A stretch of DNA of 64,000 bases, taken from Armatimonadota bacterium (GTDB lineage: Bacteria > Armatimonadota > Zipacnadia > Zipacnadales > JABUFB01). Below, piece by piece: positions 1-64,000 of this stretch (positions within the stretch are counted from its first letter, which is position 1; the number at the start of each line of letters is the position of its first letter). Location: assembly GCA_013314775.1 (NCBI GenBank), contig JABUFB010000011.1, positions 73,144 to 137,143 of the forward strand. The letters run 5' to 3'. The position numbers and the translations under genes were made by a program. The notes beneath the pieces were generated by a model. The model did not search any database. It saw nothing but the letters and a program-made list of their open reading frames with translations, and was not told where the DNA came from.

Positions 1-915
1 GATCGGCAATGCGATCTTCGCGCGCTCCAGCAGCGCATCGTTGTTTGAGATGATCGCAAGTTCCGCCCGGCGCTGTTCCAGAGCATCCACCGTCTCCAGC
101 ACCGCGCCGAATGACCGCCCGGTGGGTGCGACCACGAAACATGGGAAGCCCTCCCCCGTAGTCGCGATCGGCCCATGCATGAAATCCGCAGTGCTGAAGG
201 CCGAGGGCACTACGTAACAGCATTCGGCCATCTTCAGTGCCGCTTCTTTTGCGGTGCAGAAGTTGTAGCCTCGCGCCAGCCAGTGACAGGTCTCCATGAA
301 CCGGTAGCGCTCGGCCCGATCCGCAATGTCCTCCTGCACTCGCTCGAGAGTCATGTCGATCCAGGCCGGGACCCGCTTGATCTCGTCCGCGATGTCTTTC
401 CGGTCCGCCCAGAGGGCCGCGAGCTGGTGCATCACCGCAAGTGCGGTGGTGTAAGTCTTTGTCGCCGCCACGCTCTTTTCTTCCTGCGCATGGGTGAGCA
501 GGACGTGCTCCGCAGCCTGGCAGATGGGCGAATCCTCGGTGTTCGTGAGTGCGCAAGTGATGGCCCCGCGGCGCCTTCCGGCTTCGAGCACCTCGATCAC
601 ATCAGTAGCCTTGCCCGACTGAGAAACCCCGAGCACGAACACCTTGGTCAGGTCAATCCGGGTGTCGTAGAGCGTCAAGAGCGACGGCGCAGCGGTTGCC
701 GCGAGCTTCATGGTCACCGCGCCGAACATATATAAGCCGTAGAGGCCCGCGTTGTCGGAAGTCCCCCGCGCCACGATCAGCGCGTATTCGACACCCTCAT
801 TGCGCAGGCGGGCGGTGAGTTCCCGGATATTGCCGCCTTCAGCCGCGAGCGTAGCCTCGATGGCCGCCGGCTGTTCGCGGATCTCCCGGATCATCTGGGT
901 TCCAGGTTGCTGCAT
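1..915 (-). CDS. SIS-domain sugar-phosphate isomerase/deaminase (GlmS C-terminal-like), 3' end outside window
   Basis: 305 codons are visible with no stop before the window edge, so the C-terminus is missing. The protein starts MQQPGTQMIREIREQP, the usual opening of the isomerase half of glucosamine-6-phosphate synthase and of SIS sugar deaminases. Two SIS domains follow (about residues 35-165 and 205 onward) with the phosphosugar-binding SQSGKATDV and the EEKSVAATKTYT stretch typical of the family. No glutamine amidotransferase domain precedes the start, so it is not full-length GlmS; an AgaS/FrlB-like aldose-ketose isomerase or amino-sugar deaminase is more likely. Start: ATG at 915 with GAGGTGA about 9 bases upstream. 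larC lies just upstream on the same strand, 22 bp away. Substrate cannot be assigned. Confidence 0.85.
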   Translation of the reverse strand, partial: MQQPGTQMIREIREQPAAIEATLAAEGGNIRELTARLRNEGVEYALIVARGTSDNAGLYGLYMFGAVTMKLAATAAPSLLTLYDTRIDLTKVFVLGVSQSGKATDVIEVLEAGRRRGAITCALTNTEDSPICQAAEHVLLTHAQEEKSVAATKTYTTALAVMHQLAALWADRKDIADEIKRVPAWIDMTLERVQEDIADRAERYRFMETCHWLARGYNFCTAKEAALKMAECCYVVPSAFSTADFMHGPIATTGEGFPCFVVAPTGRSFGAVLETVDALEQRRAELAIISNNDALLERAKIALPI

Positions 916-937
916 GGTGCGTCACCTCGAGCGAACG

Positions 938-2368
<1,431 letters not shown>

Positions 2369-2409
2369 GAGTCGGGTCTCCTGTATGGGGGCTGCACGGA
2401 CGGATAACT

Positions 2410-2442
2410 ATGTTAGCACACCACGCCGATGCGGGCTATACT
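2410..2442 (+). promoter_or_regulatory. Candidate divergent promoters between larC and nfo
   Basis: On the plus strand TTAGCA (2413-2418) and TATACT (2437-2442) are 18 bases apart and precede the nfo RBS by a sensible distance. On the minus strand an extended -10-like TGCTAACAT overlaps the same bases and points to larC. Weak matches; inference only. Confidence 0.35.
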
Positions 2443-2475
2443 GGCGTATCTGCAGCCGGATCCGGGAGGCTTTCT

Positions 2476-3426
2476 GTGCGCTTCGGCTTTCACATTACAA
2501 TCGCAGGGGGCTGGAGGAAGACGATTGAGCGCGCCGTGGAGCGCCGCTGCACTGCACTCCAGGTGTTCACCAGCGCGCCTGTCCAGTGGGACCGTAAGCC
2601 TATGGACCTCGCGGGCGCGCAGTGGTTCGCCGAGACTCTCCGCGCCCTGGACATCCAGCCGCTCTTCGTCCATGCCATCTATCTGCTGAACCTTGCCACA
2701 CCCGCAGCCGTGCTGTGGCGTCGCAGCCGCGACCACCTGACCGATGAGCTTCGCCGGGCGAAGCTCATCGGCGCCCACGGAGTGGTCTTCCACCTGGGGA
2801 GCGTTGGCGCAGAAGGCAAGCCCGAGGCAGGTATGCGCAGGGTCGCACGCGCGCTGGATTGGGCGGCGGAACACACTCCGGACGGACCGCAGCTCATTTT
2901 GGAGAACAGTTCCGTCCAGGGGAACGTGGTGGGCGGCAGCGTGGAGAGCATCGCTCAGATCATTGACATGTCGCATTGCCAGGACCGCCTGAACGTCTGC
3001 ATCGACACAGCCCATGCCTTCGCCCAGGGATACCCGGTGCATGACCCGGTGGGTCTCGAGCAGTTCCTGGACCACTGCGACGCCGCTTTCGGACTGGAGC
3101 GGCTGGCGCTCATTCACGCCAATGATTCGCGGTCAGAGCTGGGGTCACACGTGGACCGTCATGCACACATCGGGAAGGGTAAAATTGGGCGCGCAGGGTT
3201 CCGGGCGATCTTGAATGAGCCGCGGCTCAGGCACTTGCCTTTCATTCTGGAGACGCCGGACCAGGAGGAGTGGCATGCGAAGGATCTGCGGGCATTGCGT
3301 TCTGTGGTGGATGCGGCAATCAGACCCGCCTTGCCCAGAATCAGGCCGGTTCCGGAGCAGCCGAAGAACTCGTCCGGCCGGGGCGGCTCGGGTCGCGCAA
3401 GAGACGCGCAGGACCGGACTGGGTGA
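2476..3426 (+). CDS. nfo: Endonuclease IV (AP endonuclease)
   Basis: Class II AP endonuclease that cuts DNA 5' of abasic sites in base-excision repair, using three zinc ions. All metal-ligand motifs can be read in order: VHAIYLLNLA, VFHLGS, LILENSS, CIDTAHAFAQGY, LIHANDS, DRHAHIGKGKIG and FILETP, matching the His, Glu and Asp ligands of E. coli Nfo. I start at GTG 2476, giving FHITIAGGW near the N-terminus with GGGAGG six bases upstream; an ATG 66 bp earlier has no RBS and adds a tail absent from the family. The last 30 residues, rich in Ser/Arg/Gly, run beyond the usual end and overlap the convergent phosphatase gene by 86 bp. Divergent from larC. Confidence 0.9.
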   Translation: MRFGFHITIAGGWRKTIERAVERRCTALQVFTSAPVQWDRKPMDLAGAQWFAETLRALDIQPLFVHAIYLLNLATPAAVLWRRSRDHLTDELRRAKLIGAHGVVFHLGSVGAEGKPEAGMRRVARALDWAAEHTPDGPQLILENSSVQGNVVGGSVESIAQIIDMSHCQDRLNVCIDTAHAFAQGYPVHDPVGLEQFLDHCDAAFGLERLALIHANDSRSELGSHVDRHAHIGKGKIGRAGFRAILNEPRLRHLPFILETPDQEEWHAKDLRALRSVVDAAIRPALPRIRPVPEQPKNSSGRGGSGRARDAQDRTG

Positions 3427-4099
3427 GCCGCGCGAAGACCGCATCGCCACCCAGGCGACGCATGGCCGCTCTTGCAGGGCTGATCACCGGCGGCCGGCGC
3501 TTCGGGTCGTGGCCGTCCGAGGCGATGAAGCTCACCAGGTCCTCGCGCAGCAGCTTCTGCGCAATTGTGCGCACCACCCGGCCCTCTTTCCCGCAGATGC
3601 TGTCCGCATTCAGCTGCAGCAAAGCGCCGCGCTGAGCGAGCTCGCGGATTATGTCCAGCCGGAGCCGCGCTGCACCGGAACGTTCCGGGTGCGCGATGAT
3701 CGGGACAAACCCCATCAGCTGCAGGTTGAAGAACAGATCGGGGACGTAATTCGGATAGCTGGAAAAGGGCAGCTCTATCAGCAGGTGCTTGCCTTTGTCC
3801 GCCAGCGTCATCACCCGTCCCGCTTCCAGGTGCTTGATGAGGTTGTCGACGCTGCTGATTTCCGCCCCGGGCAAGACGGTGATGTCAATGCCCGCGGCGT
3901 GGATGGCGTCATTCAGGACAGCCACGCGCTGGCGGATCAGCTCGGGGGTCACCACGCCTTCGTCCAGGTTCGCATGAGGTGTGGCGATGATCACGCCCAC
4001 GCCGTCCTTCGCGGCGACACGCGCCATCTCAACGCTGATCTCCAGCGTATCGGGGCCGTCATCAATTCCCGGAAGAATGTGGCAATGGGTGTCTATCAT
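3341..4099 (-). CDS. CpsB/YwqE-type PHP-domain protein-tyrosine phosphatase
   Basis: 252 residues beginning MIDTHCHILPGIDDG, the PHP metal-binding start of CpsB/CapC/YwqE phosphatases, which dephosphorylate bacterial tyrosine kinases that control capsule and exopolysaccharide chain length. Further PHP motifs are IATPHAN, the ENxHPERS-like IAHPERS and the C-terminal SDGHD. A cytoplasmic role in exopolysaccharide regulation is inferred; no partner BY-kinase is present in the window. It follows dapL on the same strand with a hairpin between. The C-terminal tail (rich in Ser, Ala and Pro) is encoded opposite the end of nfo. Confidence 0.85.
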   Translation of the reverse strand: MIDTHCHILPGIDDGPDTLEISVEMARVAAKDGVGVIIATPHANLDEGVVTPELIRQRVAVLNDAIHAAGIDITVLPGAEISSVDNLIKHLEAGRVMTLADKGKHLLIELPFSSYPNYVPDLFFNLQLMGFVPIIAHPERSGAARLRLDIIRELAQRGALLQLNADSICGKEGRVVRTIAQKLLREDLVSFIASDGHDPKRRPPVISPARAAMRRLGGDAVFARLTQSGPARLLRDPSRPGRTSSSAAPEPA

Positions 4100-4131
4100 G
4101 ACCCTGAGGGGGCGGCTGAGATGGGGCTGAA

Positions 4132-4166
4132 GGGGCGCCCGGGTACTACACGAGCCCGGACGCCCC
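4132..4166 (-). terminator. Terminator-like hairpin after dapL
   Basis: Arms at 4132-4143 and 4155-4166 pair over 12 bp with one mismatch around an 11-base loop. It lies 10 bases past the dapL stop. No T-run follows, so factor-independent termination is not certain. Confidence 0.45.
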
Positions 4167-4175
4167 GCGTCTGTG

Positions 4176-5360
4176 TCACCAGTTGAGGCTCAGGTTCGCG
4201 CGCATGTTCTCGATGGCCGTGTTGATCTGACCAAGCTTGTCGTGGGCCTTGAGGGTCAGGGACATGCGGACAAAGCCCTCGCCGAACTCGCCGTAGACAC
4301 TGCCGGGAATTGCCAGGACCCGGCAGTCCCGCAGGAGCGCCGTGGCGAAGGTCTCGGACGTGTACCCCGGCGGCACCGGCACCCAGACATAGAAGGCTGC
4401 CCGGGGCTTTTCGAGGTTCCAGCCGAGGCTGTTGAGCCCATCGATTAGTGCATTGCGCCGGGCCTGGTATTCGCCCTGCATCTTCGGGACCCATTCCTCG
4501 AACCGGTCCAGCGCCGCGACCCCTGCCCGCTGGATGGCCATGAAGGTCCCGCTGTCCACATTGCTCTTGCACTTGGACAGGGCCTCGATGTACGGCTTGC
4601 CACCCATCGCCCAACCCACGCGCCAGCCGGTCATGTTGAAGGTTTTCGAGAGAGAATGCATCTCGATAGCAACGTCTTTGGCGCCGTCCACTTCGAGAAT
4701 GCTGTGGGGTTTGTAGCCGTCGAAGGCGACCTCGGAATAGGCGCAGTCATTGACGATAAGCAACCCGAACTCCTGGGCGAAGGCGACGGCCCGCTCGTAG
4801 AACTCCAGTGGCGCCACAGCACCCGTGGGGTTGTTCGGGTAGTTGAGGAACAGGAGCTTCGCGGCCTTTGCGACCGACCGCGGGATGGCGTCGAAGTCGG
4901 GCAGAAAGCCATTCTCGGCGCGCAGGGGCATGGGGAACGGCGCCCCGCCGCACCAGGTGGTCTGTACCTTGTAGACCGAGTACGCCGGGTCTGGCACGAG
5001 AACCACATCGCTGGGGTCGATATACGCCCAGATGATGTGCACCAGCGCCTCCTTGGAGCCGATGCAGCTCTGGATCTCCCCCTCCGGGCTGACGTCGATT
5101 CCGAACCGGCGCTTCGCGAACCTCGCGATGGCGTCCTTGTACTCAGGGGTTCCGTAACCTGTCTCATCATACGGGTGCGTGGAAGGATCCTTCGCAGCCT
5201 CGTAGAGAGCGTCGATAACAAACTGCGGCGTGGGCAGGTCGGGGTCGCCGATGCCGAAGTCGATGGGCTCCTTGCCCTCGGAAATCATGCGCGACTTCAG
5301 TTCGGCGATGGCGCGGAACGGGTACGGCGGGATGCGCTGCAAGCGCTGTGCAAGCTCCAC
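4176..5360 (-). CDS. dapL: LL-diaminopimelate aminotransferase
   Basis: PLP-dependent class I/II aminotransferase, 394 residues, converting tetrahydrodipicolinate directly to LL-diaminopimelate and so bypassing the succinylase/acetylase steps. Seen: FGIGDPDLPTP (35-45), the NYPNNPTG loop (173-180), the PLP lysine in SLSKTFNMTGWRVGW (Lys239). The overall sequence follows the DapL/MalY-like subgroup; a general aspartate or alanine aminotransferase is the alternative, but dapF immediately upstream on the same strand and dapA elsewhere in the window support DapL. Start is GTG 5360 (VELAQRL) with GGGAGGG about 8 bases upstream. A 197-bp gap with hairpins separates it from dapF. Confidence 0.85.
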   Translation of the reverse strand: MELAQRLQRIPPYPFRAIAELKSRMISEGKEPIDFGIGDPDLPTPQFVIDALYEAAKDPSTHPYDETGYGTPEYKDAIARFAKRRFGIDVSPEGEIQSCIGSKEALVHIIWAYIDPSDVVLVPDPAYSVYKVQTTWCGGAPFPMPLRAENGFLPDFDAIPRSVAKAAKLLFLNYPNNPTGAVAPLEFYERAVAFAQEFGLLIVNDCAYSEVAFDGYKPHSILEVDGAKDVAIEMHSLSKTFNMTGWRVGWAMGGKPYIEALSKCKSNVDSGTFMAIQRAGVAALDRFEEWVPKMQGEYQARRNALIDGLNSLGWNLEKPRAAFYVWVPVPPGYTSETFATALLRDCRVLAIPGSVYGEFGEGFVRMSLTLKAHDKLGQINTAIENMRANLSLNW

Positions 5361-5557
5361 AGAGTAACCCTCCCAGAATCAACAGGGCAGTCTTGGTTCG
5401 GATATTGGGTCGGCGGGAAAGCGGCCGGGGACACTGGCCGCGACACTGACGGCGTCACGCGCCCTTACTGCGCGAGCGCCAGTGGCGCCCGCGGTCCCGA
5501 CACCTCCCGGGGGTTTGCGCAGTCTGATTGTGGCGAGAGAGGGGGAGCATAGTCCGC
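5361..5557 (-). other. Intergenic region dapF-dapL with two GC-rich dyads
   Basis: Two perfect short dyads are visible: GCGGCC/GGCCGC at 5421-5441 and GCGCC-AGT-GGCGC at 5476-5488. They could end or attenuate transcription from dapF into dapL. I see no convincing promoter. Confidence 0.35.
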
Positions 5558-6424
5558 CTACTTCACGGCTTGCGCCAGGAGCTCGGGATGCACTTCACCC
5601 GAGAAAGCCTCCTCGGCCGGCCCAGTCAGGAAAATGTGATTGTTCTCGGCCCACTCGATGAACAGGTCTCCGCCTAGCAGAGACACCCGCGCCGTGCGGT
5701 CCGCAAGGTCATTGAGCACCGCGGCAACTACCGTCGCTGATGCGCCGGTGCCACAGGCAAGCGTAACGCCCGCACCCCGCTCCCACACCCGCATCTGGAT
5801 ATTCTGCCGGTCTTCAATCCTCGCGAACTCGACATTGGTCTTGCGAGGGAAGAGCGGGTGGCACTCAATCACCGGACCGAGTTCACGCACCGGGAAGCTG
5901 TCGGCATCATCCACGAAGATCACGCAGTGCGGATTGCCCATGGACACGCAGGTGATCCTCAGGTCGTAGCCATTGACTTGCAGCGGTTCGGCAATCACGG
6001 GCTGATCGGCGGGTTCACCGGTCATCGGGATCTCGGACCGCTTCAGTCTGGGTTCGCCCATGTCCACACGGATGAGGGTGACCTTGCCGTCTTCCACCGT
6101 GAGAACCGGCTTGATAATCCCCGCGTACGTCTCCACTTCCAGGGATGTTTTTTGCGTCAGCCCGTGCTCATAGACGAACTTCGCGAAGGCCCGCATACCA
6201 TTGCCGCACATCTCCGCCTCACTGCCGTCGGAGTTGTAGATGCGCATGGCGAAGTCGGCTACGTCCGACGGGCGAACGAGAATGATCCCGTCGCCGCCGA
6301 TGCCGAAATTGCGGTCGGACAGGACGCGCGAGAGCTCGGGCAGGTCGTAAGCGCTCAGGTCCTGGTTGACGGCGTCGATGTAGATGTAGTCGTTCCCAAG
6401 ACCGTGGAGCTTGGTGAAACGCAT
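5558..6424 (-). CDS. dapF: Diaminopimelate epimerase
   Basis: Converts LL- to meso-diaminopimelate, the step before lysine and peptidoglycan cross-linking, using two cysteines as acid and base without cofactor. Both are present: Cys73 in EMCGNGMRAFAKF and Cys224 in LACGTGASATV. The N-terminus MRFTKLHGLGNDYI is diagnostic, and 288 residues is a normal length. RBS GGGAGGG lies about 6 bases before ATG 6424. It sits between hfq (21 bp upstream) and dapL in the same direction, consistent with cotranscription. Confidence 0.95.
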   Translation of the reverse strand: MRFTKLHGLGNDYIYIDAVNQDLSAYDLPELSRVLSDRNFGIGGDGIILVRPSDVADFAMRIYNSDGSEAEMCGNGMRAFAKFVYEHGLTQKTSLEVETYAGIIKPVLTVEDGKVTLIRVDMGEPRLKRSEIPMTGEPADQPVIAEPLQVNGYDLRITCVSMGNPHCVIFVDDADSFPVRELGPVIECHPLFPRKTNVEFARIEDRQNIQMRVWERGAGVTLACGTGASATVVAAVLNDLADRTARVSLLGGDLFIEWAENNHIFLTGPAEEAFSGEVHPELLAQAVK

Positions 6425-6445
6425 CCGTACCCTCCCGCGACCCGG

Positions 6446-6661
6446 TCAGGGCGTGTTGGCCGGACCGATGGCAGCGATGGCGCTCTTGTAGACGAGTATG
6501 TCCATGTCCTTGACAGACACGATCAGTGTGAACGCATCAAATTGTTTGACCACACCACGCAGGTCCTTGCCATTGAGCAGACTGATGCGAACCGCGGACT
6601 TGGCATCCGCCGCGGCTTTGAGGTAGACATCCTGCACAGATCCCTTCGCGGCCAATCTCAT
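6446..6661 (-). CDS. hfq: RNA chaperone Hfq (divergent)
   Basis: 71-residue Sm-like protein that forms hexameric rings for sRNA-mRNA pairing. Seen: Gln-Asp near the N-terminus (VQDVYL), the Sm1 core SLLNGKDLRGVVKQFDAFTLIV and the Sm2 motif, here LVYKSAIAAIGP. The canonical YKHA of proteobacterial Hfq reads YKSA, so the proximal-face His (His57 in E. coli) is replaced by Ser. The hfq-miaA pairing, common in bacteria, supports the call. The start is ATG 6661, with a G-rich run immediately before it but no well-spaced SD. There is no acidic C-terminal tail. Confidence 0.88.
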   Translation of the reverse strand: MRLAAKGSVQDVYLKAAADAKSAVRISLLNGKDLRGVVKQFDAFTLIVSVKDMDILVYKSAIAAIGPANTP

Positions 6662-6676
6662 ACCCCCGTCAGTTGT

Positions 6677-7666
6677 TCACGCGCCGCTGAAACGGCGAGA
6701 TTGAGCCCCCCAAGCCAATTGAGCTCCGAGCCGACACAATTCAGCCTCAACCAGGGCGAACTCAGCATCAGTCCGCCACTCCCGCCAGACCGCGCCTTCC
6801 TCACGCCGGAACCACGTCAACTGGCGCTTGGCGAACCGGCGCGTCTCGCGCTTGATCGATGCGACGACCTGCGCAAAGCTCTCGCGCGGCCCCGGGAAGT
6901 TGAGCCACGCGAGCATCTGACGATAACCCAGAGCCTGAAGGGACGGTAGCGCGGGCTGCAACCCCCGCGCATCGATGGCACGCACTTCGTCCAGCCAGCC
7001 GTGGCTCAGCATGCGGTCGACGCGAGCGTCGATCCCTTCGTACAATGCCTCGCGCGGGCGGCTGATTACAAGATAGAGCGCATTATAATGGACCTCCGGA
7101 GTCGCGTCAACGCGCCGCTGTTCGCTGATTGCGTTCCCGGTAATCTCCAGCACTTCCAGGGCGCGCACGATGCGCTTGCTGTCAGACGGGCTGATTTCCG
7201 CTGCCGCGACTGGATCTGCCGAGGCAAGCCTTGCGTGCATCGCCTCACTGCCCAGTTGCGCCAGTTCGTCCTCAAGCCTGCGTCTCACCACCCGAGATCC
7301 TCCAGCCTGCGCCGGCGGGAAGTCGAAATGCCGTAGCAGCGCCCGGATGTACAGGCCCGTTCCACCACAGAGGATCGGCAGATTCCCGCGCCCGTAGATT
7401 TCGCGAATCGCCCGCCTCGCGTCTCTCTGGAAATCGGCCACGGTGTACGGCTGGTCCAGGTCCACACAGTCGACGAGATGGAACCGCGCCGCCCGCCGCT
7501 CCTCGGACGTCGGTTTCGCGGTTCCCACGTCCAGCCCCCGGTAGATCTGCATGGAATCGGCGGAGACTATTTCCCCGCCGACGCACCTGGCCACGCGGAT
7601 CGCGGCTTCGGTCTTTCCGGATGCCGTGGGGCCGGCGATGACCAGGAGCGGAATCACCGGAGGCAT
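6677..7666 (-). CDS. miaA: tRNA dimethylallyltransferase
   Basis: Transfers the dimethylallyl group to N6 of A37 in tRNAs that read UNN codons. The P-loop AGPTASGKT (near residue 10), SADSMQIYRGLDVGTAKP, and CGGTGLYIRALL are the MiaA signatures; QRRVD and RQLTWFRRE complete the C-terminal region. 329 residues is normal. Its ATG overlaps the mutL stop (TGATG), so the two are translationally coupled, and hfq follows 15 bp downstream: a mutL-miaA-hfq order known from many bacteria. No miaB is visible in the window. Confidence 0.95.
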   Translation of the reverse strand: MPPVIPLLVIAGPTASGKTEAAIRVARCVGGEIVSADSMQIYRGLDVGTAKPTSEERRAARFHLVDCVDLDQPYTVADFQRDARRAIREIYGRGNLPILCGGTGLYIRALLRHFDFPPAQAGGSRVVRRRLEDELAQLGSEAMHARLASADPVAAAEISPSDSKRIVRALEVLEITGNAISEQRRVDATPEVHYNALYLVISRPREALYEGIDARVDRMLSHGWLDEVRAIDARGLQPALPSLQALGYRQMLAWLNFPGPRESFAQVVASIKRETRRFAKRQLTWFRREEGAVWREWRTDAEFALVEAELCRLGAQLAWGAQSRRFSGA

Positions 7667-9534
7667 CAGGTCACGCTTCCCGGATTGCGCCGAAACTGCC
7701 GGTCCAGCCGATCCAGCCCGAAGGACACGATGATCGGGTCACCGTGAGGGCAGACGGCTGGAGCCTCGCTCTTCAGGAGATCATCCACGAGCTTCTGCAT
7801 GGCCGCTTGCCCCATCCTCTCCCCCGCCTTGAGCGCCGCGTGACAGGCGACCGTGGCCCGGAGCTTCTCCCGCCGCCGGTCAAGCGAAGGCGTGGTCTCG
7901 GCGTCGGCGAGTTCAGCGATGGCGTTGCGCAGCGTCTCAATGGGGGCCAGTTCCGCCGTGGACGCGGGCACGGAACGCACCAGGAACGCGCCGGGGCCGA
8001 AATCCTCCAGTTCGTAGCCCAGCTCACCCAGCCACTGCAGGCTGGCTCGGGCCACTTCCATCTCCCCGGGGGACAGTTGCAGCGTTTCGGGAACCACCAG
8101 CAACTGCCGGGTCACCCGCTCCGGTCTCAGGCTCTCCAGGATCACGCGCTCCGCAGCCCGGTGCTGGTCGATAAGCAGCAGACCCTCGGGCGATCGGGCC
8201 ACGATGTACCGCCCTGCAAGCTGCCCGAGCACCTCCACCTGCCCGCGCTCTGCCGCAAATTCCAGCACAGACTCCGCCGGTCCGCGTTCCGCTGGCAGGG
8301 AGATGACAGGGTCGGCGAAAACGCCAAGTCCCTCATCGCGGTCGTCCACTCGGTCCTCGAAGGGATTGACCCTGAGGCGTCGAGCCCGCATGCGCTGGTC
8401 CATGTCGCCCAGGGGTGCTCTCCCGGCGGGCAGGCCACCGCCGAACCTGTCCCCGCCGAAAGGCTCTGCTCCCGGCACGCCCAATTTGTCACCCTCTTCC
8501 GGGCGGCGATAGACGTGTCGAGTTCCCTGGCTGAGAGACCGGAACCCGGCATCCGCGAGGGCATTCTCCACCGCCGCCTGAACCAGGGAATGTACCGCGC
8601 CACCCTCGCGGAACCGCACCTCGATCTTGGTGGGATGCACGTTCGGGTCAACGCGCGTCGGCTCCACGTCGAGGTGCAGTGCACACAGAGCATGGCGACC
8701 TGCAGGAAGCAGAAGTCCGTACGCCTCGTCCAGCGCGTGACTCATCTGTCGGCTGCGCACGAATCGACGATTGACGAAAAACATCTGGTGGCTGCGGGTG
8801 CTGCGCAGCAAAGTGGGCCTGGAAACAAGCCCGTGAACCCGGACGCCGTCGCGTTCGAGTTCGACATCCAGGAAATCTCGGGCGGCGGCGCTGCCGTATA
8901 TGGTGGCGATCACCGAACGAAGATCACCAGCGCCCGATGTCGTGAAAAGGACCTCGCCATTGTGAGTGAGCTTGAAGGCAACGTCTGGTCGGGCCATGGC
9001 AAGGCGCGAGACCCAGTCGGCGCAATGCCCACGTTCCCGTGCGGTGGTTGAAAGAAACTTGGCGCGGGCCGGAGTATTGAAGAAGAGATCGGCTACCTCA
9101 ACGGTGGTGCCCGGCGGGCAGCCCACCGGGTGGACTTCGGCGTCGCTCCCGCCCTGGATCGTTACCTCGCAGCCTTCTTCACTGCCCGGTTCGCGGGACA
9201 CCAGTCGAAACCGGGAGACCGCCGCGATACTGGGGAGCGCTTCGCCCCTGAAACCCATGGTCTGAATGGCGTCCAGGTCATCTGCGTCCGCGATCTTGCT
9301 GGTAGCGAAACGCTGCACCGCAAGACGCGCATCCTCGGCGGACATGCCGTGGCCGTCGTCGGTAACGCGGATCAGACCCCGGCCGCCATCCACCAGTTCG
9401 ACTTCGACCCTCCGCGCTCCGGCATCCACGGAATTCTCCACCAGCTCCTTGACCACGCTGGCAGGACGTTCCACCACCTCACCGGCGGCGATGCGGTTGG
9501 CGAGTGCCTCGCTGAGTACCCTTACGTGAGCCAT
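7666..9534 (-). CDS. mutL: DNA mismatch repair protein MutL (endonuclease type)
   Basis: 622-residue GHKL ATPase that couples mismatch recognition to strand incision. N-terminal motifs: AAGEVVERPASVVKELVENS, DDGHGM and GFRGEALPSIAAV. The C-terminal part keeps the metal-dependent nicking motif as DQHRAAERVILE (family pattern DQHA-x2-E-x4-E) and the Zn-site CPHGDP, so this MutL probably carries endonuclease activity, as expected where MutH is absent. MutS is not in the window. It is preceded 20 bp upstream by the glycyl radical enzyme gene on the same strand, an unusual partner, and followed by miaA with overlapping stop/start. Confidence 0.95.
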   Translation of the reverse strand: MAHVRVLSEALANRIAAGEVVERPASVVKELVENSVDAGARRVEVELVDGGRGLIRVTDDGHGMSAEDARLAVQRFATSKIADADDLDAIQTMGFRGEALPSIAAVSRFRLVSREPGSEEGCEVTIQGGSDAEVHPVGCPPGTTVEVADLFFNTPARAKFLSTTARERGHCADWVSRLAMARPDVAFKLTHNGEVLFTTSGAGDLRSVIATIYGSAAARDFLDVELERDGVRVHGLVSRPTLLRSTRSHQMFFVNRRFVRSRQMSHALDEAYGLLLPAGRHALCALHLDVEPTRVDPNVHPTKIEVRFREGGAVHSLVQAAVENALADAGFRSLSQGTRHVYRRPEEGDKLGVPGAEPFGGDRFGGGLPAGRAPLGDMDQRMRARRLRVNPFEDRVDDRDEGLGVFADPVISLPAERGPAESVLEFAAERGQVEVLGQLAGRYIVARSPEGLLLIDQHRAAERVILESLRPERVTRQLLVVPETLQLSPGEMEVARASLQWLGELGYELEDFGPGAFLVRSVPASTAELAPIETLRNAIAELADAETTPSLDRRREKLRATVACHAALKAGERMGQAAMQKLVDDLLKSEAPAVCPHGDPIIVSFGLDRLDRQFRRNPGSVT

Positions 9535-9554
9535 TATCTTTCAGTTGCGCATGC

Positions 9555-11714
9555 CTACAGGCCCTGCGCTGTTCGCTCGATGAGATCGTCCTGAATATGT
9601 CTTGGAAGGGTCACGAAGTACGCGCTCAAGCCGGAAATGCGCACCATCAGGTCCCGGTGGCGCTCCGGATGGGTCTGGGCGTCGCGCAATGTGTCGCTGT
9701 CCACGACATTCAGCATCACGTGGGAGCCGCCCTGCTCGAAGTAGGTGCGGATCAGCTGCAGCACCCGCTCCAGGCCGTCGTCACCCGCGACATGATCCGG
9801 CGCCAGGGAGATGTTCAGGAAATTGCCATTGGGCGCAAGATGATGCGGCAGCTTCGCGCAGGAGGCGAGGGTCGCGGTGATGCCGAGCTCATTGCAGCCC
9901 GGCGTCGGCCCGACGCCCACTGAAAAGTTGGCCCCTGCCCGGCGACCGTCCGGCGTGGCTCCCACGTCTCGCCCCCGGTAATGCTGTTGGTACATGGCCA
10001 GTGAGGGCTTGATGCGCCCACCCCGGGCATTACGGTGTTTCGTGGCCTCCGCACAGAAGAACGCGCACAGATCGGCCGCCAATGCATCCACTTCCGCCGA
10101 ATCATTGCCGAACTTGGGCGCACCGTGTACCAGCAGGGCCCGCAGGTCCTCACTGCCCTCGAAGTCGTCCCGCAGCGCCGAAAGCAACTGTTCAACGCTT
10201 ACCGAACGGTCCTGGTACACGAGAGTCCGGGCAGCCTGCAGCGAGTCTACCGCGGTGGCCAGACAGCCGGGCCAGCAGGCGCTGAAATTGTACCGCGCTC
10301 CACCGGCGTATATGTCGGTACCGGTCCCGATGCAGTCCCGCATCAGGACCGACTGGAACGGCGAGGGCGCCCACTGGGCCTCAAAGCACTCGTGTTCGTT
10401 GGCCCGTGAGACCACCTGTTCGATGTCGCGCGCGAGCTCGGCACGGGTCAGCTCCAGCAGGTCACCGAAGGATTCCGGGCGGGTCTCCAGGGCGCGCAGC
10501 ACGCACTCCGGCAGAGAGGCTCCTCCGGCCACCGTGCGTCCCCATTCAGCTCCCGCAACCACCGCCTCATAGCAGCCGACGATGGCCCAGTCCCAGGATT
10601 CCTCCGCCGGGACGCCGATGCTCTCCAAGCCCGCCCGCACCACCGGGTCATTGAAGAACGAGGGCTGCCCAAGGCCCTTCCCGGCCAGCCGCGCGGCGGC
10701 CTTCAGGTACTCCTGCGGCGAACCTGGATGCACTCGCACAGATACCGAAGGCTGGAAAGCCTCCAATTCATCGGTGAGCTCAATCATCCACAGCGTGAGT
10801 TCGTTGGTGACGTCTCGCCCGTCGGCGTCCACGCCCCCGATGGTGACATTCTGGGACTCGTCGCCCTCCCAGAACTTCAGCCACAGACACGCCAGAAGCT
10901 CCCGCGCTTCCTCGCGCGTGATACGCCCGGCCGCGAGGTCATCTCGGTAGAACCGATAGAGATACTGATCCAGCCGGCCAGGTGAGACCGCCACCGAGGG
11001 TGACTCCACGTGCAGCAGCAAATGCAGGAACCAGAAGGATTGCACTGCCTCGCGGAAGCTGCGTGCGGGTTGCCAGGGGACGCGCTCGCACGTGTCGGCG
11101 ATTGTGAGCAGTTCGGCCCGTCGAACAGGGTCGTTTTCGCTTTCAGCGCGGTCGCGGATCTGCCGGGCGTGATGGAGTGCGAAGTCGCGGGCGGCTTCGC
11201 AGGTGATCTTCATCGCCCGCCACTCGGAGAGTGCGGATGACCCCCGATCACACGGTCCCATCAGCGCATCTATCCTCGCAACCTGCGCGCAAAGGCCTTC
11301 GTCGAGGATGCGCGGATAATCGCAGACCATGTGGCCTTCCCCAAAATGGATGCCCAGTTCGCTCCGGGCCTGGTCGATGGCCGCACTGCGCGCGTCCTGC
11401 TCGGGGCTGGTGACCGAGCGTGCGCCTCTCTGCCAGATGTTCCCCCGCTGGCTGCCTGCGATAAGCTCGCCGGGCCGCAGGGCGGTCACCCAGTCCCGGC
11501 AGATTCGCGCGAAGGCCTTCGCGCGCCGCAGGACCATCTCTTCGCCCACGGTCTCCCGGTATGAGGCGACGCGGAGTTCCTCCTTGCCCAGGTACTCCTC
11601 AGCATCGAATGCGAACCGGAGCACCCGGTGGCCGGAGTCATCGCACATCGACCGCGTGAGGGCCTCGCGCAGTGCACAGACTCGCCGAGTCAATGCCCCG
11701 ATCTCAGCCGCCAT
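9555..11714 (-). CDS. Glycyl radical enzyme (pyruvate formate-lyase family), substrate unknown
   Basis: 719 residues with the two signatures of oxygen-sensitive glycyl radical enzymes: the active-site Cys381-x-Glu383 in AIVGCYEAVVAG, and the radical-bearing Gly695 in VRISGLSAYFVTL near the C-terminus. It is closer to the dehydratase/decarboxylase branch (GCxE) than to true PFL (tandem CC). The protein is a little shorter than most members (about 780-850). A radical-SAM activating enzyme is required for function and none is visible in the window. The FAD oxidoreductase gene ends 3 bp before its start, so the two probably act together. Substrate cannot be told from sequence; anaerobic or microaerobic metabolism is implied. 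Confidence 0.88.
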   Translation of the reverse strand: MAAEIGALTRRVCALREALTRSMCDDSGHRVLRFAFDAEEYLGKEELRVASYRETVGEEMVLRRAKAFARICRDWVTALRPGELIAGSQRGNIWQRGARSVTSPEQDARSAAIDQARSELGIHFGEGHMVCDYPRILDEGLCAQVARIDALMGPCDRGSSALSEWRAMKITCEAARDFALHHARQIRDRAESENDPVRRAELLTIADTCERVPWQPARSFREAVQSFWFLHLLLHVESPSVAVSPGRLDQYLYRFYRDDLAAGRITREEARELLACLWLKFWEGDESQNVTIGGVDADGRDVTNELTLWMIELTDELEAFQPSVSVRVHPGSPQEYLKAAARLAGKGLGQPSFFNDPVVRAGLESIGVPAEESWDWAIVGCYEAVVAGAEWGRTVAGGASLPECVLRALETRPESFGDLLELTRAELARDIEQVVSRANEHECFEAQWAPSPFQSVLMRDCIGTGTDIYAGGARYNFSACWPGCLATAVDSLQAARTLVYQDRSVSVEQLLSALRDDFEGSEDLRALLVHGAPKFGNDSAEVDALAADLCAFFCAEATKHRNARGGRIKPSLAMYQQHYRGRDVGATPDGRRAGANFSVGVGPTPGCNELGITATLASCAKLPHHLAPNGNFLNISLAPDHVAGDDGLERVLQLIRTYFEQGGSHVMLNVVDSDTLRDAQTHPERHRDLMVRISGLSAYFVTLPRHIQDDLIERTAQGL

Positions 11715-11717
11715 CGC

Positions 11718-13046
11718 TCACGTCTCCTCCGGTGCATGAACGTTGGCTCCGTTCTCGCGCAGGGCGGCCAGGAGCAGATCGGAACTCAGGGCTCTCGGCG
11801 TCACCCCATGCCGCACGCACAGGGCCGCCGCAACCCCCGCCGCTTCCCCCATTGCACGGCAGGTGGCCTCAATGCGGATCGCGGCTTGAGCTTCAAAAGT
11901 CGCCGAAATGCAGCGCCCTGCAACCAGCAAGTTGTCGACGCACAGCGGCACCAGGCAGCGGTACGGGATCTCATGGTACTCGCCGGGCCCCAGGCGCTCC
12001 AGGGTCACGCCCACGCCCGAAGGGTTGTGGATGTCGATGGGGTAACACGACTTGGCGATCCCATCCTCAAACTTCCGGGCCTGCCGGAAATCCTCGGCGC
12101 TGAGCACATACTCGCCCACAATGCGCCGGCTCTCGCGGATGCCCACCATGGGCGCGGTCTGGGCGAGATACGCGTCATCAAAACCATCCAGGTAGCGCCG
12201 GCAGAACTCCATGATGCGCGGGATAATCCTGCGACCCTGCACCTGGGCGCGGGTAAGGTCCTCGTCGCGGGCGCCATTGACGTGGGTGATCCGGGGACAG
12301 TTGAAGCCAAGCTCGCCGGGCCGTCCGGGAATGGTGAAGAACTGGATATACCCGCCCTCTTCGGCGGTGAACACCCCGTCCTGCTCGGCCTGCTCCATGA
12401 GCGCGCCCAGGCCCTTGTCTCCCACGCCACCTTTCGCAAAGCCCCAGCCGAATCGCGGCGGGTGTGCATCGAGACCGCCCTTTTCGCGCAGGAACGCGGC
12501 CAGACGTTCCAGGTCCACCCCGCCCACGGTGAATCGCAGGCTGGCCGACTGGTTCAGACCATCTTCCGGCCGTCCGCTCTCGAAGGGGGCCCCTGACAGG
12601 TACGCCACGTCGGCATCGCCGGTGCAGTCGATGAACTGCTTCGCTTCCAGTTCCCGCCTGCCCGACTTTCCCGCCACCTCGATGGACCGCAGAGCGCCAT
12701 TGCGCACGGTCGCGCCGATGATGTACGTATGGTAGGACAGGTCGCACCCTGCCTCGAGCACCATCTCCTCGAGCACGTACTTGAGCAGCTCGGGGTTGAA
12801 AAACATGCCCTCATTGTCGCCGGGAAGATCGTTGCAGCGCTGATTGATCTCCTCGCAGATGCCCAGCACCAGCTTCTCGCCGCCGGTGGAATAGCTCATA
12901 AGGGGCAATACGAGAGCAGCGGTCTGGCTGCCGCCGAGGAAGCCGAACTGCTCGACGATCAGGGTCTTCACACCGCGCCTGGCCGCCGCAATCGCCGCCA
13001 CTGAACCCGCAGTTCCCCCGCCGCAGACGATGACATCGTAGGACAT
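11718..13046 (-). CDS. FAD-dependent oxidoreductase (FAD_oxidored/PF12831 type)
   Basis: 442 residues. The N-terminus MSYDVIVCGGGTAG has the Rossmann GxGxxG dinucleotide site, followed by VKTLIVEQFGFLGG with the acidic end of the second strand. FIDCTGDADVAYL and the C-terminal NLLVAGRCISATFEA are typical of the PF12831 group that is common in Planctomycetes- and Armatimonadetes-like genomes and is poorly characterised. I start at ATG 13046, with GGGAGA upstream; the frame stays open 186 bp further but that part covers the promoter. It directly precedes the glycyl radical enzyme, suggesting one catabolic step each on the same substrate (inference). Confidence 0.8.
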   Translation of the reverse strand: MSYDVIVCGGGTAGSVAAIAAARRGVKTLIVEQFGFLGGSQTAALVLPLMSYSTGGEKLVLGICEEINQRCNDLPGDNEGMFFNPELLKYVLEEMVLEAGCDLSYHTYIIGATVRNGALRSIEVAGKSGRRELEAKQFIDCTGDADVAYLSGAPFESGRPEDGLNQSASLRFTVGGVDLERLAAFLREKGGLDAHPPRFGWGFAKGGVGDKGLGALMEQAEQDGVFTAEEGGYIQFFTIPGRPGELGFNCPRITHVNGARDEDLTRAQVQGRRIIPRIMEFCRRYLDGFDDAYLAQTAPMVGIRESRRIVGEYVLSAEDFRQARKFEDGIAKSCYPIDIHNPSGVGVTLERLGPGEYHEIPYRCLVPLCVDNLLVAGRCISATFEAQAAIRIEATCRAMGEAAGVAAALCVRHGVTPRALSSDLLLAALRENGANVHAPEET

Positions 13047-13084
13047 GACTGTGTCTCCCACGCTGAGCACTGGCAACGGGAGAC

Positions 13085-13113
13085 AGGATACCGCGACGCG
13101 CTGGATTTCACAA
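13085..13113 (-). promoter_or_regulatory. Candidate promoter for the FAD oxidoreductase - glycyl radical enzyme - mutL run
   Basis: On the minus strand TTGTGA (13108-13113) and TATCCT (13085-13090) are separated by exactly 17 bases, about 40 bases upstream of ATG 13046. Four of six bases match consensus in each box. Confidence 0.5.
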
Positions 13114-13143
13114 GGGCGGTCGCGGATAACCTGAAAAACGGGA

Positions 13144-13172
13144 TTGACAGGGGTTGCCGCGAGTGGGATAAC
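13144..13172 (+). promoter_or_regulatory. Candidate promoter for the deacetylase-Mrp pair
   Basis: A perfect TTGACA (13144-13149) is followed after 17 bases by GATAAC (13167-13172); GTG 13211 is about 38 bases downstream. It is back to back with the promoter at 13085-13113. Confidence 0.6.
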
Positions 13173-13210
13173 CTCCCGAGACCTGAATCGACACGTCCGG
13201 AGGGGTATCC

Positions 13211-14026
13211 GTGACACGCTACATTGCCGCATATGACACCGAGGCCATTGACCACGAACTCGAAGCCGTCCCGGTTCTCGTGGCCCTGCACCGCAAGTAT
13301 GAGATCCCTGCGACCTTCTTCATCGTGGGGAAGCTCCTGGAACGCGACGGGCCAAGGTACCGAGAGATCCTGGACGACCCGCTATTCGATGTGCAGTCTC
13401 ACAGCTACTCCCACCAGATGCTCAAGGACAGCCGCCCCCACGGGCCGGCGGTGAGTCTGGAGCAGATGGACGAGGAAGTGGGCCGGGGCAAGCAACTCGT
13501 GGAGGACGTGTTCGAGCGCGAATGTATCGGATTCCGGCCCGGCTGCGGGTTCGAAGGCGGGTTCAGCGGGGTCCCGGACCGGCTGGAGATCCTCCGCAGG
13601 CACGGTATTCGGTTCGTCAGCGCCGACCTGCGCGGGCCGCTGGACTCCATCCCGAACCCACTCAAGCAGGCGTACACCCACGAGCCCGACGGGTACCCGG
13701 ACATCACGGAAATCCCAGGTCATGGGTGGCACGATAATGTGCTGAAGGGCTGGACGGGGCATATCACCTATTTCCCGCCGGTCTACGACTTCGCGATGCC
13801 GCCTGGCCAGCCGCGCACGGTGGTGGAAGTCTTCGCGCAAGAGGGCCGCTGGATCGAACACGCACTGGAGACCGGCGCGGAGTACGTCTCGCTCGTGCAG
13901 CATCCCTGGTCTATTATGCGCTTTGACGCGGCGATGGCTCCCATCGAACTGCTCCTGGTTCGCGTCAAGCAGCTCGGCATGCCGTGCATGACTTACCTGG
14001 ACTACTACCGGGAACTCACGGCCTGA
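13211..14026 (+). CDS. Polysaccharide deacetylase (NodB-like)
   Basis: 271 residues of the carbohydrate esterase 4 fold. Motif 1, usually TFDD, reads AAYDTEAID (one Asp kept); motif 2 is HSYSH (64-68), supplying two metal-ligand His; motif 3 is GFRPGCGF. There is no signal peptide, so it may act on a cytoplasmic sugar or nucleotide-linked substrate rather than on cell wall. It resembles the HpPgdA/allantoinase-like branch that lacks a secretion signal. Start is GTG 13211, with GGAGGGG 7 bases upstream. The Mrp ATPase gene starts 37 bp after it on the same strand. Confidence 0.82.
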   Translation: MTRYIAAYDTEAIDHELEAVPVLVALHRKYEIPATFFIVGKLLERDGPRYREILDDPLFDVQSHSYSHQMLKDSRPHGPAVSLEQMDEEVGRGKQLVEDVFERECIGFRPGCGFEGGFSGVPDRLEILRRHGIRFVSADLRGPLDSIPNPLKQAYTHEPDGYPDITEIPGHGWHDNVLKGWTGHITYFPPVYDFAMPPGQPRTVVEVFAQEGRWIEHALETGAEYVSLVQHPWSIMRFDAAMAPIELLLVRVKQLGMPCMTYLDYYRELTA

Positions 14027-14062
14027 CTGTCTCCCGGAAGGCCAGAACGAGAGGGTGGCACA

Positions 14063-15013
14063 ATGTCCGACAGTTGGCGGGATTCATACAAGAAGCAAGA
14101 GAAGCCCCAGGAAGCGTCCGAACCGGTCGAGGGCTGCGGAGACGAGAAAGAGTGCTCGGGCGATTGCCAGAACTGCCCGGCCGCCGCGACGGCCAGCGAT
14201 CAGGAACGAGAATTGCACCTGCAGGAGAAGCGCTTGCAGGAGCGGGCATCTCTCATCAAACACACTTATGTTGTGATCAGCGGCAAGGGCGGCGTAGGTA
14301 AGAGCACGGTCGCGGCAAGCCTCGCATGGGGATTCGCGCTGCGAGACAAGCGCGTGGGCCTCCTGGACGCCGACCTGCACGGGCCGACGATCCCGATCAT
14401 GATGGGCCTTTCCGGCCAACGCGTGCAGGGGGTGGGCGGGAGCATCTCCCCCGTGCCGGTGTTCGAGAATCTCATGGTTATGTCCATCGGGTTCTTCACC
14501 CAGGGCAAGGACGACCCGGTGATCTGGCGCGGTCCCCTGCGCTCGGGAGTCATACGCCAGTTCGTGTCCGACGTGGACTGGGGGCCGCTGGACTACCTCG
14601 TGGCCGACCTGCCGCCAGGAACTGGCGACGAGGCACTGACTGTCGCCCAGATGTTCCCGAATGCCGAGGGCGCGATCATCGTCACGACGCCCCAGGATGT
14701 CAGCACCGCCGACTGCCGCAAGGCCGCGAACTTCGTGAAAGCGGTGGACCTGCCCATTGTCGGGATCATCGAGAACATGAGCGGGTTCATATGCCCTCAC
14801 TGTGGCGAGAAGACCGACATTTTCGGCGCAGGCGGAGGCCAGGCAATGGCCGACCAGCTTGGGGTGCCGCTCCTTGGTCAGGTCCCAATCGTGGCCGATG
14901 TGACGCGGCTGTCCGACGAGGGCAGGCCGCTCCTTGGCCCCGACGCTCCGCCGGAAGTCAAGCAGGTGTATGAGAGCATCGTCGAACGGCTGGTGAAGCT
15001 GGCCGAGGGCTGA
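14063..15013 (+). CDS. Mrp/NBP35-family Fe-S cluster carrier ATPase
   Basis: 316-residue deviant-Walker P-loop ATPase that carries and transfers Fe-S clusters in the cytoplasm. The P-loop is SGKGGVGKST (73-82). An N-terminal extension holds four cysteines (25, 31, 35, 38) similar in spirit to the ferredoxin-like Cys region of eukaryotic/archaeal NBP35, and a CPHC motif near residue 250 is the family cluster-bridging pair. DLPPGTGDEALT is the Walker B/switch region. The glycyl radical activase and UDG-type Fe-S proteins would be plausible clients (inference). Confidence 0.9.
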   Translation: MSDSWRDSYKKQEKPQEASEPVEGCGDEKECSGDCQNCPAAATASDQERELHLQEKRLQERASLIKHTYVVISGKGGVGKSTVAASLAWGFALRDKRVGLLDADLHGPTIPIMMGLSGQRVQGVGGSISPVPVFENLMVMSIGFFTQGKDDPVIWRGPLRSGVIRQFVSDVDWGPLDYLVADLPPGTGDEALTVAQMFPNAEGAIIVTTPQDVSTADCRKAANFVKAVDLPIVGIIENMSGFICPHCGEKTDIFGAGGGQAMADQLGVPLLGQVPIVADVTRLSDEGRPLLGPDAPPEVKQVYESIVERLVKLAEG

Positions 15014-15492
15014 GCGCCGTGGTGGTTGCGGTGGGGTGTCGGGCGGAGGGCACTCCAGTCTTGCTGGTGCTTGACATCATCCGATGGCCGGCCCGAACAT
15101 GTCTGGATCGTCCGGGTGGGCGCCTTCTCACAGCCCGGGAAGCGGGCGGCAGCCTATAGTCGCGGGTGGAGTGGAGTAAAGCGAAACGCAACCCGTGGTC
15201 AGCGCCACATTCGCGTCTCTGAGCCCCGGAATGGGGGCGGCACAACACTGGATCGCCCGACGCATCAGTGGCGCCCCTCTCAGGGGCTCTCGCGCCACAC
15301 ACGGGTTGGCCAGCGGTTGCTTCCCGCTTCGCGGGCTATGAGGCTAAGGCACCGGCCCATCCCTGCAGCACATAGCCAACGAGAGCGATCGGGCCCCGAC
15401 GCGGAAAACGCGACGACCCCTGGGAGGCAATTGCCGTCGGGACCCGGCTCGCGGTGCGGCCCCCCCCCACCGACCAGACTCGCCGGACGCCT
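15014..15492. other. Non-coding region rich in inverted repeats
   Basis: No credible gene in either direction. Several perfect dyads are nested: a 9-bp pair CAACCCGTG (15189-15197) / CACGGGTTG (15300-15308) encloses GCCCC/GGGGC at 15223-15238, GCCCCT-CTC-AGGGGC at 15273-15287 and a GCGCCAC/GTGGCGC pair. A further CCCGC-TTC-GCGGG hairpin lies at 15323-15335. A run of C is present near 15460. It lies between convergent genes, so it may hold terminators, a REP-like element or a structured RNA. Confidence 0.55.
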
Positions 15493-16281
15493 TCAGTGCT
15501 TTCCCATCACTTCCAGCCGCACCGACCGGCAGACAGCGCCCAGGATCGGGTCGGCGTCGTCAGTTGCCGCAAGCTGGTCGAAATCGGCGAGCTGCTCAGT
15601 GAGAAGCCTGCGCCCGCAGTGCCCGTGGATGCAAGCAGCCAGGTCCATCAGGCCAGGTCCGTGACCGTTTGCTTTGGCGTGCGAGGCATCCAGCAAGGCA
15701 TCCGCGAACACCTGCATACGCGCCGCCCGCTGCCGCGCAATCTCACGGCCTGCACGGGTATGCGGCCCAGGGCTCACAAGAAGCTGCTCCTTGCGCGGCA
15801 GCCATCCCCTCATCTCTTCGAGGGTCGCCGCAAGCGGATGCCCATGTCCGGACCGGATGGTCAGAAAGCGCCAGACCGCGACGATTCCGAAGTTCCCATC
15901 TATGAAGTCCGCATCGCCGAGGCACAGGCTCTCAACGGGGCTATCCGGGGTGTTGGAGCCGGAGTGAAGAGATATCGCCTCGCAGACCCGGGCGATGATC
16001 CCATCCGGCACACCAAGTTCCCTGAGAATTCGCCCGGCCTCCTGCGCCCCAATCTCAGCATGATCTCTGCCGGCGTCCTTTCGGATATCATGCAGGAGGG
16101 ATGCCAGCAGCACCACGTCGGGGTCTGCCCGCTCGCGTTCCGCCAGTGTCAGGGCGAGGTCACGCACGCGAAGAGTGTGTTCGTAGGTGTATCCGGGCCA
16201 GTGGTACCCTTCCCAGTCGGGGGGCCAACCGATAAGCCGGTCGCGGATGATCCGCTCCAGCTCGGGGACGATATTACGCAT
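15493..16281 (-). CDS. HD-domain phosphohydrolase
   Basis: About 262 residues from ATG 16281. The HD metal site is complete: His35 in YTYEHTLRV, His64-Asp65 in LLASLLHDIRKDAG, and a later Asp in GDADFIDG. Proteins of this kind hydrolyse phosphate esters or nucleotides; the particular substrate cannot be read. The frame is open up to 16401 but the extra 40 residues have no similarity to HD proteins and overlap the upstream ABC gene end; neither start has a strong RBS. It follows the ABC exporter gene on the same strand. Confidence 0.75.
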   Translation of the reverse strand: MRNIVPELERIIRDRLIGWPPDWEGYHWPGYTYEHTLRVRDLALTLAERERADPDVVLLASLLHDIRKDAGRDHAEIGAQEAGRILRELGVPDGIIARVCEAISLHSGSNTPDSPVESLCLGDADFIDGNFGIVAVWRFLTIRSGHGHPLAATLEEMRGWLPRKEQLLVSPGPHTRAGREIARQRAARMQVFADALLDASHAKANGHGPGLMDLAACIHGHCGRRLLTEQLADFDQLAATDDADPILGAVCRSVRLEVMGKH

Positions 16282-16372
16282 GAGGGCGGTCCAGTCTCGC
16301 AATGCTGAATGATGTGTAGGAATTCTGCAAAACAGCGCCAGATGTGTCAAGCTTCCGGCACAATGGGTCGGC

Positions 16373-18337
16373 TTACTTCGGGCCTGCCCCTTGCGCCTCA
16401 ACCTCCGGGCCGACTACTTTCTCGAACTGCTGCCGGTACAGTTTCGCGTACAGGCCTTTGGCGGCCAGAAGTTCGCTGTGGCGGCCGGATTCCACCACGC
16501 GCCCCCGATCCAGAACGATAATGCGGTCCGCGGTGAGGATCGTGGACAGCCGGTGCGCGATGATCACCGCGGTCCGGCCCTTCAGCAGCACTTCCAGCGC
16601 CTGCTGGATCAGGTACTCAGACGTTGCGTCGAGGTTACTGGTGGCCTCATCCAGGATCAGGATCCTCGGGTCTTTGAGCAGTGCCCGGGCGATGGCAAGC
16701 CGCTGCTTCTCTCCACCGGACAGCCGGAACCCGCGCTCCCCCACGATCGTGTCGTAACCGTCGGACAGCTCTGTGATGAAATCGTGGATGTTCGCGGCCT
16801 TCGTGGCCGCCACAATCTCATCGTCTGTGGCCCCCGGACGGGCATAGAGAAGGTTGTCGCGTACGGTGGCATGGAACAAGAACGTGTCCTGGGTCACAGT
16901 AGCAATGTGGGAGCGCAGGGTGTCCTGAGTGATGTCCCTCAGGTCTTTCCCGTCGAGTGTGACTTTGCCCTCCGTCGGATCGTAGAATCGCGGGATGAGG
17001 TAAGTAACCGTGGTCTTGCCTGCGCCGCTTGGCCCCACAAGGGCTACGCGCTGCCCCGGTTCAATGTCGAAGGACACGTCCTTGAGCGCCCGGCGATCCA
17101 CCTCCGGGGCCTCACTCTCCAGCGGCTCACCGGTCACGGGCTGCGTGTCCCCCGTCTGTGCCTCCGCACCCGGTGGAATGGGCGGTTTCGGGTACTCGAA
17201 GCTCACTTCGTGGAAGCTGATTGCGCCCTTCGTCTCCCGCATCTGAACGGCGTTTGGCGAGTCATCGACCTCGGGTCTCCTGTCCAGATACTCATAGATG
17301 CGCTCGAAAACGGCCAGGGCGCCCTGGAGATTGACATACACGTTCGCGAGTTGCCCCACCGGCCGATACAGGTTGGACAGATACGCCACGAAGGCGATGA
17401 TCGTACCGACGGAAAGTTCGCCTCGTATTGCCTGGTGCCCGCCGTACCAGTAAATGGCTGCAGGACCCAGCACGCTGAACACTGCAAGGCACATGAACAG
17501 CCAGCGTCCCGCCATGGCCTGCTTTACGTTGAGTTCCATGACCTGCCGGTTGCGTTCGGTGAACAAGTCGGCGTCGGCGCGGGTTTGGCCGAAGAGCTTG
17601 GTGAGCAGGATGCCTCCGATGTTCAGCCGCTCCTCCATGAATGCCACGAGTTCGGCTTGCTGCTCCTGAGTGAGCCGCGAGAGCCGGTGCCTCACTCGCC
17701 CTACGTACCTCGTTGGCAGGTAGAAGGTGGGCACCACGACGATGGCAAGCAGCGCCAGCAGCGGGTCCATGGAGATAATCACGATGAGGGTGGCAATGAG
17801 GGTGAAGATGTTACCGACGATAGAGACAATGGAGTCGGTCACCACGCCCTGCACCGCAGAAACGTCATTGTTCACCCGCGAGACGATTTCGCCCGCGCGG
17901 GTGACCGTGTAGAAGCCCAGCGACTGCCTCTGCAGGTGGCGGTACAGGTGATTGCGCAGGTCGCACATGATGCCCTGACCCACGCGCATGTTCAGGTAAT
18001 TCTGCAGCACGCTAATGAGGCTGGAGACCACCGTAAGAGCGACGATTGCTCCCACCAGGAGTGATAGCAGCCGTGAGTCCTTGTCGGGGATCGCGTTGTC
18101 CAGGATACCCCGCACGCACAGGGGTGGAAGTACGCCGAGACCGGACGTGGCCGCGATGCACAGGATGATGGCGATCCACTGTAGCCAATAGGGCTTGAAG
18201 TGCTGGGCAACCCGGCTCAGGCGGGCACGGGTGATCGGCAGGGGCGCCGTCACCTCGCCCACCCCCGTGTGCCGCTGGAGGCCAAAGGTCCTGTGCATTC
18301 CCCCCAGCGTTCGCTCTGATCCCATACCGCGCAGCAT
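16373..18337 (-). CDS. MsbA-like ABC exporter (fused membrane and ATPase domains)
   Basis: 654 residues: six transmembrane segments (about 50-340) then an ATP-binding domain with Walker A GPSGAGKTT, signature LSGGEKQR, Walker B ILILDEATSNLD and H-loop AHRLST. It resembles lipid-A/lipid or peptide exporters that work as dimers in the cytoplasmic membrane. An acidic, Pro-rich insert of about 33 residues (PKPPIPPGAEAQTGD...) sits within the first strands of the ATPase domain, between the A-loop tyrosine and ALKDVSF; this is unusual. The Gfo/Idh/MocA gene ends 24 bp upstream and the HD gene follows, so they may be one operon. Confidence 0.9.
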   Translation of the reverse strand: MLRGMGSERTLGGMHRTFGLQRHTGVGEVTAPLPITRARLSRVAQHFKPYWLQWIAIILCIAATSGLGVLPPLCVRGILDNAIPDKDSRLLSLLVGAIVALTVVSSLISVLQNYLNMRVGQGIMCDLRNHLYRHLQRQSLGFYTVTRAGEIVSRVNNDVSAVQGVVTDSIVSIVGNIFTLIATLIVIISMDPLLALLAIVVVPTFYLPTRYVGRVRHRLSRLTQEQQAELVAFMEERLNIGGILLTKLFGQTRADADLFTERNRQVMELNVKQAMAGRWLFMCLAVFSVLGPAAIYWYGGHQAIRGELSVGTIIAFVAYLSNLYRPVGQLANVYVNLQGALAVFERIYEYLDRRPEVDDSPNAVQMRETKGAISFHEVSFEYPKPPIPPGAEAQTGDTQPVTGEPLESEAPEVDRRALKDVSFDIEPGQRVALVGPSGAGKTTVTYLIPRFYDPTEGKVTLDGKDLRDITQDTLRSHIATVTQDTFLFHATVRDNLLYARPGATDDEIVAATKAANIHDFITELSDGYDTIVGERGFRLSGGEKQRLAIARALLKDPRILILDEATSNLDATSEYLIQQALEVLLKGRTAVIIAHRLSTILTADRIIVLDRGRVVESGRHSELLAAKGLYAKLYRQQFEKVVGPEVEAQGAGPK

Positions 18338-18361
18338 GTGGTGTTCCGGAACTGTCGTGAT

Positions 18362-19387
18362 TTACGGTTCGTAGACCGGGATGGTCTGCCGTCGACCGGT
18401 GCGGATTGCTTCCGCGGCCATAATGGTGGCCGCCGCGCTATTGGCGCCGCTGAAGGCATCGACGAGGGTCGGCGTGTCCTCCTGGATCGCAGCCAGGAAA
18501 TGCTCGATCTGGGGGTCGTACGGGTGGCCATGCACCGCCAGGTGGGTCAAGTCCGTCTCCTCGGCGTCATGCCCCTCGCCCACGTAGAGCTTGCCGCCGC
18601 GCACGGTGCCCTTTGTCCCGTAGACGGCGAGGTTATACAACGGGGCCATAGGCCCCACCGGACCGTACAGAGCCGCCACCTTGGCAACCGCCCCACTCTC
18701 GAACCGGAAGACCGCGCACATGCAGTCATTGTGCTTCATAGCCGGGAAGGCGATGGAATTGCCGAAACCGTCCACTTCCACCGCCTCGCTGTCGGCATAC
18801 CAACGCAGCAGGTCGAAGGGATGTACGCCCCCGCCGACAATGGGCTTCTCGTGCTCCAGGTACCAGTTGATGTTACCGATATTGGGGTCGATTCGCGCCG
18901 GATCTGCCTGGCAGAGCAGCCCGTGAATATAGTCGCCCTCGAGATAGAAGATTTCCCCCAGCGTGCCGTTCGCGCAGAGTTCCTTGACCTTAGCAAAGAA
19001 GGGGTTGAATCGCAGGATCTGCCCCACGTGGGTCTTGCGGTCACTCTGACGGGCTGCCTGGGTCATGCGGTCAAGGTCTTCCAGGGTATTGCCGATGGGC
19101 TTTTCCACGAGCACGTGGCAACCCGCTTCGAGGGCCTCAATGAACGGCTCGGCATGCAGGTGGTCGGGGGTGTGCACCGACACTGCATCCAGATTCTCCT
19201 GCTCCAGCATGTCCGCGAGACGGTTGTATCCCTTCGCCTGCGGCGCGCGCTCGCGGGCCTGTGCGACTTTTTCGGGCGAGAAATCACACACTGCGACAAG
19301 TTGGGCCCGCGCATTGCTCTGGTAGCCCGACACCCACGCCTGTCCGTTGTGCCCCAAACCAACAACGCCGACGCGCACCGGCTTCAT
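18362..19387 (-). CDS. Gfo/Idh/MocA-family NAD(P)-dependent oxidoreductase
   Basis: 341 residues with the N-terminal Rossmann fold (VGVVGLGHNG), the conserved EKPIGNT loop carrying the catalytic Lys, and GGGVHPFDLLRWY with the catalytic His. Members oxidise or reduce sugars, inositols and their phosphates; the substrate here is unknown. RBS GGAGGA lies 5-6 bases before ATG 19387. It is first in a minus-strand run with the ABC exporter and HD protein. Confidence 0.9.
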   Translation of the reverse strand: MKPVRVGVVGLGHNGQAWVSGYQSNARAQLVAVCDFSPEKVAQARERAPQAKGYNRLADMLEQENLDAVSVHTPDHLHAEPFIEALEAGCHVLVEKPIGNTLEDLDRMTQAARQSDRKTHVGQILRFNPFFAKVKELCANGTLGEIFYLEGDYIHGLLCQADPARIDPNIGNINWYLEHEKPIVGGGVHPFDLLRWYADSEAVEVDGFGNSIAFPAMKHNDCMCAVFRFESGAVAKVAALYGPVGPMAPLYNLAVYGTKGTVRGGKLYVGEGHDAEETDLTHLAVHGHPYDPQIEHFLAAIQEDTPTLVDAFSGANSAAATIMAAEAIRTGRRQTIPVYEP

Positions 19388-19617
19388 CGCAGTCCTCCTG
19401 CAGTTGGTGTTCTGGTTCCATTCCCCATGTCCGGCCCAATTCCTTCATGGTTCAAGGGTTGCTTGCCCCGTGCCTGGACACCGACCTGCGTCTCGTGACC
19501 CCTGGAGACACGCCGGTGGCCATCAAAGGGCGTGAAAGCCCGGACGGTGAGCATCTGCATCGCCCGGGCCACGATCGGCCGCGGCAACGCCACGGTCCTG
19601 CGAGTGCCTTTTCGCAG
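19388..19617. other. Intergenic region without recognised gene
   Basis: About 230 bp between the divergent oxidoreductase and ABC genes. Apart from the RBS of the minus-strand gene I see no tRNA, conserved ORF or strong dyad; the plus-strand promoter and leader follow at 19618. Confidence 0.5.
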
Positions 19618-19647
19618 TTGACCCCACTGTTCATCCCCGGTTACACT
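19618..19647 (+). promoter_or_regulatory. Candidate promoter of the ABC ATPase-permease-TPR operon
   Basis: TTGACC (19618-19623) and TACACT (19642-19647) with an 18-base spacer. It would give a leader of about 175 bases ending in the hairpin at 19781-19810. Confidence 0.4.
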
Positions 19648-19780
19648 CCACCGCTGTGCCGCATGCCGGGGCGATCTGGAACATTCCCACAGAAACTCGC
19701 CGAATGCGGGGAACCCGGCTGCGCATGGTGGGCGTTACACCTATCGACTACTCGTCCGCCATTCGTCGCGGCGGCCAAGG

Positions 19781-19821
19781 CGCGTCCGTCCATTGTGTGA
19801 AACGGACGCGTTCATGGGAGG
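19781..19821 (+). promoter_or_regulatory. Leader hairpin and RBS before a gene lacking a normal start codon
   Basis: A perfect 9-bp dyad CGCGTCCGT (19781-19789) / ACGGACGCG (19802-19810) with a 12-base loop ends 5 bases before GGGAGG (19816-19821). The next in-frame codon at a good distance is ATA 19831. The ATG at 19814 and GTG at 19821 are out of frame and hit stops within a few codons. Confidence 0.6.
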
Positions 19822-19830
19822 TGCCCTGAG

Positions 19831-20769
19831 ATAGCACTCGCCATTGAGACCCGGGATCTTACCAAGACCTACGGGGTCGACTCGGACGGGAATCCCGTAG
19901 GCCTTCTCGGTCTAACCCTGCAAGTGGAAGAGGGCCAGATTTTTGGCCTCGTCGGCCCGAACGGGTCGGGGAAGACCACCACGCTCAAGCTCCTGCTGGG
20001 GCTGATCAGCCCGACATCGGGTGATGCCCGGGTGCTCGGATACCCGATCGGCTCGCCGGATTACAAGGAGCGAGTGGGGTTCGTCCCCGAGGGCCCGTAC
20101 TTTTACGACCACCTGAACGCCGTCGAGCTGCTGGCCTTCTATGGCGGGCTGTTTGGGCTGGGTGGCCGCGAGCTTGAGATGCGCACCCAGGAACTGCTGG
20201 AACTGGTAGGCATGTGGACCCGGCGCCACATCCGCGTGCGTAACTACTCCCGCGGCATGCTGCAGCGTGTCGGCGTCGCCCAGGCGCTGCTCAATGATCC
20301 CGACCTGGTTTTCATGGACGAACCCACCGCGGGCCTCGACCCGTCGGCCCAAATGCAGATCCGGGATATCATTGTGCAGATCCGCGAGCGGGGGAAGACC
20401 GTATTCCTCTGCTCCCACCTGCTCAAGGAGATGGAGCCCATCTGCGACAACATCGTCATCCTCAACCGCGGCAGACTCGTTGTGACCGGTTCCATGGATG
20501 AGGTCCTCGCAGGCACTCAGGGCTTCTACCGGTTGACTGCCGAGAAGGTCAGCCCCGAGGCGGAGGCAGAGATCGCGCGTATCGCCAAGAGCTTCACCCA
20601 CCATGGCGCGATGCTGGAAGCCCAGTTCGAGACCCAGACCGCGGCGACCGAAGCGGCGGTCATGCTCGACAGGCACGGAGCTGTAGTCACGGGCATGCAC
20701 CCCGACCGGCGCTCCCTCGAAGAAGTCTTCATCGACGCGGTCAAAGGAGTGGGCTCTACAGATGACTAG
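19831..20769 (+). CDS. ABC transporter ATP-binding protein, apparent AUA (non-canonical) start
   Basis: About 312 residues. Walker A GPNGSGKTT, signature YSRGMLQRVGVAQ and Walker B LVFMDEPTAGLDP identify an ABC-2-type exporter ATPase (NatA/CcmA-like). The natural N-terminus IALAIETRDLTKTYG is encoded from 19831, but this codon is ATA; no ATG, GTG or TTG lies in frame between the stop at 19798 and Walker A, the first GTG (19924) being inside the domain, where it would delete the first two strands. An RBS GGGAGG is 9 bases before ATA. Either a rare AUA/AUU start or a G-to-A sequencing change. The stop overlaps the permease start by 8 bp. Confidence 0.82.
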   Translation: MALAIETRDLTKTYGVDSDGNPVGLLGLTLQVEEGQIFGLVGPNGSGKTTTLKLLLGLISPTSGDARVLGYPIGSPDYKERVGFVPEGPYFYDHLNAVELLAFYGGLFGLGGRELEMRTQELLELVGMWTRRHIRVRNYSRGMLQRVGVAQALLNDPDLVFMDEPTAGLDPSAQMQIRDIIVQIRERGKTVFLCSHLLKEMEPICDNIVILNRGRLVVTGSMDEVLAGTQGFYRLTAEKVSPEAEAEIARIAKSFTHHGAMLEAQFETQTAATEAAVMLDRHGAVVTGMHPDRRSLEEVFIDAVKGVGSTDD

Positions 20770-21769
20770 CCGCAACATCCTCGCGGATGTCTACTGGTTC
20801 ATCATCCTGATCATCCTGGCCGGGCTGATCTGGTTCGCGTTCAGCAGCGACCGTATGCAGGCGGTGTATATCGCCTGGGGCGTCATCGGCCTGACGCTGC
20901 TGGTCACGGTTGCCCGCAACTTCCCGACTTACCTCTTCGGGCGGCTCATGCCCCCGGTGTGGCGTGTTGCCCGGGCCACTTTCCATGAGGCCTGGCGGCG
21001 CCGATTCCTCAATGGCATTCTGGTGTTCGCGCTGCTGATCATCCTCTCGTCGTGGGTCCTGGCGTACCTGCAGCCGGGGGCTGAGCTCAAGATGCTCATC
21101 GATATCGGCCTGGGCGCCACCCGGTTCTTCGGGCTGCTCATCGCCATCTTCCTGGGCACCCGCCTGATCGCTGACGAGATCGAGCGTCGCACAATCCACA
21201 CCCTGCTCGCAAAGCCTGTGACCCGCGCCCAGTTCCTGTTCGGCAAGTTCCTCGGCGGCTACGCCACGGTTTTCGCCAACATGCTGGTCATGGCGATCAC
21301 CTTCTACATCGTGTTCGCGATCAAGGCCCCGCAGTTCAAGAACATCGACCCGGAGTCCGGCGCGACCGCCTACCACATGGACTTCATGTACGCCAATATC
21401 GCTAAGGCGCTGGGGCTGGCCTTCTGTGAGACTGCCGTGTTGGTCGCCCTTGCGGTCACCGCATCCACCGTTTTCTCGTGGATCTTTGCGGCGATCTTCT
21501 CCTTCTTCATCTACTTCGTCGGGCAGATGAGCGACTTCTTCCGCCAATTGTCCGACCCCGATCGCGGCGCCAGTGCCGTTGCCCAGGTGCTTCTGGGCAC
21601 TATCTACCGCGTCCTGCCACATTTTGAGATCTTCGACATCCGCGAGGCCATCCTTCGCGACCAGATTGTGCCCTGGGAAGTGCTCACCAAGCACGGCCTG
21701 CAGGGACTCATGTACGTAGTCGTCATCATGCTCATCGGGTACCTGTGTTTCAATGAACGCGAGGTATAG
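20762..21769 (+). CDS. ABC-2-type transporter permease
   Basis: 335-residue polytopic membrane protein with at least six hydrophobic segments: two near the N-terminus (about 12-50), then segments around 80-100, 115-135, 165-190, 215-255 and a last one at 310-330. ADEIERRTIHTLLAKPVTRAQFLFGKF is the cytoplasmic coupling-helix sequence of ABC-2 permeases (NatB/NosY type). It starts within the last 8 bp of the ATPase gene, so the two are a transporter pair in the cytoplasmic membrane; substrate unknown. Confidence 0.85.
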   Translation: MTSRNILADVYWFIILIILAGLIWFAFSSDRMQAVYIAWGVIGLTLLVTVARNFPTYLFGRLMPPVWRVARATFHEAWRRRFLNGILVFALLIILSSWVLAYLQPGAELKMLIDIGLGATRFFGLLIAIFLGTRLIADEIERRTIHTLLAKPVTRAQFLFGKFLGGYATVFANMLVMAITFYIVFAIKAPQFKNIDPESGATAYHMDFMYANIAKALGLAFCETAVLVALAVTASTVFSWIFAAIFSFFIYFVGQMSDFFRQLSDPDRGASAVAQVLLGTIYRVLPHFEIFDIREAILRDQIVPWEVLTKHGLQGLMYVVVIMLIGYLCFNEREV

Positions 21770-21829
21770 AGGCGCGAAACGCTGCGCCTCATTTGCTTGC
21801 CGCGGCCAATTACGCCGGAGTGCGATGCC

Positions 21830-22885
21830 ATGAGACTCAAACAAATGAAGGGTTATCAGGTTGCCGGCTGGGTGCTGGTACTGGCCCTGATGGTCCTACT
21901 GCAGCCGATAAGCGACTCGGTCAACCTGGATCGCTTGATGCTGGGTCTGCGCAGCCCTACCCCGGTAACCAAGATTATCGAGTTCGACCCCACCGCGATC
22001 ACCGGGGTCATCGCGGGGGCGATCCTGGGAGGCTTCCGCGACATCGCCGCCTCGATGCTCTGGTTCAAGACCCAGGAATACTGGGACTCCGGACAAGGCG
22101 CGAGCCTGAAGTCCCTCAACCTGATGCGCACCGTGACCCTGCTCGACCCCCACTGGTTGGAGCCCTGGCGCATCACGGGATGGCACCTGTGTTACAACCT
22201 GTACGTGGAAACTGAGGATGCCGAGCAACGCGCCGAGTTCCTGCGGCTGGGGATCAACGCCCTCAAGGAGGGCATCTCCTGGAATCCCGACCGCTACGAT
22301 CTGTACATGGAGCTTGGCTGGACTTTCTTCGACAAGGTCAAGGATTTCCCGGAAGCCGCCAAATGGTTAGGCGCTGCGATCCAGTTTGAGCACCCTGAGT
22401 ACATTGAGCGCCTCATTGCTCACGGTTGGGAACGCCTGCCTGACATGCCCAAAGCCCTCGACTGGTACGACTTCTGCATCAAGCGCGACCCATCTGACGG
22501 CACCGCGCATGGTGCGACACTCACCATTCGCGAGCGTTACATGTGGGCATGGCGGTTCATGGAGGAGAAGAAGTTCGACGCCGCAATTGAGGAAATCAAC
22601 GAAGCCCTCGCGGTGGCGCCCAACAGCTCCCTGGCGCTGCACATGAAAGGCCACATCTACGAGGCAGCCGGAGAGTATGAGAAGGCGCTGGATGTCTGGG
22701 ATCTTGCTGCGAAGAACGCTGCCCTGGACTTCCACGCGCGCACCAAGGTCGCTCAGATCAGCCGTATCCTCGGTCGCGAAGTGCCCGAGTATGCCAGCGA
22801 CATCTACATCGAGCGCGAGAAAGCCAAGGAGCGCCGAGCCACCGGGGCCACCGGACCGGCCGTTCCGAGCAAGCAGGACTTTTAG
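21830..22885 (+). CDS. Membrane-anchored TPR protein linked to the ABC transporter
   Basis: About 351 residues. One N-terminal hydrophobic helix (QVAGWVLVLALMVLLQPI) is followed by a region with FDPTAITGVIAGAILGGFRDIAA and then tetratricopeptide-like helical pairs, clearest at FDAAIEEINEALAVAPNSSLALHMKGHIYEAAGEYEKALDVW. A highly charged C-terminus ends the protein. I use ATG 21830, since an earlier TTG has no RBS; ATG 21845 is also possible. It lies 60 bp after the permease and before a terminator, so it is probably a partner or assembly factor of the transporter (inference). Confidence 0.75.
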   Translation: MRLKQMKGYQVAGWVLVLALMVLLQPISDSVNLDRLMLGLRSPTPVTKIIEFDPTAITGVIAGAILGGFRDIAASMLWFKTQEYWDSGQGASLKSLNLMRTVTLLDPHWLEPWRITGWHLCYNLYVETEDAEQRAEFLRLGINALKEGISWNPDRYDLYMELGWTFFDKVKDFPEAAKWLGAAIQFEHPEYIERLIAHGWERLPDMPKALDWYDFCIKRDPSDGTAHGATLTIRERYMWAWRFMEEKKFDAAIEEINEALAVAPNSSLALHMKGHIYEAAGEYEKALDVWDLAAKNAALDFHARTKVAQISRILGREVPEYASDIYIEREKAKERRATGATGPAVPSKQDF

Positions 22886-22930
22886 GCCTGACCGAAGGTG
22901 ACGTAACACAGGCCGTCGAACAGTCAATCC

Positions 22931-22958
22931 AAGGGGCGCTGCGAATGCGGCGCCCTTT
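22931..22958 (+). terminator. Terminator hairpin after the ABC-TPR operon
   Basis: AGGGGCGCTGC and GCGGCGCCCTT pair over 11 positions with one mismatch and one G-U around the tetraloop GAAT; a short T-run follows. Confidence 0.65.
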
Positions 22959-23002
22959 GCTGTGACCGTTTACCCCCAACTCTCGCCGACCGGTGAACAG
23001 TC

Positions 23003-25429
23003 ATGCGCCTGCGCAATGTCACCCTGGAAATGAGTCTCAAACCCTTCAAGGACACCAGCGAAGCCACAGCCCGCATGGTCTGTCGCGACCTGTTCCGGCA
23101 ATGGTGGCCACTTATCAAGCACGCCGATCAAGTCTCCGTTTTGCTATGGTGCGCGGACGGTTCCGAGATCCTGGAGTACAAGGGCGACCTGACAGAGCCC
23201 TTCGAGTGGGCACGGTACATCGGCGGCGCTAATCCCAGGGCTCACGTCCCGAATGACCCCGAGGGCATTGCGCTTCACAGCCGCCCTTACCTGTACATGG
23301 ACAACCCGCCGGAGTTCACCTACGGCTGGCTCAAGCGTCTGCTGGCCATCATCAAGGAGGAGGGACGCATGGTCACCGGGCGTCCGGTGCGAGTGGGCGA
23401 GACCTTTGATCCGGGCCCGGAATTCGCGAAGTCAGCCTTCAAGTACGAGAGGCACCCTGAGATCTGCCTGGGCGAGACCATGGGTGCAAAGAGCTTCGTC
23501 TGCTCGTACGCCACCCTCCATGCCGATGCACAGAGTTACGCTGGGTTCCCCGAAGGCATCCCGGAAGGCACGCCCTTTGGAGTATTCCTGGGGCGCCAGG
23601 CAAAGCAATTCTGCGACGACCTCGGCTTCGACTACCTGTGGCTCTCCAATGGTTTCGGCTTTGGTCTGGAGCCCTGGGCGTTGCGTGGCGCGGTGTTCGA
23701 CGGACAATCCTTCAACAGCGCCCGGGTCGATGAGGTGAAGCGGCTCAGTCTGGATTTCTGGAACCTGTTTCGGCGGGAGTGCCCGGACCTTCCCCTGGAG
23801 ACCCGCGGCACCAATCTCTCCACCGGCATGGACCTGGCCTCCGACGCCGTTCCCCTGCGCGACATCTACGAAGGGGGGTATGGGATGGAGCCGCCGCCGA
23901 ACTCGCCCTGGGCCGCACTCAACCACGATTTCGGGCTGGAACTGGTGGGATGGATGTCGCATATTGCCGAGATACCCGGCGAGACTTTCCCATTCCGCTT
24001 TTACACCCACGATCCGTGGTGGCTCAACAGCCCGTGGCTCGACCGCTATGGCCGCGAGCCACAGGACATCTACATGCCCCTGTCCGTGGCGCGCATTGAC
24101 GCGTACGGCAACATCTGCAACCCCTCGTCGGTGTTGTTGCTCACAGCCGATGACTCCTATGGCAACCTGCCCGACCAGGTGCCCAATGAGGTTATCCCCC
24201 ACATTCTCTCAGGGCTGCGCGAAGCCCCTGATGCCGCCGGTCCGCTGGTCTGGGTCTACCCTTTCGATGAGTACCACGACCGCACATTCAGCCGCGACCC
24301 GCGGATAGATGAGGTCTTTTTCGGCGACTGGTTTATGCGCGGAGCGGTCAATAGCGGCCTGCCCCTGAACACGGTGATTAGCACCCGCGCCCTGCCCGGC
24401 GTGATAGAGAGCAGCCCCGAGCTGCTGGGCGAGAGTATCCTGGTCAGCCCGGTGCCCGACGCCCACAGCGCGTGGGAGGACGCACTTTTCACTCACCTCG
24501 GCAACGGCGGCCGTGCGCTCTTGTATGGCCCGGCGACATATGCAAGCAACAACCTGCTTGACCTGCTTGGCATTGACCTCGCCGAACCGCTCAGTGGCGA
24601 GTTCGAACTGAACGAGACGCTGAGCGCCGATCTGCTGGTGGACGACTACCCGAAGCGTCTCACCCATCCCGGACTTCTCTCTGCGGGCGGAATCCGCGAA
24701 ACCCCGCGCAAGGGCTCTGGCGGGCACCACGTGCTCCTGCGACAGGACAATGAAACGCGCGTGGCTGTCGCGCAGCCCCTCGGCCCGGGGGGCACAGGGC
24801 AACTGGTCTGGTTGCGTGGAACGGTCTCCTGTGATCCGGCGAAAATGCGAGGCCATCTCCTGGTGCCATTCGACCCATCTGAGCATTTCCCCGCGGAGGC
24901 TCTGGCTCGGTTCGCCCTGCGCTTCCTGGGCTATGACCTCATCCAGGATAAGCGCTCGCCGCGGCAGGCCTCGCCGATGCTCACCATCGCCAGACACGCC
25001 AATGCGTTCTTCCTATCGGGGTACTGTCCGGACAGCACAGTCCGGCAGATCTTCCGGTTTCCAGCCGGCGCGCCCCTCCTCCTGGGAATGCAGACCTGGC
25101 TTGAGGACGGACGCTCCACGTATACCCTGCCGCCAAGCTGGCGTCGCGAATGCCGGGTGTTCGTGGAGCAACAGGCCGGCCTGGTCTCCTGCCGCGAGGA
25201 GCATTCGGGCGCCATCGGCATCAAGCGCCGCATGCGACTGTCAGGCCTGGAGAGCGCTACCGTCCGTTTTCTCCCGGAGCCCGGTACCGAGGCGAAGGTC
25301 ACCTTCCTGCGGGACCCGCAGCACCCGTACGTTCTCGGCGACTACATTGAGCCCGAACTGGTGCATGACTGGCGCGGGCGCTTTCTCGAAGTGCCCAATA
25401 TCACGGGCGAACTGCTCATCTCCTGGTAG
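23003..25429 (+). CDS. Unrecognised 808-residue protein, glycoside-hydrolase-like layout
   Basis: I do not recognise the family. There is no signal peptide. The first half (WYs and acidic motifs such as LYMDNPPEFTYGWLKRLL, GFDYLWLSNGFGFGLEPW, FRFYTHDPWW) reads like a TIM-barrel sugar hydrolase; the middle (GESILVSPVPDAHSAWEDALFTHL, GGRALLYGPATYASNNLLDLLG) resembles the class I glutamine-amidotransferase-like domain found behind the barrel in GH42-type enzymes; the end looks like beta-sandwich. Catalytic residues cannot be named with confidence. A terminator precedes the gene, and an arabinose-isomerase-like gene starts 14 bp after it, so a role in use of a sugar or polysaccharide is likely (inference). 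Start ATG 23003, weak RBS. Confidence 0.75.
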   Translation: MRLRNVTLEMSLKPFKDTSEATARMVCRDLFRQWWPLIKHADQVSVLLWCADGSEILEYKGDLTEPFEWARYIGGANPRAHVPNDPEGIALHSRPYLYMDNPPEFTYGWLKRLLAIIKEEGRMVTGRPVRVGETFDPGPEFAKSAFKYERHPEICLGETMGAKSFVCSYATLHADAQSYAGFPEGIPEGTPFGVFLGRQAKQFCDDLGFDYLWLSNGFGFGLEPWALRGAVFDGQSFNSARVDEVKRLSLDFWNLFRRECPDLPLETRGTNLSTGMDLASDAVPLRDIYEGGYGMEPPPNSPWAALNHDFGLELVGWMSHIAEIPGETFPFRFYTHDPWWLNSPWLDRYGREPQDIYMPLSVARIDAYGNICNPSSVLLLTADDSYGNLPDQVPNEVIPHILSGLREAPDAAGPLVWVYPFDEYHDRTFSRDPRIDEVFFGDWFMRGAVNSGLPLNTVISTRALPGVIESSPELLGESILVSPVPDAHSAWEDALFTHLGNGGRALLYGPATYASNNLLDLLGIDLAEPLSGEFELNETLSADLLVDDYPKRLTHPGLLSAGGIRETPRKGSGGHHVLLRQDNETRVAVAQPLGPGGTGQLVWLRGTVSCDPAKMRGHLLVPFDPSEHFPAEALARFALRFLGYDLIQDKRSPRQASPMLTIARHANAFFLSGYCPDSTVRQIFRFPAGAPLLLGMQTWLEDGRSTYTLPPSWRRECRVFVEQQAGLVSCREEHSGAIGIKRRMRLSGLESATVRFLPEPGTEAKVTFLRDPQHPYVLGDYIEPELVHDWRGRFLEVPNITGELLISW

Positions 25430-25443
25430 CGGAGGCCGACGAA

Positions 25444-26895
25444 ATGCTGATCCAGCGCCGCAAGCCCCTGACCGCCCGAGTGGGTCTCGTTGCTGTCGGG
25501 CATCATGTGTACTGGGACCAGTTTGAGGGGCTTCTCGACGAGTTGATGGGCAAGGTCGCGGTCCTCAGGGGCAAGCTGGAAGCGAACGCCGTGGATGTGT
25601 TCGAATTTGGCATGCTGGACAATGCCGAGACCGCGTACGCCGCATTGCCGAAGATCAAGGCAGCCGACCTCGATGTGCTCTTTGTGGACATGGTCACCTA
25701 TGCCACATCCAGCACTTTCGGCGTGCTCGCGCGCGACCTGGACATGCCGATTGTCCTCGTGGCCCTGCAGCCCCTGGCGGCCATGGACTACGCTCGCGCC
25801 AGCACCTATATGCAGCTATGCAACGATGATTTCTGCTCCGTGCCCGAGTTCACCGGCGTCGCAATCCGCATGGGCAAGCCCACGCCGCCCGTAATCCTGG
25901 GGATGCTCGAGGGCGACCCGGAAGCCGACGCCGAACTCGCCCGGTGGTGCTCCATTGCCCATGTCCTCCACGATCTGCGCCGCGCGCGCATCGGTCACAT
26001 GGGGCACGTGCTCGAAGCCATGCTGGACATGCACACCGACCCGACGGCTGTCACCGCGGCTTTCGGTTGCCATGTGGTCCAGTGCGAGCCCGATGAGATC
26101 CTGCGCCAGTACAGGACTGCCGACCCGGCAGCAATTGCCGAAAAGGCCGACCTGATCCGGAGATTCTTCGACGCACCCGATCCGGTCTCCGATCCCCTCA
26201 CCTCGCGCCTGAAGGAGGAGGACCTTCTGATGGCGGCGCGGGTTGCGGTAGCATTGGACCAGTTCGTCGCAGACCGAAACCTGGACGGTCTTGCATACTA
26301 CTACGAGGCCGACCCGCATTCTGAAATGCGCCACGTCATGTCCAATCTGATCGTGGGCAACTCCCTCCTGTGCGCCGCTGGGTTCCCTATGTGTGGCGAG
26401 TTCGACATCAAGACCTGCATCGCCATGCTCATTATGGACCGGCTGAATATCGGCGGGAGTTTCGCCGAGTTCCATCCCATCGATTTCGGGCGGGACACAG
26501 TTCTTGTGGGGCACGACGGACCTCACCATATCAATATCGCAGACGGCAAGCCGGTGCTGCGCAGTCTTGAGAAGTACCACGGCAAGCCCGGTTCCGGCGC
26601 CGGTGTGGAGTTCCAGATCCGCCGCGGACCCATCACCATGCTGAGCATAGGCGTCAAGGCCGATGGCGCCTTCAAGTTCGTGATCGCCGAAGGCGAATCG
26701 GTGGATGGGCCGATTCCGCCCACTGGTAACACCAATACCCACGGCCGTTTCGCGCCCGATGTGCGCACCTTCCTGAAGCGGTGGGTGGCCGAGGGCCCGA
26801 CCCATCACTTTGCGCTGGGTGTCGGGCACCACGCGGAAAGCATTGTCAGAATCGCGGAGGCGCTGGGCATCGAATACGCAGTGGTCACGCCGTAG
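25444..26895 (+). CDS. L-arabinose/L-fucose isomerase-like protein
   Basis: 483 residues of the arabinose/fucose isomerase fold. The N-terminal Rossmann-like part is RVGLVAVGHHVYWDQFEGL; the middle has ADPHSEMRHVMSNLIVGN and GFPMCGEFDIKTCIAMLIM; the C-terminus has HHFALGVGHHAESIVRIAE, corresponding to the AraA metal-site His region. Overall similarity to true AraA looks remote, so the sugar and even isomerase activity are uncertain. A GGAG RBS lies 7-10 bases before ATG 25444. Cotranscription with the preceding unknown protein (14 bp gap) suggests both act on the same sugar. Confidence 0.72.
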   Translation: MLIQRRKPLTARVGLVAVGHHVYWDQFEGLLDELMGKVAVLRGKLEANAVDVFEFGMLDNAETAYAALPKIKAADLDVLFVDMVTYATSSTFGVLARDLDMPIVLVALQPLAAMDYARASTYMQLCNDDFCSVPEFTGVAIRMGKPTPPVILGMLEGDPEADAELARWCSIAHVLHDLRRARIGHMGHVLEAMLDMHTDPTAVTAAFGCHVVQCEPDEILRQYRTADPAAIAEKADLIRRFFDAPDPVSDPLTSRLKEEDLLMAARVAVALDQFVADRNLDGLAYYYEADPHSEMRHVMSNLIVGNSLLCAAGFPMCGEFDIKTCIAMLIMDRLNIGGSFAEFHPIDFGRDTVLVGHDGPHHINIADGKPVLRSLEKYHGKPGSGAGVEFQIRRGPITMLSIGVKADGAFKFVIAEGESVDGPIPPTGNTNTHGRFAPDVRTFLKRWVAEGPTHHFALGVGHHAESIVRIAEALGIEYAVVTP

Positions 26896-26976
26896 CCGTT
26901 GAGTGCAGGCAGGCTGCGCGGATCGCTGCCGAGAAACGGGCAAGCGACCGGCCCAGCCAGCCCGGAGGTTCCTTCC

Positions 26977-29082
26977 ATGCGCTTCTTGTTCATGCAGATT
27001 GCCGCCTTGCTCGCCTGCGCGGTCGCCCTCGCCGCACCCGCGCCCGAGGTCACCTTTTTCCACCTGTCCGATATCCACTATCCCCACGAACGCGGGCAGA
27101 GCCAGGACACTATCAATGCTCTGCCGTGTGGCGAACCCATTGTGCTTGCCCCATACGGGGTGACCGTGCCCCCGGCCAGCTTCGCCATCGCCACCGGGGA
27201 CCTGAACGAGTTCGGCGGCGGGGACGGTGGCTGGGAGGGCTACCTCAACCTGTGGCGCGACATCCCGCTCCCCGTCTACCACCAGTCAGGCAACCACGAC
27301 GGAACCTGGGACTGCGCGCGGCCGCGGATCCGGCGCATGCATGGCGGAGTGTACTACGCCTTCGAGGCCGGCGGAGTGAAGCTGATCGGCTTCGACACCG
27401 CCACTCCCCAGGACCCGCGGCCATCCATTGGCACCGAGGGTATCCTGTGGCTGGCCCAGGAGCTCAGACAGACCCCGCCCGATCAGCCCATTCTCTTTTT
27501 CTGCCACCACCCGCTGGACGGGCGGGAATTCGCCGGCTCGTATGACCGAGCGCGCCTGCTGGAACTGCTCCAGACCCGAAATGTGCTGGCGATCCTCGTG
27601 GGCCACGGGCACGGAGTGCGCGCCTGGAAAGTGGCGGGGATGGACATGGTCATGGGCGGCAGCACCTATGGCAAGACCCGGGGCTTCGGCATCGTGTCCG
27701 TCTCCAACGGGATGCTCCGGATCTGCCACCAGTACGTGGGCGATGACAAGTCCATGGTCCCGCTCCTGGAGAAGCCTGTCGCACAGACAGCGCCCTTCAT
27801 TCCCATTGCGGATGTGAACCCGCCGGACGCCAGCATCTTCGCGCCGCACGAGCCCCTGGCCTGGTGGGTGCGGACCGAGCCCGCCGATGCCGCCACCAGC
27901 GCGGTCTTCGACATTGACGGCGGCCCGGAATCTCCCATGCGATTTGAGGCCGGACGCTGGATTGCCGAGGTCTTGCGCGAGAATCTTGAGCCCGGCGCGC
28001 ATGTGATCCGGTTCGAGTTCAGCGGCCCCGGGATGAGCACCACCACGCGCACCCAGTGCTTCTGGATCGACGGCGGTGGGTACCACATCGCCTGGAAGAG
28101 TACGCTGTCGGGTTCCTGCCAAAGCACGCCAACGATACATCGCGGTGCAGTCTACGTTGGCTGTAATGACGGGACGGTGTACGCGCTGGATGGCGAGACC
28201 GGGGACATCCGCTGGCGCTTCATTACCGGCGGCGAAGTGCGCTCTCAGCCCATGGTGACTTCGGACGGCGATGCGGTCGTCTTCGGCTCCGCGGATGGCC
28301 ATGTCTACTGCGTGGGTACGGATGGAACCCTGCGCTGGAAACGGGACATCGGCGGTGCGGTCTACGCCACGGTGCTGCTAGTGGGTGATCTGGCGGTCAC
28401 GGGCTGCAATTCGGGGGATATCGTAGCACTCAACCAGACAACGGGCGCGGTGGCCTGGACCAGCACTGCGCCGGAGTACGCTCTGGAATCCGGGCTCTGT
28501 GTCGGGGATGGCCGGGTGTTCGCGGGTGCGTGGGACCGGTTCATCTACGGCCTGGATCTGGGGGATGGGTCGATGAAGTGGCGCACCCCCAGCCACGGCG
28601 CCGCCAAGCCGTCCGGAGCGGCGCGTTATTACAGCCCCGCCGATTGCGCCCCGGCGTTTGCGGCCGGCAAGGTCTTCGCCGCGGATCGCGCCTACACGTT
28701 GACCGTTCTCGACGCCGCCACGGGCGAGGAAATCGCGTCTCAGGACAAGGTGGGCGCTGTCTCGACGACCCCGGATGGGAGCGCGGTCTACCTGCGCCGC
28801 AGTGATGGGAAAGTGGTCCGTCTGAACGCGGATGGAACTGAAGTCTGGACCGCAGAGGCTCCCACGGGTTACGCGCCCTCCCCCGTTGCGCCCTGCGGCA
28901 ACCAGGTGCTGGTGGCTTCCACGCTCGGCACCCTGACCAGCCTTGATGCAGTCAGCGGTTCTGTCCTGCGCCAGTACAAGGCATTCGCGGATACCTTCGT
29001 CTTCGCTTCGCCGGCCTGCGACGGCGCCAGGACGTACGTGGTGGACATGACCGGCACGCTCCTGGCGCTGGACCCACGATGA
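26977..29082 (+). CDS. Secreted metallophosphoesterase fused to a PQQ-type beta-propeller
   Basis: About 701 residues. A signal peptide (MRFLFMQIAALLACAVALAAPA) precedes a calcineurin-like phosphoesterase domain with all metal motifs: LSDIHYPHE, TGDLNE, GNHDGTW, FFCHHPL and GHGHG (to about residue 290). A short Ig-like linker follows, then PQQ/quinoprotein-like repeats from about 370 to the end (VYVGCNDGTVYALDGETGDIRW, VFGSADGHVYCVG and others). The propeller probably serves as binding scaffold. Start ATG 26977 with GGAGG 8 bases before; an upstream in-frame start would bury the signal peptide. Fusion of these two domains suggests an extracellular phosphodiesterase acting on polymer or lipid (inference). 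Confidence 0.85.
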   Translation: MRFLFMQIAALLACAVALAAPAPEVTFFHLSDIHYPHERGQSQDTINALPCGEPIVLAPYGVTVPPASFAIATGDLNEFGGGDGGWEGYLNLWRDIPLPVYHQSGNHDGTWDCARPRIRRMHGGVYYAFEAGGVKLIGFDTATPQDPRPSIGTEGILWLAQELRQTPPDQPILFFCHHPLDGREFAGSYDRARLLELLQTRNVLAILVGHGHGVRAWKVAGMDMVMGGSTYGKTRGFGIVSVSNGMLRICHQYVGDDKSMVPLLEKPVAQTAPFIPIADVNPPDASIFAPHEPLAWWVRTEPADAATSAVFDIDGGPESPMRFEAGRWIAEVLRENLEPGAHVIRFEFSGPGMSTTTRTQCFWIDGGGYHIAWKSTLSGSCQSTPTIHRGAVYVGCNDGTVYALDGETGDIRWRFITGGEVRSQPMVTSDGDAVVFGSADGHVYCVGTDGTLRWKRDIGGAVYATVLLVGDLAVTGCNSGDIVALNQTTGAVAWTSTAPEYALESGLCVGDGRVFAGAWDRFIYGLDLGDGSMKWRTPSHGAAKPSGAARYYSPADCAPAFAAGKVFAADRAYTLTVLDAATGEEIASQDKVGAVSTTPDGSAVYLRRSDGKVVRLNADGTEVWTAEAPTGYAPSPVAPCGNQVLVASTLGTLTSLDAVSGSVLRQYKAFADTFVFASPACDGARTYVVDMTGTLLALDPR

Positions 29083-29090
29083 CCCGCGCG

Positions 29091-29996
29091 TCAGCGAGCT
29101 TCCTGCTCCTCTGCGCACCCACACTGGAACAGTTCGCACGCGCTGCGGTCCTCACTGGCCGCCACGCGTTCGCCGGTCTGGTGCGGTTGGACCAGCGTTT
29201 CGTAGACGAACGCGCCGATCAGCCCTCCAACCAGCGGGGCGACGATGTAGACCCACCACTCACACCCCCTGGGGCCCGGGATCGCGATGGTTCCCCAGCC
29301 GGCGAAATATGACACGATGCGCGGGCCGAGATCCCGCATCGGATTCAGCCCCGCCTGTGTCAGTGGTGCGACAATGCTGATAATGCAGGCGACAACGAAC
29401 CCGATCAGGAACGGGTGCAGATTGGCCTCGATCGGGGCCAGCTTGTTGCACTTGTCCGTCAGCGCCATGATGAAGAAGAGCAACAACGCGGTGCCGACCA
29501 TCTCCCCGGTGAAAGCGCCCGCGAGGCTGACCTGCGCCATGGCCTCCCCGTCCGTGCCGTAGACCGCCGGATTCGGGAAGTACTCGCCAAACCACATCGC
29601 GGAAAGCTGGCTCCCATCCCTCCCGCGCACAATCCCCTTGTCCTGCTCAAAACGCGCGCAAGTTGGCCCGAACATCCCGAGCAGTAGCAGCGACGCCAGG
29701 ATACCTCCGGCCATCTGCGCACTAACGTATGGCAGCACCTTCCTGCCGGGGAACTCATGTCCCCGAAAGATCGCCATCGCCACGGTGACCGCCGGATTCA
29801 GGTGCGCGCCACTTACCGCGCCCACCGCGTAGGTGGACAGGCCGATGGCGAAGCCCCAGACCGTTGCCACTTGCCACAGGCCTTGATGCGCACCCGTCAG
29901 GACAGCAACCGCCACCGCCCCCGTGCCGAAGAAGACCAACAGGAACGACCCTGCAAGCTCGCCCAGCATCTCCCCGCGCAGCGATGGGCGTCTCAC
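29091..29996 (-). CDS. Aquaglyceroporin (MIP family) with altered second NPA box
   Basis: 301-residue channel protein with six membrane helices. The first half-helix box is normal (SGAHLNPAVTVA). The second reads QAGLNPMRDLGPR, that is Asn-Pro-Met where the family has Asn-Pro-Ala; the selectivity-filter Arg and the D-x-GPR of GlpF-type channels are kept. The loop between helices 3 and 4 is long, as in glycerol facilitators. The C-terminal tail holds three cysteines in CELFQCGC. Start is GTG 29996, overlapping the DGC-type gene stop by 4 bp (GTGA), so it is translationally coupled to it. Likely cargo: glycerol, water or a neutral metalloid hydroxide (inference). Confidence 0.88.
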   Translation of the reverse strand: MRRPSLRGEMLGELAGSFLLVFFGTGAVAVAVLTGAHQGLWQVATVWGFAIGLSTYAVGAVSGAHLNPAVTVAMAIFRGHEFPGRKVLPYVSAQMAGGILASLLLLGMFGPTCARFEQDKGIVRGRDGSQLSAMWFGEYFPNPAVYGTDGEAMAQVSLAGAFTGEMVGTALLLFFIMALTDKCNKLAPIEANLHPFLIGFVVACIISIVAPLTQAGLNPMRDLGPRIVSYFAGWGTIAIPGPRGCEWWVYIVAPLVGGLIGAFVYETLVQPHQTGERVAASEDRSACELFQCGCAEEQEAR

Positions 29997-30400
29997 TCGC
30001 GCCCACTCCCCAACAGGGCCTCAGCCACCCTCACGATTTCCTCCGCGGCGGCGATCACCGCGGGGTGATCCAGGGGGGCATGGTCCCCGGGGAGCGACGC
30101 TACATCGAACCCCGCCGCTTCCAGAACCTCATCTACCCGCACAGTGGCGTGGACGCTTCCGCCTTTCTCTCGGACCAGGTAGTTCGCGCAACCTTTGTCG
30201 CATGACTCCACCGCGATGACGTAGTCAATCATCAGGAAGACCACATCCTCGTGGACGTTGGCATAGAGCGCGGGAGCACACCCGAGATGCGCGCGTTCCG
30301 GCCCCAGGCGCTGGTGCGCAAGGTAGCTAGCCTGCCGGCCGATGGTCGTCAGGTTCGTTTCCAGGCCCAGGCAGGGCTGGATGCAGACTGAATTGGGCAT
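29993..30400 (-). CDS. DGC-like small Cys protein (putative zinc-binding), second copy
   Basis: 135 residues from ATG 30400, which has GGTGGAGG at proper spacing. Starts MPNSVCIQPCLGLETNLTT and contains AVESCDKGCANYLV, where DGC-family proteins have DGCxxxC; Cys-rich N-terminus and G-R-Q-A-S-Y pattern match its upstream neighbour, so the two are diverged tandem copies. The DGC family is annotated as putative zinc-binding, with no proven function. The gene starts inside the end of the neighbour (74 bp overlap) and couples to the aquaporin start. Confidence 0.7.
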   Translation of the reverse strand: MPNSVCIQPCLGLETNLTTIGRQASYLAHQRLGPERAHLGCAPALYANVHEDVVFLMIDYVIAVESCDKGCANYLVREKGGSVHATVRVDEVLEAAGFDVASLPGDHAPLDHPAVIAAAEEIVRVAEALLGSGRE

Positions 30401-30854
30401 GATGTGCCTCCACCGGGACTGAGCGCTGTTCAACTGACGCGCCGTTCTGTTCCTGCAAGAGCCTGTCAACCGTCTCCAGGATGGCGTCCGCGACCGCGCG
30501 CACCGCCGCCAGTCCCCTTTCGCCCAGCTCCTCCCGCTTCTCGCCCAGGAGAGAGATTCTGTGCCGCGTCAGGATGCGCCCGGCGTAGATGGTCTCGGCC
30601 ACCTCGAGCTGTTTGCCTTCAGCCAGTTTCGTGGCGCAGCGCGGGCCACAGCCGTCAATCACCACCAGGGGGTGGCTGCCGGCTGCTTCCAGCACCTCAG
30701 GCACGTCGCCTGTGAGGGGCCCGCTGCCGATCAGGATAACGCTCTCCGGCCTCTCGTCTCTGACCGTGTACACTGCGCGGCGAATCACCGTGGATACTGT
30801 CTGGCCGATGCCGCAACATCCGAGAATGGCGACCCTGGGGTGCTGATCCGGCAT
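30327..30854 (-). CDS. DGC-domain small Cys protein (putative zinc-binding), first copy
   Basis: 175 residues beginning MPDQHPRVAILGCCGIGQT, with the family hallmark VVIDGCGPRCATKLAEG. RBS AGGAGGAG lies just before ATG 30854. The core ends near residue 137 (DRLLQEQNGAS); the last 38 residues look like out-of-frame read-through over the next gene. A shift by one base near 30440 would instead reach a stop right before the next gene's RBS, so the extension may be recent or a sequencing artefact. Metal or thiol chemistry is suggested by the paired cysteines; the specific role is unknown. Confidence 0.72.
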   Translation of the reverse strand: MPDQHPRVAILGCCGIGQTVSTVIRRAVYTVRDERPESVILIGSGPLTGDVPEVLEAAGSHPLVVIDGCGPRCATKLAEGKQLEVAETIYAGRILTRHRISLLGEKREELGERGLAAVRAVADAILETVDRLLQEQNGASVEQRSVPVEAHHAQFSLHPALPGPGNEPDDHRPAG

Positions 30855-30945
30855 GGTCTCCTCCTGGTGTGCGATGGCTATCTACTCGTAAGCGCCTGCT
30901 ATCGCGACGGTTCATCTTGTCATGAGCGCACGCCCAGGTCTCCGA

Positions 30946-31590
<645 letters not shown>

Positions 31591-31635
31591 TTCTGTCACC
31601 CCGTCAGATCTGTGGTGCTCAAGTCTGTTTTCTTA

Positions 31636-31679
31636 GCCATGTTTCATGGCAATTATTCTTGCCATAATGAGGCAAACAA
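31636..31679 (-). promoter_or_regulatory. Candidate MerR-controlled promoter with nested dyads upstream of the prepilin
   Basis: Three dyads overlap: GCCATG-TTT-CATGGC (31636-31650), ATGGCAA-N6-TTGCCAT (31646-31665) and ATTAT-N7-ATAAT (31653-31669). On the minus strand TTGTTT (31674-31679) and AATAAT (31652-31657) are 16 bases apart, so the last dyad lies within the spacer and -10 box, where MerR regulators bind. A similar ATTAT-N8-ATAAT occurs at the merR-like gene start. Confidence 0.4.
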
Positions 31680-31693
31680 AATAACGATCGGTA

Positions 31694-32380
31694 TCAGGTC
31701 TGATCAAAATACCTGGCAACGGCCTGCTCTAAGCGCTCCTCGGAGATGCCCTTGCCGGAGCTCACGATCTCGTCACCCACTAGCACGGCGGGCGGCATGA
31801 GTGCTCCGAACCGGGCGACCTCGGGAGAGTCAATGGGGTACTTCTGGACGCAGACTTGGCCGGGGTACCGCAATGCGACCTTTCGGGCAATGCGTTCGGC
31901 GCTGATGCACCGCGAGCAGGGCATCACTGCCCCGAGTTCCTGCACCCCGTAGATCAGCCGGATCTCCAGGCAAGGCTCTTCGCCACGCGAGGCGTGTGCA
32001 CCGCCCTCGCCGGTTTCTCCGGTCTCAGGGGCCTTTGTCGGCTGTCTGGCCTCACAGGCCACCCGCGGTATATTCAGGTGTGGGGCGCATGAGAGGGCGA
32101 CTTCAGGTGGGCAGTGGCGGATCTGCCAGCAGGGAATCAGGTCAAGAAGCCGGCGGATCGCCGTGACCGTCAAACCCTCGTCGTGGATCATGTCACGGAT
32201 GCAACGAAGCCAATGGAGGTCCTGCTCGGAGTACAGGCGCTGGCGGTTGCCGCCCACCCGTGCCGGCTCGATGATGCCGGCCTCCTCATAGCCCCGGATT
32301 GTCCTGGGGCTGAGGCCCACAAGCTGCGCGGCCACATTGAGCGGATACATCGGCCGGCCTTCAGGCATCTTGGCTGCCAT
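31694..32380 (-). CDS. MerR-family regulator fused to a thioredoxin-like domain
   Basis: 228 residues. Residues 11-80 form a MerR winged-helix (YPLNVAAQLVGLSPRTIRGYEEAGII). Next comes a Cys-rich segment (IPCWQIRHC, ALSC, VACE; residues 88-115) of a type seen in some anaerobes' MerR proteins. After a Thr/Gly/Glu linker the C-terminus (about 140-228) is thioredoxin/glutaredoxin-like: IRLIYGVQELG, the redox pair CSRC, and MPPAVLVGDEIV with the cis-Pro loop. A regulator with a built-in redox domain is unusual and suggests sensing of thiol, metal or oxidant. A TTGACA-N17-TATGCT promoter lies upstream, and a dyad covers its start codon, pointing to self-control. Confidence 0.8.
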   Translation of the reverse strand: MAAKMPEGRPMYPLNVAAQLVGLSPRTIRGYEEAGIIEPARVGGNRQRLYSEQDLHWLRCIRDMIHDEGLTVTAIRRLLDLIPCWQIRHCPPEVALSCAPHLNIPRVACEARQPTKAPETGETGEGGAHASRGEEPCLEIRLIYGVQELGAVMPCSRCISAERIARKVALRYPGQVCVQKYPIDSPEVARFGALMPPAVLVGDEIVSSGKGISEERLEQAVARYFDQT

Positions 32381-32396
32381 TATCCCTGGTAATAAT
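32379..32396 (-). promoter_or_regulatory. Dyad at the MerR gene start, possible autoregulatory operator
   Basis: ATTATTACCAGGGATAAT (minus strand) is an imperfect palindrome with ATTAT/ATAAT arms, similar to the dyad upstream of the prepilin gene (31653-31669). It overlaps the start codon. Confidence 0.4.
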
Positions 32397-32415
32397 TTTC
32401 AACATGATGAGTGAA

Positions 32416-32444
32416 AGCATAGAGCTGCGCTCTGCTGCTGTCAA
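32416..32444 (-). promoter_or_regulatory. Candidate promoter of the MerR-thioredoxin gene
   Basis: Perfect TTGACA (32439-32444) and TATGCT (32416-32421) with a 17-base spacer, about 36 bases before ATG 32380. It lies in the 83-bp gap after the sulfatase gene. Confidence 0.6.
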
Positions 32445-32463
32445 TGGACAGGCTGTGACGGAA

Positions 32464-33954
32464 CTAGGAAAAGACGGGGAAGTCTCTGCGAGGCTTCTCG
32501 CCGTCTTCCGAGAGATACTTCCACCCGTCGAAGAAGGCCTCCTGTCCCCCATTCCCCGGTCCGACGAGTCCGATCTGCCCCGTGCCCACAACTGCCTGCC
32601 GCGCGCCGTCACGCTTCGGGTCTGCGTATTGCACGAACCACGCTTCGAGGCTTGCACGCAACTCGGCCAGCACCGCTGCACAGCTATCGTCGTGCAGGAG
32701 ATTGGTCCGCTCATCCGGGTCCTCGGCCAGGTGATAGAGTTCGTGGGGCCCATACGGATACCGGTGGATATACTTCCACTCACGCGTCCGCACCATCCTC
32801 GCCGGCCCATACTCGTCGTAAACCACCACTCGCTCATCACCCTCGAAGCACTCACCACGCAGCAGCGGCGCGAAACTTCTGCCCGGCAGCGCGGCAGCGT
32901 CAGGGTTCTCCAGGCCGACGTACTCCAGCAGCGTAGGCATGAAATCGTAGTGGCTCAGAAGGTGGTCACACACTATGCCCTGCGGAACGCGGCCAGGATG
33001 ACTGATGAGCGCAGGCACCTTCACGGAAGTGTCGAACAGGTTCAGGGGCATGGAGGCGTTGCCCTTGCCGTACAGGCCGTGATGCCCCATGTTCATCCCA
33101 TTGTCGCTGGTAAAGAAGATCAGGGTTTTCTCGCGCAGCCCCTCGCGTTCCAGCCAGTCCAACACGCGCCCCACGTTCAGGTCCATCGCAGTGACCGCTG
33201 CAAAATACCCGCTCAACACAGACCGCCGGCTGTGTTCATCCCAGCCCCCCGGGGCGGAGTTGATCTGCCACGGGTGCATCGGTTCGAAGGGAATTGAGTC
33301 GAAGGCGCAGTTGGCATGGTACTCGTCGTAAATGTCGTGCGGGTGCTCATCGCGCCCCCAGGGGCTGTGGGGCGCAGTAAAATGGAGACTCAGGTAGAAG
33401 GGAGCTTCCTGTCCTCGCTGGGCGTCAAGAAAGCCCAAGGCGGTGTCGGTGATGGCGTCGCTGATGTACCGGGGCTCTTCGTAGACTTCCCCATCGTGGA
33501 TCATCGGCGCGTTGTAGTACGAACTGCCGCCGCGGGCGTGAACTTCCCAGAAACTGAAGCCCTTCTGCGGGTGGTGGGAATCGCCCACGTGCCACTTGCC
33601 GCTGATCCCGCAGGTGTACCCAGCCTGCGCCAGGAAGTCGGTGTATGCCGGCTGTCCTGCAAGGTATTCGATCAATGCCCCTTCGCGCTCCGGCTCCGTG
33701 GTAGAGTTCCCGGCACGTATCCAATCATGGACCCCGTGTTGTGAAGGGATGCGTCCGGTGAGAAGCGACGCCCGTGCAGGAGAGCAGACCGGAGACACGC
33801 AGAAGAAGTTGCTGAACCGCACACCCGTGGCAGCGATCCGGTCCAGGTTGGGCGTTCGAATCTCAGGGTTTCCGGCGCAGCCCATGGCCCACGCGCCTTG
33901 ATCATCGGTGAGAATCACGATCACGTTCGGCCGGTTCGAGTCGGAACTGGGCAT
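32464..33954 (-). CDS. Cys-type sulfatase
   Basis: About 496 residues of the alkaline phosphatase-like arylsulfatase family. The N-terminal metal site is VIVILTDDQGAWAMGC, and Cys57 in SPVCSPARASLLTG is the residue converted to formylglycine (pattern C-x-P-x-R-x4-TG). Maturation needs a formylglycine-generating enzyme, not in the window. No signal peptide is apparent, so it may act inside the cell on imported sulfated sugars. RBS GGAGGA lies 5 bases before ATG 33954; the frame extends six codons further upstream without RBS. Neighbouring fucosidase and NagB-like genes fit use of sulfated fucose-rich glycans (inference). Confidence 0.9.
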   Translation of the reverse strand: MPSSDSNRPNVIVILTDDQGAWAMGCAGNPEIRTPNLDRIAATGVRFSNFFCVSPVCSPARASLLTGRIPSQHGVHDWIRAGNSTTEPEREGALIEYLAGQPAYTDFLAQAGYTCGISGKWHVGDSHHPQKGFSFWEVHARGGSSYYNAPMIHDGEVYEEPRYISDAITDTALGFLDAQRGQEAPFYLSLHFTAPHSPWGRDEHPHDIYDEYHANCAFDSIPFEPMHPWQINSAPGGWDEHSRRSVLSGYFAAVTAMDLNVGRVLDWLEREGLREKTLIFFTSDNGMNMGHHGLYGKGNASMPLNLFDTSVKVPALISHPGRVPQGIVCDHLLSHYDFMPTLLEYVGLENPDAAALPGRSFAPLLRGECFEGDERVVVYDEYGPARMVRTREWKYIHRYPYGPHELYHLAEDPDERTNLLHDDSCAAVLAELRASLEAWFVQYADPKRDGARQAVVGTGQIGLVGPGNGGQEAFFDGWKYLSEDGEKPRRDFPVFS

Positions 33955-34043
33955 TGCGTCCTCCATCGTCACCCACAGATTGCCGCCTACACACCGCGCG
34001 CACCGCGAATATCTTGGGCCGCGGGCGGATGAGTTATGTAGAG

Positions 34044-35786
34044 TCAGTAATCGGCGTCCTCATCCTCCGGAGCGGCCACCGGCTCTCCATCGTCCACGTA
34101 CTCGTCGGTCTGGCCGATCGGCAGGATCACCGGGAGCACCATGGGCCGCCGGCCGGTCAGGGCGTTGATACGACGCCCCACCACCGAGCGCAGGCGGTCA
34201 TACAGCTCTTCCGGGTCTACTTTCCCCTGCTCCGCCATCTCCTCATACGCCAAAAGCACCACGTCTTTGAGTTCGTTGATGATCTCATCGGCTTCATTCA
34301 TGTAGACGAAGCCTCGCGAGTAGATCTCGGGCCCGCCCAGCAGTTCGCCGGTTTCCGCGTCCAGGGCGACAACCGGCAGCACAATGCCGCTTTCAGCCAG
34401 TGCCTGGCGGTCTGCGATCACCACGTCGCCCACGTCACCGACGCCGAGACCGTCCACGTTCACCGAGCCCGCGGGAACATTCCGCCACCGCACTGCTTTG
34501 CCCCGGCGGAACTCGTAGGAGTTGCCGGCGTCCATCAGCAGCACGTTCTCCTCCGGCACCCCCATCTCAACCGCCAGCCGTTTGCCGAGCACCAGATGCC
34601 TATAGTTTCCGTGGATCGGGATGACATATCGGGGCCGGGTGAGGCTCAGCATGAGCTTGATCTCCTCGCGGCCCCCGTGGCCGGATACGTGGACGCCCTG
34701 GTCGGGACCGTAGATGACCTGCGCCCCAGCGCGGAAGAGATTGTCAACGTTGCGCAGGATCATGTCCTCATTGCCCGGGATCATGCTGGCCGACAGGATC
34801 ACGGTGTCCCCCTCGCCGATCTTCACCCACTTGTGGTCGCCGGAAGCCATCCGCGTGAGCGCGCTGAAGGGCTCCCCCTGGCTGCCTGTGGCGAGAATTG
34901 TGACCTCCCTGGGCAGCATCTCCGCGGCGATGTCGATGGGGATTTCCGAACCCGGCGGGATGTCCAGCAGACCGAGCGCACGCGCGGTCTCAATGTTGCG
35001 CGCCATGCTGCGCCCGGAAACTGCCACGCGTCTCCCGCACGCCGCGGACTGCTGGAAGACCTGCTCGATTCGCGCGATATGTGAAGCAAAACTGGTGACG
35101 ATGACCCGGCCCTCGGCCTCGGAAAACAGCCGCGCGAAAGTCTGAGCGACCTCGCTCTCGGACCCGGCGAACCCGGGTTTCTCCACGTTGGTGCAATCCA
35201 CGAGCAGCGCCAGCGGATCCTGCTGACCGAAAGACGCGAGGGTGTGAAAATCAGGTCCCAGACCGCCCACCGGGGTCTGGTCGAACTTGAAGTCTCCCGT
35301 GTGCACCACGAGTCCCTGGTCGGTATGGATCCCCAATCCGCAGCCATCGCGCACCGAGTGGTTCACACGCACCACGTCGATCTCGAAGCTGCCGATCTGA
35401 ACCCGCTCCCCGTCCTGCATAGGGATGAGCTCTGTGCCGTCCTGGGGGCTGAACTCCGAGAGCCGGTTGCCCAGAAGTCCGAGGGTGAGCGGTGTTCCCC
35501 AGACCAGGGCCGGCATCTGCTCCAGCAAGAAAGGCAGGCCGCCCGTGTGGTCCTCGTGCCCGTGGGTGAGGATTACGCCTGCGACGCGCTCGGCGTTCTC
35601 GAGCACGTAGGTCATGTCGGGGATAATCAGGTCGATACCCGGTGTGTCATCGCCGGGGAACATGAGGCCGCAGTCGACGATAAGAATCTCGTCTCGCTGC
35701 TCGAACAGCGTCATGTTCTTGCCCATGCGGCCGATGCCGCCGAGAGAGATAATGCGCAAGGGAGACTGGCTGTTGTTGGATGCCAT
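34044..35786 (-). CDS. rnj: Ribonuclease J
   Basis: 580-residue metallo-beta-lactamase/beta-CASP nuclease for 5'-exonucleolytic and endonucleolytic RNA decay and rRNA maturation in the cytoplasm. Seen: the metal motif THGHEDHTGG (74-83), VVHTGDFKFD, the beta-CASP block SGRSMARN and IHGNYRHL, VSGHGGREE and the C-terminal domain with EEMAEQGKVDPEELYDRLR. The last 20 residues are strongly acidic. It is last in a run of pnp, dapA and UDG; the dapA-rnj neighbourhood is also known from Actinobacteria. Confidence 0.95.
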   Translation of the reverse strand: MASNNSQSPLRIISLGGIGRMGKNMTLFEQRDEILIVDCGLMFPGDDTPGIDLIIPDMTYVLENAERVAGVILTHGHEDHTGGLPFLLEQMPALVWGTPLTLGLLGNRLSEFSPQDGTELIPMQDGERVQIGSFEIDVVRVNHSVRDGCGLGIHTDQGLVVHTGDFKFDQTPVGGLGPDFHTLASFGQQDPLALLVDCTNVEKPGFAGSESEVAQTFARLFSEAEGRVIVTSFASHIARIEQVFQQSAACGRRVAVSGRSMARNIETARALGLLDIPPGSEIPIDIAAEMLPREVTILATGSQGEPFSALTRMASGDHKWVKIGEGDTVILSASMIPGNEDMILRNVDNLFRAGAQVIYGPDQGVHVSGHGGREEIKLMLSLTRPRYVIPIHGNYRHLVLGKRLAVEMGVPEENVLLMDAGNSYEFRRGKAVRWRNVPAGSVNVDGLGVGDVGDVVIADRQALAESGIVLPVVALDAETGELLGGPEIYSRGFVYMNEADEIINELKDVVLLAYEEMAEQGKVDPEELYDRLRSVVGRRINALTGRRPMVLPVILPIGQTDEYVDDGEPVAAPEDEDADY

Positions 35787-35885
35787 TGCAGGCTTGCCTC
35801 GGTTGGCGCGTCTGCGCCGGAGTGTGTATTTGTGGCACTTCCATTGAGGGAGACCGGGCGTGCGACTGCCCCACGACGCGGGTTC

Positions 35886-36437
35886 CTACTTCGCGGCCTG
35901 CTCCAGAATGCCCCGGAGCCGGCGCATGTCTTCGAGGAGCGTGGGGCGTAGTGACGGCTGGTGGAGCGCGGCGGCTGGATGGTAGAGCGGAACGAACAGC
36001 ATTCCGGTGATCTCTCGGGGCTTGCCGTGTTCCCGCCGGATGGAAGCGTGCGGGTCAATGAGCGCGTGCATGGCAGACCGCCCCAGGGTACACACCACGC
36101 GCGGGTTGATCACCGCGATCTGCCCCACGAGCCAGTCACTGCAGGCCTCAACCTCCTCCGGCCGAGGGTCGCGGTTCCCCGGAGGTCGGCACTTTACAAT
36201 ATTCGTGATGAACACGTCCTGACGGTCGATGCCGGCTTCAGACAGGAGCTCATTGAGGAACTGCCCCGCAGCCCCCACAAAGGGCCTTCCCTGGATGTCC
36301 TCCTGTTCACCGGGGCCTTCGCCGACGAAAACAACCCGCGCTTCTTCGGGCCCTTCACCGGGGACCGCGTTCCTGCGTCTCCGACAGAGGGCGCAACGGG
36401 TGCAGACGCGGATTTCCTCGGCAAGCTCCGTCAGCAC
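35886..36437 (-). CDS. Uracil-DNA glycosylase, Fe-S family 4
   Basis: About 183 residues. Removes uracil from DNA; family 4 enzymes carry a 4Fe-4S cluster. The four ligand cysteines are seen in CTRC near the start and in VKCRPPGNRDPRPEEVEAC. The uracil-binding motif is GEGPGEQEDIQGRPFVGAAGQ and the C-terminal LYHPAAALHQ keeps the catalytic-site His. I use GTG 36437, which has GGGGGAG 5-7 bases upstream; a TTG seven codons earlier has none. Placed between dapA and RNase J on the same strand. Confidence 0.9.
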   Translation of the reverse strand: MLTELAEEIRVCTRCALCRRRRNAVPGEGPEEARVVFVGEGPGEQEDIQGRPFVGAAGQFLNELLSEAGIDRQDVFITNIVKCRPPGNRDPRPEEVEACSDWLVGQIAVINPRVVCTLGRSAMHALIDPHASIRREHGKPREITGMLFVPLYHPAAALHQPSLRPTLLEDMRRLRGILEQAAK

Positions 36438-36518
36438 ACGACGTCTCCCCCGACCCAATGGGTGCGAGGGATCCCGTCGAGCAAGATGCGCCCTCGCACC
36501 ATCGTCACTGGCCGCGAG

Positions 36519-37412
36519 CTAGACGAGCCCGAGGTCCTCGCAGGCCTTCCGCAACACCGCAGTGTCTTTCTCGCTCGCCGGCACCACCGGCAGCCGCACG
36601 CCGCCGGTATCGAACCCGCAGATCTCCAATCCGCGCTTGACACACGCCGGGTTACCGGATGCCTGGAAACATGCGTCGCATATGTCCAGCAGCTTGTGGT
36701 GCAGCATCCAGGCCTTCTGTGTGTCCTTGGCGTGAAAGGCGGCGATCATCTCGGCTACATCGGGGCCGGCGAGGTGCGAGATGACGCTGATCACGCCGTG
36801 GCAGCCAACTGCAAGCATGGGAAGGGTGAACTCGTCAGACCCGGAGTAGACGCGGAAACCTTCGGGCATCCCCTGGCAGATACGGCTGATCTGCACGAGG
36901 TCACCGGAGGCTTCCTTCACCGCTACCACATTCGGCAGGTCATGGGCCAGACGCAGGACGGTAGAGGCTTCGATGTTCTTCCCCGTGCGCCCGGGCACAT
37001 TGTACAACACCACGGGCAGGTCTGTGGCTTCAGCACAGGCCTTGAAATGTTGGTACATCCCTTCCTGCGAAGGCTTATTGTAATAGGGGCCGACCAGCAT
37101 TACGCCGTCGAGAACTCCGAGTTCGGTGGCCTCGCGGGTGAGTGCGACGGAAGAAGCGGTGTCATTGCCGCCGGTGCCGCCAACGACGGTTGCCCGGTTG
37201 CCGACAGCCTCGCGGACGACCTTGAACAGATCCAGCTTCTCCTGTTTGGAGAGCGTAGGGGACTCACCGGTGGTCCCGGCGACGACAAGGCCGTCCGAGC
37301 GCTCGTTCACGAGCTTCAGAGCGAGTTCGGCGGTGCGGTCGTAGTCGACACTCAGGTCATCCGCCTTGAACGGAGTGACCATCGCGGTGAGGAGGTACCC
37401 GAGATCAGTCAT
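36519..37412 (-). CDS. dapA: 4-hydroxy-tetrahydrodipicolinate synthase
   Basis: 297-residue Schiff-base aldolase joining pyruvate and aspartate semialdehyde, the first committed step to diaminopimelate. Seen: GTTGESPTLSKQE (pyruvate site, 46-58), Tyr137 in VVLYNVPGRTG and the Schiff-base Lys166 in VAVKEASGD. Length is normal. Together with dapL and dapF in the window it supplies most of the DapL variant of the pathway. A hairpin separates it from pnp upstream, so expression may be partly independent. Confidence 0.94.
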   Translation of the reverse strand: MTDLGYLLTAMVTPFKADDLSVDYDRTAELALKLVNERSDGLVVAGTTGESPTLSKQEKLDLFKVVREAVGNRATVVGGTGGNDTASSVALTREATELGVLDGVMLVGPYYNKPSQEGMYQHFKACAEATDLPVVLYNVPGRTGKNIEASTVLRLAHDLPNVVAVKEASGDLVQISRICQGMPEGFRVYSGSDEFTLPMLAVGCHGVISVISHLAGPDVAEMIAAFHAKDTQKAWMLHHKLLDICDACFQASGNPACVKRGLEICGFDTGGVRLPVVPASEKDTAVLRKACEDLGLV

Positions 37413-37447
37413 CTACAGTGCTCCCTGGTCAGGTTTTCGGAATCAAC

Positions 37448-37479
37448 GGTGGGAATGGACTTCGCCGTCCATTCCCACC
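37448..37479 (-). terminator. Strong hairpin between pnp and dapA
   Basis: A perfect 13-bp dyad (GGTGGGAATGGAC / GTCCATTCCCACC) around a 6-base loop, 25 bases after the pnp stop. A second short dyad CCGGG-N6-CCCGG (37487-37502) precedes it. No long T-run; it could also serve as a stability or processing element. Confidence 0.7.
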
Positions 37480-37503
37480 AGACCTTCCGGGCTGCTACCC
37501 GGT

Positions 37504-39831
37504 TTATCGCTTCTTGTCGCGGAAGTACGCCTTTCCGCGCCCGGCCTCGAAATCGCTCATCTCATCGTCGACACCGGCCTTCTCGGTCGTGGAAGCCCCT
37601 GAAGCAGCTGGTCCCGACGGAGTCCCTCCTGCGGAGCGCGGGCCACGATCCCTGCCACCACTGCCTCCGCGGCTGGGGCCACGATCTCTTCCGCCGCCCG
37701 ATCGCGGGCCACGATCCCTGCTCCCGCCGCCGCTGCTGCCCTGTCCAGGTTCACGCGGCAGGAGCTCCTTTCGGCTCAGGCGGATCTTGCCCTCATCGTC
37801 GATCTCGATGACCTTGACCGTCATCTCGTCGCCGACTTTGCAGATGTCCTCGGTCCGGTCCACGTGCTCCCACGCGAGGTGGGAGATGTGTACGAGGCCG
37901 TCGCGTCCGGGGATAATCTCAACGAACGCCCCGAATGGGGTAATGCTGGAAACCCTTCCGGTGAAGACTTCGCCAACTTCAACGTCGCGGGTCATGTCCG
38001 AGATGCGCTTACGCGCGGCCTCGGTCTTCTCCTTGTCCTCGCCGCAGATGAGAACCGTACCGTCGTCCTCCACATCGATCTCCACTTCGTACTCCGCCTG
38101 AATCTCACGGATCATGCGGCCGCCGGGACCGATCAGCAGACCGATACGCTCCACTGGAATGGTGATGGAGATCATGCGCGGCGCGTATGCGGACAGTTCC
38201 TCGCGCGGATACGGGAGAGTCAGCGCCATGGTGTCGAGGATCTTCAGCCGCGCTTCGCGTGCCATATCCAGCGCCTGGAAGCAGACCTCGAGGGGCAGGT
38301 AGGGCAGCTTGGTGTCAACCTGGATCGCGTTGACGCCGTTACGAGTGCCGGCCACCTTGAAGTCCATGTGGCCGAGGAAGTCCTCGATCGCCTGCATGTC
38401 CACGAACACCCGGTAGTTCTCGGGGTCGCGCAGGACCAGCCCGATAGCGATGCCGGCAACGGGCGCCTTGATCGGCACACCGGCATCCATGAGCGAAAGG
38501 GTGCTGGCGCAGGCGCTGGCCATGGAGGTTGATGCGTCGCCGCCGAAGACCTCGGAGACGCAACGGACGGTGTACGGGAACTCGTCCTCGGGCGGCAAGA
38601 CCGCTTCAATGGCTTTGCCCGCAAGCGCACCATGACCAACCTCGCGCCGCCCGGGCGCGCGCAGCCCGCGGACCTCGCCCACCGAAAACGGGGGGAAATT
38701 GTAGTGATGCGAAAAGCGAGTGTACTCCTCTTCGCCTTCGAGTGTTCGGATCATCCGCTGGTCGCGACGCGCGCCCAGAGTGGTGAGCGTCAGAACCTGA
38801 GTATCGCCGCGCTCGAACAGGCCGGACCCGTGGGTGCGAGCGGTCAGGCCCACGTCGCATGTCAGCTCGCGAATTTCATCGAACGCCCGGCCGTCTGCGC
38901 GACGCCCTTCGTCGATGACGATCTGCTGCAGACGATCCTTCTGAATCTTCTCGATCACATAGTCGATGTCGGCAGTCTTGCCCTTCAGCTCGTCGGCGAT
39001 GCTTTCCAGGATTTCCTTGCGGATCGCCTTAGCCACGGCATTACGCTCAGCCTTGTCGTTGATCTCCACCGTGGCGCGGATGCGGTCCTCGAAGCCGTTC
39101 TTGATAAACTCGCAGACGGCGGCGTCCGGCTCCCACATCGGGAAGTCGGCCTTGGGCGCCCCGGCGATCTCGCGGAACTGTTCGATCAGATCAAGAACGG
39201 GTTGGGCTGCGTCGAAAGCCATCAGCAGGGCTTCTCGGATGGTGCTCTCCGGCACCTCCACGCCCTCCATCTCCAGCTCGACCACGCCGTCCCGGGTGAT
39301 GGCTGCAAGCAAATCAAACTCGCCCGCGCCTCTGATCTCATGGGCCGGGTTGACCACCAGTTCGCCATCTACTCGACCGATGTTCACGCCGGCGAAGGGG
39401 CCATTGAACGGGATGCGGGAGATGTGCAGGGCCGCGGCCGCGCCGATCATGGAGACTACGCTGACCGAACCTTCGGGGGCCACGGACAGCGGGTTCACGA
39501 TCACCTGCACGTCATTGCGCAGGCCCTCGGGTAGTAGAGGGCGAATCGGGCGGTCCACGGAGCGGCCGATGATGACGGCCTCGTCCGAGGGCTTGCCCTC
39601 GCGCTTGAAGAACCCGCCGGGAATGCGGCCGACGGAATACATCTTCTCTTCGAAGTCGACCCTCAACGGCAGGAATGGGAGATCAGTGGGTTCGTCGGTG
39701 ACACACACGGTGACGAGAATCTGCGTTTCGCCATAGGACGCCAGAACAGCAGCGTCTGCCTGCTTCGCAAGCCTGCCCGTCTCGAGAGTGAGCGTGCGGC
39801 CTGCGAACTCGGTACTGACTCTGTGTACCAT
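37504..39831 (-). CDS. pnp: Polyribonucleotide nucleotidyltransferase (PNPase)
   Basis: 775-residue phosphorolytic 3'-5' exoribonuclease. Two RNase PH-like domains (about 1-230 and 310-545, with GRSVDRPIRPLLPEGLR and AGRREVGHGALA in the catalytic half) are followed by a KH domain (ISITIPVERIGLLIGPGGRMI, near 555-615) and an S1 domain (about 620-695). The C-terminus carries a low-complexity tail with four RDRGP-type units and many Gly/Ser, a likely RNA-binding extension not found in most PNPases. RBS AGGAGG precedes ATG 39831. It follows rpsO, the usual order in bacteria. Confidence 0.97.
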   Translation of the reverse strand: MVHRVSTEFAGRTLTLETGRLAKQADAAVLASYGETQILVTVCVTDEPTDLPFLPLRVDFEEKMYSVGRIPGGFFKREGKPSDEAVIIGRSVDRPIRPLLPEGLRNDVQVIVNPLSVAPEGSVSVVSMIGAAAALHISRIPFNGPFAGVNIGRVDGELVVNPAHEIRGAGEFDLLAAITRDGVVELEMEGVEVPESTIREALLMAFDAAQPVLDLIEQFREIAGAPKADFPMWEPDAAVCEFIKNGFEDRIRATVEINDKAERNAVAKAIRKEILESIADELKGKTADIDYVIEKIQKDRLQQIVIDEGRRADGRAFDEIRELTCDVGLTARTHGSGLFERGDTQVLTLTTLGARRDQRMIRTLEGEEEYTRFSHHYNFPPFSVGEVRGLRAPGRREVGHGALAGKAIEAVLPPEDEFPYTVRCVSEVFGGDASTSMASACASTLSLMDAGVPIKAPVAGIAIGLVLRDPENYRVFVDMQAIEDFLGHMDFKVAGTRNGVNAIQVDTKLPYLPLEVCFQALDMAREARLKILDTMALTLPYPREELSAYAPRMISITIPVERIGLLIGPGGRMIREIQAEYEVEIDVEDDGTVLICGEDKEKTEAARKRISDMTRDVEVGEVFTGRVSSITPFGAFVEIIPGRDGLVHISHLAWEHVDRTEDICKVGDEMTVKVIEIDDEGKIRLSRKELLPREPGQGSSGGGSRDRGPRSGGGRDRGPSRGGSGGRDRGPRSAGGTPSGPAASGASTTEKAGVDDEMSDFEAGRGKAYFRDKKR

Positions 39832-40155
39832 TTACTCTTGTCCTCCTGGGACATGCCGGGGACCAGCGAGACCTGCGAGGAAGCAGGGAAAACAGGGGGT
39901 GGTGGCCTGCGTTCTCCGGACACCTGTCCGGGTTCCACGGTCTGCGCCCTTGTCACTGTCAGGCGCGGATACATCTACGCCCCATGGGAGTGCAGCGTTT
40001 CACGCGCTCCCGGGGCTGTTCCAGCCCCTGCTTTCCCTGATTCCCCGTCGGCTACCCCGTCGCCACGGCTTCGATTTCGGGCCGAAAGGCCCGTTGTTAC
40101 GCGCTTCGTCAAAGACCGGGCCGCGCAGTTGTCGCCGCGCGGCCCGGAAAACGCC
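39832..40155. other. rpsO-pnp intergenic region
   Basis: 324 bp without a gene. It holds the hairpin at 40116-40147 close to rpsO and the pnp RBS at the other end. The rest is GC-rich with no ORF or promoter that I can defend. Confidence 0.6.
40116..40147 (-). terminator. Terminator/attenuator hairpin after rpsO
   Basis: A perfect 11-bp dyad (CCGGGCCGCGC / GCGCGGCCCGG) with a 10-base loop begins 8 bases after the rpsO stop; TCTTTG follows on the minus strand. It corresponds in place to the rpsO terminator of E. coli, read through into pnp. Confidence 0.75.
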
Positions 40156-40425
40156 TTACCTGCGGATACCGAGGTCAGCGATGAGGCTGCGGTACCTGTC
40201 GATGTTCTTGTTCTGCAGGTAGTTCAGCAATCGGCGGCGCTGCCCCACGAGCTTCAGCAGCCCGCGCCTGGAATGGTGGTCCTTCTTGTGGGTCCTGAGA
40301 TGGTCGGTGAGATACTGGATGCGTCCGGTGAGGAGCGCGATCTGCACTTCGGGCGAACCGGTGTCACTCTCGTGCTGCTTGTACTTCTCGATGATGGCCT
40401 TCTTGTCGTCTGTTGTCAGCGCCAC
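40156..40425 (-). CDS. rpsO: 30S ribosomal protein S15
   Basis: 89 residues, the standard length, beginning at GTG 40425 ([33 protein letters not shown]...). The S15 hallmark DTGSPEVQ and [15 protein letters not shown] are seen; it binds 16S rRNA helix 22 and nucleates the platform. AGGAGA lies 8 bases upstream of GTG; a longer open frame upstream is only leader. A strong promoter sits about 150 bases upstream, leaving room for the autoregulatory leader that S15 uses in many bacteria. Confidence 0.97.
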
Positions 40426-40450
40426 GTCAACGTCTCCTGAATCCCTGTTA

Positions 40451-40481
40451 CGTGGGCGTTCGCGGTCCAAACACACCCACG
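40451..40481 (-). promoter_or_regulatory. Leader hairpin of rpsO, candidate S15 autoregulatory element
   Basis: CGTGGG (40451-40456) pairs with CCCACG (40476-40481) in the 140-base rpsO leader, ending 25 bases before the start codon. S15 represses its own translation through leader structures in several phyla; this assignment is inference. Confidence 0.45.
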
Positions 40482-40571
40482 CCGGCGCAACCTTATCAAG
40501 TCTGCCCTTGACCGCGCTCTCCGCCGGAAACAGCGAGACAGCCCAGTCAGGGGACCTGCGCCGGTAGCCAG

Positions 40572-40600
40572 ATGATACCACACCTACGACCGGGTGTAAA
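40572..40600 (-). promoter_or_regulatory. Strong candidate promoter of rpsO-pnp
   Basis: TTTACA (40595-40600) and TATCAT (40572-40577), each five of six to consensus, with a 17-base spacer. Transcription would begin near 40564. Confidence 0.7.
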
Positions 40601-40926
40601 GGACACGAGGTCGGTTCAACGGTCTACGCCGGTGCCGCCCGCCCCAGTGGAGCGCGGACCCGTGTCTGGGCGGGCATTGGATTTTGCACTCGCCGTCGCC
40701 CCCGGTAGGACAGGCAATCCTGCCTGTTCGCCGTTGCCGTTGCCATCCGATGCCCGAAGAGCGAGGGATCGGATCGGTAACGGCAGGTTTTTCGATGTCA
40801 ATCGGCTGCCCCCCAGTAGCCCCGTGCGTTGCCGTGAACCGGGTACAAACACCTCAGAGCGCCCCGGTCACGAAGCGCCATTCAGTCTGCCGGTTCGTCC
40901 CCCGATACGGGCCTCCGCGCCTCACC
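40601..40926. repeat. Intergenic palindromes: REP-like dyad and plus-strand terminator-like hairpin
   Basis: 326 bp without a gene between rpsO and the fucosidase. ACAGGC-AATCCT-GCCTGT at 40710-40727 is a REP-like palindrome. A longer hairpin has arms 40737-40751 and 40768-40783 (15 of 16 positions pair, one bulge), followed by TTTTT at 40788-40792. On the plus strand this is a good terminator shape, yet no plus-strand gene precedes it. Confidence 0.55.
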
Positions 40927-41946
40927 CTACTCCCCTGGGAAGCCTTCTCGCCGCAGTCTCTCTCCCACCGCACGCAGGACGGGCTCGTCCTCCGGGTCCA
41001 GCGAGCCATCCGCCAGCGGCGCGGTGTTCAGGAGCAGATTGTAGCCGTTCTCCCGCGCGTAACGGATCGTCTCCCAGACTTCCTCCTCGGTCTTGTGCTG
41101 GCCCGCATCTGCCTGGGTGTAGCCCCAGCCCTTGCCCATGGTGGTGCAGATCTCCCCAGGCTTGCCCGAGGTCTCCACGGCCTTATGCTCCGGGGCGAAG
41201 AAGTCCTCGGTGCCCAGAAGCCCCTGCTTGTAGGACACCAGCACCTGCGGCTGGAGACTGTGGATGTGGTCGTACAGCTCCTGGCAGCGGAACTTCTCCC
41301 GGTCTCCGGATAGCGGCACCGCGATGCCGTCCAGCCAGATCGCAGCCACCGGCCCGTAATTGGTGAGCAACTCGGTGATCTGCGCGGTCATGAATTCCAG
41401 GTAGATCTGCAGATCGTGGGCTTCTCCTGTGGCATAGGAGGGTTCCGGCGGGTCATACTCAGGCCGGGCCGCGCCGCCCCACTCGTCGTTGTTGGGTGCG
41501 TGCGGATGACGCCAGTCGCGACCGTGGGAATAGTACAGGCAAAGCCCCAGCCCCGCGTCGGCGCACGCTTCGGCAAGCTCGGCCACCAGGTCTCGACCGC
41601 AGGCATTCAGTGTGTTGAAGGGAGTATAGTCGGTGGCGAACAGGCAGAAGCTGTCATGGTGGCGCGTGGTGAGGTTCACATATTTCATGCCGCAATCCAC
41701 TGCGAAATCTGCGATGTACCTCGCGTCGAAACCTTCGGCGGTGAAGTCGTCCATGAGCTTCTGGTACTCATGCACCGGGATCTTCTCTCGATACTGGACC
41801 CACTCGTGCCGCCCCAGCAATGAATACAGGCCATAATGCAGGAAAAGCCCGTATCTCGCCTGGCGGAACCACTGCACGGCTGCCTGGCGCGGATCAACTG
41901 CATACAGGTCCTCGTATCCAGCCAGATAAGGCGGAACGCTTGGCAT
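40927..41946 (-). CDS. Alpha-L-fucosidase (GH29)
   Basis: 339 residues, no signal peptide, so likely cytoplasmic. GH29 landmarks: FRQARYGLFLHYGLYS, KYVNLTTRHHDSFCLF (93-103 region) and AAIWLDG with the nucleophile Asp206 (family WFDG). The enzyme cleaves terminal L-fucose by retention. It is shorter than typical GH29 proteins (about 450) since the C-terminal beta-sandwich is missing, ending soon after NGYNLLLNTAP. The catalytic acid cannot be fixed by eye. The sulfatase and isomerase-like genes nearby fit fucose-rich glycan use. Confidence 0.88.
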   Translation of the reverse strand: MPSVPPYLAGYEDLYAVDPRQAAVQWFRQARYGLFLHYGLYSLLGRHEWVQYREKIPVHEYQKLMDDFTAEGFDARYIADFAVDCGMKYVNLTTRHHDSFCLFATDYTPFNTLNACGRDLVAELAEACADAGLGLCLYYSHGRDWRHPHAPNNDEWGGAARPEYDPPEPSYATGEAHDLQIYLEFMTAQITELLTNYGPVAAIWLDGIAVPLSGDREKFRCQELYDHIHSLQPQVLVSYKQGLLGTEDFFAPEHKAVETSGKPGEICTTMGKGWGYTQADAGQHKTEEEVWETIRYARENGYNLLLNTAPLADGSLDPEDEPVLRAVGERLRREGFPGE

Positions 41947-42195
41947 CGTGAGCCTCCGTTATCGGATGCCGACCATTACGGCCGGCGCCCTGTCGCGACC
42001 CCGAAGGAACCAAATCGCGGCGACATCGGTCCAGGAAGGCGGAATCCAGGTCGAGACGACACCGGGTAAGGTGCCGGATGACGTCAAGGATACCACAAGT
42101 GGCGACGACGCGAACACGGGTCTCTTGTCGGCGCAGGAGGATTTGCCGGTCCGCGCAGGCAATACTCCAGCATACCAGCGGGAGGGAATTCGGCG
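41947..42195. other. Divergent intergenic region, fucosidase/GNAT
   Basis: 249 bp between two divergent starts. RBS GGGAGGG for the GNAT gene is at its end. I find no clear promoter boxes or strong dyads. Confidence 0.4.
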
Positions 42196-43197
42196 ATGTC
42201 CATAGAGATCAGGGCCCTGCGCCGAGATGAACTTGACGTCCATGACCAGCTTATCTTCGACGCCTATCGCGAATACAGTCGTGATGGGCAGGATCGCCGC
42301 TGGTGGCTGGATGTGGCTCGGCACGATCCGTACTACTCGCCCGAACAGACCCAGGTGCTCATCGCTGACGGCGTCATGGTCGCGAGCGTCACCGCATACT
42401 GGCGCGAGATGTACTGCGCCGGGACCACCGCGCGAGTGGGCGCCATCGGCAGCGTCGCCACCCATCCCGACCATCGCAAGCGAGGATATGTGCGCACGCT
42501 CCTGAACGCCTCCTGCGAGTGGATGCGCGACAACCAGTTTGACTTCAGCTTCCTGTTCGGGCGCGAGGAGGTCTACGGGGGCAGCGGCTGGCGCATGTTC
42601 TCGGCCTTCGGGGCATCGGTAGACGCCCATCTTCCCGCCGAAGCACCGGCACAAGTGCGCCAGGCCGAGTTCCCGGCTGACATCCCGGTGCTGCAGGCGG
42701 TCTATGACTCCTTCAACGCCGGCCTGACGGGCACCTTCGTCCGCTCCACTGATTACTGGGCGAGCCGGGTCACCTGCGGCTATTTCCGGGACAACACCCG
42801 CTCGTTCTTCATCGTCGAGAGAGACGGCGATCCCATAGGGTATTTCCGCTCCGACAGCGAAAGCTCAGTAACGGAGTTGGGCTGGAAGCGCAATGTCGAG
42901 GGTGCCGGGCCGGACACGGTCGGGACAATCCTCTGCCAGTGGCCGGACCGCGAAGTGCGGTTCGGTTGCTGGAACCGCGACTTGCAGGCAGCCCTCGACC
43001 CGTACCTGTGGGCTCCCAGCCAGGCGGTAATGCGCGAGAAATCGTCAGCCATCCACCTGAACGAGACCAACAGGGGGCTGTGGAAGTACATTGGCCCGGG
43101 ACGTGGCGAGTTCCCGCAGGTCACGGATACGGAAAGCATGATCGCCTTCCTGCACGCCCAAGATTACACATTCTGGAGCGGCGTGGACAACTTCTGA
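42196..43197 (+). CDS. GNAT-family acetyltransferase (Eis-like double-domain)
   Basis: 333 residues. The first half has the acetyl-CoA loop: VGAIGSVATHPDHRKRGYVRTLL, matching the V-x-V-xP-x-R-x-x-G-x-G/A core. IEIRALRRDELD at the start and a second lobe with an SCP2/GNAT-like layout recall Eis-type N-acetyltransferases that use a tandem-GNAT fold; the acceptor is unknown. RBS GGGAGGG lies 9 bases before ATG 42196. It is divergent to the fucosidase and in line with the following lipoprotein gene (36 bp gap). Confidence 0.85.
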   Translation: MSIEIRALRRDELDVHDQLIFDAYREYSRDGQDRRWWLDVARHDPYYSPEQTQVLIADGVMVASVTAYWREMYCAGTTARVGAIGSVATHPDHRKRGYVRTLLNASCEWMRDNQFDFSFLFGREEVYGGSGWRMFSAFGASVDAHLPAEAPAQVRQAEFPADIPVLQAVYDSFNAGLTGTFVRSTDYWASRVTCGYFRDNTRSFFIVERDGDPIGYFRSDSESSVTELGWKRNVEGAGPDTVGTILCQWPDREVRFGCWNRDLQAALDPYLWAPSQAVMREKSSAIHLNETNRGLWKYIGPGRGEFPQVTDTESMIAFLHAQDYTFWSGVDNF

Positions 43198-43233
43198 ATA
43201 CAGCCCACCAGCCGCCGTCGGAGTCGAGAGCCA

Positions 43234-45165
43234 ATGATGCCCAACCGACACAGTACCCCATCTGCAGCCGACCTCCTGGTCATCCTGGCGACCTCCGCCC
43301 TGCTTTCGGCGTGTGCCATTGCGTCCGCGGAGCCCACCCTCGCCAACCCGGGCTTCGAAGACGGACAGGCGGGGTGGGACGCCGCCCTGTTCCAGCGCCA
43401 TGAGGGCCTGGTGGTTATCGACCGCCAGAAAGGTCGCGGGGGCAATGTGAGCCTGCGCATCGGCAACCGTCGCGGGACGGAGAATGCGGAACTGGCGCAG
43501 ACCATCGAGGGCATCGAGCCCGGTACCGGCTACGAAGCAACTGTCTGGGTGGTGAGTGACGGAGCTTCGACGCCGATTCTCGCCGGCCTGCGCCTTGAGT
43601 TCCTGGACGCCGACGGCAAGTTGGTCTCCAGACGGCAGACTCGCCGTGCAGTGGGCAGCCAGGACTGGCAGGAACTGCGCCTGAACGCCACTGCCGGACT
43701 GGATGCCCGCAAGGTCCGGCTGCGGCTGCAGGTGTTCGGCCAGGGCACGATCTGGTTCGACGATGTGCGCCTGAAGACCCTTGGGCCCCCGTCGGGGCTG
43801 GTGATCGAACCCGAACGCCAGCGCATCGATGCCGGGCGCGGCGCGAGGGTCAGGGTCACCGCACGACTGCCCCAACCGTGGCAGGGCGAAAGTGCTCCGC
43901 CCTTCAAGGTCTCAGCAAACCGCCTTCCCGACGGCGCCGCCCACTCGCCGGACATTCAGGTGAATCAGACCGCGCCCGACCGTTTCGACATTAGCTTCGA
44001 ATTGCCTAGTGTCACAGCGGGTGGCTACCGAATCACCTGCGCTCTCCCCGACGGCAAGGGTCTCGCGCAGAGTATGGTTTACGTGCCTGCACCGAACCGA
44101 AAGCCCGCGGGACTCAGCGATGACGGGATCATCATGGCGGATAAGGAGCGGTTCTTCCCCATTGGCCTGTGCCACGTTGGAGTGCGCAGTTATCCCGAAG
44201 TAGCTCGGCAGGGGTTCAACTGTGTGCAGGGAGCGGCCTCTCTAGACCCCGCGGCCCTGGGATCCGCTCTCAAGGCCGCGCAGGACGCCGGCCTCCTGGT
44301 GGATGTGCCCCTCTACGCGGGTGGTCAGGTCCGCGCGAATCTTCCGGCTTCCGCCGAGCGCATAAGGCGCTACGCTCAGCACCCGGCGGTGCTGAGCTGG
44401 AAGCTGCTGGACCAGCCGGAGCACCATGGTGCAGTGGCTGACGAGGTCCCCGAGGCCGCCACGAAGCTCAAGGCGCTGGACGGCCGGCATCCATTCGCCC
44501 TGTCAGTCGCGGAACAGGCGGGATTCCACCTGTGGGCGGGATTCTGCGACGTCCTGCAGGTGCCGGGCTACGTGGAGTCCGGGCAGCCCCTCGCATCCGT
44601 GGGCGAGCGCGTTGCCGCAGCGAAGGGAGTCCTCGAGCCCTGGCAGAACCTCACCGTACTCCTGTCCGCCGGGTGGCGTACCGACCCGGAGACCCAGCCT
44701 TCCTTCGCTCAGGCCCGGACAATGCTCTACCTTGCGTTGATCAACGGGGCACGCGGGGTCTTCTGGTATGCGTACAAAGATCCGGGCTGGTCCCTGGCCC
44801 AGACGCCTCTTTGGGAACGTTTCAAGGAAATCAATGAGGAGACCAGGCAGCTGTCCGGTCCATTGCTGGGGGGGACAAAGGTGGAAGGCCCCTCCCTCGA
44901 ACCCGCAGACTCCGGGGTCCAGATGCTCGCCGTGGACTACGGCGGCAAGCGCTATGTGCTCCTTGCCAACCCAACCAATGAGAAGGTGCGGGTAACTGTG
45001 GACACTGGCCTGCGGCTGGATGCCGCCCCGTGCCTGCGCGGGCGCCCGGCGGAGGTCCAGGATGGCAAGGTCGTCCTCGAACTGCCGGGCCCGGGAGCCG
45101 AAACCCTTGTGCTGCAGGAGCCGGCGGCCACTCCGGCCGGGAGCGAGAAACAGGCGCAACCCTGA
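43234..45165 (+). CDS. Lipoprotein with carbohydrate-binding and glycosidase-like domains
   Basis: 643 residues. The signal ends in the lipobox LLSAC, so it is probably lipid-anchored. Residues about 33-180 form a CenC-like carbohydrate-binding jelly roll (NPGFEDGQAGWD ... GTIWFDDVRLKTL). A linker beta-domain follows (about 190-290), then a barrel-like part from about 300 (FFPIGLCHVGVRSYPEVARQGFNCV, HPAVLSWKLLDQPEHH, GARGVFWYAYKDPGW) and a C-terminal beta-domain. It reads like the secreted glycosidase-type proteins of polysaccharide degraders; catalytic residues cannot be named. RBS not strong; start ATG 43234 (second Met next to it). Confidence 0.82.
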   Translation: MMPNRHSTPSAADLLVILATSALLSACAIASAEPTLANPGFEDGQAGWDAALFQRHEGLVVIDRQKGRGGNVSLRIGNRRGTENAELAQTIEGIEPGTGYEATVWVVSDGASTPILAGLRLEFLDADGKLVSRRQTRRAVGSQDWQELRLNATAGLDARKVRLRLQVFGQGTIWFDDVRLKTLGPPSGLVIEPERQRIDAGRGARVRVTARLPQPWQGESAPPFKVSANRLPDGAAHSPDIQVNQTAPDRFDISFELPSVTAGGYRITCALPDGKGLAQSMVYVPAPNRKPAGLSDDGIIMADKERFFPIGLCHVGVRSYPEVARQGFNCVQGAASLDPAALGSALKAAQDAGLLVDVPLYAGGQVRANLPASAERIRRYAQHPAVLSWKLLDQPEHHGAVADEVPEAATKLKALDGRHPFALSVAEQAGFHLWAGFCDVLQVPGYVESGQPLASVGERVAAAKGVLEPWQNLTVLLSAGWRTDPETQPSFAQARTMLYLALINGARGVFWYAYKDPGWSLAQTPLWERFKEINEETRQLSGPLLGGTKVEGPSLEPADSGVQMLAVDYGGKRYVLLANPTNEKVRVTVDTGLRLDAAPCLRGRPAEVQDGKVVLELPGPGAETLVLQEPAATPAGSEKQAQP

Positions 45166-45237
45166 TCCGGGGCCCGACCCTGTTCGCGGCGCACCTGGCG
45201 CCCCTGGTCAGGGCGGCGAAAGCGTCCCGGGGGCCGC

Positions 45238-47712
45238 CTACGTGACAGGGGCCGGCATTTCCACGATGTTCACCGCGGCAGCGTCGAGATCATTGCCGCA
45301 GGTAAAGACGATCACCTGGTGTGTCTCGGCGGCTGACTTCAGCGCGTCAACAGCCGCCTTGCGCCGATCCGGGTCGAAGTTCACCAGAGGGTCATCCAGC
45401 AGAAGCGGCGGTCCTCCCTGGGGCCATAACATATCCACCAGCGCCAGGCGCGCCGCGAGGAATACCTGTTCGCGGGTGGCGCAACTCAGTCCCCCGTGCT
45501 GACCGCGGCGTCCAGGGCCAAGCCCGATCTGCCGGTCGCTGCCGGGACAGGTAACCACCGGCCCCATCTCATTGTCCAGTTCGACCTGGCAATATCTGTC
45601 CTTTGTGAGCTGGGCCAGCAGTTCTCCCATCCGCGGCGCGATGTTCTCGGTAACCGATGACAAAACGTCATTGGTGGCCTGCTCAATCACTTCGCGGGCC
45701 AGAGTGTAGACGGCCAGACGTTCCTCCAGCAGCCCCAGTTTCTCGCGCAGCCGGCTGAGCCTGCCTTCGAGTTGCGCCACGGAATCCTGGTCGTGATGCG
45801 AGACTTCAAGCACTGCCTCGCATCTCAGGCGGGTTGCATCCACCGTTTTTCGCTCTTCCTTCAGGCGGGCGATTTTCGTCTGGAGTTCCTGGTACTCTGT
45901 CGGAGACAGAACCGCGAGGGCGAGCTCCGGCCTCTTCAGTTCTTCCGTGATTCCGCGCAACTCAACAGCCAGTTCACCCCGGCGCCGCTCCAGTTCTTCC
46001 AACGTCTGCTCACCCAGTTCACCCCGCAGCTGGTCCTGCCTGCTGTGCAGGAGCCGCAGCGCCTTGCTCCGCGACTGAGCCTCCTCAACCAGCCTGGCCA
46101 CGGAATCCAGCCCGGTGGTGCTCAGTGCCTGATCGAGTTTCTCCTGGAGCGCGCGGACGATGGCCTCTCGCTCATTGATGCGTTCCTCGAGTACCGCAAT
46201 GCTGCTGCGTTCGCTTTCCAGTGCTGCTTCCAGACCGATGCGCTGCCGTTCGTTTTCCGCGATTTCTTCGGCCACTGCGTCCAGGTCCTCGCTGCCCACC
46301 AGGGCGATAGCCTGGGCAAGCTGGGTCTCCAGCCTTTGCGCAAGCTGCATCGCAGCCTCCTGCGCCGCCTTGTACTGCGCGAGACGCTCGGGCAACTCGC
46401 GCCACCCTTCCGGCGCTCGGAGGGAGAACCCGATGGCCGCCAACACCAGGCCGGCCACTGCGCCGGCCAGGTAGGCCGGCGCCAGAGTGCTCAGCGCGAT
46501 GCCAGCAATAGCGACAATAGCCCCGGCGATGATCAACGCTTTCCTGGGTGCGATCTGGCGCGCTCCTTCGGCGATCTGCCGGGCGCAATCTGCCGCCTGG
46601 CGTGCGTTTTCGGCGGCTTCCGTACGCGCGTGAACCAGGTCTGCCCGGAGCCGCCGCGCCTGATCAATCTGCTCGCGTGACACCGTGCTCTGCGGCAATC
46701 GCGCAAGCTCCCCCTCGAGACGCTTGCGGTTATCCTCCATGGCGCGCAAGTCCGCGCGGTCTCGCTCCAGTTCCTCCTGGCGCTCCTTTATGCGCGTGGC
46801 CCAACTGCTTACCTCGACCGCAAGGGTCTCATCAACAGTGGGCCGGTCGGCCAATCCGCGTTCAAGGGTCGCGATGTCTCCCTGCAGTTGGGTGATCCGC
46901 TCCACCCGTTTTTCGATGACGTCCGCCTGCTTGCGCAGCTCGCTGGCCTGTCGCTCCAGTTCCAGCGCCTTCGCCACCCGCTTCTCGAGTGCCTCGGCCT
47001 CGGCGAGCTCGCTTTCGAGTGCCTCGGCCTTGATGTTTGCTTCCTCGAGTTCGAGCCGCGCCCGGCTAGCCCTGTCGTAATCTTCCACCGCACGGTCAAG
47101 CTCTTCGGCCGTCCGGGCGATTTCGTCCTCCACTTGCTTGAGCGCACCCATGTTTCGCGAGGGCCTGTGGCGCCCGAGTTCCAGGTTCCCGATGGCCCTG
47201 TCCAGAGCCCTCAGGATTGCCTGGACCTGGGCGCCTTCTGCCCCGCCGGTGAGGTTCTGCTGCAATGATTCCTGGAGTTTCTGCCCGGCGATGACCTGCG
47301 CCCACTGCTGCTGCTGCAGACATGCCGTGGCCACGTACAACTCGTGACTGTCCACTCCGCTGATCTCGGTGATCTTCGCCGCTATTTTCTTTTCGTCAGT
47401 GATTCTGGTGCCGTCGGGCAGTGTCAGCACGCCCTCGCGTGCCTCGAAGTCCTTGGTCAACAGGTATTCTTCTCCATTGACGCTGATGACCCCGCTGAGT
47501 ACTGGTGCGGCTTCAGCGCGCCAGGACTTGACTCCATTCAGCGCGGTGGGCGCCAGGGCGGGCTTATCGAAAAGCAGCGAGATGATTGCCGCCTGCAGGG
47601 TGCTCTTGCCGGCCTCGTTGGGCCCGCGCACCACGTTGAGCCCCGGCGCGAAATCCGCCGAAAAGTCATCCAGGCCGCGGAACCGTTGGACGCGGATGCG
47701 TTCTAGGATCAT
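45238..47712 (-). CDS. YhaN-like Rad50/SbcC-type ATPase with two membrane helices
   Basis: 824 residues. N-terminal ABC half-domain: Walker A GPNEAGKSTLQAA. Two long coiled-coil stretches (about 165-385 and 440-680) flank a hydrophobic hairpin (about 388-432: KALIIAGAIVAIAGIALSTL, AGAVAGLVLAAIGF) where SbcC/Rad50 has the Cys-x-x-Cys zinc hook; no hook cysteines are present. The C-terminal half has Walker B PLLLDDPLVNFD. This is the layout of Bacillus/Staphylococcus YhaN, of unclear function, with partner YhaO. The start overlaps the phosphoesterase stop by 4 bp. A role in DNA end or membrane-linked DNA processing is inference. Confidence 0.87.
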   Translation of the reverse strand: MILERIRVQRFRGLDDFSADFAPGLNVVRGPNEAGKSTLQAAIISLLFDKPALAPTALNGVKSWRAEAAPVLSGVISVNGEEYLLTKDFEAREGVLTLPDGTRITDEKKIAAKITEISGVDSHELYVATACLQQQQWAQVIAGQKLQESLQQNLTGGAEGAQVQAILRALDRAIGNLELGRHRPSRNMGALKQVEDEIARTAEELDRAVEDYDRASRARLELEEANIKAEALESELAEAEALEKRVAKALELERQASELRKQADVIEKRVERITQLQGDIATLERGLADRPTVDETLAVEVSSWATRIKERQEELERDRADLRAMEDNRKRLEGELARLPQSTVSREQIDQARRLRADLVHARTEAAENARQAADCARQIAEGARQIAPRKALIIAGAIVAIAGIALSTLAPAYLAGAVAGLVLAAIGFSLRAPEGWRELPERLAQYKAAQEAAMQLAQRLETQLAQAIALVGSEDLDAVAEEIAENERQRIGLEAALESERSSIAVLEERINEREAIVRALQEKLDQALSTTGLDSVARLVEEAQSRSKALRLLHSRQDQLRGELGEQTLEELERRRGELAVELRGITEELKRPELALAVLSPTEYQELQTKIARLKEERKTVDATRLRCEAVLEVSHHDQDSVAQLEGRLSRLREKLGLLEERLAVYTLAREVIEQATNDVLSSVTENIAPRMGELLAQLTKDRYCQVELDNEMGPVVTCPGSDRQIGLGPGRRGQHGGLSCATREQVFLAARLALVDMLWPQGGPPLLLDDPLVNFDPDRRKAAVDALKSAAETHQVIVFTCGNDLDAAAVNIVEMPAPVT

Positions 47713-48845
47713 GGTAGCACATCCTTGCCCTGGAACAGCGCCAGCGCCAGTTGCATGGCTTTCGTGGCCACCTTCTTGGCCTCCGTGTCCTCCCGTGCGT
47801 CCGCCTGCTTGATCCGCTCCTGAAAAAGACTCACAGCTCGTGCGGCGATCATCTGCGACCGCGCGCTGTGCGGGTCCAGCTCGCTGATCACTGGCACCGT
47901 CGCATCTTTGATGCGCAGCCGGAAAAACCCCGGTTCAAGCTCCTCCTGCAATCGCGCCAGATCCAGTGTGAAACCGTCAGGGGCCAGGCCGCTGATTTCC
48001 ACGTCCAGCAAGAGGTTCTCGTCGGACATGGCCCGGATCGCTTCGTAAACCGCTTGCTCATCCGGCTGCAGTTCCGGGTTTAGCTCCAGCTTCTCGGTGC
48101 GCAAGACCCCGGTGCGCTCTCGCCGGATGCGAACCCCATTCGCCCCCAGCGTCACAAGATACACCCCACCGGGGTCCCGCTGTGCGACGTTCACAACCTC
48201 CGTGGCGCCCGGGAAATGAGCCGGTACACCTCCGGCGCTGTAGTCACCGGCATCGTGCCAATGGCCCAGTGCGACGTAATCCATGCCGCACCCGGCGATC
48301 TCATCGCTCTCGATGCGCCAGGCTTCAGTCTCGTTCAGACCGGGGATTACCACAGCGCCGTGAGCCAGGGCGACATTGAACCGCGCTGAGGGGTCCGGCG
48401 CCAAGCCTGCCAGCGGAGAGTGCCTGGCGACATTGCAGGGCTGCGGGTTGCCATGAAACGCCACCGAACCATCCGGCAGACGCACCGAGCCTGGCTCTCG
48501 CCACACATGCACGCCCTCCTGGTTGAGTTCAGGCCGGTGCCAGATGCTGGATGGCCCCAGACAGTCGTGGTTGCCGGGCAGGATGAAACAGGGGATCGGA
48601 GGGGCGACGTCGCGCAGGCTACGCAGGCCGTCCAGCATTGCCGCGAAGGTACGCTCCGACGGCCGGGGGTTGTAGAACAGATCGCCGACGATGCAGACCG
48701 CGGCCACTTTTTCGACCCGCGCAACCTCCAGGGCCCGAGCGTAAGCATCGATGAGCAGTCGCTGGTGCCTGCCCACCCGATCACCGAAAGCCTCACCGGA
48801 ACCGCCGAGATGGCAGTCGGCCATATGCAAAATAGTGACGTCCAT
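47709..48845 (-). CDS. YhaO/SbcD-like metallophosphoesterase nuclease
   Basis: 378 residues of the Mre11/SbcD calcineurin-like family. Motifs in order: HMADCHLGG, VGDLFYNP, LPGNHDC, LAHGAVV and GHWHDAG, giving the two-metal site for DNA end cutting. The C-terminal third (EELEPGFFRLRIKDATVPV) is the capping/partner-binding part. I start at ATG 48845, with GGGAGA 8 bases upstream; the frame stays open further, but without RBS. It overlaps the YhaN-like gene by 4 bp (ATGA), so the two are one complex-forming pair. Confidence 0.88.
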   Translation of the reverse strand: MDVTILHMADCHLGGSGEAFGDRVGRHQRLLIDAYARALEVARVEKVAAVCIVGDLFYNPRPSERTFAAMLDGLRSLRDVAPPIPCFILPGNHDCLGPSSIWHRPELNQEGVHVWREPGSVRLPDGSVAFHGNPQPCNVARHSPLAGLAPDPSARFNVALAHGAVVIPGLNETEAWRIESDEIAGCGMDYVALGHWHDAGDYSAGGVPAHFPGATEVVNVAQRDPGGVYLVTLGANGVRIRRERTGVLRTEKLELNPELQPDEQAVYEAIRAMSDENLLLDVEISGLAPDGFTLDLARLQEELEPGFFRLRIKDATVPVISELDPHSARSQMIAARAVSLFQERIKQADAREDTEAKKVATKAMQLALALFQGKDVLP

Positions 48846-48962
48846 AAACACGTCTCCCGGCCCTGAGTGTGGAGTACATCCGTGTAAGCAAAGCGCGGAT
48901 CTCGGGGCATCGTTCACGACGCGCCGCGGTCAGGCCGCTGTCTACCACATTCTACCACAACG

Positions 48963-49000
48963 CGGCGCACCGGTCCCGGCGGTCGAGACCCGGTGCGCCG
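48963..49000 (-). terminator. Terminator-like hairpin after the NagB-like gene
   Basis: A perfect 11-bp dyad (CGGCGCACCGG / CCGGTGCGCCG) with a 16-base loop lies 22 bases after the deaminase stop and before the YhaO start. Just past it, TGTGGTAGA is repeated twice. Confidence 0.6.
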
Positions 49001-49022
49001 TGATGGTCATCCCCGAAAGGCA

Positions 49023-49943
49023 CTACGACATGTCGATCTTCACATCATCCGCCACACCGCCCAGGAGGGTGTAGTCCGTGGGTACGGTCTGCAGGATGGA
49101 GCCCGGGACGAACCGGCTCACCGGGCCATGCGCCACGAGCCGAGCGATGAACCGCTGCCAGGACATGGGTGTCCCGGGACCGCACATGCCGTCCAGCCAG
49201 AAACTCCGGTGCTTCGCGCCGAGAATATCCGCCGGGGCGATGCTCGCAGCCTTGGGCGGCACCCAGCTCCAGTCGCCGCCGAAGGAATGGAGGGCGTTCT
49301 GCATAATCGTCATCGGCGTGAGTTCCACGATCTGCGCCGTGGCTTTCTTCCACTCGGTCAGATTCGGGTAGTTGTGCCCGAGGCTGGATTCCCAGAACGC
49401 GATGTGTCCGCACCAGCCAATCCCGCCGTAGCAGCAGTCCGCGCCGCCGGTATCGGCGATCATCTTCGAGTAGTCGTTGATATTCGCAGTGTTCGGGAAG
49501 TGAATGTTCTCTTCCTTCGGCCGCAGCTTCTTGTTGATTCTGCCGAAGAAGTTGGCCATCATCGCTGTGGCGAAGCTGCCCTCCCAGTCGGGCGGCGCCG
49601 TCTGACCATTCTCGTCGGCGTACTCGTCCATATTGAACGTGATGAGGTGTGAGCAATCAATGCCCAGTTCATTGATGATCCGGGCGGCGATGGCGTACTG
49701 CGGAACGGGACCCACGGGCAGAATGAGCACACACGGCCGGGCTTCCTCGCGTGCCTGGACGATGCGCGTCACGATATCCATCGCGAAGGCGGCGTAGAAC
49801 TCCTCGGTGGTCTCGATGATCCTGATCTTGAAGTCCTTGTTGTCGTGCTTCGTGATCTGACTGCGCTTGATCGCCCGGACCCTCGCACACGCTTTCGGGT
49901 CCTGGAAGTCGATGAACTGCGCGAGAGCAGGCATGAAGGCCAT
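49023..49943 (-). CDS. NagB-like glucosamine-6-phosphate deaminase/isomerase homologue, atypical active site
   Basis: 306 residues of the NagB/RpiA/SugarP-isomerase fold. The catalytic base is kept in ITFNMDEYAD (Asp106, E. coli Asp72). The second motif, GxDGHIAFNE in NagB, reads GIGWCGHIAFWE: His180 and Glu185 remain but the Asp (E. coli 141) is Cys178. The N-terminus is about 35 residues longer than NagB (FIDFQDPKACARVRAI...). It probably acts on an amino-sugar or other phosphosugar; true GlcN6P deaminase activity is uncertain. RBS GGAGGG before ATG 49943. Confidence 0.8.
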   Translation of the reverse strand: MAFMPALAQFIDFQDPKACARVRAIKRSQITKHDNKDFKIRIIETTEEFYAAFAMDIVTRIVQAREEARPCVLILPVGPVPQYAIAARIINELGIDCSHLITFNMDEYADENGQTAPPDWEGSFATAMMANFFGRINKKLRPKEENIHFPNTANINDYSKMIADTGGADCCYGGIGWCGHIAFWESSLGHNYPNLTEWKKATAQIVELTPMTIMQNALHSFGGDWSWVPPKAASIAPADILGAKHRSFWLDGMCGPGTPMSWQRFIARLVAHGPVSRFVPGSILQTVPTDYTLLGGVADDVKIDMS

Positions 49944-50113
49944 GCTCCATCCCTCCTTCGGGTGATTGCATCAGACTTTCGGCAGGTATGTTACTTCCGC
50001 GCCGGCATGCGGGTTCCCTTCCGTCTTTCAAAAGCAAGACCTTTCTATTCGCCGGTTGGTCGCGTATGATGCAGCGGCAGCCCGCGATTCCATTCTGAGC
50101 CGGAGCCACCACC

Positions 50114-50437
50114 ATGGCAGATACCAACCCGATGCAGTTGTTCCAGCAGGAAGCGCCGGCAGTCGCTGCCGGTTTCGACGCGCTGATCCAGAGTCTCATC
50201 GGCTACGAGGGCCTCGACGGACGCACGAAGCAACTGATCTATATTGCCCTGAAAGCAGCCGCGGGCGACGCCACCGCGGTCGGGTTCCATGCTCCCATGG
50301 CGAAGCTCGCCGGCGCCACCCGGGACGAGGTGAAGGGCGCGGTGCTGATGACCCTGACCACTTGCGGGCTGCGGGGTGTCACGACCTGCCTGCAGGCCGC
50401 CCTGGATGGCTACGATGACGGCAATACGCCGAGCTGA
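50114..50437 (+). CDS. Carboxymuconolactone decarboxylase (CMD/AhpD)-family protein
   Basis: 107 residues, all helical, with the family core KQLIYIALKAAAGD and VGFHAPMAKLAGATRDEVKGAVLMTL. The redox pair C-x-x-C of AhpD is absent (cysteines are in TTCGLRGVTTC), so peroxidase-reductase activity is unlikely; function unknown. A TATGAT -10-like box lies at about 50068 upstream. Start ATG 50114 with GGAG 10 bases before. Divergent to the NagB-like gene. Confidence 0.8.
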   Translation: MADTNPMQLFQQEAPAVAAGFDALIQSLIGYEGLDGRTKQLIYIALKAAAGDATAVGFHAPMAKLAGATRDEVKGAVLMTLTTCGLRGVTTCLQAALDGYDDGNTPS

Positions 50438-50546
50438 ACCTTCAATGCCTTAGAAAGGTCGCGTTTTCGGGGAGGAGATCGGCCGGCGGCCGGCGAAATC
50501 CAGGCAGTCGGACCGACCACCAAATACTGCCGGCACGGGACGGAGA

Positions 50547-51245
50547 GTGGCCAACTTGCCGCAGGACCAGTCCACACTGGGCGTCGTCGAGACCGGGAGA
50601 CTCCCTTTCGCTGATGCCCTGGAGTTGCAGTCCGCCGCTGTAGCCGCCCGGAGCCGGGGCGACATCGGCGACACGCTCATCGTCACCGAACACGACCCGG
50701 TGGTCACCGCCGGCCGCGCAACGTTGCCCGACGAGCTGGAGCAAGCGGCACGTCTCTCGGCGTTCGGGCTCAAAGTGGTTCCAGTAAGCCGGGGCGGACG
50801 CATGACCTACCACGGACCCGGACAGCTCGTGGGGTACCCGATCGTTGACCTGCGTGCCCGCGACCTCGGCCTGCACGCGTATGTCCAAACCCTCGAGGAA
50901 GCCCTGGTGGACGCGCTGACACAACTGGGGCTGGAGGCGCGCTCGAGGGCCGGGCTGCGCGGTGTCTGGATCGAGGACCGCAAGACGGCGTCAATAGGCG
51001 TCGCCGTGAGGCGCTGGATCTCCTACCACGGGTTTGCGATCAATGTCGACTGCGATTTGGAGGTCTTCAGCACCTTCGTCCCGTGCGGCATTCAGGGCGT
51101 GCAGATGACCAACCTTGAGCGCGAACTGGGCTCGCCCGTGGACCGCAACCAACTACAGCAGTTAGTTGTCGAAGCATTGAAGACGCGGTTCGGCTACGAG
51201 ACGGTGCGTCATCTGCCAGTCAGCGCGATTACCATCCAGGCGTGA
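50547..51245 (+). CDS. lipB: Octanoyltransferase LipB
   Basis: 232 residues. Transfers octanoyl from acyl carrier protein to lipoyl domains, the first step of lipoate assembly. Family motif RGGRMTYHGPGQLVGYPIVDL is intact, with catalytic Lys146 in EDRKTASIGV and Cys180 in FVPCGIQG. LipA is not in the window. Start is GTG 50547 with GGAGAG just before. The membrane protein gene begins 65 bp downstream on the same strand. Confidence 0.95.
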   Translation: MANLPQDQSTLGVVETGRLPFADALELQSAAVAARSRGDIGDTLIVTEHDPVVTAGRATLPDELEQAARLSAFGLKVVPVSRGGRMTYHGPGQLVGYPIVDLRARDLGLHAYVQTLEEALVDALTQLGLEARSRAGLRGVWIEDRKTASIGVAVRRWISYHGFAINVDCDLEVFSTFVPCGIQGVQMTNLERELGSPVDRNQLQQLVVEALKTRFGYETVRHLPVSAITIQA

Positions 51246-51310
51246 CGCCGTCCCCACCAATGACGCCGCCGTGACCTGCCGCGTAACCAACCCGTTCAAC
51301 GGTGCATTCC

Positions 51311-52018
51311 ATGGCCTACGACGAACGCGAGCGCATCGAACGTGCGTACGGACGAATTGCGGCTGTCCAGGCCTTGCCGGCTGCGGTGGGTATTCATCTG
51401 GGCATGGCGATCGTGTGTTTTTCGGCTGTCTATACCGGCTGGCAGAGCACAATCGTCACCATGCCTCAGTGGGCGGTGATGCTCCTGGTTGGCGTGGGGC
51501 TCATCTACTGTGGTCTGCGTCGAGGTGCCGCGACGGCGGTGCGCTGCCATGTAAGAATGCTCCTCGCCCTCGGCGGACTAATGGCCTTCCAGCTTTGCTA
51601 CGAGCCCCAGCTTGCCAACATCCCACGGTTCGGAGAGGAGCTGCCCGAGGTATTTACCTCCACCTATCCGAGCATCGCCATCGTTGGTGCCACCGTCATG
51701 CTGGTCTCCTGGCTGCTCTACGTCGGCGGTGGGGGCCAGTTACCGCTGGGAGTTATCCCCCTGCGCAACTCGGTGGGCATTGCGGTGTCCCTGGTCGCGG
51801 GGATCGCGCTGTTCTGCTACTTCATGCTTCACGGCCCCCATGACCTTTTCTTCGCTGAGGCCCTGCGGCCAATGCTGCGCGCAGCCCAAGCCGGAATCAT
51901 CGCCGGGGTACTGCTCAGCGTCGGTGGCGGACCCGGAATTCACCGCATCCCTCATCTATACATCGGGCTGACACTCGTCCTTGCATTCCTGCGGAACCTG
52001 GCGTTCCCCATGCAGTAG
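51311..52018 (+). CDS. Integral membrane protein of unknown function
   Basis: About 235 residues, six to seven hydrophobic segments (for example MPQWAVMLLVGVGLIYCGL, SIAIVGATVMLVSWLLYVGG, VGIAVSLVAGIALFCYFML, LYIGLTLVLAFLRNLAF). A charged N-terminus MAYDERERIERAYGR points inside. I do not recognise the family. ATG 51311 is preferred over GTG 51302; RBS weak. The O-antigen-ligase-like gene starts right after its stop, so they may cooperate in glycan export. Confidence 0.65.
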   Translation: MAYDERERIERAYGRIAAVQALPAAVGIHLGMAIVCFSAVYTGWQSTIVTMPQWAVMLLVGVGLIYCGLRRGAATAVRCHVRMLLALGGLMAFQLCYEPQLANIPRFGEELPEVFTSTYPSIAIVGATVMLVSWLLYVGGGGQLPLGVIPLRNSVGIAVSLVAGIALFCYFMLHGPHDLFFAEALRPMLRAAQAGIIAGVLLSVGGGPGIHRIPHLYIGLTLVLAFLRNLAFPMQ

Positions 52019-53440
52019 ATGCTCGCGGAAGGGAGCACTACGAAGCGCGACATGAGTGAAAACACGGCGCCCCACGCAAAGAGCCCCGCGAGCGGCATGG
52101 GCCGGCTCGAACTGGCCGTCCTCGTCCTGATCGCCCTGTCGTGCTCGCAGATCGGCTACGTAGGCCACCCGCGGTACGGACCTTTCATCGCCGTGGCCGA
52201 CGTCTTCTGCGCAGGCGTGTTCCTGGTATGGTTGGCAGTCTCCCTGCACCGCCGTGGCCTGAGAGGGCTGCCTTGGCCGTGCGAACCGATCCTCGCCTGG
52301 ATCGCCGTGGGTGCGCTGTCCATATCCGTCGCCGCCACGGACGCCACCGGTGCCATCTCCCTGTCGGGCGTGAAGAGCGGAATCATCGAGATCGCCCAAC
52401 TTGCCCTGTATTTCGTGGGCGCATTCATGATCTTCGTGGATGTTCTGAAGGACCGCGCCCGACTGCGCCGAGCGCTCGTGGTTCTCCTCGGTGCGACGTC
52501 AGTGATCGTTCTGTGGGGGCTTTTCCACTACATCACCCAGAGTGACGTAACCCAGGTAAAGGCCTCTTTTGGGAACCGCAATGTTTACAGCGCGTTCTTG
52601 GTAATGGTTGTGCCGCTCCTGTTCGGGTTCTTCATTTACGACCGTTCCAGGGGTTTCAAGGCCTGGGTGGTCTGCCTCTTTGGGATCGCGGCTCTGACCA
52701 TGCTGGGCCCGCCGCACGTCTGGATCATGACGGGCCTCGTAGCCTGGGTGGGGTTCCTGCGCGGGCGGCTGTACAGAACCGCGCTGGTCCCGGCACTCGT
52801 GGCCTTCACGGTGCTGGTCACCCTGGCTATCCCGCGGAACCGCACGGCCAATGTGACGGATCTGCTGGACCCCTTCGAACGCGAGGATCTGTACAAGCTG
52901 GAAGCCACAATGGACCTGCCCGAAGACGGCGAAGGGCCGGAAGACCCGGAAGCCGCCGAGATGCAACCGGAACCCGAGGTGCTAATCGTCAAGAAACGCT
53001 GGCTCGAGTGGCAGCCAGCACTTGCAATGATGTCGGATAACATCGCCCTCGGCGTGGGCGCGGGCAGTTTCCAGCGCCGCATCGGCGAGGCGATCTACTA
53101 CGGCAGTCTGCCGAACGTGAAAAAGTCGGAGCCGGACACCAACAACCTGTATCTTGTCGTTGGGGCGTCCATGGGCTTCGGAGGGCTGGTCGCACTGATC
53201 GCGGCCCTTGCGTGGCACTGGCGCAGGGCAACGCGCTTGTGGCTGCGGGCCGGGGAGAGACAAGAGCTTGGACTGGCAATCGGCCTGCCGGCGTCTGTAA
53301 TGGGGATTGCGATAGCAAACCTTTTCACCAGTCTCTTCGTCAGAGGCGTATGTATCATCTGGGCATTGGTGTTCGCCATCATCGTTGTGGCGACCGCGCA
53401 TGGGAGCCAAGAGTCTTCCGACGATGCCCGGCAAGGCTAA
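52019..53440 (+). CDS. O-antigen ligase/polymerase-like membrane protein
   Basis: About 473 residues, ten or more membrane helices with a large hydrophilic loop (about 285-345, ending VKKRWLEWQPALAMMSDNIALGVGAGSFQRR) before the last helices; this is the Wzy_C-type arrangement of WaaL/Wzy enzymes. NRNVYSAFLVMVVPLLFG and DNIALGVGAGSF are typical positions. The acidic insert DLPEDGEGPEDPEAAEMQPEPE is unusual. It probably joins or polymerises a lipid-linked glycan at the periplasmic face. Start uncertain: ATG 52019 directly follows the previous stop without RBS, ATG 52052 (MSENTAPHAK) is the alternative. Confidence 0.8.
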   Translation: MLAEGSTTKRDMSENTAPHAKSPASGMGRLELAVLVLIALSCSQIGYVGHPRYGPFIAVADVFCAGVFLVWLAVSLHRRGLRGLPWPCEPILAWIAVGALSISVAATDATGAISLSGVKSGIIEIAQLALYFVGAFMIFVDVLKDRARLRRALVVLLGATSVIVLWGLFHYITQSDVTQVKASFGNRNVYSAFLVMVVPLLFGFFIYDRSRGFKAWVVCLFGIAALTMLGPPHVWIMTGLVAWVGFLRGRLYRTALVPALVAFTVLVTLAIPRNRTANVTDLLDPFEREDLYKLEATMDLPEDGEGPEDPEAAEMQPEPEVLIVKKRWLEWQPALAMMSDNIALGVGAGSFQRRIGEAIYYGSLPNVKKSEPDTNNLYLVVGASMGFGGLVALIAALAWHWRRATRLWLRAGERQELGLAIGLPASVMGIAIANLFTSLFVRGVCIIWALVFAIIVVATAHGSQESSDDARQG

Positions 53441-53461
53441 GCAGGACCGGGAGGAACAGTC

Positions 53462-54013
53462 ATGACTCGCAGGACCGCAGCTGGAATCGTCATCGCTTTG
53501 CTGGTACTCGGGGTATCAGCGGCCTGGTCGGCCGACATCGTTGTCGAGGGTGAGAGCTACAACAGCATCAAGGCATCCATGGTCAAGACGGCTGACAGCA
53601 CCGCATCCAAAGGCTACTGCGTTGCCATACCGCTGCGCAGACCTCACGCCACCACCGAAACGGGACCTGGAGACGACGGCCACGCGGCCTACAAGATCAG
53701 GGTCCAGAGCGCTGGAACCTACCAGTTGTGGGTGCGCGCTCATTGGCACGATGCCTGCGGCAACTCCTTCTTCGTTCTTGTGGACAGCACAAGCGTGAAC
53801 AAGGCGACCCCGTATGTCACGGACCAGACGTTCGGCAAGTGGCATTGGGTCGCCGGCCCGACTATCCGCCTGAGCGAAGGCGTTCACACGATCCGCTTCC
53901 AGAACCGGGAAGACGGGGCGAAGTTGGACCAGTGGATGCTGACAACCAAACCAAAGAACCGCTGGGTCCCGGTGCGCGTACAGGACGAGACCCGCGAAGC
54001 TATCGTCAAGTAA
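53462..54013 (+). CDS. Small secreted jelly-roll protein (CBM6/35-like)
   Basis: 183 residues. Signal peptide RRTAAGIVIALLVLGVSAAWSA, then a single beta-sandwich with a CBM6/CBM35-like pattern: VEGESYNSI, AAYKIRVQSAGTYQLWVRAHW, FFVLVDS, WHWVAGP, LSEGVHTIRFQNREDG and LDQWMLT. It probably binds carbohydrate outside the cell; no catalytic domain. RBS GGGAGGAAC before ATG 53462. It lies 21 bp after the ligase gene and is followed by a terminator. Confidence 0.78.
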   Translation: MTRRTAAGIVIALLVLGVSAAWSADIVVEGESYNSIKASMVKTADSTASKGYCVAIPLRRPHATTETGPGDDGHAAYKIRVQSAGTYQLWVRAHWHDACGNSFFVLVDSTSVNKATPYVTDQTFGKWHWVAGPTIRLSEGVHTIRFQNREDGAKLDQWMLTTKPKNRWVPVRVQDETREAIVK

Positions 54014-54093
54014 CCGGGATACCGCCGGCCAATCTTAGCACCGCATCGACATCCGGCGGCTGATGACGAAGCACCTCTTTGCCTGTCTTCGAG

Positions 54094-54125
54094 CCCCTTG
54101 CGCCCGGGATCACGGGCGCGAGGGG
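54094..54125 (+). terminator. Terminator hairpin after the small jelly-roll gene
   Basis: CCCCTTGCGCCCG and CGGGCGCGAGGGG pair over 13 positions with one G-U around GGATCA, followed by TTT. Confidence 0.7.
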
Positions 54126-54192
54126 TTTGCTGCAAGAGGCCGATAGGTTTCGGAACGCGAAGAACGACGCACCTAAGGAACGTCGGGAACAT

Positions 54193-56208
54193 ATGACCCA
54201 TTCTCGCTGCACAGCAATTGCCGGCATTGTAGGACTGGCGCTGTTCATCGTTCCCCAACTCGCCCTGGCCTGGGAAGTCGCAGACAGCGAAGGCCAAGGC
54301 GCATTCGCGATGGGCCTGCAGTTCACCGTCCAGGACCCCGCGCGCCTGGAATTGCGGGTCATGTTCGGCGCGGACAAACCCGAAAACCCGAAGAGCTATC
54401 ATCTCCTCACAGTCCATCGGGGCAAAGCCTTTTTCTCCCGCGTGGACAACGGGGCTGAGACTGCTCTCGGGCTTCCCGGCGACCTGCCCGCCATGCAGTC
54501 GGGAGACGAATTGGAACTCTATCTCCACCGCAGCGCGTGGCGCATGGCCTGCATCATTGGTGGACGGGTGGTCACTCGCGCCTTCGACAGCACTCCTGGT
54601 GGGCCTGTGATCGCTTACGAAGCGCCTGCGGGTGTTCAGGTCCAGGATGCCTGGGTTCAGCCGGTCGGGGAGATCGAGGCAGACGATACTTTCGAGCGCA
54701 CGGAAGAAGAAGAGGCTGAGCAGGCCAAGTGGGAAACCCTCAGCGGCAAGTGGGAGCTCATCAGTCTGCGAGAAGATCGCCAGGCCGGGCAGATGCAGGC
54801 CGACAAGACCACCAATGCTTTCAGCTACTTCGGCACTTCTGAGGGCCCCGGTCTCGCACGCCTCGGGGACTGGTTCTGGCGCAACTGCGAGTATTCTCTG
54901 GCTGCCCGTTCACGCGGCGCCGACACCGTTTTCGGGCTGGCATTCTACGTGCAGGACGCCGAGAACTATCTGCTGCTTCGTTGGGACAACCGCTTCACCG
55001 CTGCTCCGGGTGGGGCGTATCTGCGTCTGGACGCCGTGGTGGACGGAAGGGTCGAGACCTTGGCCCAGCGCCCCGGCGGGCATTTCCCCGACCAGTGGTA
55101 CCAACTGACCGTGCGCGTCTGCGACGAACGTATCTTCTGCTACGTCGACGGCCAGTTCATGCTTGAGGGCGCCTCTCCCCTCTTCGGCCAGGGCCCCGTC
55201 GGTCTGTATGTCGAGGGCAAGGACGGTGCGTGGTTCGATGACGTGCACGTCCATGACTGGAGTAACCTTGTGGAAGAGTTTGAAGCCGATGAGCCCGGCA
55301 AGTGGGTGACTTCGGCGGGGAACTGGACCATAGCCAACGGCCGGGCAACACCTGCCGCCCAAGGCGTCAATCGCCTGTCGACGGGCCCCGCGGACTGGTC
55401 GGACTACACGGTAACCGCGCGGGTAGAAGGATCGGCGGCGGCCTGGGGCCTGTCGGTGGGTCACACCGGTCCGGTCGCCAGTTTCCTGTTTCGCTGGTCC
55501 GCGCCAGGCAAGGCGCAGATCGTGAAGATATCCGAAGACGGCAGCGAGTCCGTCCTCGCGGAGGCTCCAATCGCCGAGGGCCTTCCCCCTCAATACACCG
55601 CCGGCGTGGTGGTGGAAGCCGGATACATTGCCGGCCTGCTTGACGGGCGGCGAGTGGTGGACTGCATCTCGCCACAGACCCTTGCGGGTGGGGTGGGCCT
55701 GTACGCCAGGACCCCGGAAAATGCCAGGTTCGAAAGTCTGCGCGTTGAACCTCTGCCGGAGCGCACCCTGGCCCGCATCACCAAGGAGTTCACGGACGAG
55801 AAGGAACACTTCGAGATGGTGGAGTGGGCCAGCACGCGGCACAATTGGATCAAGCCGGAGGACAATGCGAACCCGCCGGTCTGGTGGACAAAAGGCGACT
55901 ACTACGGGCCGCTGGAAGTCCGCATTGCGCTGCAGCAGATCGGCCAGACTGAGGGCACGCTTGAGTTGAAGCTCACCCCGGACCGCGGCGCTGAAGCCCC
56001 TGAATACCGGGTCACAATCGCCGGGAGAAAAGGTTCGCAGCTACTCACGGTCGTGCTCCTCCGGGGCGAAACGAAACTCGCTTCCGGCGAGTTCACTGCT
56101 GCCGGCGCTGAGAGCCAGATTTCCGTCGAGCGCCGGGGCAGTTTTCTCACTGTCTCGGCCGACAGCAAGCCGGTTATCGAGTACCGACTGCCTGACGGCG
56201 AGCAGTGA
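54193..56208 (+). CDS. Large secreted multi-jelly-roll protein
   Basis: About 672 residues, with signal peptide from ATG 54193 (CTAIAGIVGLALFIVPQLALA). At least three concanavalin/LamG-like or DUF1080-like beta-domains can be seen: FAFYVQDAENYLLLRWDNRF ... WFDDVHVHDW (about 235-360), WTIANGRATPAAQG ... ARFESLRVEP (about 370-515), and a final domain from 540. No catalytic signature. Likely binds polysaccharide or forms surface structure. An earlier in-frame start at 54079 would bury the signal. The next gene begins 87 bp later on the same strand. Confidence 0.78.
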   Translation: MTHSRCTAIAGIVGLALFIVPQLALAWEVADSEGQGAFAMGLQFTVQDPARLELRVMFGADKPENPKSYHLLTVHRGKAFFSRVDNGAETALGLPGDLPAMQSGDELELYLHRSAWRMACIIGGRVVTRAFDSTPGGPVIAYEAPAGVQVQDAWVQPVGEIEADDTFERTEEEEAEQAKWETLSGKWELISLREDRQAGQMQADKTTNAFSYFGTSEGPGLARLGDWFWRNCEYSLAARSRGADTVFGLAFYVQDAENYLLLRWDNRFTAAPGGAYLRLDAVVDGRVETLAQRPGGHFPDQWYQLTVRVCDERIFCYVDGQFMLEGASPLFGQGPVGLYVEGKDGAWFDDVHVHDWSNLVEEFEADEPGKWVTSAGNWTIANGRATPAAQGVNRLSTGPADWSDYTVTARVEGSAAAWGLSVGHTGPVASFLFRWSAPGKAQIVKISEDGSESVLAEAPIAEGLPPQYTAGVVVEAGYIAGLLDGRRVVDCISPQTLAGGVGLYARTPENARFESLRVEPLPERTLARITKEFTDEKEHFEMVEWASTRHNWIKPEDNANPPVWWTKGDYYGPLEVRIALQQIGQTEGTLELKLTPDRGAEAPEYRVTIAGRKGSQLLTVVLLRGETKLASGEFTAAGAESQISVERRGSFLTVSADSKPVIEYRLPDGEQ

Positions 56209-56294
56209 CAGGCGCGCAATCTGGCGGAAAAACACTCCTCTGCGTTTGGAGAGTCGGCGCGAGGACAACCCTAACTGAGGACGGGCTGAGAGCC

Positions 56295-59200
56295 ATGAAA
56301 CCAAAGTGCCCGCTCGCATATCGCTGTCTGCTGGTGACGGCGTTCAGTCTCATCGCGGCTCATGCGGTCGCACAGGCATCTCTGAACCAGGGTATCCTCC
56401 AGTTCCAGGAAGCCCGATATGAGGCAGCCGCGGCGACACTTACGGAAGTGGCGACCCAGGAGCCGGAAAACATCGCCGCCCGCTACTGGCTGGGACGCGC
56501 CCAACTGGAGGCCGGACGATATGGGCCGGCCGAGCAGGCTCTGTCCTCGGTAGTGCGGGATATGCCCGAGTCTACCGAAGCCCGATACTGGTACGCCCTG
56601 GTGCTCGCGCGTTCAGGCCGGATCTCCGAGGCGCGCACGGAGCTTGAGGCGATCATCGCAGCCAATCCGGACGAGACCCGGGCAGCCGAAGCACTGGCTG
56701 CCCTCCCCGAATCTGCCCCTATCGTAGCAAACGGTCGCTCCGCCTCTGCTCCAACCAGCCTCGACGGCATCCGTTTGGCTCTGAATCCCGGTGGCCTGAA
56801 CGTGGACATCGGCTCCGTAGACCTGCTTTCGTACAACGTGGCCGACTACACCTTCAGCAGCGCACCCACTGACTGGCTTGCGCGCGGCGGCATCTGGGCA
56901 ATTACCAACCGGTGGACCTGCAGTCCACAGTGGTCCTGGCTGGGAGGATACGCCGAGGACGGAATTGCGTCCCTGTGGAACAAGCGAGAGTTTGCGGGAG
57001 ACGTAACCGTTGAGGCCTATCTGAGCTTCAAGATGGGCCTGGGCGCGGTCCACTCATACAAGAACCCCACGGACCTCAACATCTCTATCCACGCCGACGG
57101 CGCTAACCCGTCCAGCGGATACTCCTTCATGGTCGGCGCGGACCGCAATCACGACAGTCGAATCATGAAGGGAACGCAGGTTCTCGCATCCAGCAGCGCA
57201 CCCGCCGCCCTCCTGCCCATTTTCGAAGATGGGTACCCCTCGACGTACGAGTTCCACCGCAAATGGTGGGCCCTGCGTGCGCGCAAGGCCGACGACAAGC
57301 TTCAGCTCTTCCTGGACGGGAAACTCATCGTGGAAGCCCGCGACCCCGAGCCACTGGAAAGCGGCCGCGTCGCCCTGTGGACCTACGACAAAGGCATTAT
57401 CATATCGCGCTGCAAGATATACTACGAGTCTGAGAAGGCAGACCGCAGCCCGATCCCCGGCGAGGAGGCAATCCAGCGCGCCAAGACCCAGGTTGCGCCG
57501 CGACTGTTCACCCTCGCATCATCGACCCACCCTTCCGTGCAGAACGATTTCGAGCAAGACCTGGGCGACTGGCGTCCGCGGTCCGAGCAAGACGGGACAG
57601 TACTGCGCATCGTTGCTCCCGGTGCGGGAGAACGCGGTCACTGCCTGGCACTCACTAACCCGGTTTCAGGCGGGACATTCGGCACCCGGATCATTCCGGG
57701 TGATTTCCTGGTTGATGATTTGCCACGCCTGTCCTTCGACTACCGCCTGCCTGCTGACGGGTCGGCGAAGGTGAACTTTTACCTCACCGCCAATGGCCGC
57801 CAATATGAACTGGTCTTCTCCGGGCCCAATGGAGGCACGCCCTTCGCGACCCGAATCGGCGCCATCCCCAACGTTCAGACCGACGGCGAGTGGCACCATG
57901 CCGAGGTTGACTTGCTGGGCGCGCTCCGGCAGGCTCTCAACGAATCCGGCGCGGTGCGCGCCCGGGACCTCTGGATAGGAAACCAGTGCGAAGACGGCTA
58001 CCTGATGGCGGGCTTCGGGGGCAATTACCTCGGCACCACTTTCTACCTGGACAACTTCGTGCTGGACAAGCCCGGCGGCCAGACGCTGAAGCTGCAGATC
58101 ACACCCGTGTCCGGCGTCAAGCCTACTGGCTACAGCATCTCCCTGGACGACAGCCCGACCGGCGATGCCCCCTGCGAGGTGTCGCAGACCCAGGCGAATT
58201 TCGAGAAGACTCTGGAAAACGCTCCTGTGCAGTACGCCCACATTCGCGCAAAGCTCCCGGATGATTCCTGGTCAGAGCCGGTCCATTTCCGGGCGCGGAC
58301 GGACACCGTTGCGCCCCGTGTGGTGTCGGTGGCACCCGAGCCCGGCTCGTCTGTCCCGGACGGCCCTATCGTGGTCACGCTGGACGACCAGGGCTGCAGC
58401 GGAATCGAGCCCGAGTCGCTGAGGGTCAATTTCGCCGGGCGCGAACTGTCTCCCGGCAAGCCTGGAGTAAGCTTCGACCCGGCGAGCCAGACTATCTCCC
58501 TGGACGCCCGGGTACTCGTCGAGAACCCGAAGGACGGCCAGCAGGTGAGCGTCAGACTCACGGCGGCCAAAGACCGCGCAGGCAATGCAGCGGCCCCCCT
58601 GGCGCCTTGGGACTACACTGTCGATTTCGCGGCGGACAAGACTGCGCCACCCGTGCCGTCAGTGTTCATCGGCGACCAGTCCGAGGCCATCTGGGCGGAC
58701 TTCGAGGACTCCCTGGGTGGGTTCACCACCTACGGCGGGTCCAGCGGCGCAGAACTGGCGCTGGATGACTCCACCGCAGCATCCGGGAAACGCAGCCTGC
58801 GAGTGTTCAACCCCACTGAGGGCGGTCGGTACGGGATCATACGCCGGGGGACTTTCGACGCCGGCAAGTACCGAATCGTGAGCTTCGACTACAAGGTGCC
58901 CTCCCGCCTGCGCGTGGACCTCGCAGTCTATGTGAACGGAGACATGAAGGGCATCAAGTTCAAGGACAACGACAACAACCTGGGCATGATCGGCGCGGTC
59001 CCCAACGTGATCGATGATAACGAGTGGCACCATGCGGAGTTCAACCTGTACGAGATGCTCCGCAAGGATGACCCCACCGCGGCAGGCTATGTGGTGGATC
59101 AGCTTGTCATCGCCGACTGGAACTGGCGCGCAAATGTGGAAGGCCAGGTGTTCCATCTCGACAACTTCCGCATCGTTCCCGTTGTGAGTGGTGCGGGCGG

Positions 59201-60560
59201 CTTGCCGGTGCGCTGGTTCGCGCCGGATGTGAGCGGCATCGCCGGCATCGCGTGGGCGATCGGCGGCGCCGAACCCAGCGTGCCTGACCAGGTCTTGCTG
59301 ACAGGGCTCCAAGGCGTTATCCCCGATGCGGGTAACCGCGACGGGTGGCTGCACACACGGGTGCGCGATGGCGCGGGGAATTGGAGCCCGGTGCAGACCC
59401 AGCGCCTGATCACCGACGACCAGCAACCCCAGGCAGCAATCGCAGCTCCCAAGGAAGGCGTACGCGCGGCACAGTCCACGGTGGAGATCAAGCTGACAGA
59501 TGAGGGGCCGGCGGGCATCGATCCCGGCAGTGTGGTCCTGTCCGTGGCCGGGCAGGACTACACCGTGAAGAAGCTGGGCGTAGGTGGGCTGAGCTTCGAC
59601 TCCAGCACTGGCAAGCTGGTTTGGAACTGCGAGGCGGTCACGCCTCGCCCGGTTGTGCTGCCCGACGGCAAGCCGGTGCCGGTGGTGCTCAAGTCTGCGA
59701 AGGACTACGCGGGCAACCCGGTAACACAGCTTCCTTCCTGGACCTGGATCATGGACTACACGCTGGACAAGTCCGCGCCGGTCGTGACCGAACTCAACTC
59801 CACCACCCACCGAACCTTCCTCACCAACACCTTCGAGGACGGTCTGCACGACTGGCGGACCACCAGCGGATCATCCGGGGCCGTGGTCACCGTGGACACC
59901 ACCACGGCTGCCACGGGCAAGGCATCCGTCAAGGTGGCCCAGCGGGCGGCGGGAGCCAACATGGGGTGTTTCGTCACCCGCGAGCCCTTCGCAGCGGAGA
60001 ACTTCCCGATCGTGAGCTTCGCTTACCGTCTGCCGGCGGCGGTGAAGATCGACTTGATGGCGCGGATGGAGAACGGGAACGAGTACGCGATCTCGATCAC
60101 CGACAATCCCACCGGCGCGGTGGGGCGCTTCCCGAACATCATAGCGGACGACAAGTGGCACACCACGTCGGTGGACATCGCCGACATCCTGCGTAAGCGA
60201 GAGACCAAGGGGTCACTGAAGGTCGTCGCCTTGTACTTCGTGGACCGCAACAACATGGACAACCCCGCGGGTGTTGCGGCATGGTTTGACGACTTCACCA
60301 TCGGTGCAGTGGGTACACGCACCCCGGTCCTGCGCTGGAAGGCTACGGACACCACGGGCATCGCGGGTTACAGCTACACGCTAGACCGCCAGCCCGGTAC
60401 GGTGCCTGACGAGACTTCCGAAGGCGCCGCCCAGTCTTTCCGGGACTCGTCCCCAAGCCTCGCAAAGGGCCGGTGGTACTTCCATGTGCGCGCGAAAGAC
60501 GGCGCGGGCAACTGGGGCCCGGCGACCCACTACGCACTGATGCACCTGACCGCTGATTGA
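56295..60560 (+). CDS. Giant secreted protein: TPR domain plus three repeated jelly-roll/Ig modules
   Basis: About 1421 residues. Signal peptide (CLLVTAFSLIAAHAVAQA), then TPR-like helices (about 28-140: GILQFQEARYEAAAATLTEVA, ARYWLGRAQLEAGRYGPAEQAL). The rest is extracellular beta-structure: a LamG-like domain (about 190-385) and three copies of a module starting DFE-DL--W and containing VSFDYKxP then GAVPN--D--EWHHAE, at about nt 57540, 58690 and 59820, each followed by Ig-like strands with D-SGIAGIAWAI or similar. No catalytic motif. Start ATG 56295; the frame is open 90 bp earlier without signal peptide. It looks like a surface adhesin or glycan scaffold. Confidence 0.8.
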   Translation: MKPKCPLAYRCLLVTAFSLIAAHAVAQASLNQGILQFQEARYEAAAATLTEVATQEPENIAARYWLGRAQLEAGRYGPAEQALSSVVRDMPESTEARYWYALVLARSGRISEARTELEAIIAANPDETRAAEALAALPESAPIVANGRSASAPTSLDGIRLALNPGGLNVDIGSVDLLSYNVADYTFSSAPTDWLARGGIWAITNRWTCSPQWSWLGGYAEDGIASLWNKREFAGDVTVEAYLSFKMGLGAVHSYKNPTDLNISIHADGANPSSGYSFMVGADRNHDSRIMKGTQVLASSSAPAALLPIFEDGYPSTYEFHRKWWALRARKADDKLQLFLDGKLIVEARDPEPLESGRVALWTYDKGIIISRCKIYYESEKADRSPIPGEEAIQRAKTQVAPRLFTLASSTHPSVQNDFEQDLGDWRPRSEQDGTVLRIVAPGAGERGHCLALTNPVSGGTFGTRIIPGDFLVDDLPRLSFDYRLPADGSAKVNFYLTANGRQYELVFSGPNGGTPFATRIGAIPNVQTDGEWHHAEVDLLGALRQALNESGAVRARDLWIGNQCEDGYLMAGFGGNYLGTTFYLDNFVLDKPGGQTLKLQITPVSGVKPTGYSISLDDSPTGDAPCEVSQTQANFEKTLENAPVQYAHIRAKLPDDSWSEPVHFRARTDTVAPRVVSVAPEPGSSVPDGPIVVTLDDQGCSGIEPESLRVNFAGRELSPGKPGVSFDPASQTISLDARVLVENPKDGQQVSVRLTAAKDRAGNAAAPLAPWDYTVDFAADKTAPPVPSVFIGDQSEAIWADFEDSLGGFTTYGGSSGAELALDDSTAASGKRSLRVFNPTEGGRYGIIRRGTFDAGKYRIVSFDYKVPSRLRVDLAVYVNGDMKGIKFKDNDNNLGMIGAVPNVIDDNEWHHAEFNLYEMLRKDDPTAAGYVVDQLVIADWNWRANVEGQVFHLDNFRIVPVVSGAGGLPVRWFAPDVSGIAGIAWAIGGAEPSVPDQVLLTGLQGVIPDAGNRDGWLHTRVRDGAGNWSPVQTQRLITDDQQPQAAIAAPKEGVRAAQSTVEIKLTDEGPAGIDPGSVVLSVAGQDYTVKKLGVGGLSFDSSTGKLVWNCEAVTPRPVVLPDGKPVPVVLKSAKDYAGNPVTQLPSWTWIMDYTLDKSAPVVTELNSTTHRTFLTNTFEDGLHDWRTTSGSSGAVVTVDTTTAATGKASVKVAQRAAGANMGCFVTREPFAAENFPIVSFAYRLPAAVKIDLMARMENGNEYAISITDNPTGAVGRFPNIIADDKWHTTSVDIADILRKRETKGSLKVVALYFVDRNNMDNPAGVAAWFDDFTIGAVGTRTPVLRWKATDTTGIAGYSYTLDRQPGTVPDETSEGAAQSFRDSSPSLAKGRWYFHVRAKDGAGNWGPATHYALMHLTAD
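57531..60300 (+). repeat. Three internal copies of a jelly-roll module, about 1.13 kb apart
   Basis: The copies begin near 57540, 58690 and 59820. DNA is similar too in places: GAGTGGCACCATGC occurs at about 57889 and 59020, each behind GTCCCCAACG-like sequence. This points to duplication within the gene. Confidence 0.7.
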
Positions 60561-60574
60561 CGAAGGCGGACGGC

Positions 60575-62203
60575 ATGGGCAACCCGGCGAACCCGGGGAA
60601 ACCAACCGCGATGGACTACGCCGCGCTCGGCAGCATACTTCTGCTGGGCGCGGCTGTTCGACTCTGGGGCATCCGCTGGGGCCTGCCCGACGAGACCCAC
60701 CTCTTCTCGTATCACCCTGACGAGTTCCACTCTCTGCGAGGCGCGCTGTCCCTGGCGACAGGAGATCCGAACCCGCACTTCTTCAATTACGGCAGCCTTT
60801 ACCTGTATCTTGTGGCCATCGCCTGTAACTGGCACGCGGCTGTTGTCGGCGGCGCGGACCTGCTGACAGCCCTGCTCAAGGGCAACACCGCTCACACGGA
60901 GATGGCCGCATGGGTACTGGACGCCCGGTTAGTCGTAGTCCTGTGCGCGCTTGCGACAGTGTACGTGACCTGGCTCGCGGGCAGGCAACTGGGCGGCAAC
61001 CGCGGGGGGCTCATCGCGGCAGGGCTCATGAGCGTCATGCCGCTCCATGCGCTCAACTCCCACTACGCGACGGTTGATGTGCCGCAGTCTCTCTTCATCC
61101 TCCTGTGCCTGCATTTCGCGGTCCGACTGGTGACCCGCATCACTCTGCGCGACTGCATCTGGGCCGGAGTCGCGGCCGGTCTTGCGGCCAGTGTCAAGTA
61201 CAATGGCGCACTGGTGTTTGTGGCTCCGGTGCTGGCGGTTCTAGTGTCGCCGAGAGACGCTGAGGCGGATGCGCCGCCGGTCTGGGAGTCGATTGCGGCC
61301 ATGCTCGCAGCGGCATTGGGGGCCTTCGCGCTCACTTCCCCGTATGTGTTCCTCGCGTGGCCCGAAGCCTGTGAGCATATCCGGTACGAAATCGAGCACA
61401 TGCGCGTGGGCGAATCGCCCTGGCAGGAGATGTACCCCAACGGCTGGCTCTTCCACCTGCATGTCACCGTGTTTCTGGCGGCCCTCGCACTGCTCCTGTG
61501 CCGGGGCCGAACACGCGCAGCGGTGGCGCCCGCTGCGGCCTTCGCACTCCTGTGGTTCCTCATGATCGGCGCGGCAGGCGTGCGCTATGCCCGATACGAA
61601 ATGCCCCTCGAAGTCTGCGCGCCTGTACTCGCGGCGGGGCTTGCGAGCTGGTTTGCGAAACACCGGACGGTGGTGTCCGTCGCCCTTGTCGCGGCCTTCG
61701 CACTGAGCCTGTTCCTGTCCATCAACCGCTGCCTGGTCCTCAGCGCCCCCGATCCGCGCGACCGAATGCTGGAGATCATCAACACACAAGTTCCCGAGCA
61801 CGAGACCCTTGCCCTGATCTGGGAACCGTGGTTCAATGTCGCCCCGGTAGATTACTGCAACGGGGGCGCGGCTCTGCGGTCCAATCCCCTGTTCGCGCGG
61901 TTCAAGCGGCCTGTGCGAAAACTGCTCATCGTTGGCTTGGACGCGGGGAAGCTCGAGGAAGCGCGGCCCTTCGCGGTTCTCACCAGCGACTTCGACCTGC
62001 CGGCCCGGGCAGCTCGGGTAAGCAAGGGCCACGAGGCGATCCAGCGCGCCCTGGCCGCGCGCAAGCTGACCGAGATCGGCCCGCAGCCCATGGGTCTCAT
62101 CGAGATTCCACCAGCACGCGACAAGTCAGACATGCACTACGCCGACCCGACTCAACAACTGTGGGTCTTGCGCCACAGACCGGCATCTTCGGGCGACGAA
62201 TAG
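60575..62203 (+). CDS. ArnT/PMT-like (GT39/GT83-type) membrane glycosyltransferase
   Basis: About 542 residues with ten or more membrane helices. The N-terminal part has the GT-C features: a first helix AALGSILLLGAAVRLWGI followed by LFSYHPDEFHSL, whose D-E in the first periplasmic loop is the catalytic-type acidic motif of PMT/ArnT enzymes. NSHYATVDVPQSLFILLCLH is typical of the second such loop. It would transfer a sugar from a polyprenyl carrier in the periplasm. Start ATG 60575 preferred over TTG 60557. 14 bp after the giant protein gene, so it might glycosylate that protein (inference). Confidence 0.82.
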   Translation: MGNPANPGKPTAMDYAALGSILLLGAAVRLWGIRWGLPDETHLFSYHPDEFHSLRGALSLATGDPNPHFFNYGSLYLYLVAIACNWHAAVVGGADLLTALLKGNTAHTEMAAWVLDARLVVVLCALATVYVTWLAGRQLGGNRGGLIAAGLMSVMPLHALNSHYATVDVPQSLFILLCLHFAVRLVTRITLRDCIWAGVAAGLAASVKYNGALVFVAPVLAVLVSPRDAEADAPPVWESIAAMLAAALGAFALTSPYVFLAWPEACEHIRYEIEHMRVGESPWQEMYPNGWLFHLHVTVFLAALALLLCRGRTRAAVAPAAAFALLWFLMIGAAGVRYARYEMPLEVCAPVLAAGLASWFAKHRTVVSVALVAAFALSLFLSINRCLVLSAPDPRDRMLEIINTQVPEHETLALIWEPWFNVAPVDYCNGGAALRSNPLFARFKRPVRKLLIVGLDAGKLEEARPFAVLTSDFDLPARAARVSKGHEAIQRALAARKLTEIGPQPMGLIEIPPARDKSDMHYADPTQQLWVLRHRPASSGDE

Positions 62204-62260
62204 ACGCGGCGCGCCGCCCTGACCTGCACGACAATCCACATGACGGGAGAGTCAACACAG

Positions 62261-63493
62261 ATGGCGAAACTGGCGATCAACGGCGGACCGAAACTGCGCA
62301 CCGAACCCTTCGTCGGCTGGCCCCCGAAGGATGAGGGGTTCCTGACGGCACTCAAAGATGTCCTGGATAGTGGTGTCTGGGGCGTGAGCGGTCCGAAGAA
62401 CAAAGAGCTTTGCGAGAAGTTCGCGGCCTTCCAGCATGCGAAGTTCGCCGTGGGTTCGCCCAATGGTACGAAGGCGCTGGAGCTGGCGCTGATCGGCTGC
62501 GATGTCAGCTACGGTGATGAGGTGATCGTGCCCCCGTACACGTTTATCGCTTCGGCAAGCTCGGTTATCTCCGTGGGTGCGGTGCCGGTGTTTGCGGATA
62601 TTGACCGCGACACATTCTGCCTGGACCCGGCAGCGGTAGAAGCGGCCATCACTCCGTACACAAAGGCCATCATCGCCGTGCACATCGCCGGGATGCCCTG
62701 CGATATGAACGCTCTCAAGGCCATCGCAGCGAAACACGGACTGGTCATCATCGAGGACTGCGCACAGGCCCATGGCGCCGAGTATGAGGGCCGGCGTGTC
62801 GGGGCTATCGGCGATGCTGGAGCGTTTTCCTTCCAGTCTTCGAAGAACGTGACCTCCGGCGAGGGCGGCATGACCGTCACCGATCGACAGGATGTGTGGG
62901 AGAAGGCCTGGAGCTACCACAATATCGGCCGGGTACCCGACGGCGGCTGGTATGACCACCGGGTCTTCGGCACCAATCTGCGCATGACCGAGTTTCAGGC
63001 AGCCCTGATCCTGCGCGGCCTCGAGCTTCTGCCCGAGCACATGGACCGCCGCGACGAGTGTGCCTTCCACTTGCGCAAGCGGCTGGATGAAATCGAGGGA
63101 GTGGGATATCAGGCATTCCCCGCGGGCGCCACGCGTTGCGCATGGCACCTGTTCATCTTCACCTACGACCGCGAGGCCATGCAGGGCGTATCCCGAGATC
63201 GGTTCATCGAAGCCCTCGGAGCCGAGGGCATTCCGATCAGCCGCGGATACAACCCGCTGTACACCGAAGGCATGTTCCGCAAAGGCTGGGACCGCACGAA
63301 GCCGCCGTTCTCGCCCAGCGTCTACAGCGGAGATGTGGATTACGACAAGGTCAGCTGCCCCAACTGCGAGTTCGTGTGCTATGACGGTTCGTTCTGGACT
63401 TCCCAGAGCGTCCTGCTTGGAACCACCAAGGACATGGACGACATAGCGGACGCCATCATCAAGGTGAAGGAGAACCTTGGCGAACTGCAGTAG
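62261..63493 (+). CDS. DegT/DnrJ/EryC1/StrS-family PLP aminotransferase
   Basis: About 410 residues. MAKLAINGGPKLRTEPF is the usual start; the PLP Lys195 lies in FSFQSSKNVTSGEGG, and VIIEDCAQAHGAEY and PYTFIASASSV are the cofactor and substrate motifs. Enzymes of this kind put amino groups on nucleotide-linked keto-sugars for surface glycans, or act on inosose in aminocyclitol synthesis (close sequence feature GGPK). ATG 62261 is chosen, with GGGAG upstream; ATG 62240 is an alternative. Fits sugar supply for the neighbouring glycosyltransferase and ligase. Confidence 0.9.
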   Translation: MAKLAINGGPKLRTEPFVGWPPKDEGFLTALKDVLDSGVWGVSGPKNKELCEKFAAFQHAKFAVGSPNGTKALELALIGCDVSYGDEVIVPPYTFIASASSVISVGAVPVFADIDRDTFCLDPAAVEAAITPYTKAIIAVHIAGMPCDMNALKAIAAKHGLVIIEDCAQAHGAEYEGRRVGAIGDAGAFSFQSSKNVTSGEGGMTVTDRQDVWEKAWSYHNIGRVPDGGWYDHRVFGTNLRMTEFQAALILRGLELLPEHMDRRDECAFHLRKRLDEIEGVGYQAFPAGATRCAWHLFIFTYDREAMQGVSRDRFIEALGAEGIPISRGYNPLYTEGMFRKGWDRTKPPFSPSVYSGDVDYDKVSCPNCEFVCYDGSFWTSQSVLLGTTKDMDDIADAIIKVKENLGELQ

Positions 63494-63527
63494 GCAGACA
63501 ACCGGCGGCCAACTGTCGCGCCGCACG

Positions 63528-64000
63528 ATGAGGTACGCAGCAGGACCGGTGGTCTCGGTCCTGCTGCTTGTGCTCGTGTGCGGTCTCGCGTGCGCGGGAC
63601 GGCTCGAGAAGGTGCTTGAGCGCGGCCCCTTCCCGCACCTGAAGGGCGCTGTGCTGCGCCAGGTCACCGGCAATGCCACTGCGGGCGCCTGGTCTGAACC
63701 GGCGCCGGGGGACTGGGACGGCGACGGCGACATCGACATTATCGCGGGCAGTGGATATGGCGACCTCTTGTACTTCGAACGCCGCGCTGACGGGTTCCTG
63801 TCCGAACCCGTACAGATGCTCCCGGAGCGTTTCTCCCTGATCTACGAGCCGCCGGCGGTGGACCCGGTATCGCCCCAGGTAGTTGATTGGGACGGCGACG
63901 GCGCCCCGGATATTCTCATTGGCATGCGTAGCCGGATCTACCTGTGCAGGCGGCAGGGGATCGGACTTGCGCCACCGCAGGAACTCTTATGCGGCCCGGA
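63528..64000 (+). CDS. Secreted FG-GAP/VCBS-repeat protein, 3' end outside window
   Basis: 157 codons to the window edge. MRYAAGPVVSVLLLVLVCGLACA is a signal peptide. Two calcium-type repeats follow: DWDGDGDIDIIAGSGYGDLLYF and VVDWDGDGAPDILIG, each with the D-x-D-x-D-x-x-D calcium loop of integrin-like FG-GAP/VCBS propellers. The visible part suggests a beta-propeller binding or anchoring protein outside the cell. It starts 35 bp after the aminotransferase on the same strand; no strong RBS seen. Confidence 0.82.
   Translation, partial: MRYAAGPVVSVLLLVLVCGLACAGRLEKVLERGPFPHLKGAVLRQVTGNATAGAWSEPAPGDWDGDGDIDIIAGSGYGDLLYFERRADGFLSEPVQMLPERFSLIYEPPAVDPVSPQVVDWDGDGAPDILIGMRSRIYLCRRQGIGLAPPQELLCGP

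Follow-up and report, generated by a model that had tools for sequence, protein, structure and literature searches.

The glycyl radical enzyme (GRE) gene at 9555..11714 on the minus strand of the window, the 64-kb stretch of DNA analysed here from contig C11 of the genome of an uncultured Armatimonadota bacterium (G000; 6.12 Mb in 37 contigs, 98.46% complete), is in our judgement rather likely to encode a functional, uncharacterised enzyme of the eliminase type, whose radical would be installed in trans by a single activase encoded on contig C8 and serving all nine GREs of the genome; the flavoprotein encoded next to it would not be its pathway partner.

The GRE (719 aa, PFL-like/eliminase type) is part of a minus-strand series of genes that runs from a PF12831 FAD-dependent oxidoreductase (the flavoprotein; 11718..13046, 442 aa, full-length match at E 2.7e-115) through the GRE to mutL (7666..9534; profile match and sequence), miaA (6677..7666; PF01715), hfq (6446..6661; PF17209) and dapF (5558..6424; PF01678), and a polysaccharide deacetylase gene (13211..14026, plus strand; PF01522 and synteny) is divergent to the flavoprotein gene. 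The gaps around the GRE, read from the sequence, are 3 nt on the flavoprotein side and 20 nt on the side of mutL, which lies downstream. The first-pass annotation had described the PF12831 oxidoreductase as the nearest neighbour across a 3-bp gap and mutL-miaA-hfq-dapF as the adjoining genes; the gap was confirmed in the sequence and all four genes by profile matches. The adjacency to mutL was also borne out, as the GRE-mutL-miaA order is common to two genera of the family (represented by G254 and G256) and is retained in the second genus at 64% GRE identity, with a GRE-mutL gap of 7 nt in G256. A promoter and terminator scan gave no signal above shuffled sequences, with no terminator-like site in the GRE-mutL gap, and transcription of the GRE probably continues into mutL-miaA-hfq-dapF. 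This synteny does not imply a regulatory tie between the GRE and mismatch repair, since mutL in G255 does without a GRE upstream. An Rfam scan returned no match, and every match in a plasmid comparison was below 60% identity. Elsewhere in the window, a 6-bp repeat of 31.7 copies (1939-2128) encodes a His-Glu run of more than 60 residues inside a nickel insertion protein of the LarC type (PF01969; 938-2368, minus strand), and an 808-aa open reading frame with a strong codon score (23003-25429, plus strand) had no Pfam match at E 0.001.

The GRE matched PF02901 (E 2.7e-132, 443 bits) and PF01228 (E 2.5e-25, 89.5 bits), and its start is backed by the first 26 residues, which are identical in a relative. 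Both catalytic signatures named in the first-pass annotation, Cys381-x-Glu383 and Gly695, proved to be in register with glycerol dehydratase, Cys381, Glu383 and Gly695 each falling opposite the corresponding catalytic residue of that enzyme (C381 = C433, G695 = G763). Specifically, the Cys loop motif Cys381-Tyr382-Glu383 (10566..10574, minus strand) carries the Cys-x-Glu feature of GRE-eliminases, the next residue being Ala384 in place of Pro436 of glycerol dehydratase; the radical-bearing Gly695 (9630..9632, minus strand) lies in VRISGLSAYF; and His128 (11331..11333, minus strand) aligns with His164 of glycerol dehydratase and His160 of HypD. The His, the Cys-x-Glu and the Gly are all retained among GRE orthologues down to 64% identity. 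Between genus mates (the window genome and G254) dN/dS was 0.105 for the GRE, indicating purifying selection, and 0.034 for the flavoprotein, indicating strong constraint, so that both appear to be maintained genes. AlphaFold models of both proteins, built from two-row alignments, had pLDDT values of 38 and 35, too low for use.

The GRE fingerprint, stated as RVXG[FWY] in PMC11528403, is not matched by the window GRE, which like both its orthologues reads RISGL. The residue following the radical Gly is Leu in these three proteins and Phe or Tyr in the 35 other GREs scored (42 rows, four of which were dropped as not representing the glycyl site), and a further paralogue with RISGW was seen in a separate alignment. 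The assignment to the PFL-like GRE family, made on sequence, is kept despite this departure because the V position of the fingerprint varies in other members too. With RISGL, recognition by a shared activase is not assured.

The first-pass annotation had further suggested that the GRE and the flavoprotein may together carry out a new anaerobic step. In such a two-enzyme step the flavoprotein would reduce or oxidise the GRE product. The 3-nt gap on the same strand in both genomes of the genus and the strong constraint on the FAD gene would fit such a step, but the comparison of genomes makes it unlikely. The two genes are adjacent in just two of the three genomes with this GRE (the window genome and G254), both from one genus (g1). 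In G256, the GRE abuts mutL, and the flavoprotein is not encoded in the ~600 nt that lie between the GRE and the contig end upstream of it, its orthologue being on a different contig beside a divergent deacetylase and mrp; in G255, the flavoprotein (76%) is beside the deacetylase and this GRE is absent. No GRE match at E 1e-8 was obtained in regions of 4-11 kb surrounding the flavoprotein orthologue of ten further genomes (G255, G256, G258, G257, G275, G274, G252, G251, G248 and G021, all of which hold the flavoprotein, some of the regions reaching a contig end). PF12831 neighbours are moreover common, as the window genome has 15 strong PF12831 proteins. The flavoprotein shows full-length likeness to PF12831 oxidoreductases, and in other genera no GRE is linked to its orthologues; in a PDB search only its nucleotide-binding end matched chains and no close solved relative was found. 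The deacetylase is beside the flavoprotein in G254, G255 and G256, and this synteny, together with the ten regions lacking a GRE match, identifies the deacetylase as the conserved partner of the flavoprotein within the family and mutL as that of the GRE. The FAD-GRE pair was therefore rejected as a conserved unit; the flavoprotein is probably a lineage-specific neighbour whose pairing with the GRE is incidental.

The best solved relatives of the GRE were diol and glycerol dehydratases (E 1.5e-115 and 2.7e-112). With glycerol dehydratase of Clostridium butyricum (PDB 1r8w/1r9d) and diol dehydratase 5i2a it shares the fold family, the Cys-x-Glu, the His164 equivalent and the radical Gly; it differs from glycerol dehydratase in an 11-residue deletion before beta 3, in the glycyl motif (RVAGY in glycerol dehydratase, RISGL here), in the absence of a linked activase and in the pocket. 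His281, Ser282 and Asp447 of glycerol dehydratase, residues of the substrate pocket, are not retained in the GRE, nor are Phe333 and Tyr339: in the alignment His281, Ser282, Phe333 and Tyr339 correspond to Val241, Ala242, a deletion and Ser287, and Asp447 to Val395 (MAFFT) or Arg393 (phmmer), an uncertain site. This loss of diol-pocket residues argues against glycerol or propanediol as the substrate. HypD (trans-4-hydroxy-L-proline dehydratase, PDB 6vxc) likewise shares the Cys-x-Glu and the His160 equivalent, whereas its Asp278, Ser334, Asp339 and Phe340 are replaced in the GRE by Val241, a deletion, Glu286 and Ser287, the roles of these HypD residues and of His160 being taken from PMC7077986.

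None of the NCBIfam cut-offs was passed by the GRE and no curated equivalog was matched. The best score was for the PFL2/glycerol dehydratase subfamily TIGR01774 (472 vs a cut-off of 678 bits); others were HypD NF043068 (391 vs 1100 bits), choline TMA-lyase CutC TIGR04394 (317 vs 1050 bits) and pyruvate formate-lyase TIGR01255 (109 vs 994 bits). CutC was also rejected on the beta 1 site, which is His128 in the GRE and not Asp216, and isethionate sulfite-lyase on the same site, where Gln193 would be expected (the equivalence of Asp216 and Gln193 following PMC8473560). HypD, CutC, glycerol dehydratase, PFL and sulfopropanediol dehydratase were thus all set aside by curated score or by residues.

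Besides the window genome, only G254 (91%) and G256 (64%) among 291 Armatimonadota genomes hold this GRE at more than 42% identity. In a 41-row tree, in which glycerol dehydratase and HypD were the references and other characterised GREs were covered by the NCBIfam scores alone, these three GREs formed a fully supported clade, joined at 100/98 by a GRE of G005 (37% identity, long branch) and placed apart from the glycerol dehydratase/HypD branch. The first-pass annotation had named clear clustering with a known subgroup as what would count against its view of the enzyme, and no such clustering was seen among the references tested. In the same tree, 11 other Armatimonadota GREs (L032, L036, L037, L040-L044 and L049-L051) grouped with HypD at 100/100, and hydroxyproline dehydratase-like enzymes seem, from this placement, to be common in the phylum. 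That the window protein is itself a glycerol/propanediol or hydroxyproline dehydratase with a shifted substrate would agree with its closest solved relatives and with the shared CxE and His128, but is improbable, even more so than a two-enzyme step, given that most pocket residues of both enzymes are replaced or deleted, that the HypD score is far below its cut-off and that the tree sets the protein with the G005 GRE. It is best read as an oxygen-sensitive GRE of the eliminase type from a small uncharacterised branch.

The first-pass annotation had reported no activating radical-SAM gene within 64 kb, and this holds for the window, which is on C11. The search of the whole genome that it suggested scored all 56 candidates and returned one TIGR02494 activase above cut-off, on contig C8 (G000 C8:869536-870402), in which the CxxxCxxC motif and the two cluster motifs of ferredoxin type are intact. 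The term orphan is thus apt for the window, where no activase is linked to the GRE, and not for the genome; the idea that the organism lacks an activase was rejected. TIGR02494 also picks up distant relatives (20 hits in this genome), the remaining hits were below 48 bits and the top two of these are AmmeMemoRadiSam enzymes. The C8 activase gene is flanked by a GFO/IDH/MocA oxidoreductase on one side and by a small gene and then carbamoyl-phosphate synthase on the other; of the nine PF01228 GRE domains of the genome, the closest is about 142 kb away.

The neighbourhoods of the GREs in this genome are varied and point to no common pathway; one on C4 ends 338 nt from the contig end, so that an activase gene next to it might have gone unseen. 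A GRE on C4 (L055, region 339-3783), with Cys-His-Glu-Pro, is directly downstream of a protein with a PF09861 lactate racemase N-terminal domain and also near a DUF2961 protein. Two others are on C8: one (L054, region 5000-9634) is flanked on both sides by URO-D domain proteins (PF01208), possibly a methyl-transfer context, and one (L053, 4810-8265) has a long N-terminal extension (ORF of ~1150 aa) and adjoins a sulfatase gene and a beta-helix protein. A GRE on C24 (L058, 5172-7319) has Cys-Met-Gly and no eliminase Glu of the Cys-x-Glu.

The analysis was extended to the 291 Armatimonadota genomes, most of which look like draft assemblies. A GRE domain was present in 91 and an activase in 88 (up to seven activase candidates being scored per genome, and all candidates in the window genome and in 13 re-searched genomes); 85 genomes had both, six a GRE only and three an activase only (Fisher p 6e-62, shared ancestry ignored). 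GRE domains outnumbered activases in 50 of the 85 genomes with both, and among the 59 of these with exactly one activase, 29 had one GRE domain and 30 had two to 13. Thirteen genomes, picked for having many GREs and one activase and thus illustrating the pattern rather than sampling it, were searched again and contained 110 GRE domains (seven covering fewer than 80 of the 106 model positions, and one with an in-frame stop) against 13 activases above cut-off, all with intact cluster motifs, and one truncated fragment. In five of them (G034, G178, G204, G209 and G238) one GRE domain lay no farther than about 0.6 kb from the activase; in G256 only the truncated fragment was near a GRE domain, and in the remaining seven no GRE domain was near the activase. 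GREs and activase are therefore tied by presence and mostly not by position, as a shared activase predicts. Least probable of the readings considered is that every GRE is served by a separate activase that TIGR02494 fails to recognise, or that the window GRE is not radical-active, which the Leu after the radical glycine, the unlinked activase and the paralogue lacking the Glu of CxE might suggest, but against which stand the reach of TIGR02494 to distant relatives, the AmmeMemoRadiSam identity of the two best sub-threshold hits, the mere six of 91 GRE genomes devoid of a TIGR02494 activase and the catalytic residues retained at 64% identity.

The window GRE is, on these comparisons, probably activated in trans by the shared activase. 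The radical-SAM enzyme of C8, acting as a generalist, would install the radical on Gly695 and would also activate the other eight GREs of the genome. The Gly695 radical would then generate a thiyl radical on Cys381, which would abstract hydrogen from a hydroxylated substrate, while Glu383, probably with His128, would handle proton transfer so that the leaving group is expelled in a 1,2-elimination. The order of radical transfer, from Gly radical to Cys thiyl to H abstraction, is established for the GRE family (PMC7077986 and PMC8473560).

GREs are usually described with a dedicated, neighbouring activase (PMC11528403). A known case of an activase shared between glycyl radical proteins is E. 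coli PflA, which serves PflB and GrcA (PMC12338860 for GrcA). The clients of PflA are few and closely related, whereas those considered here are nine divergent enzymes, and in relatives one activase goes with as many as 13 GRE domains. TdcE is a further client of E. coli PflA. In searches of open-licence papers no report of a shared GRE activase was found among the matches listed, and no paper was found on GREs in Armatimonadetes or PFL in Armatimonadota, co-mentions of glycyl radical and armatimonad terms excepted.

We regard as evenly poised the wider proposal that one generalist radical-SAM activase in Armatimonadota serves a whole divergent GRE repertoire, of nine enzymes here and as many as 13 GRE domains in relatives, whose genes are dispersed over the genome and lack the customary operon with the activase, the window GRE being an extreme client with its new clade, non-aromatic residue after the radical Gly and emptied diol pocket. 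The part worth following is the occurrence of many GREs per single activase. If the proposal is true, activase specificity would be directly testable within one organism, unlinked GREs should be labelled orphans only with caution, and the pattern would suggest a reservoir of uncharacterised anaerobic chemistry.
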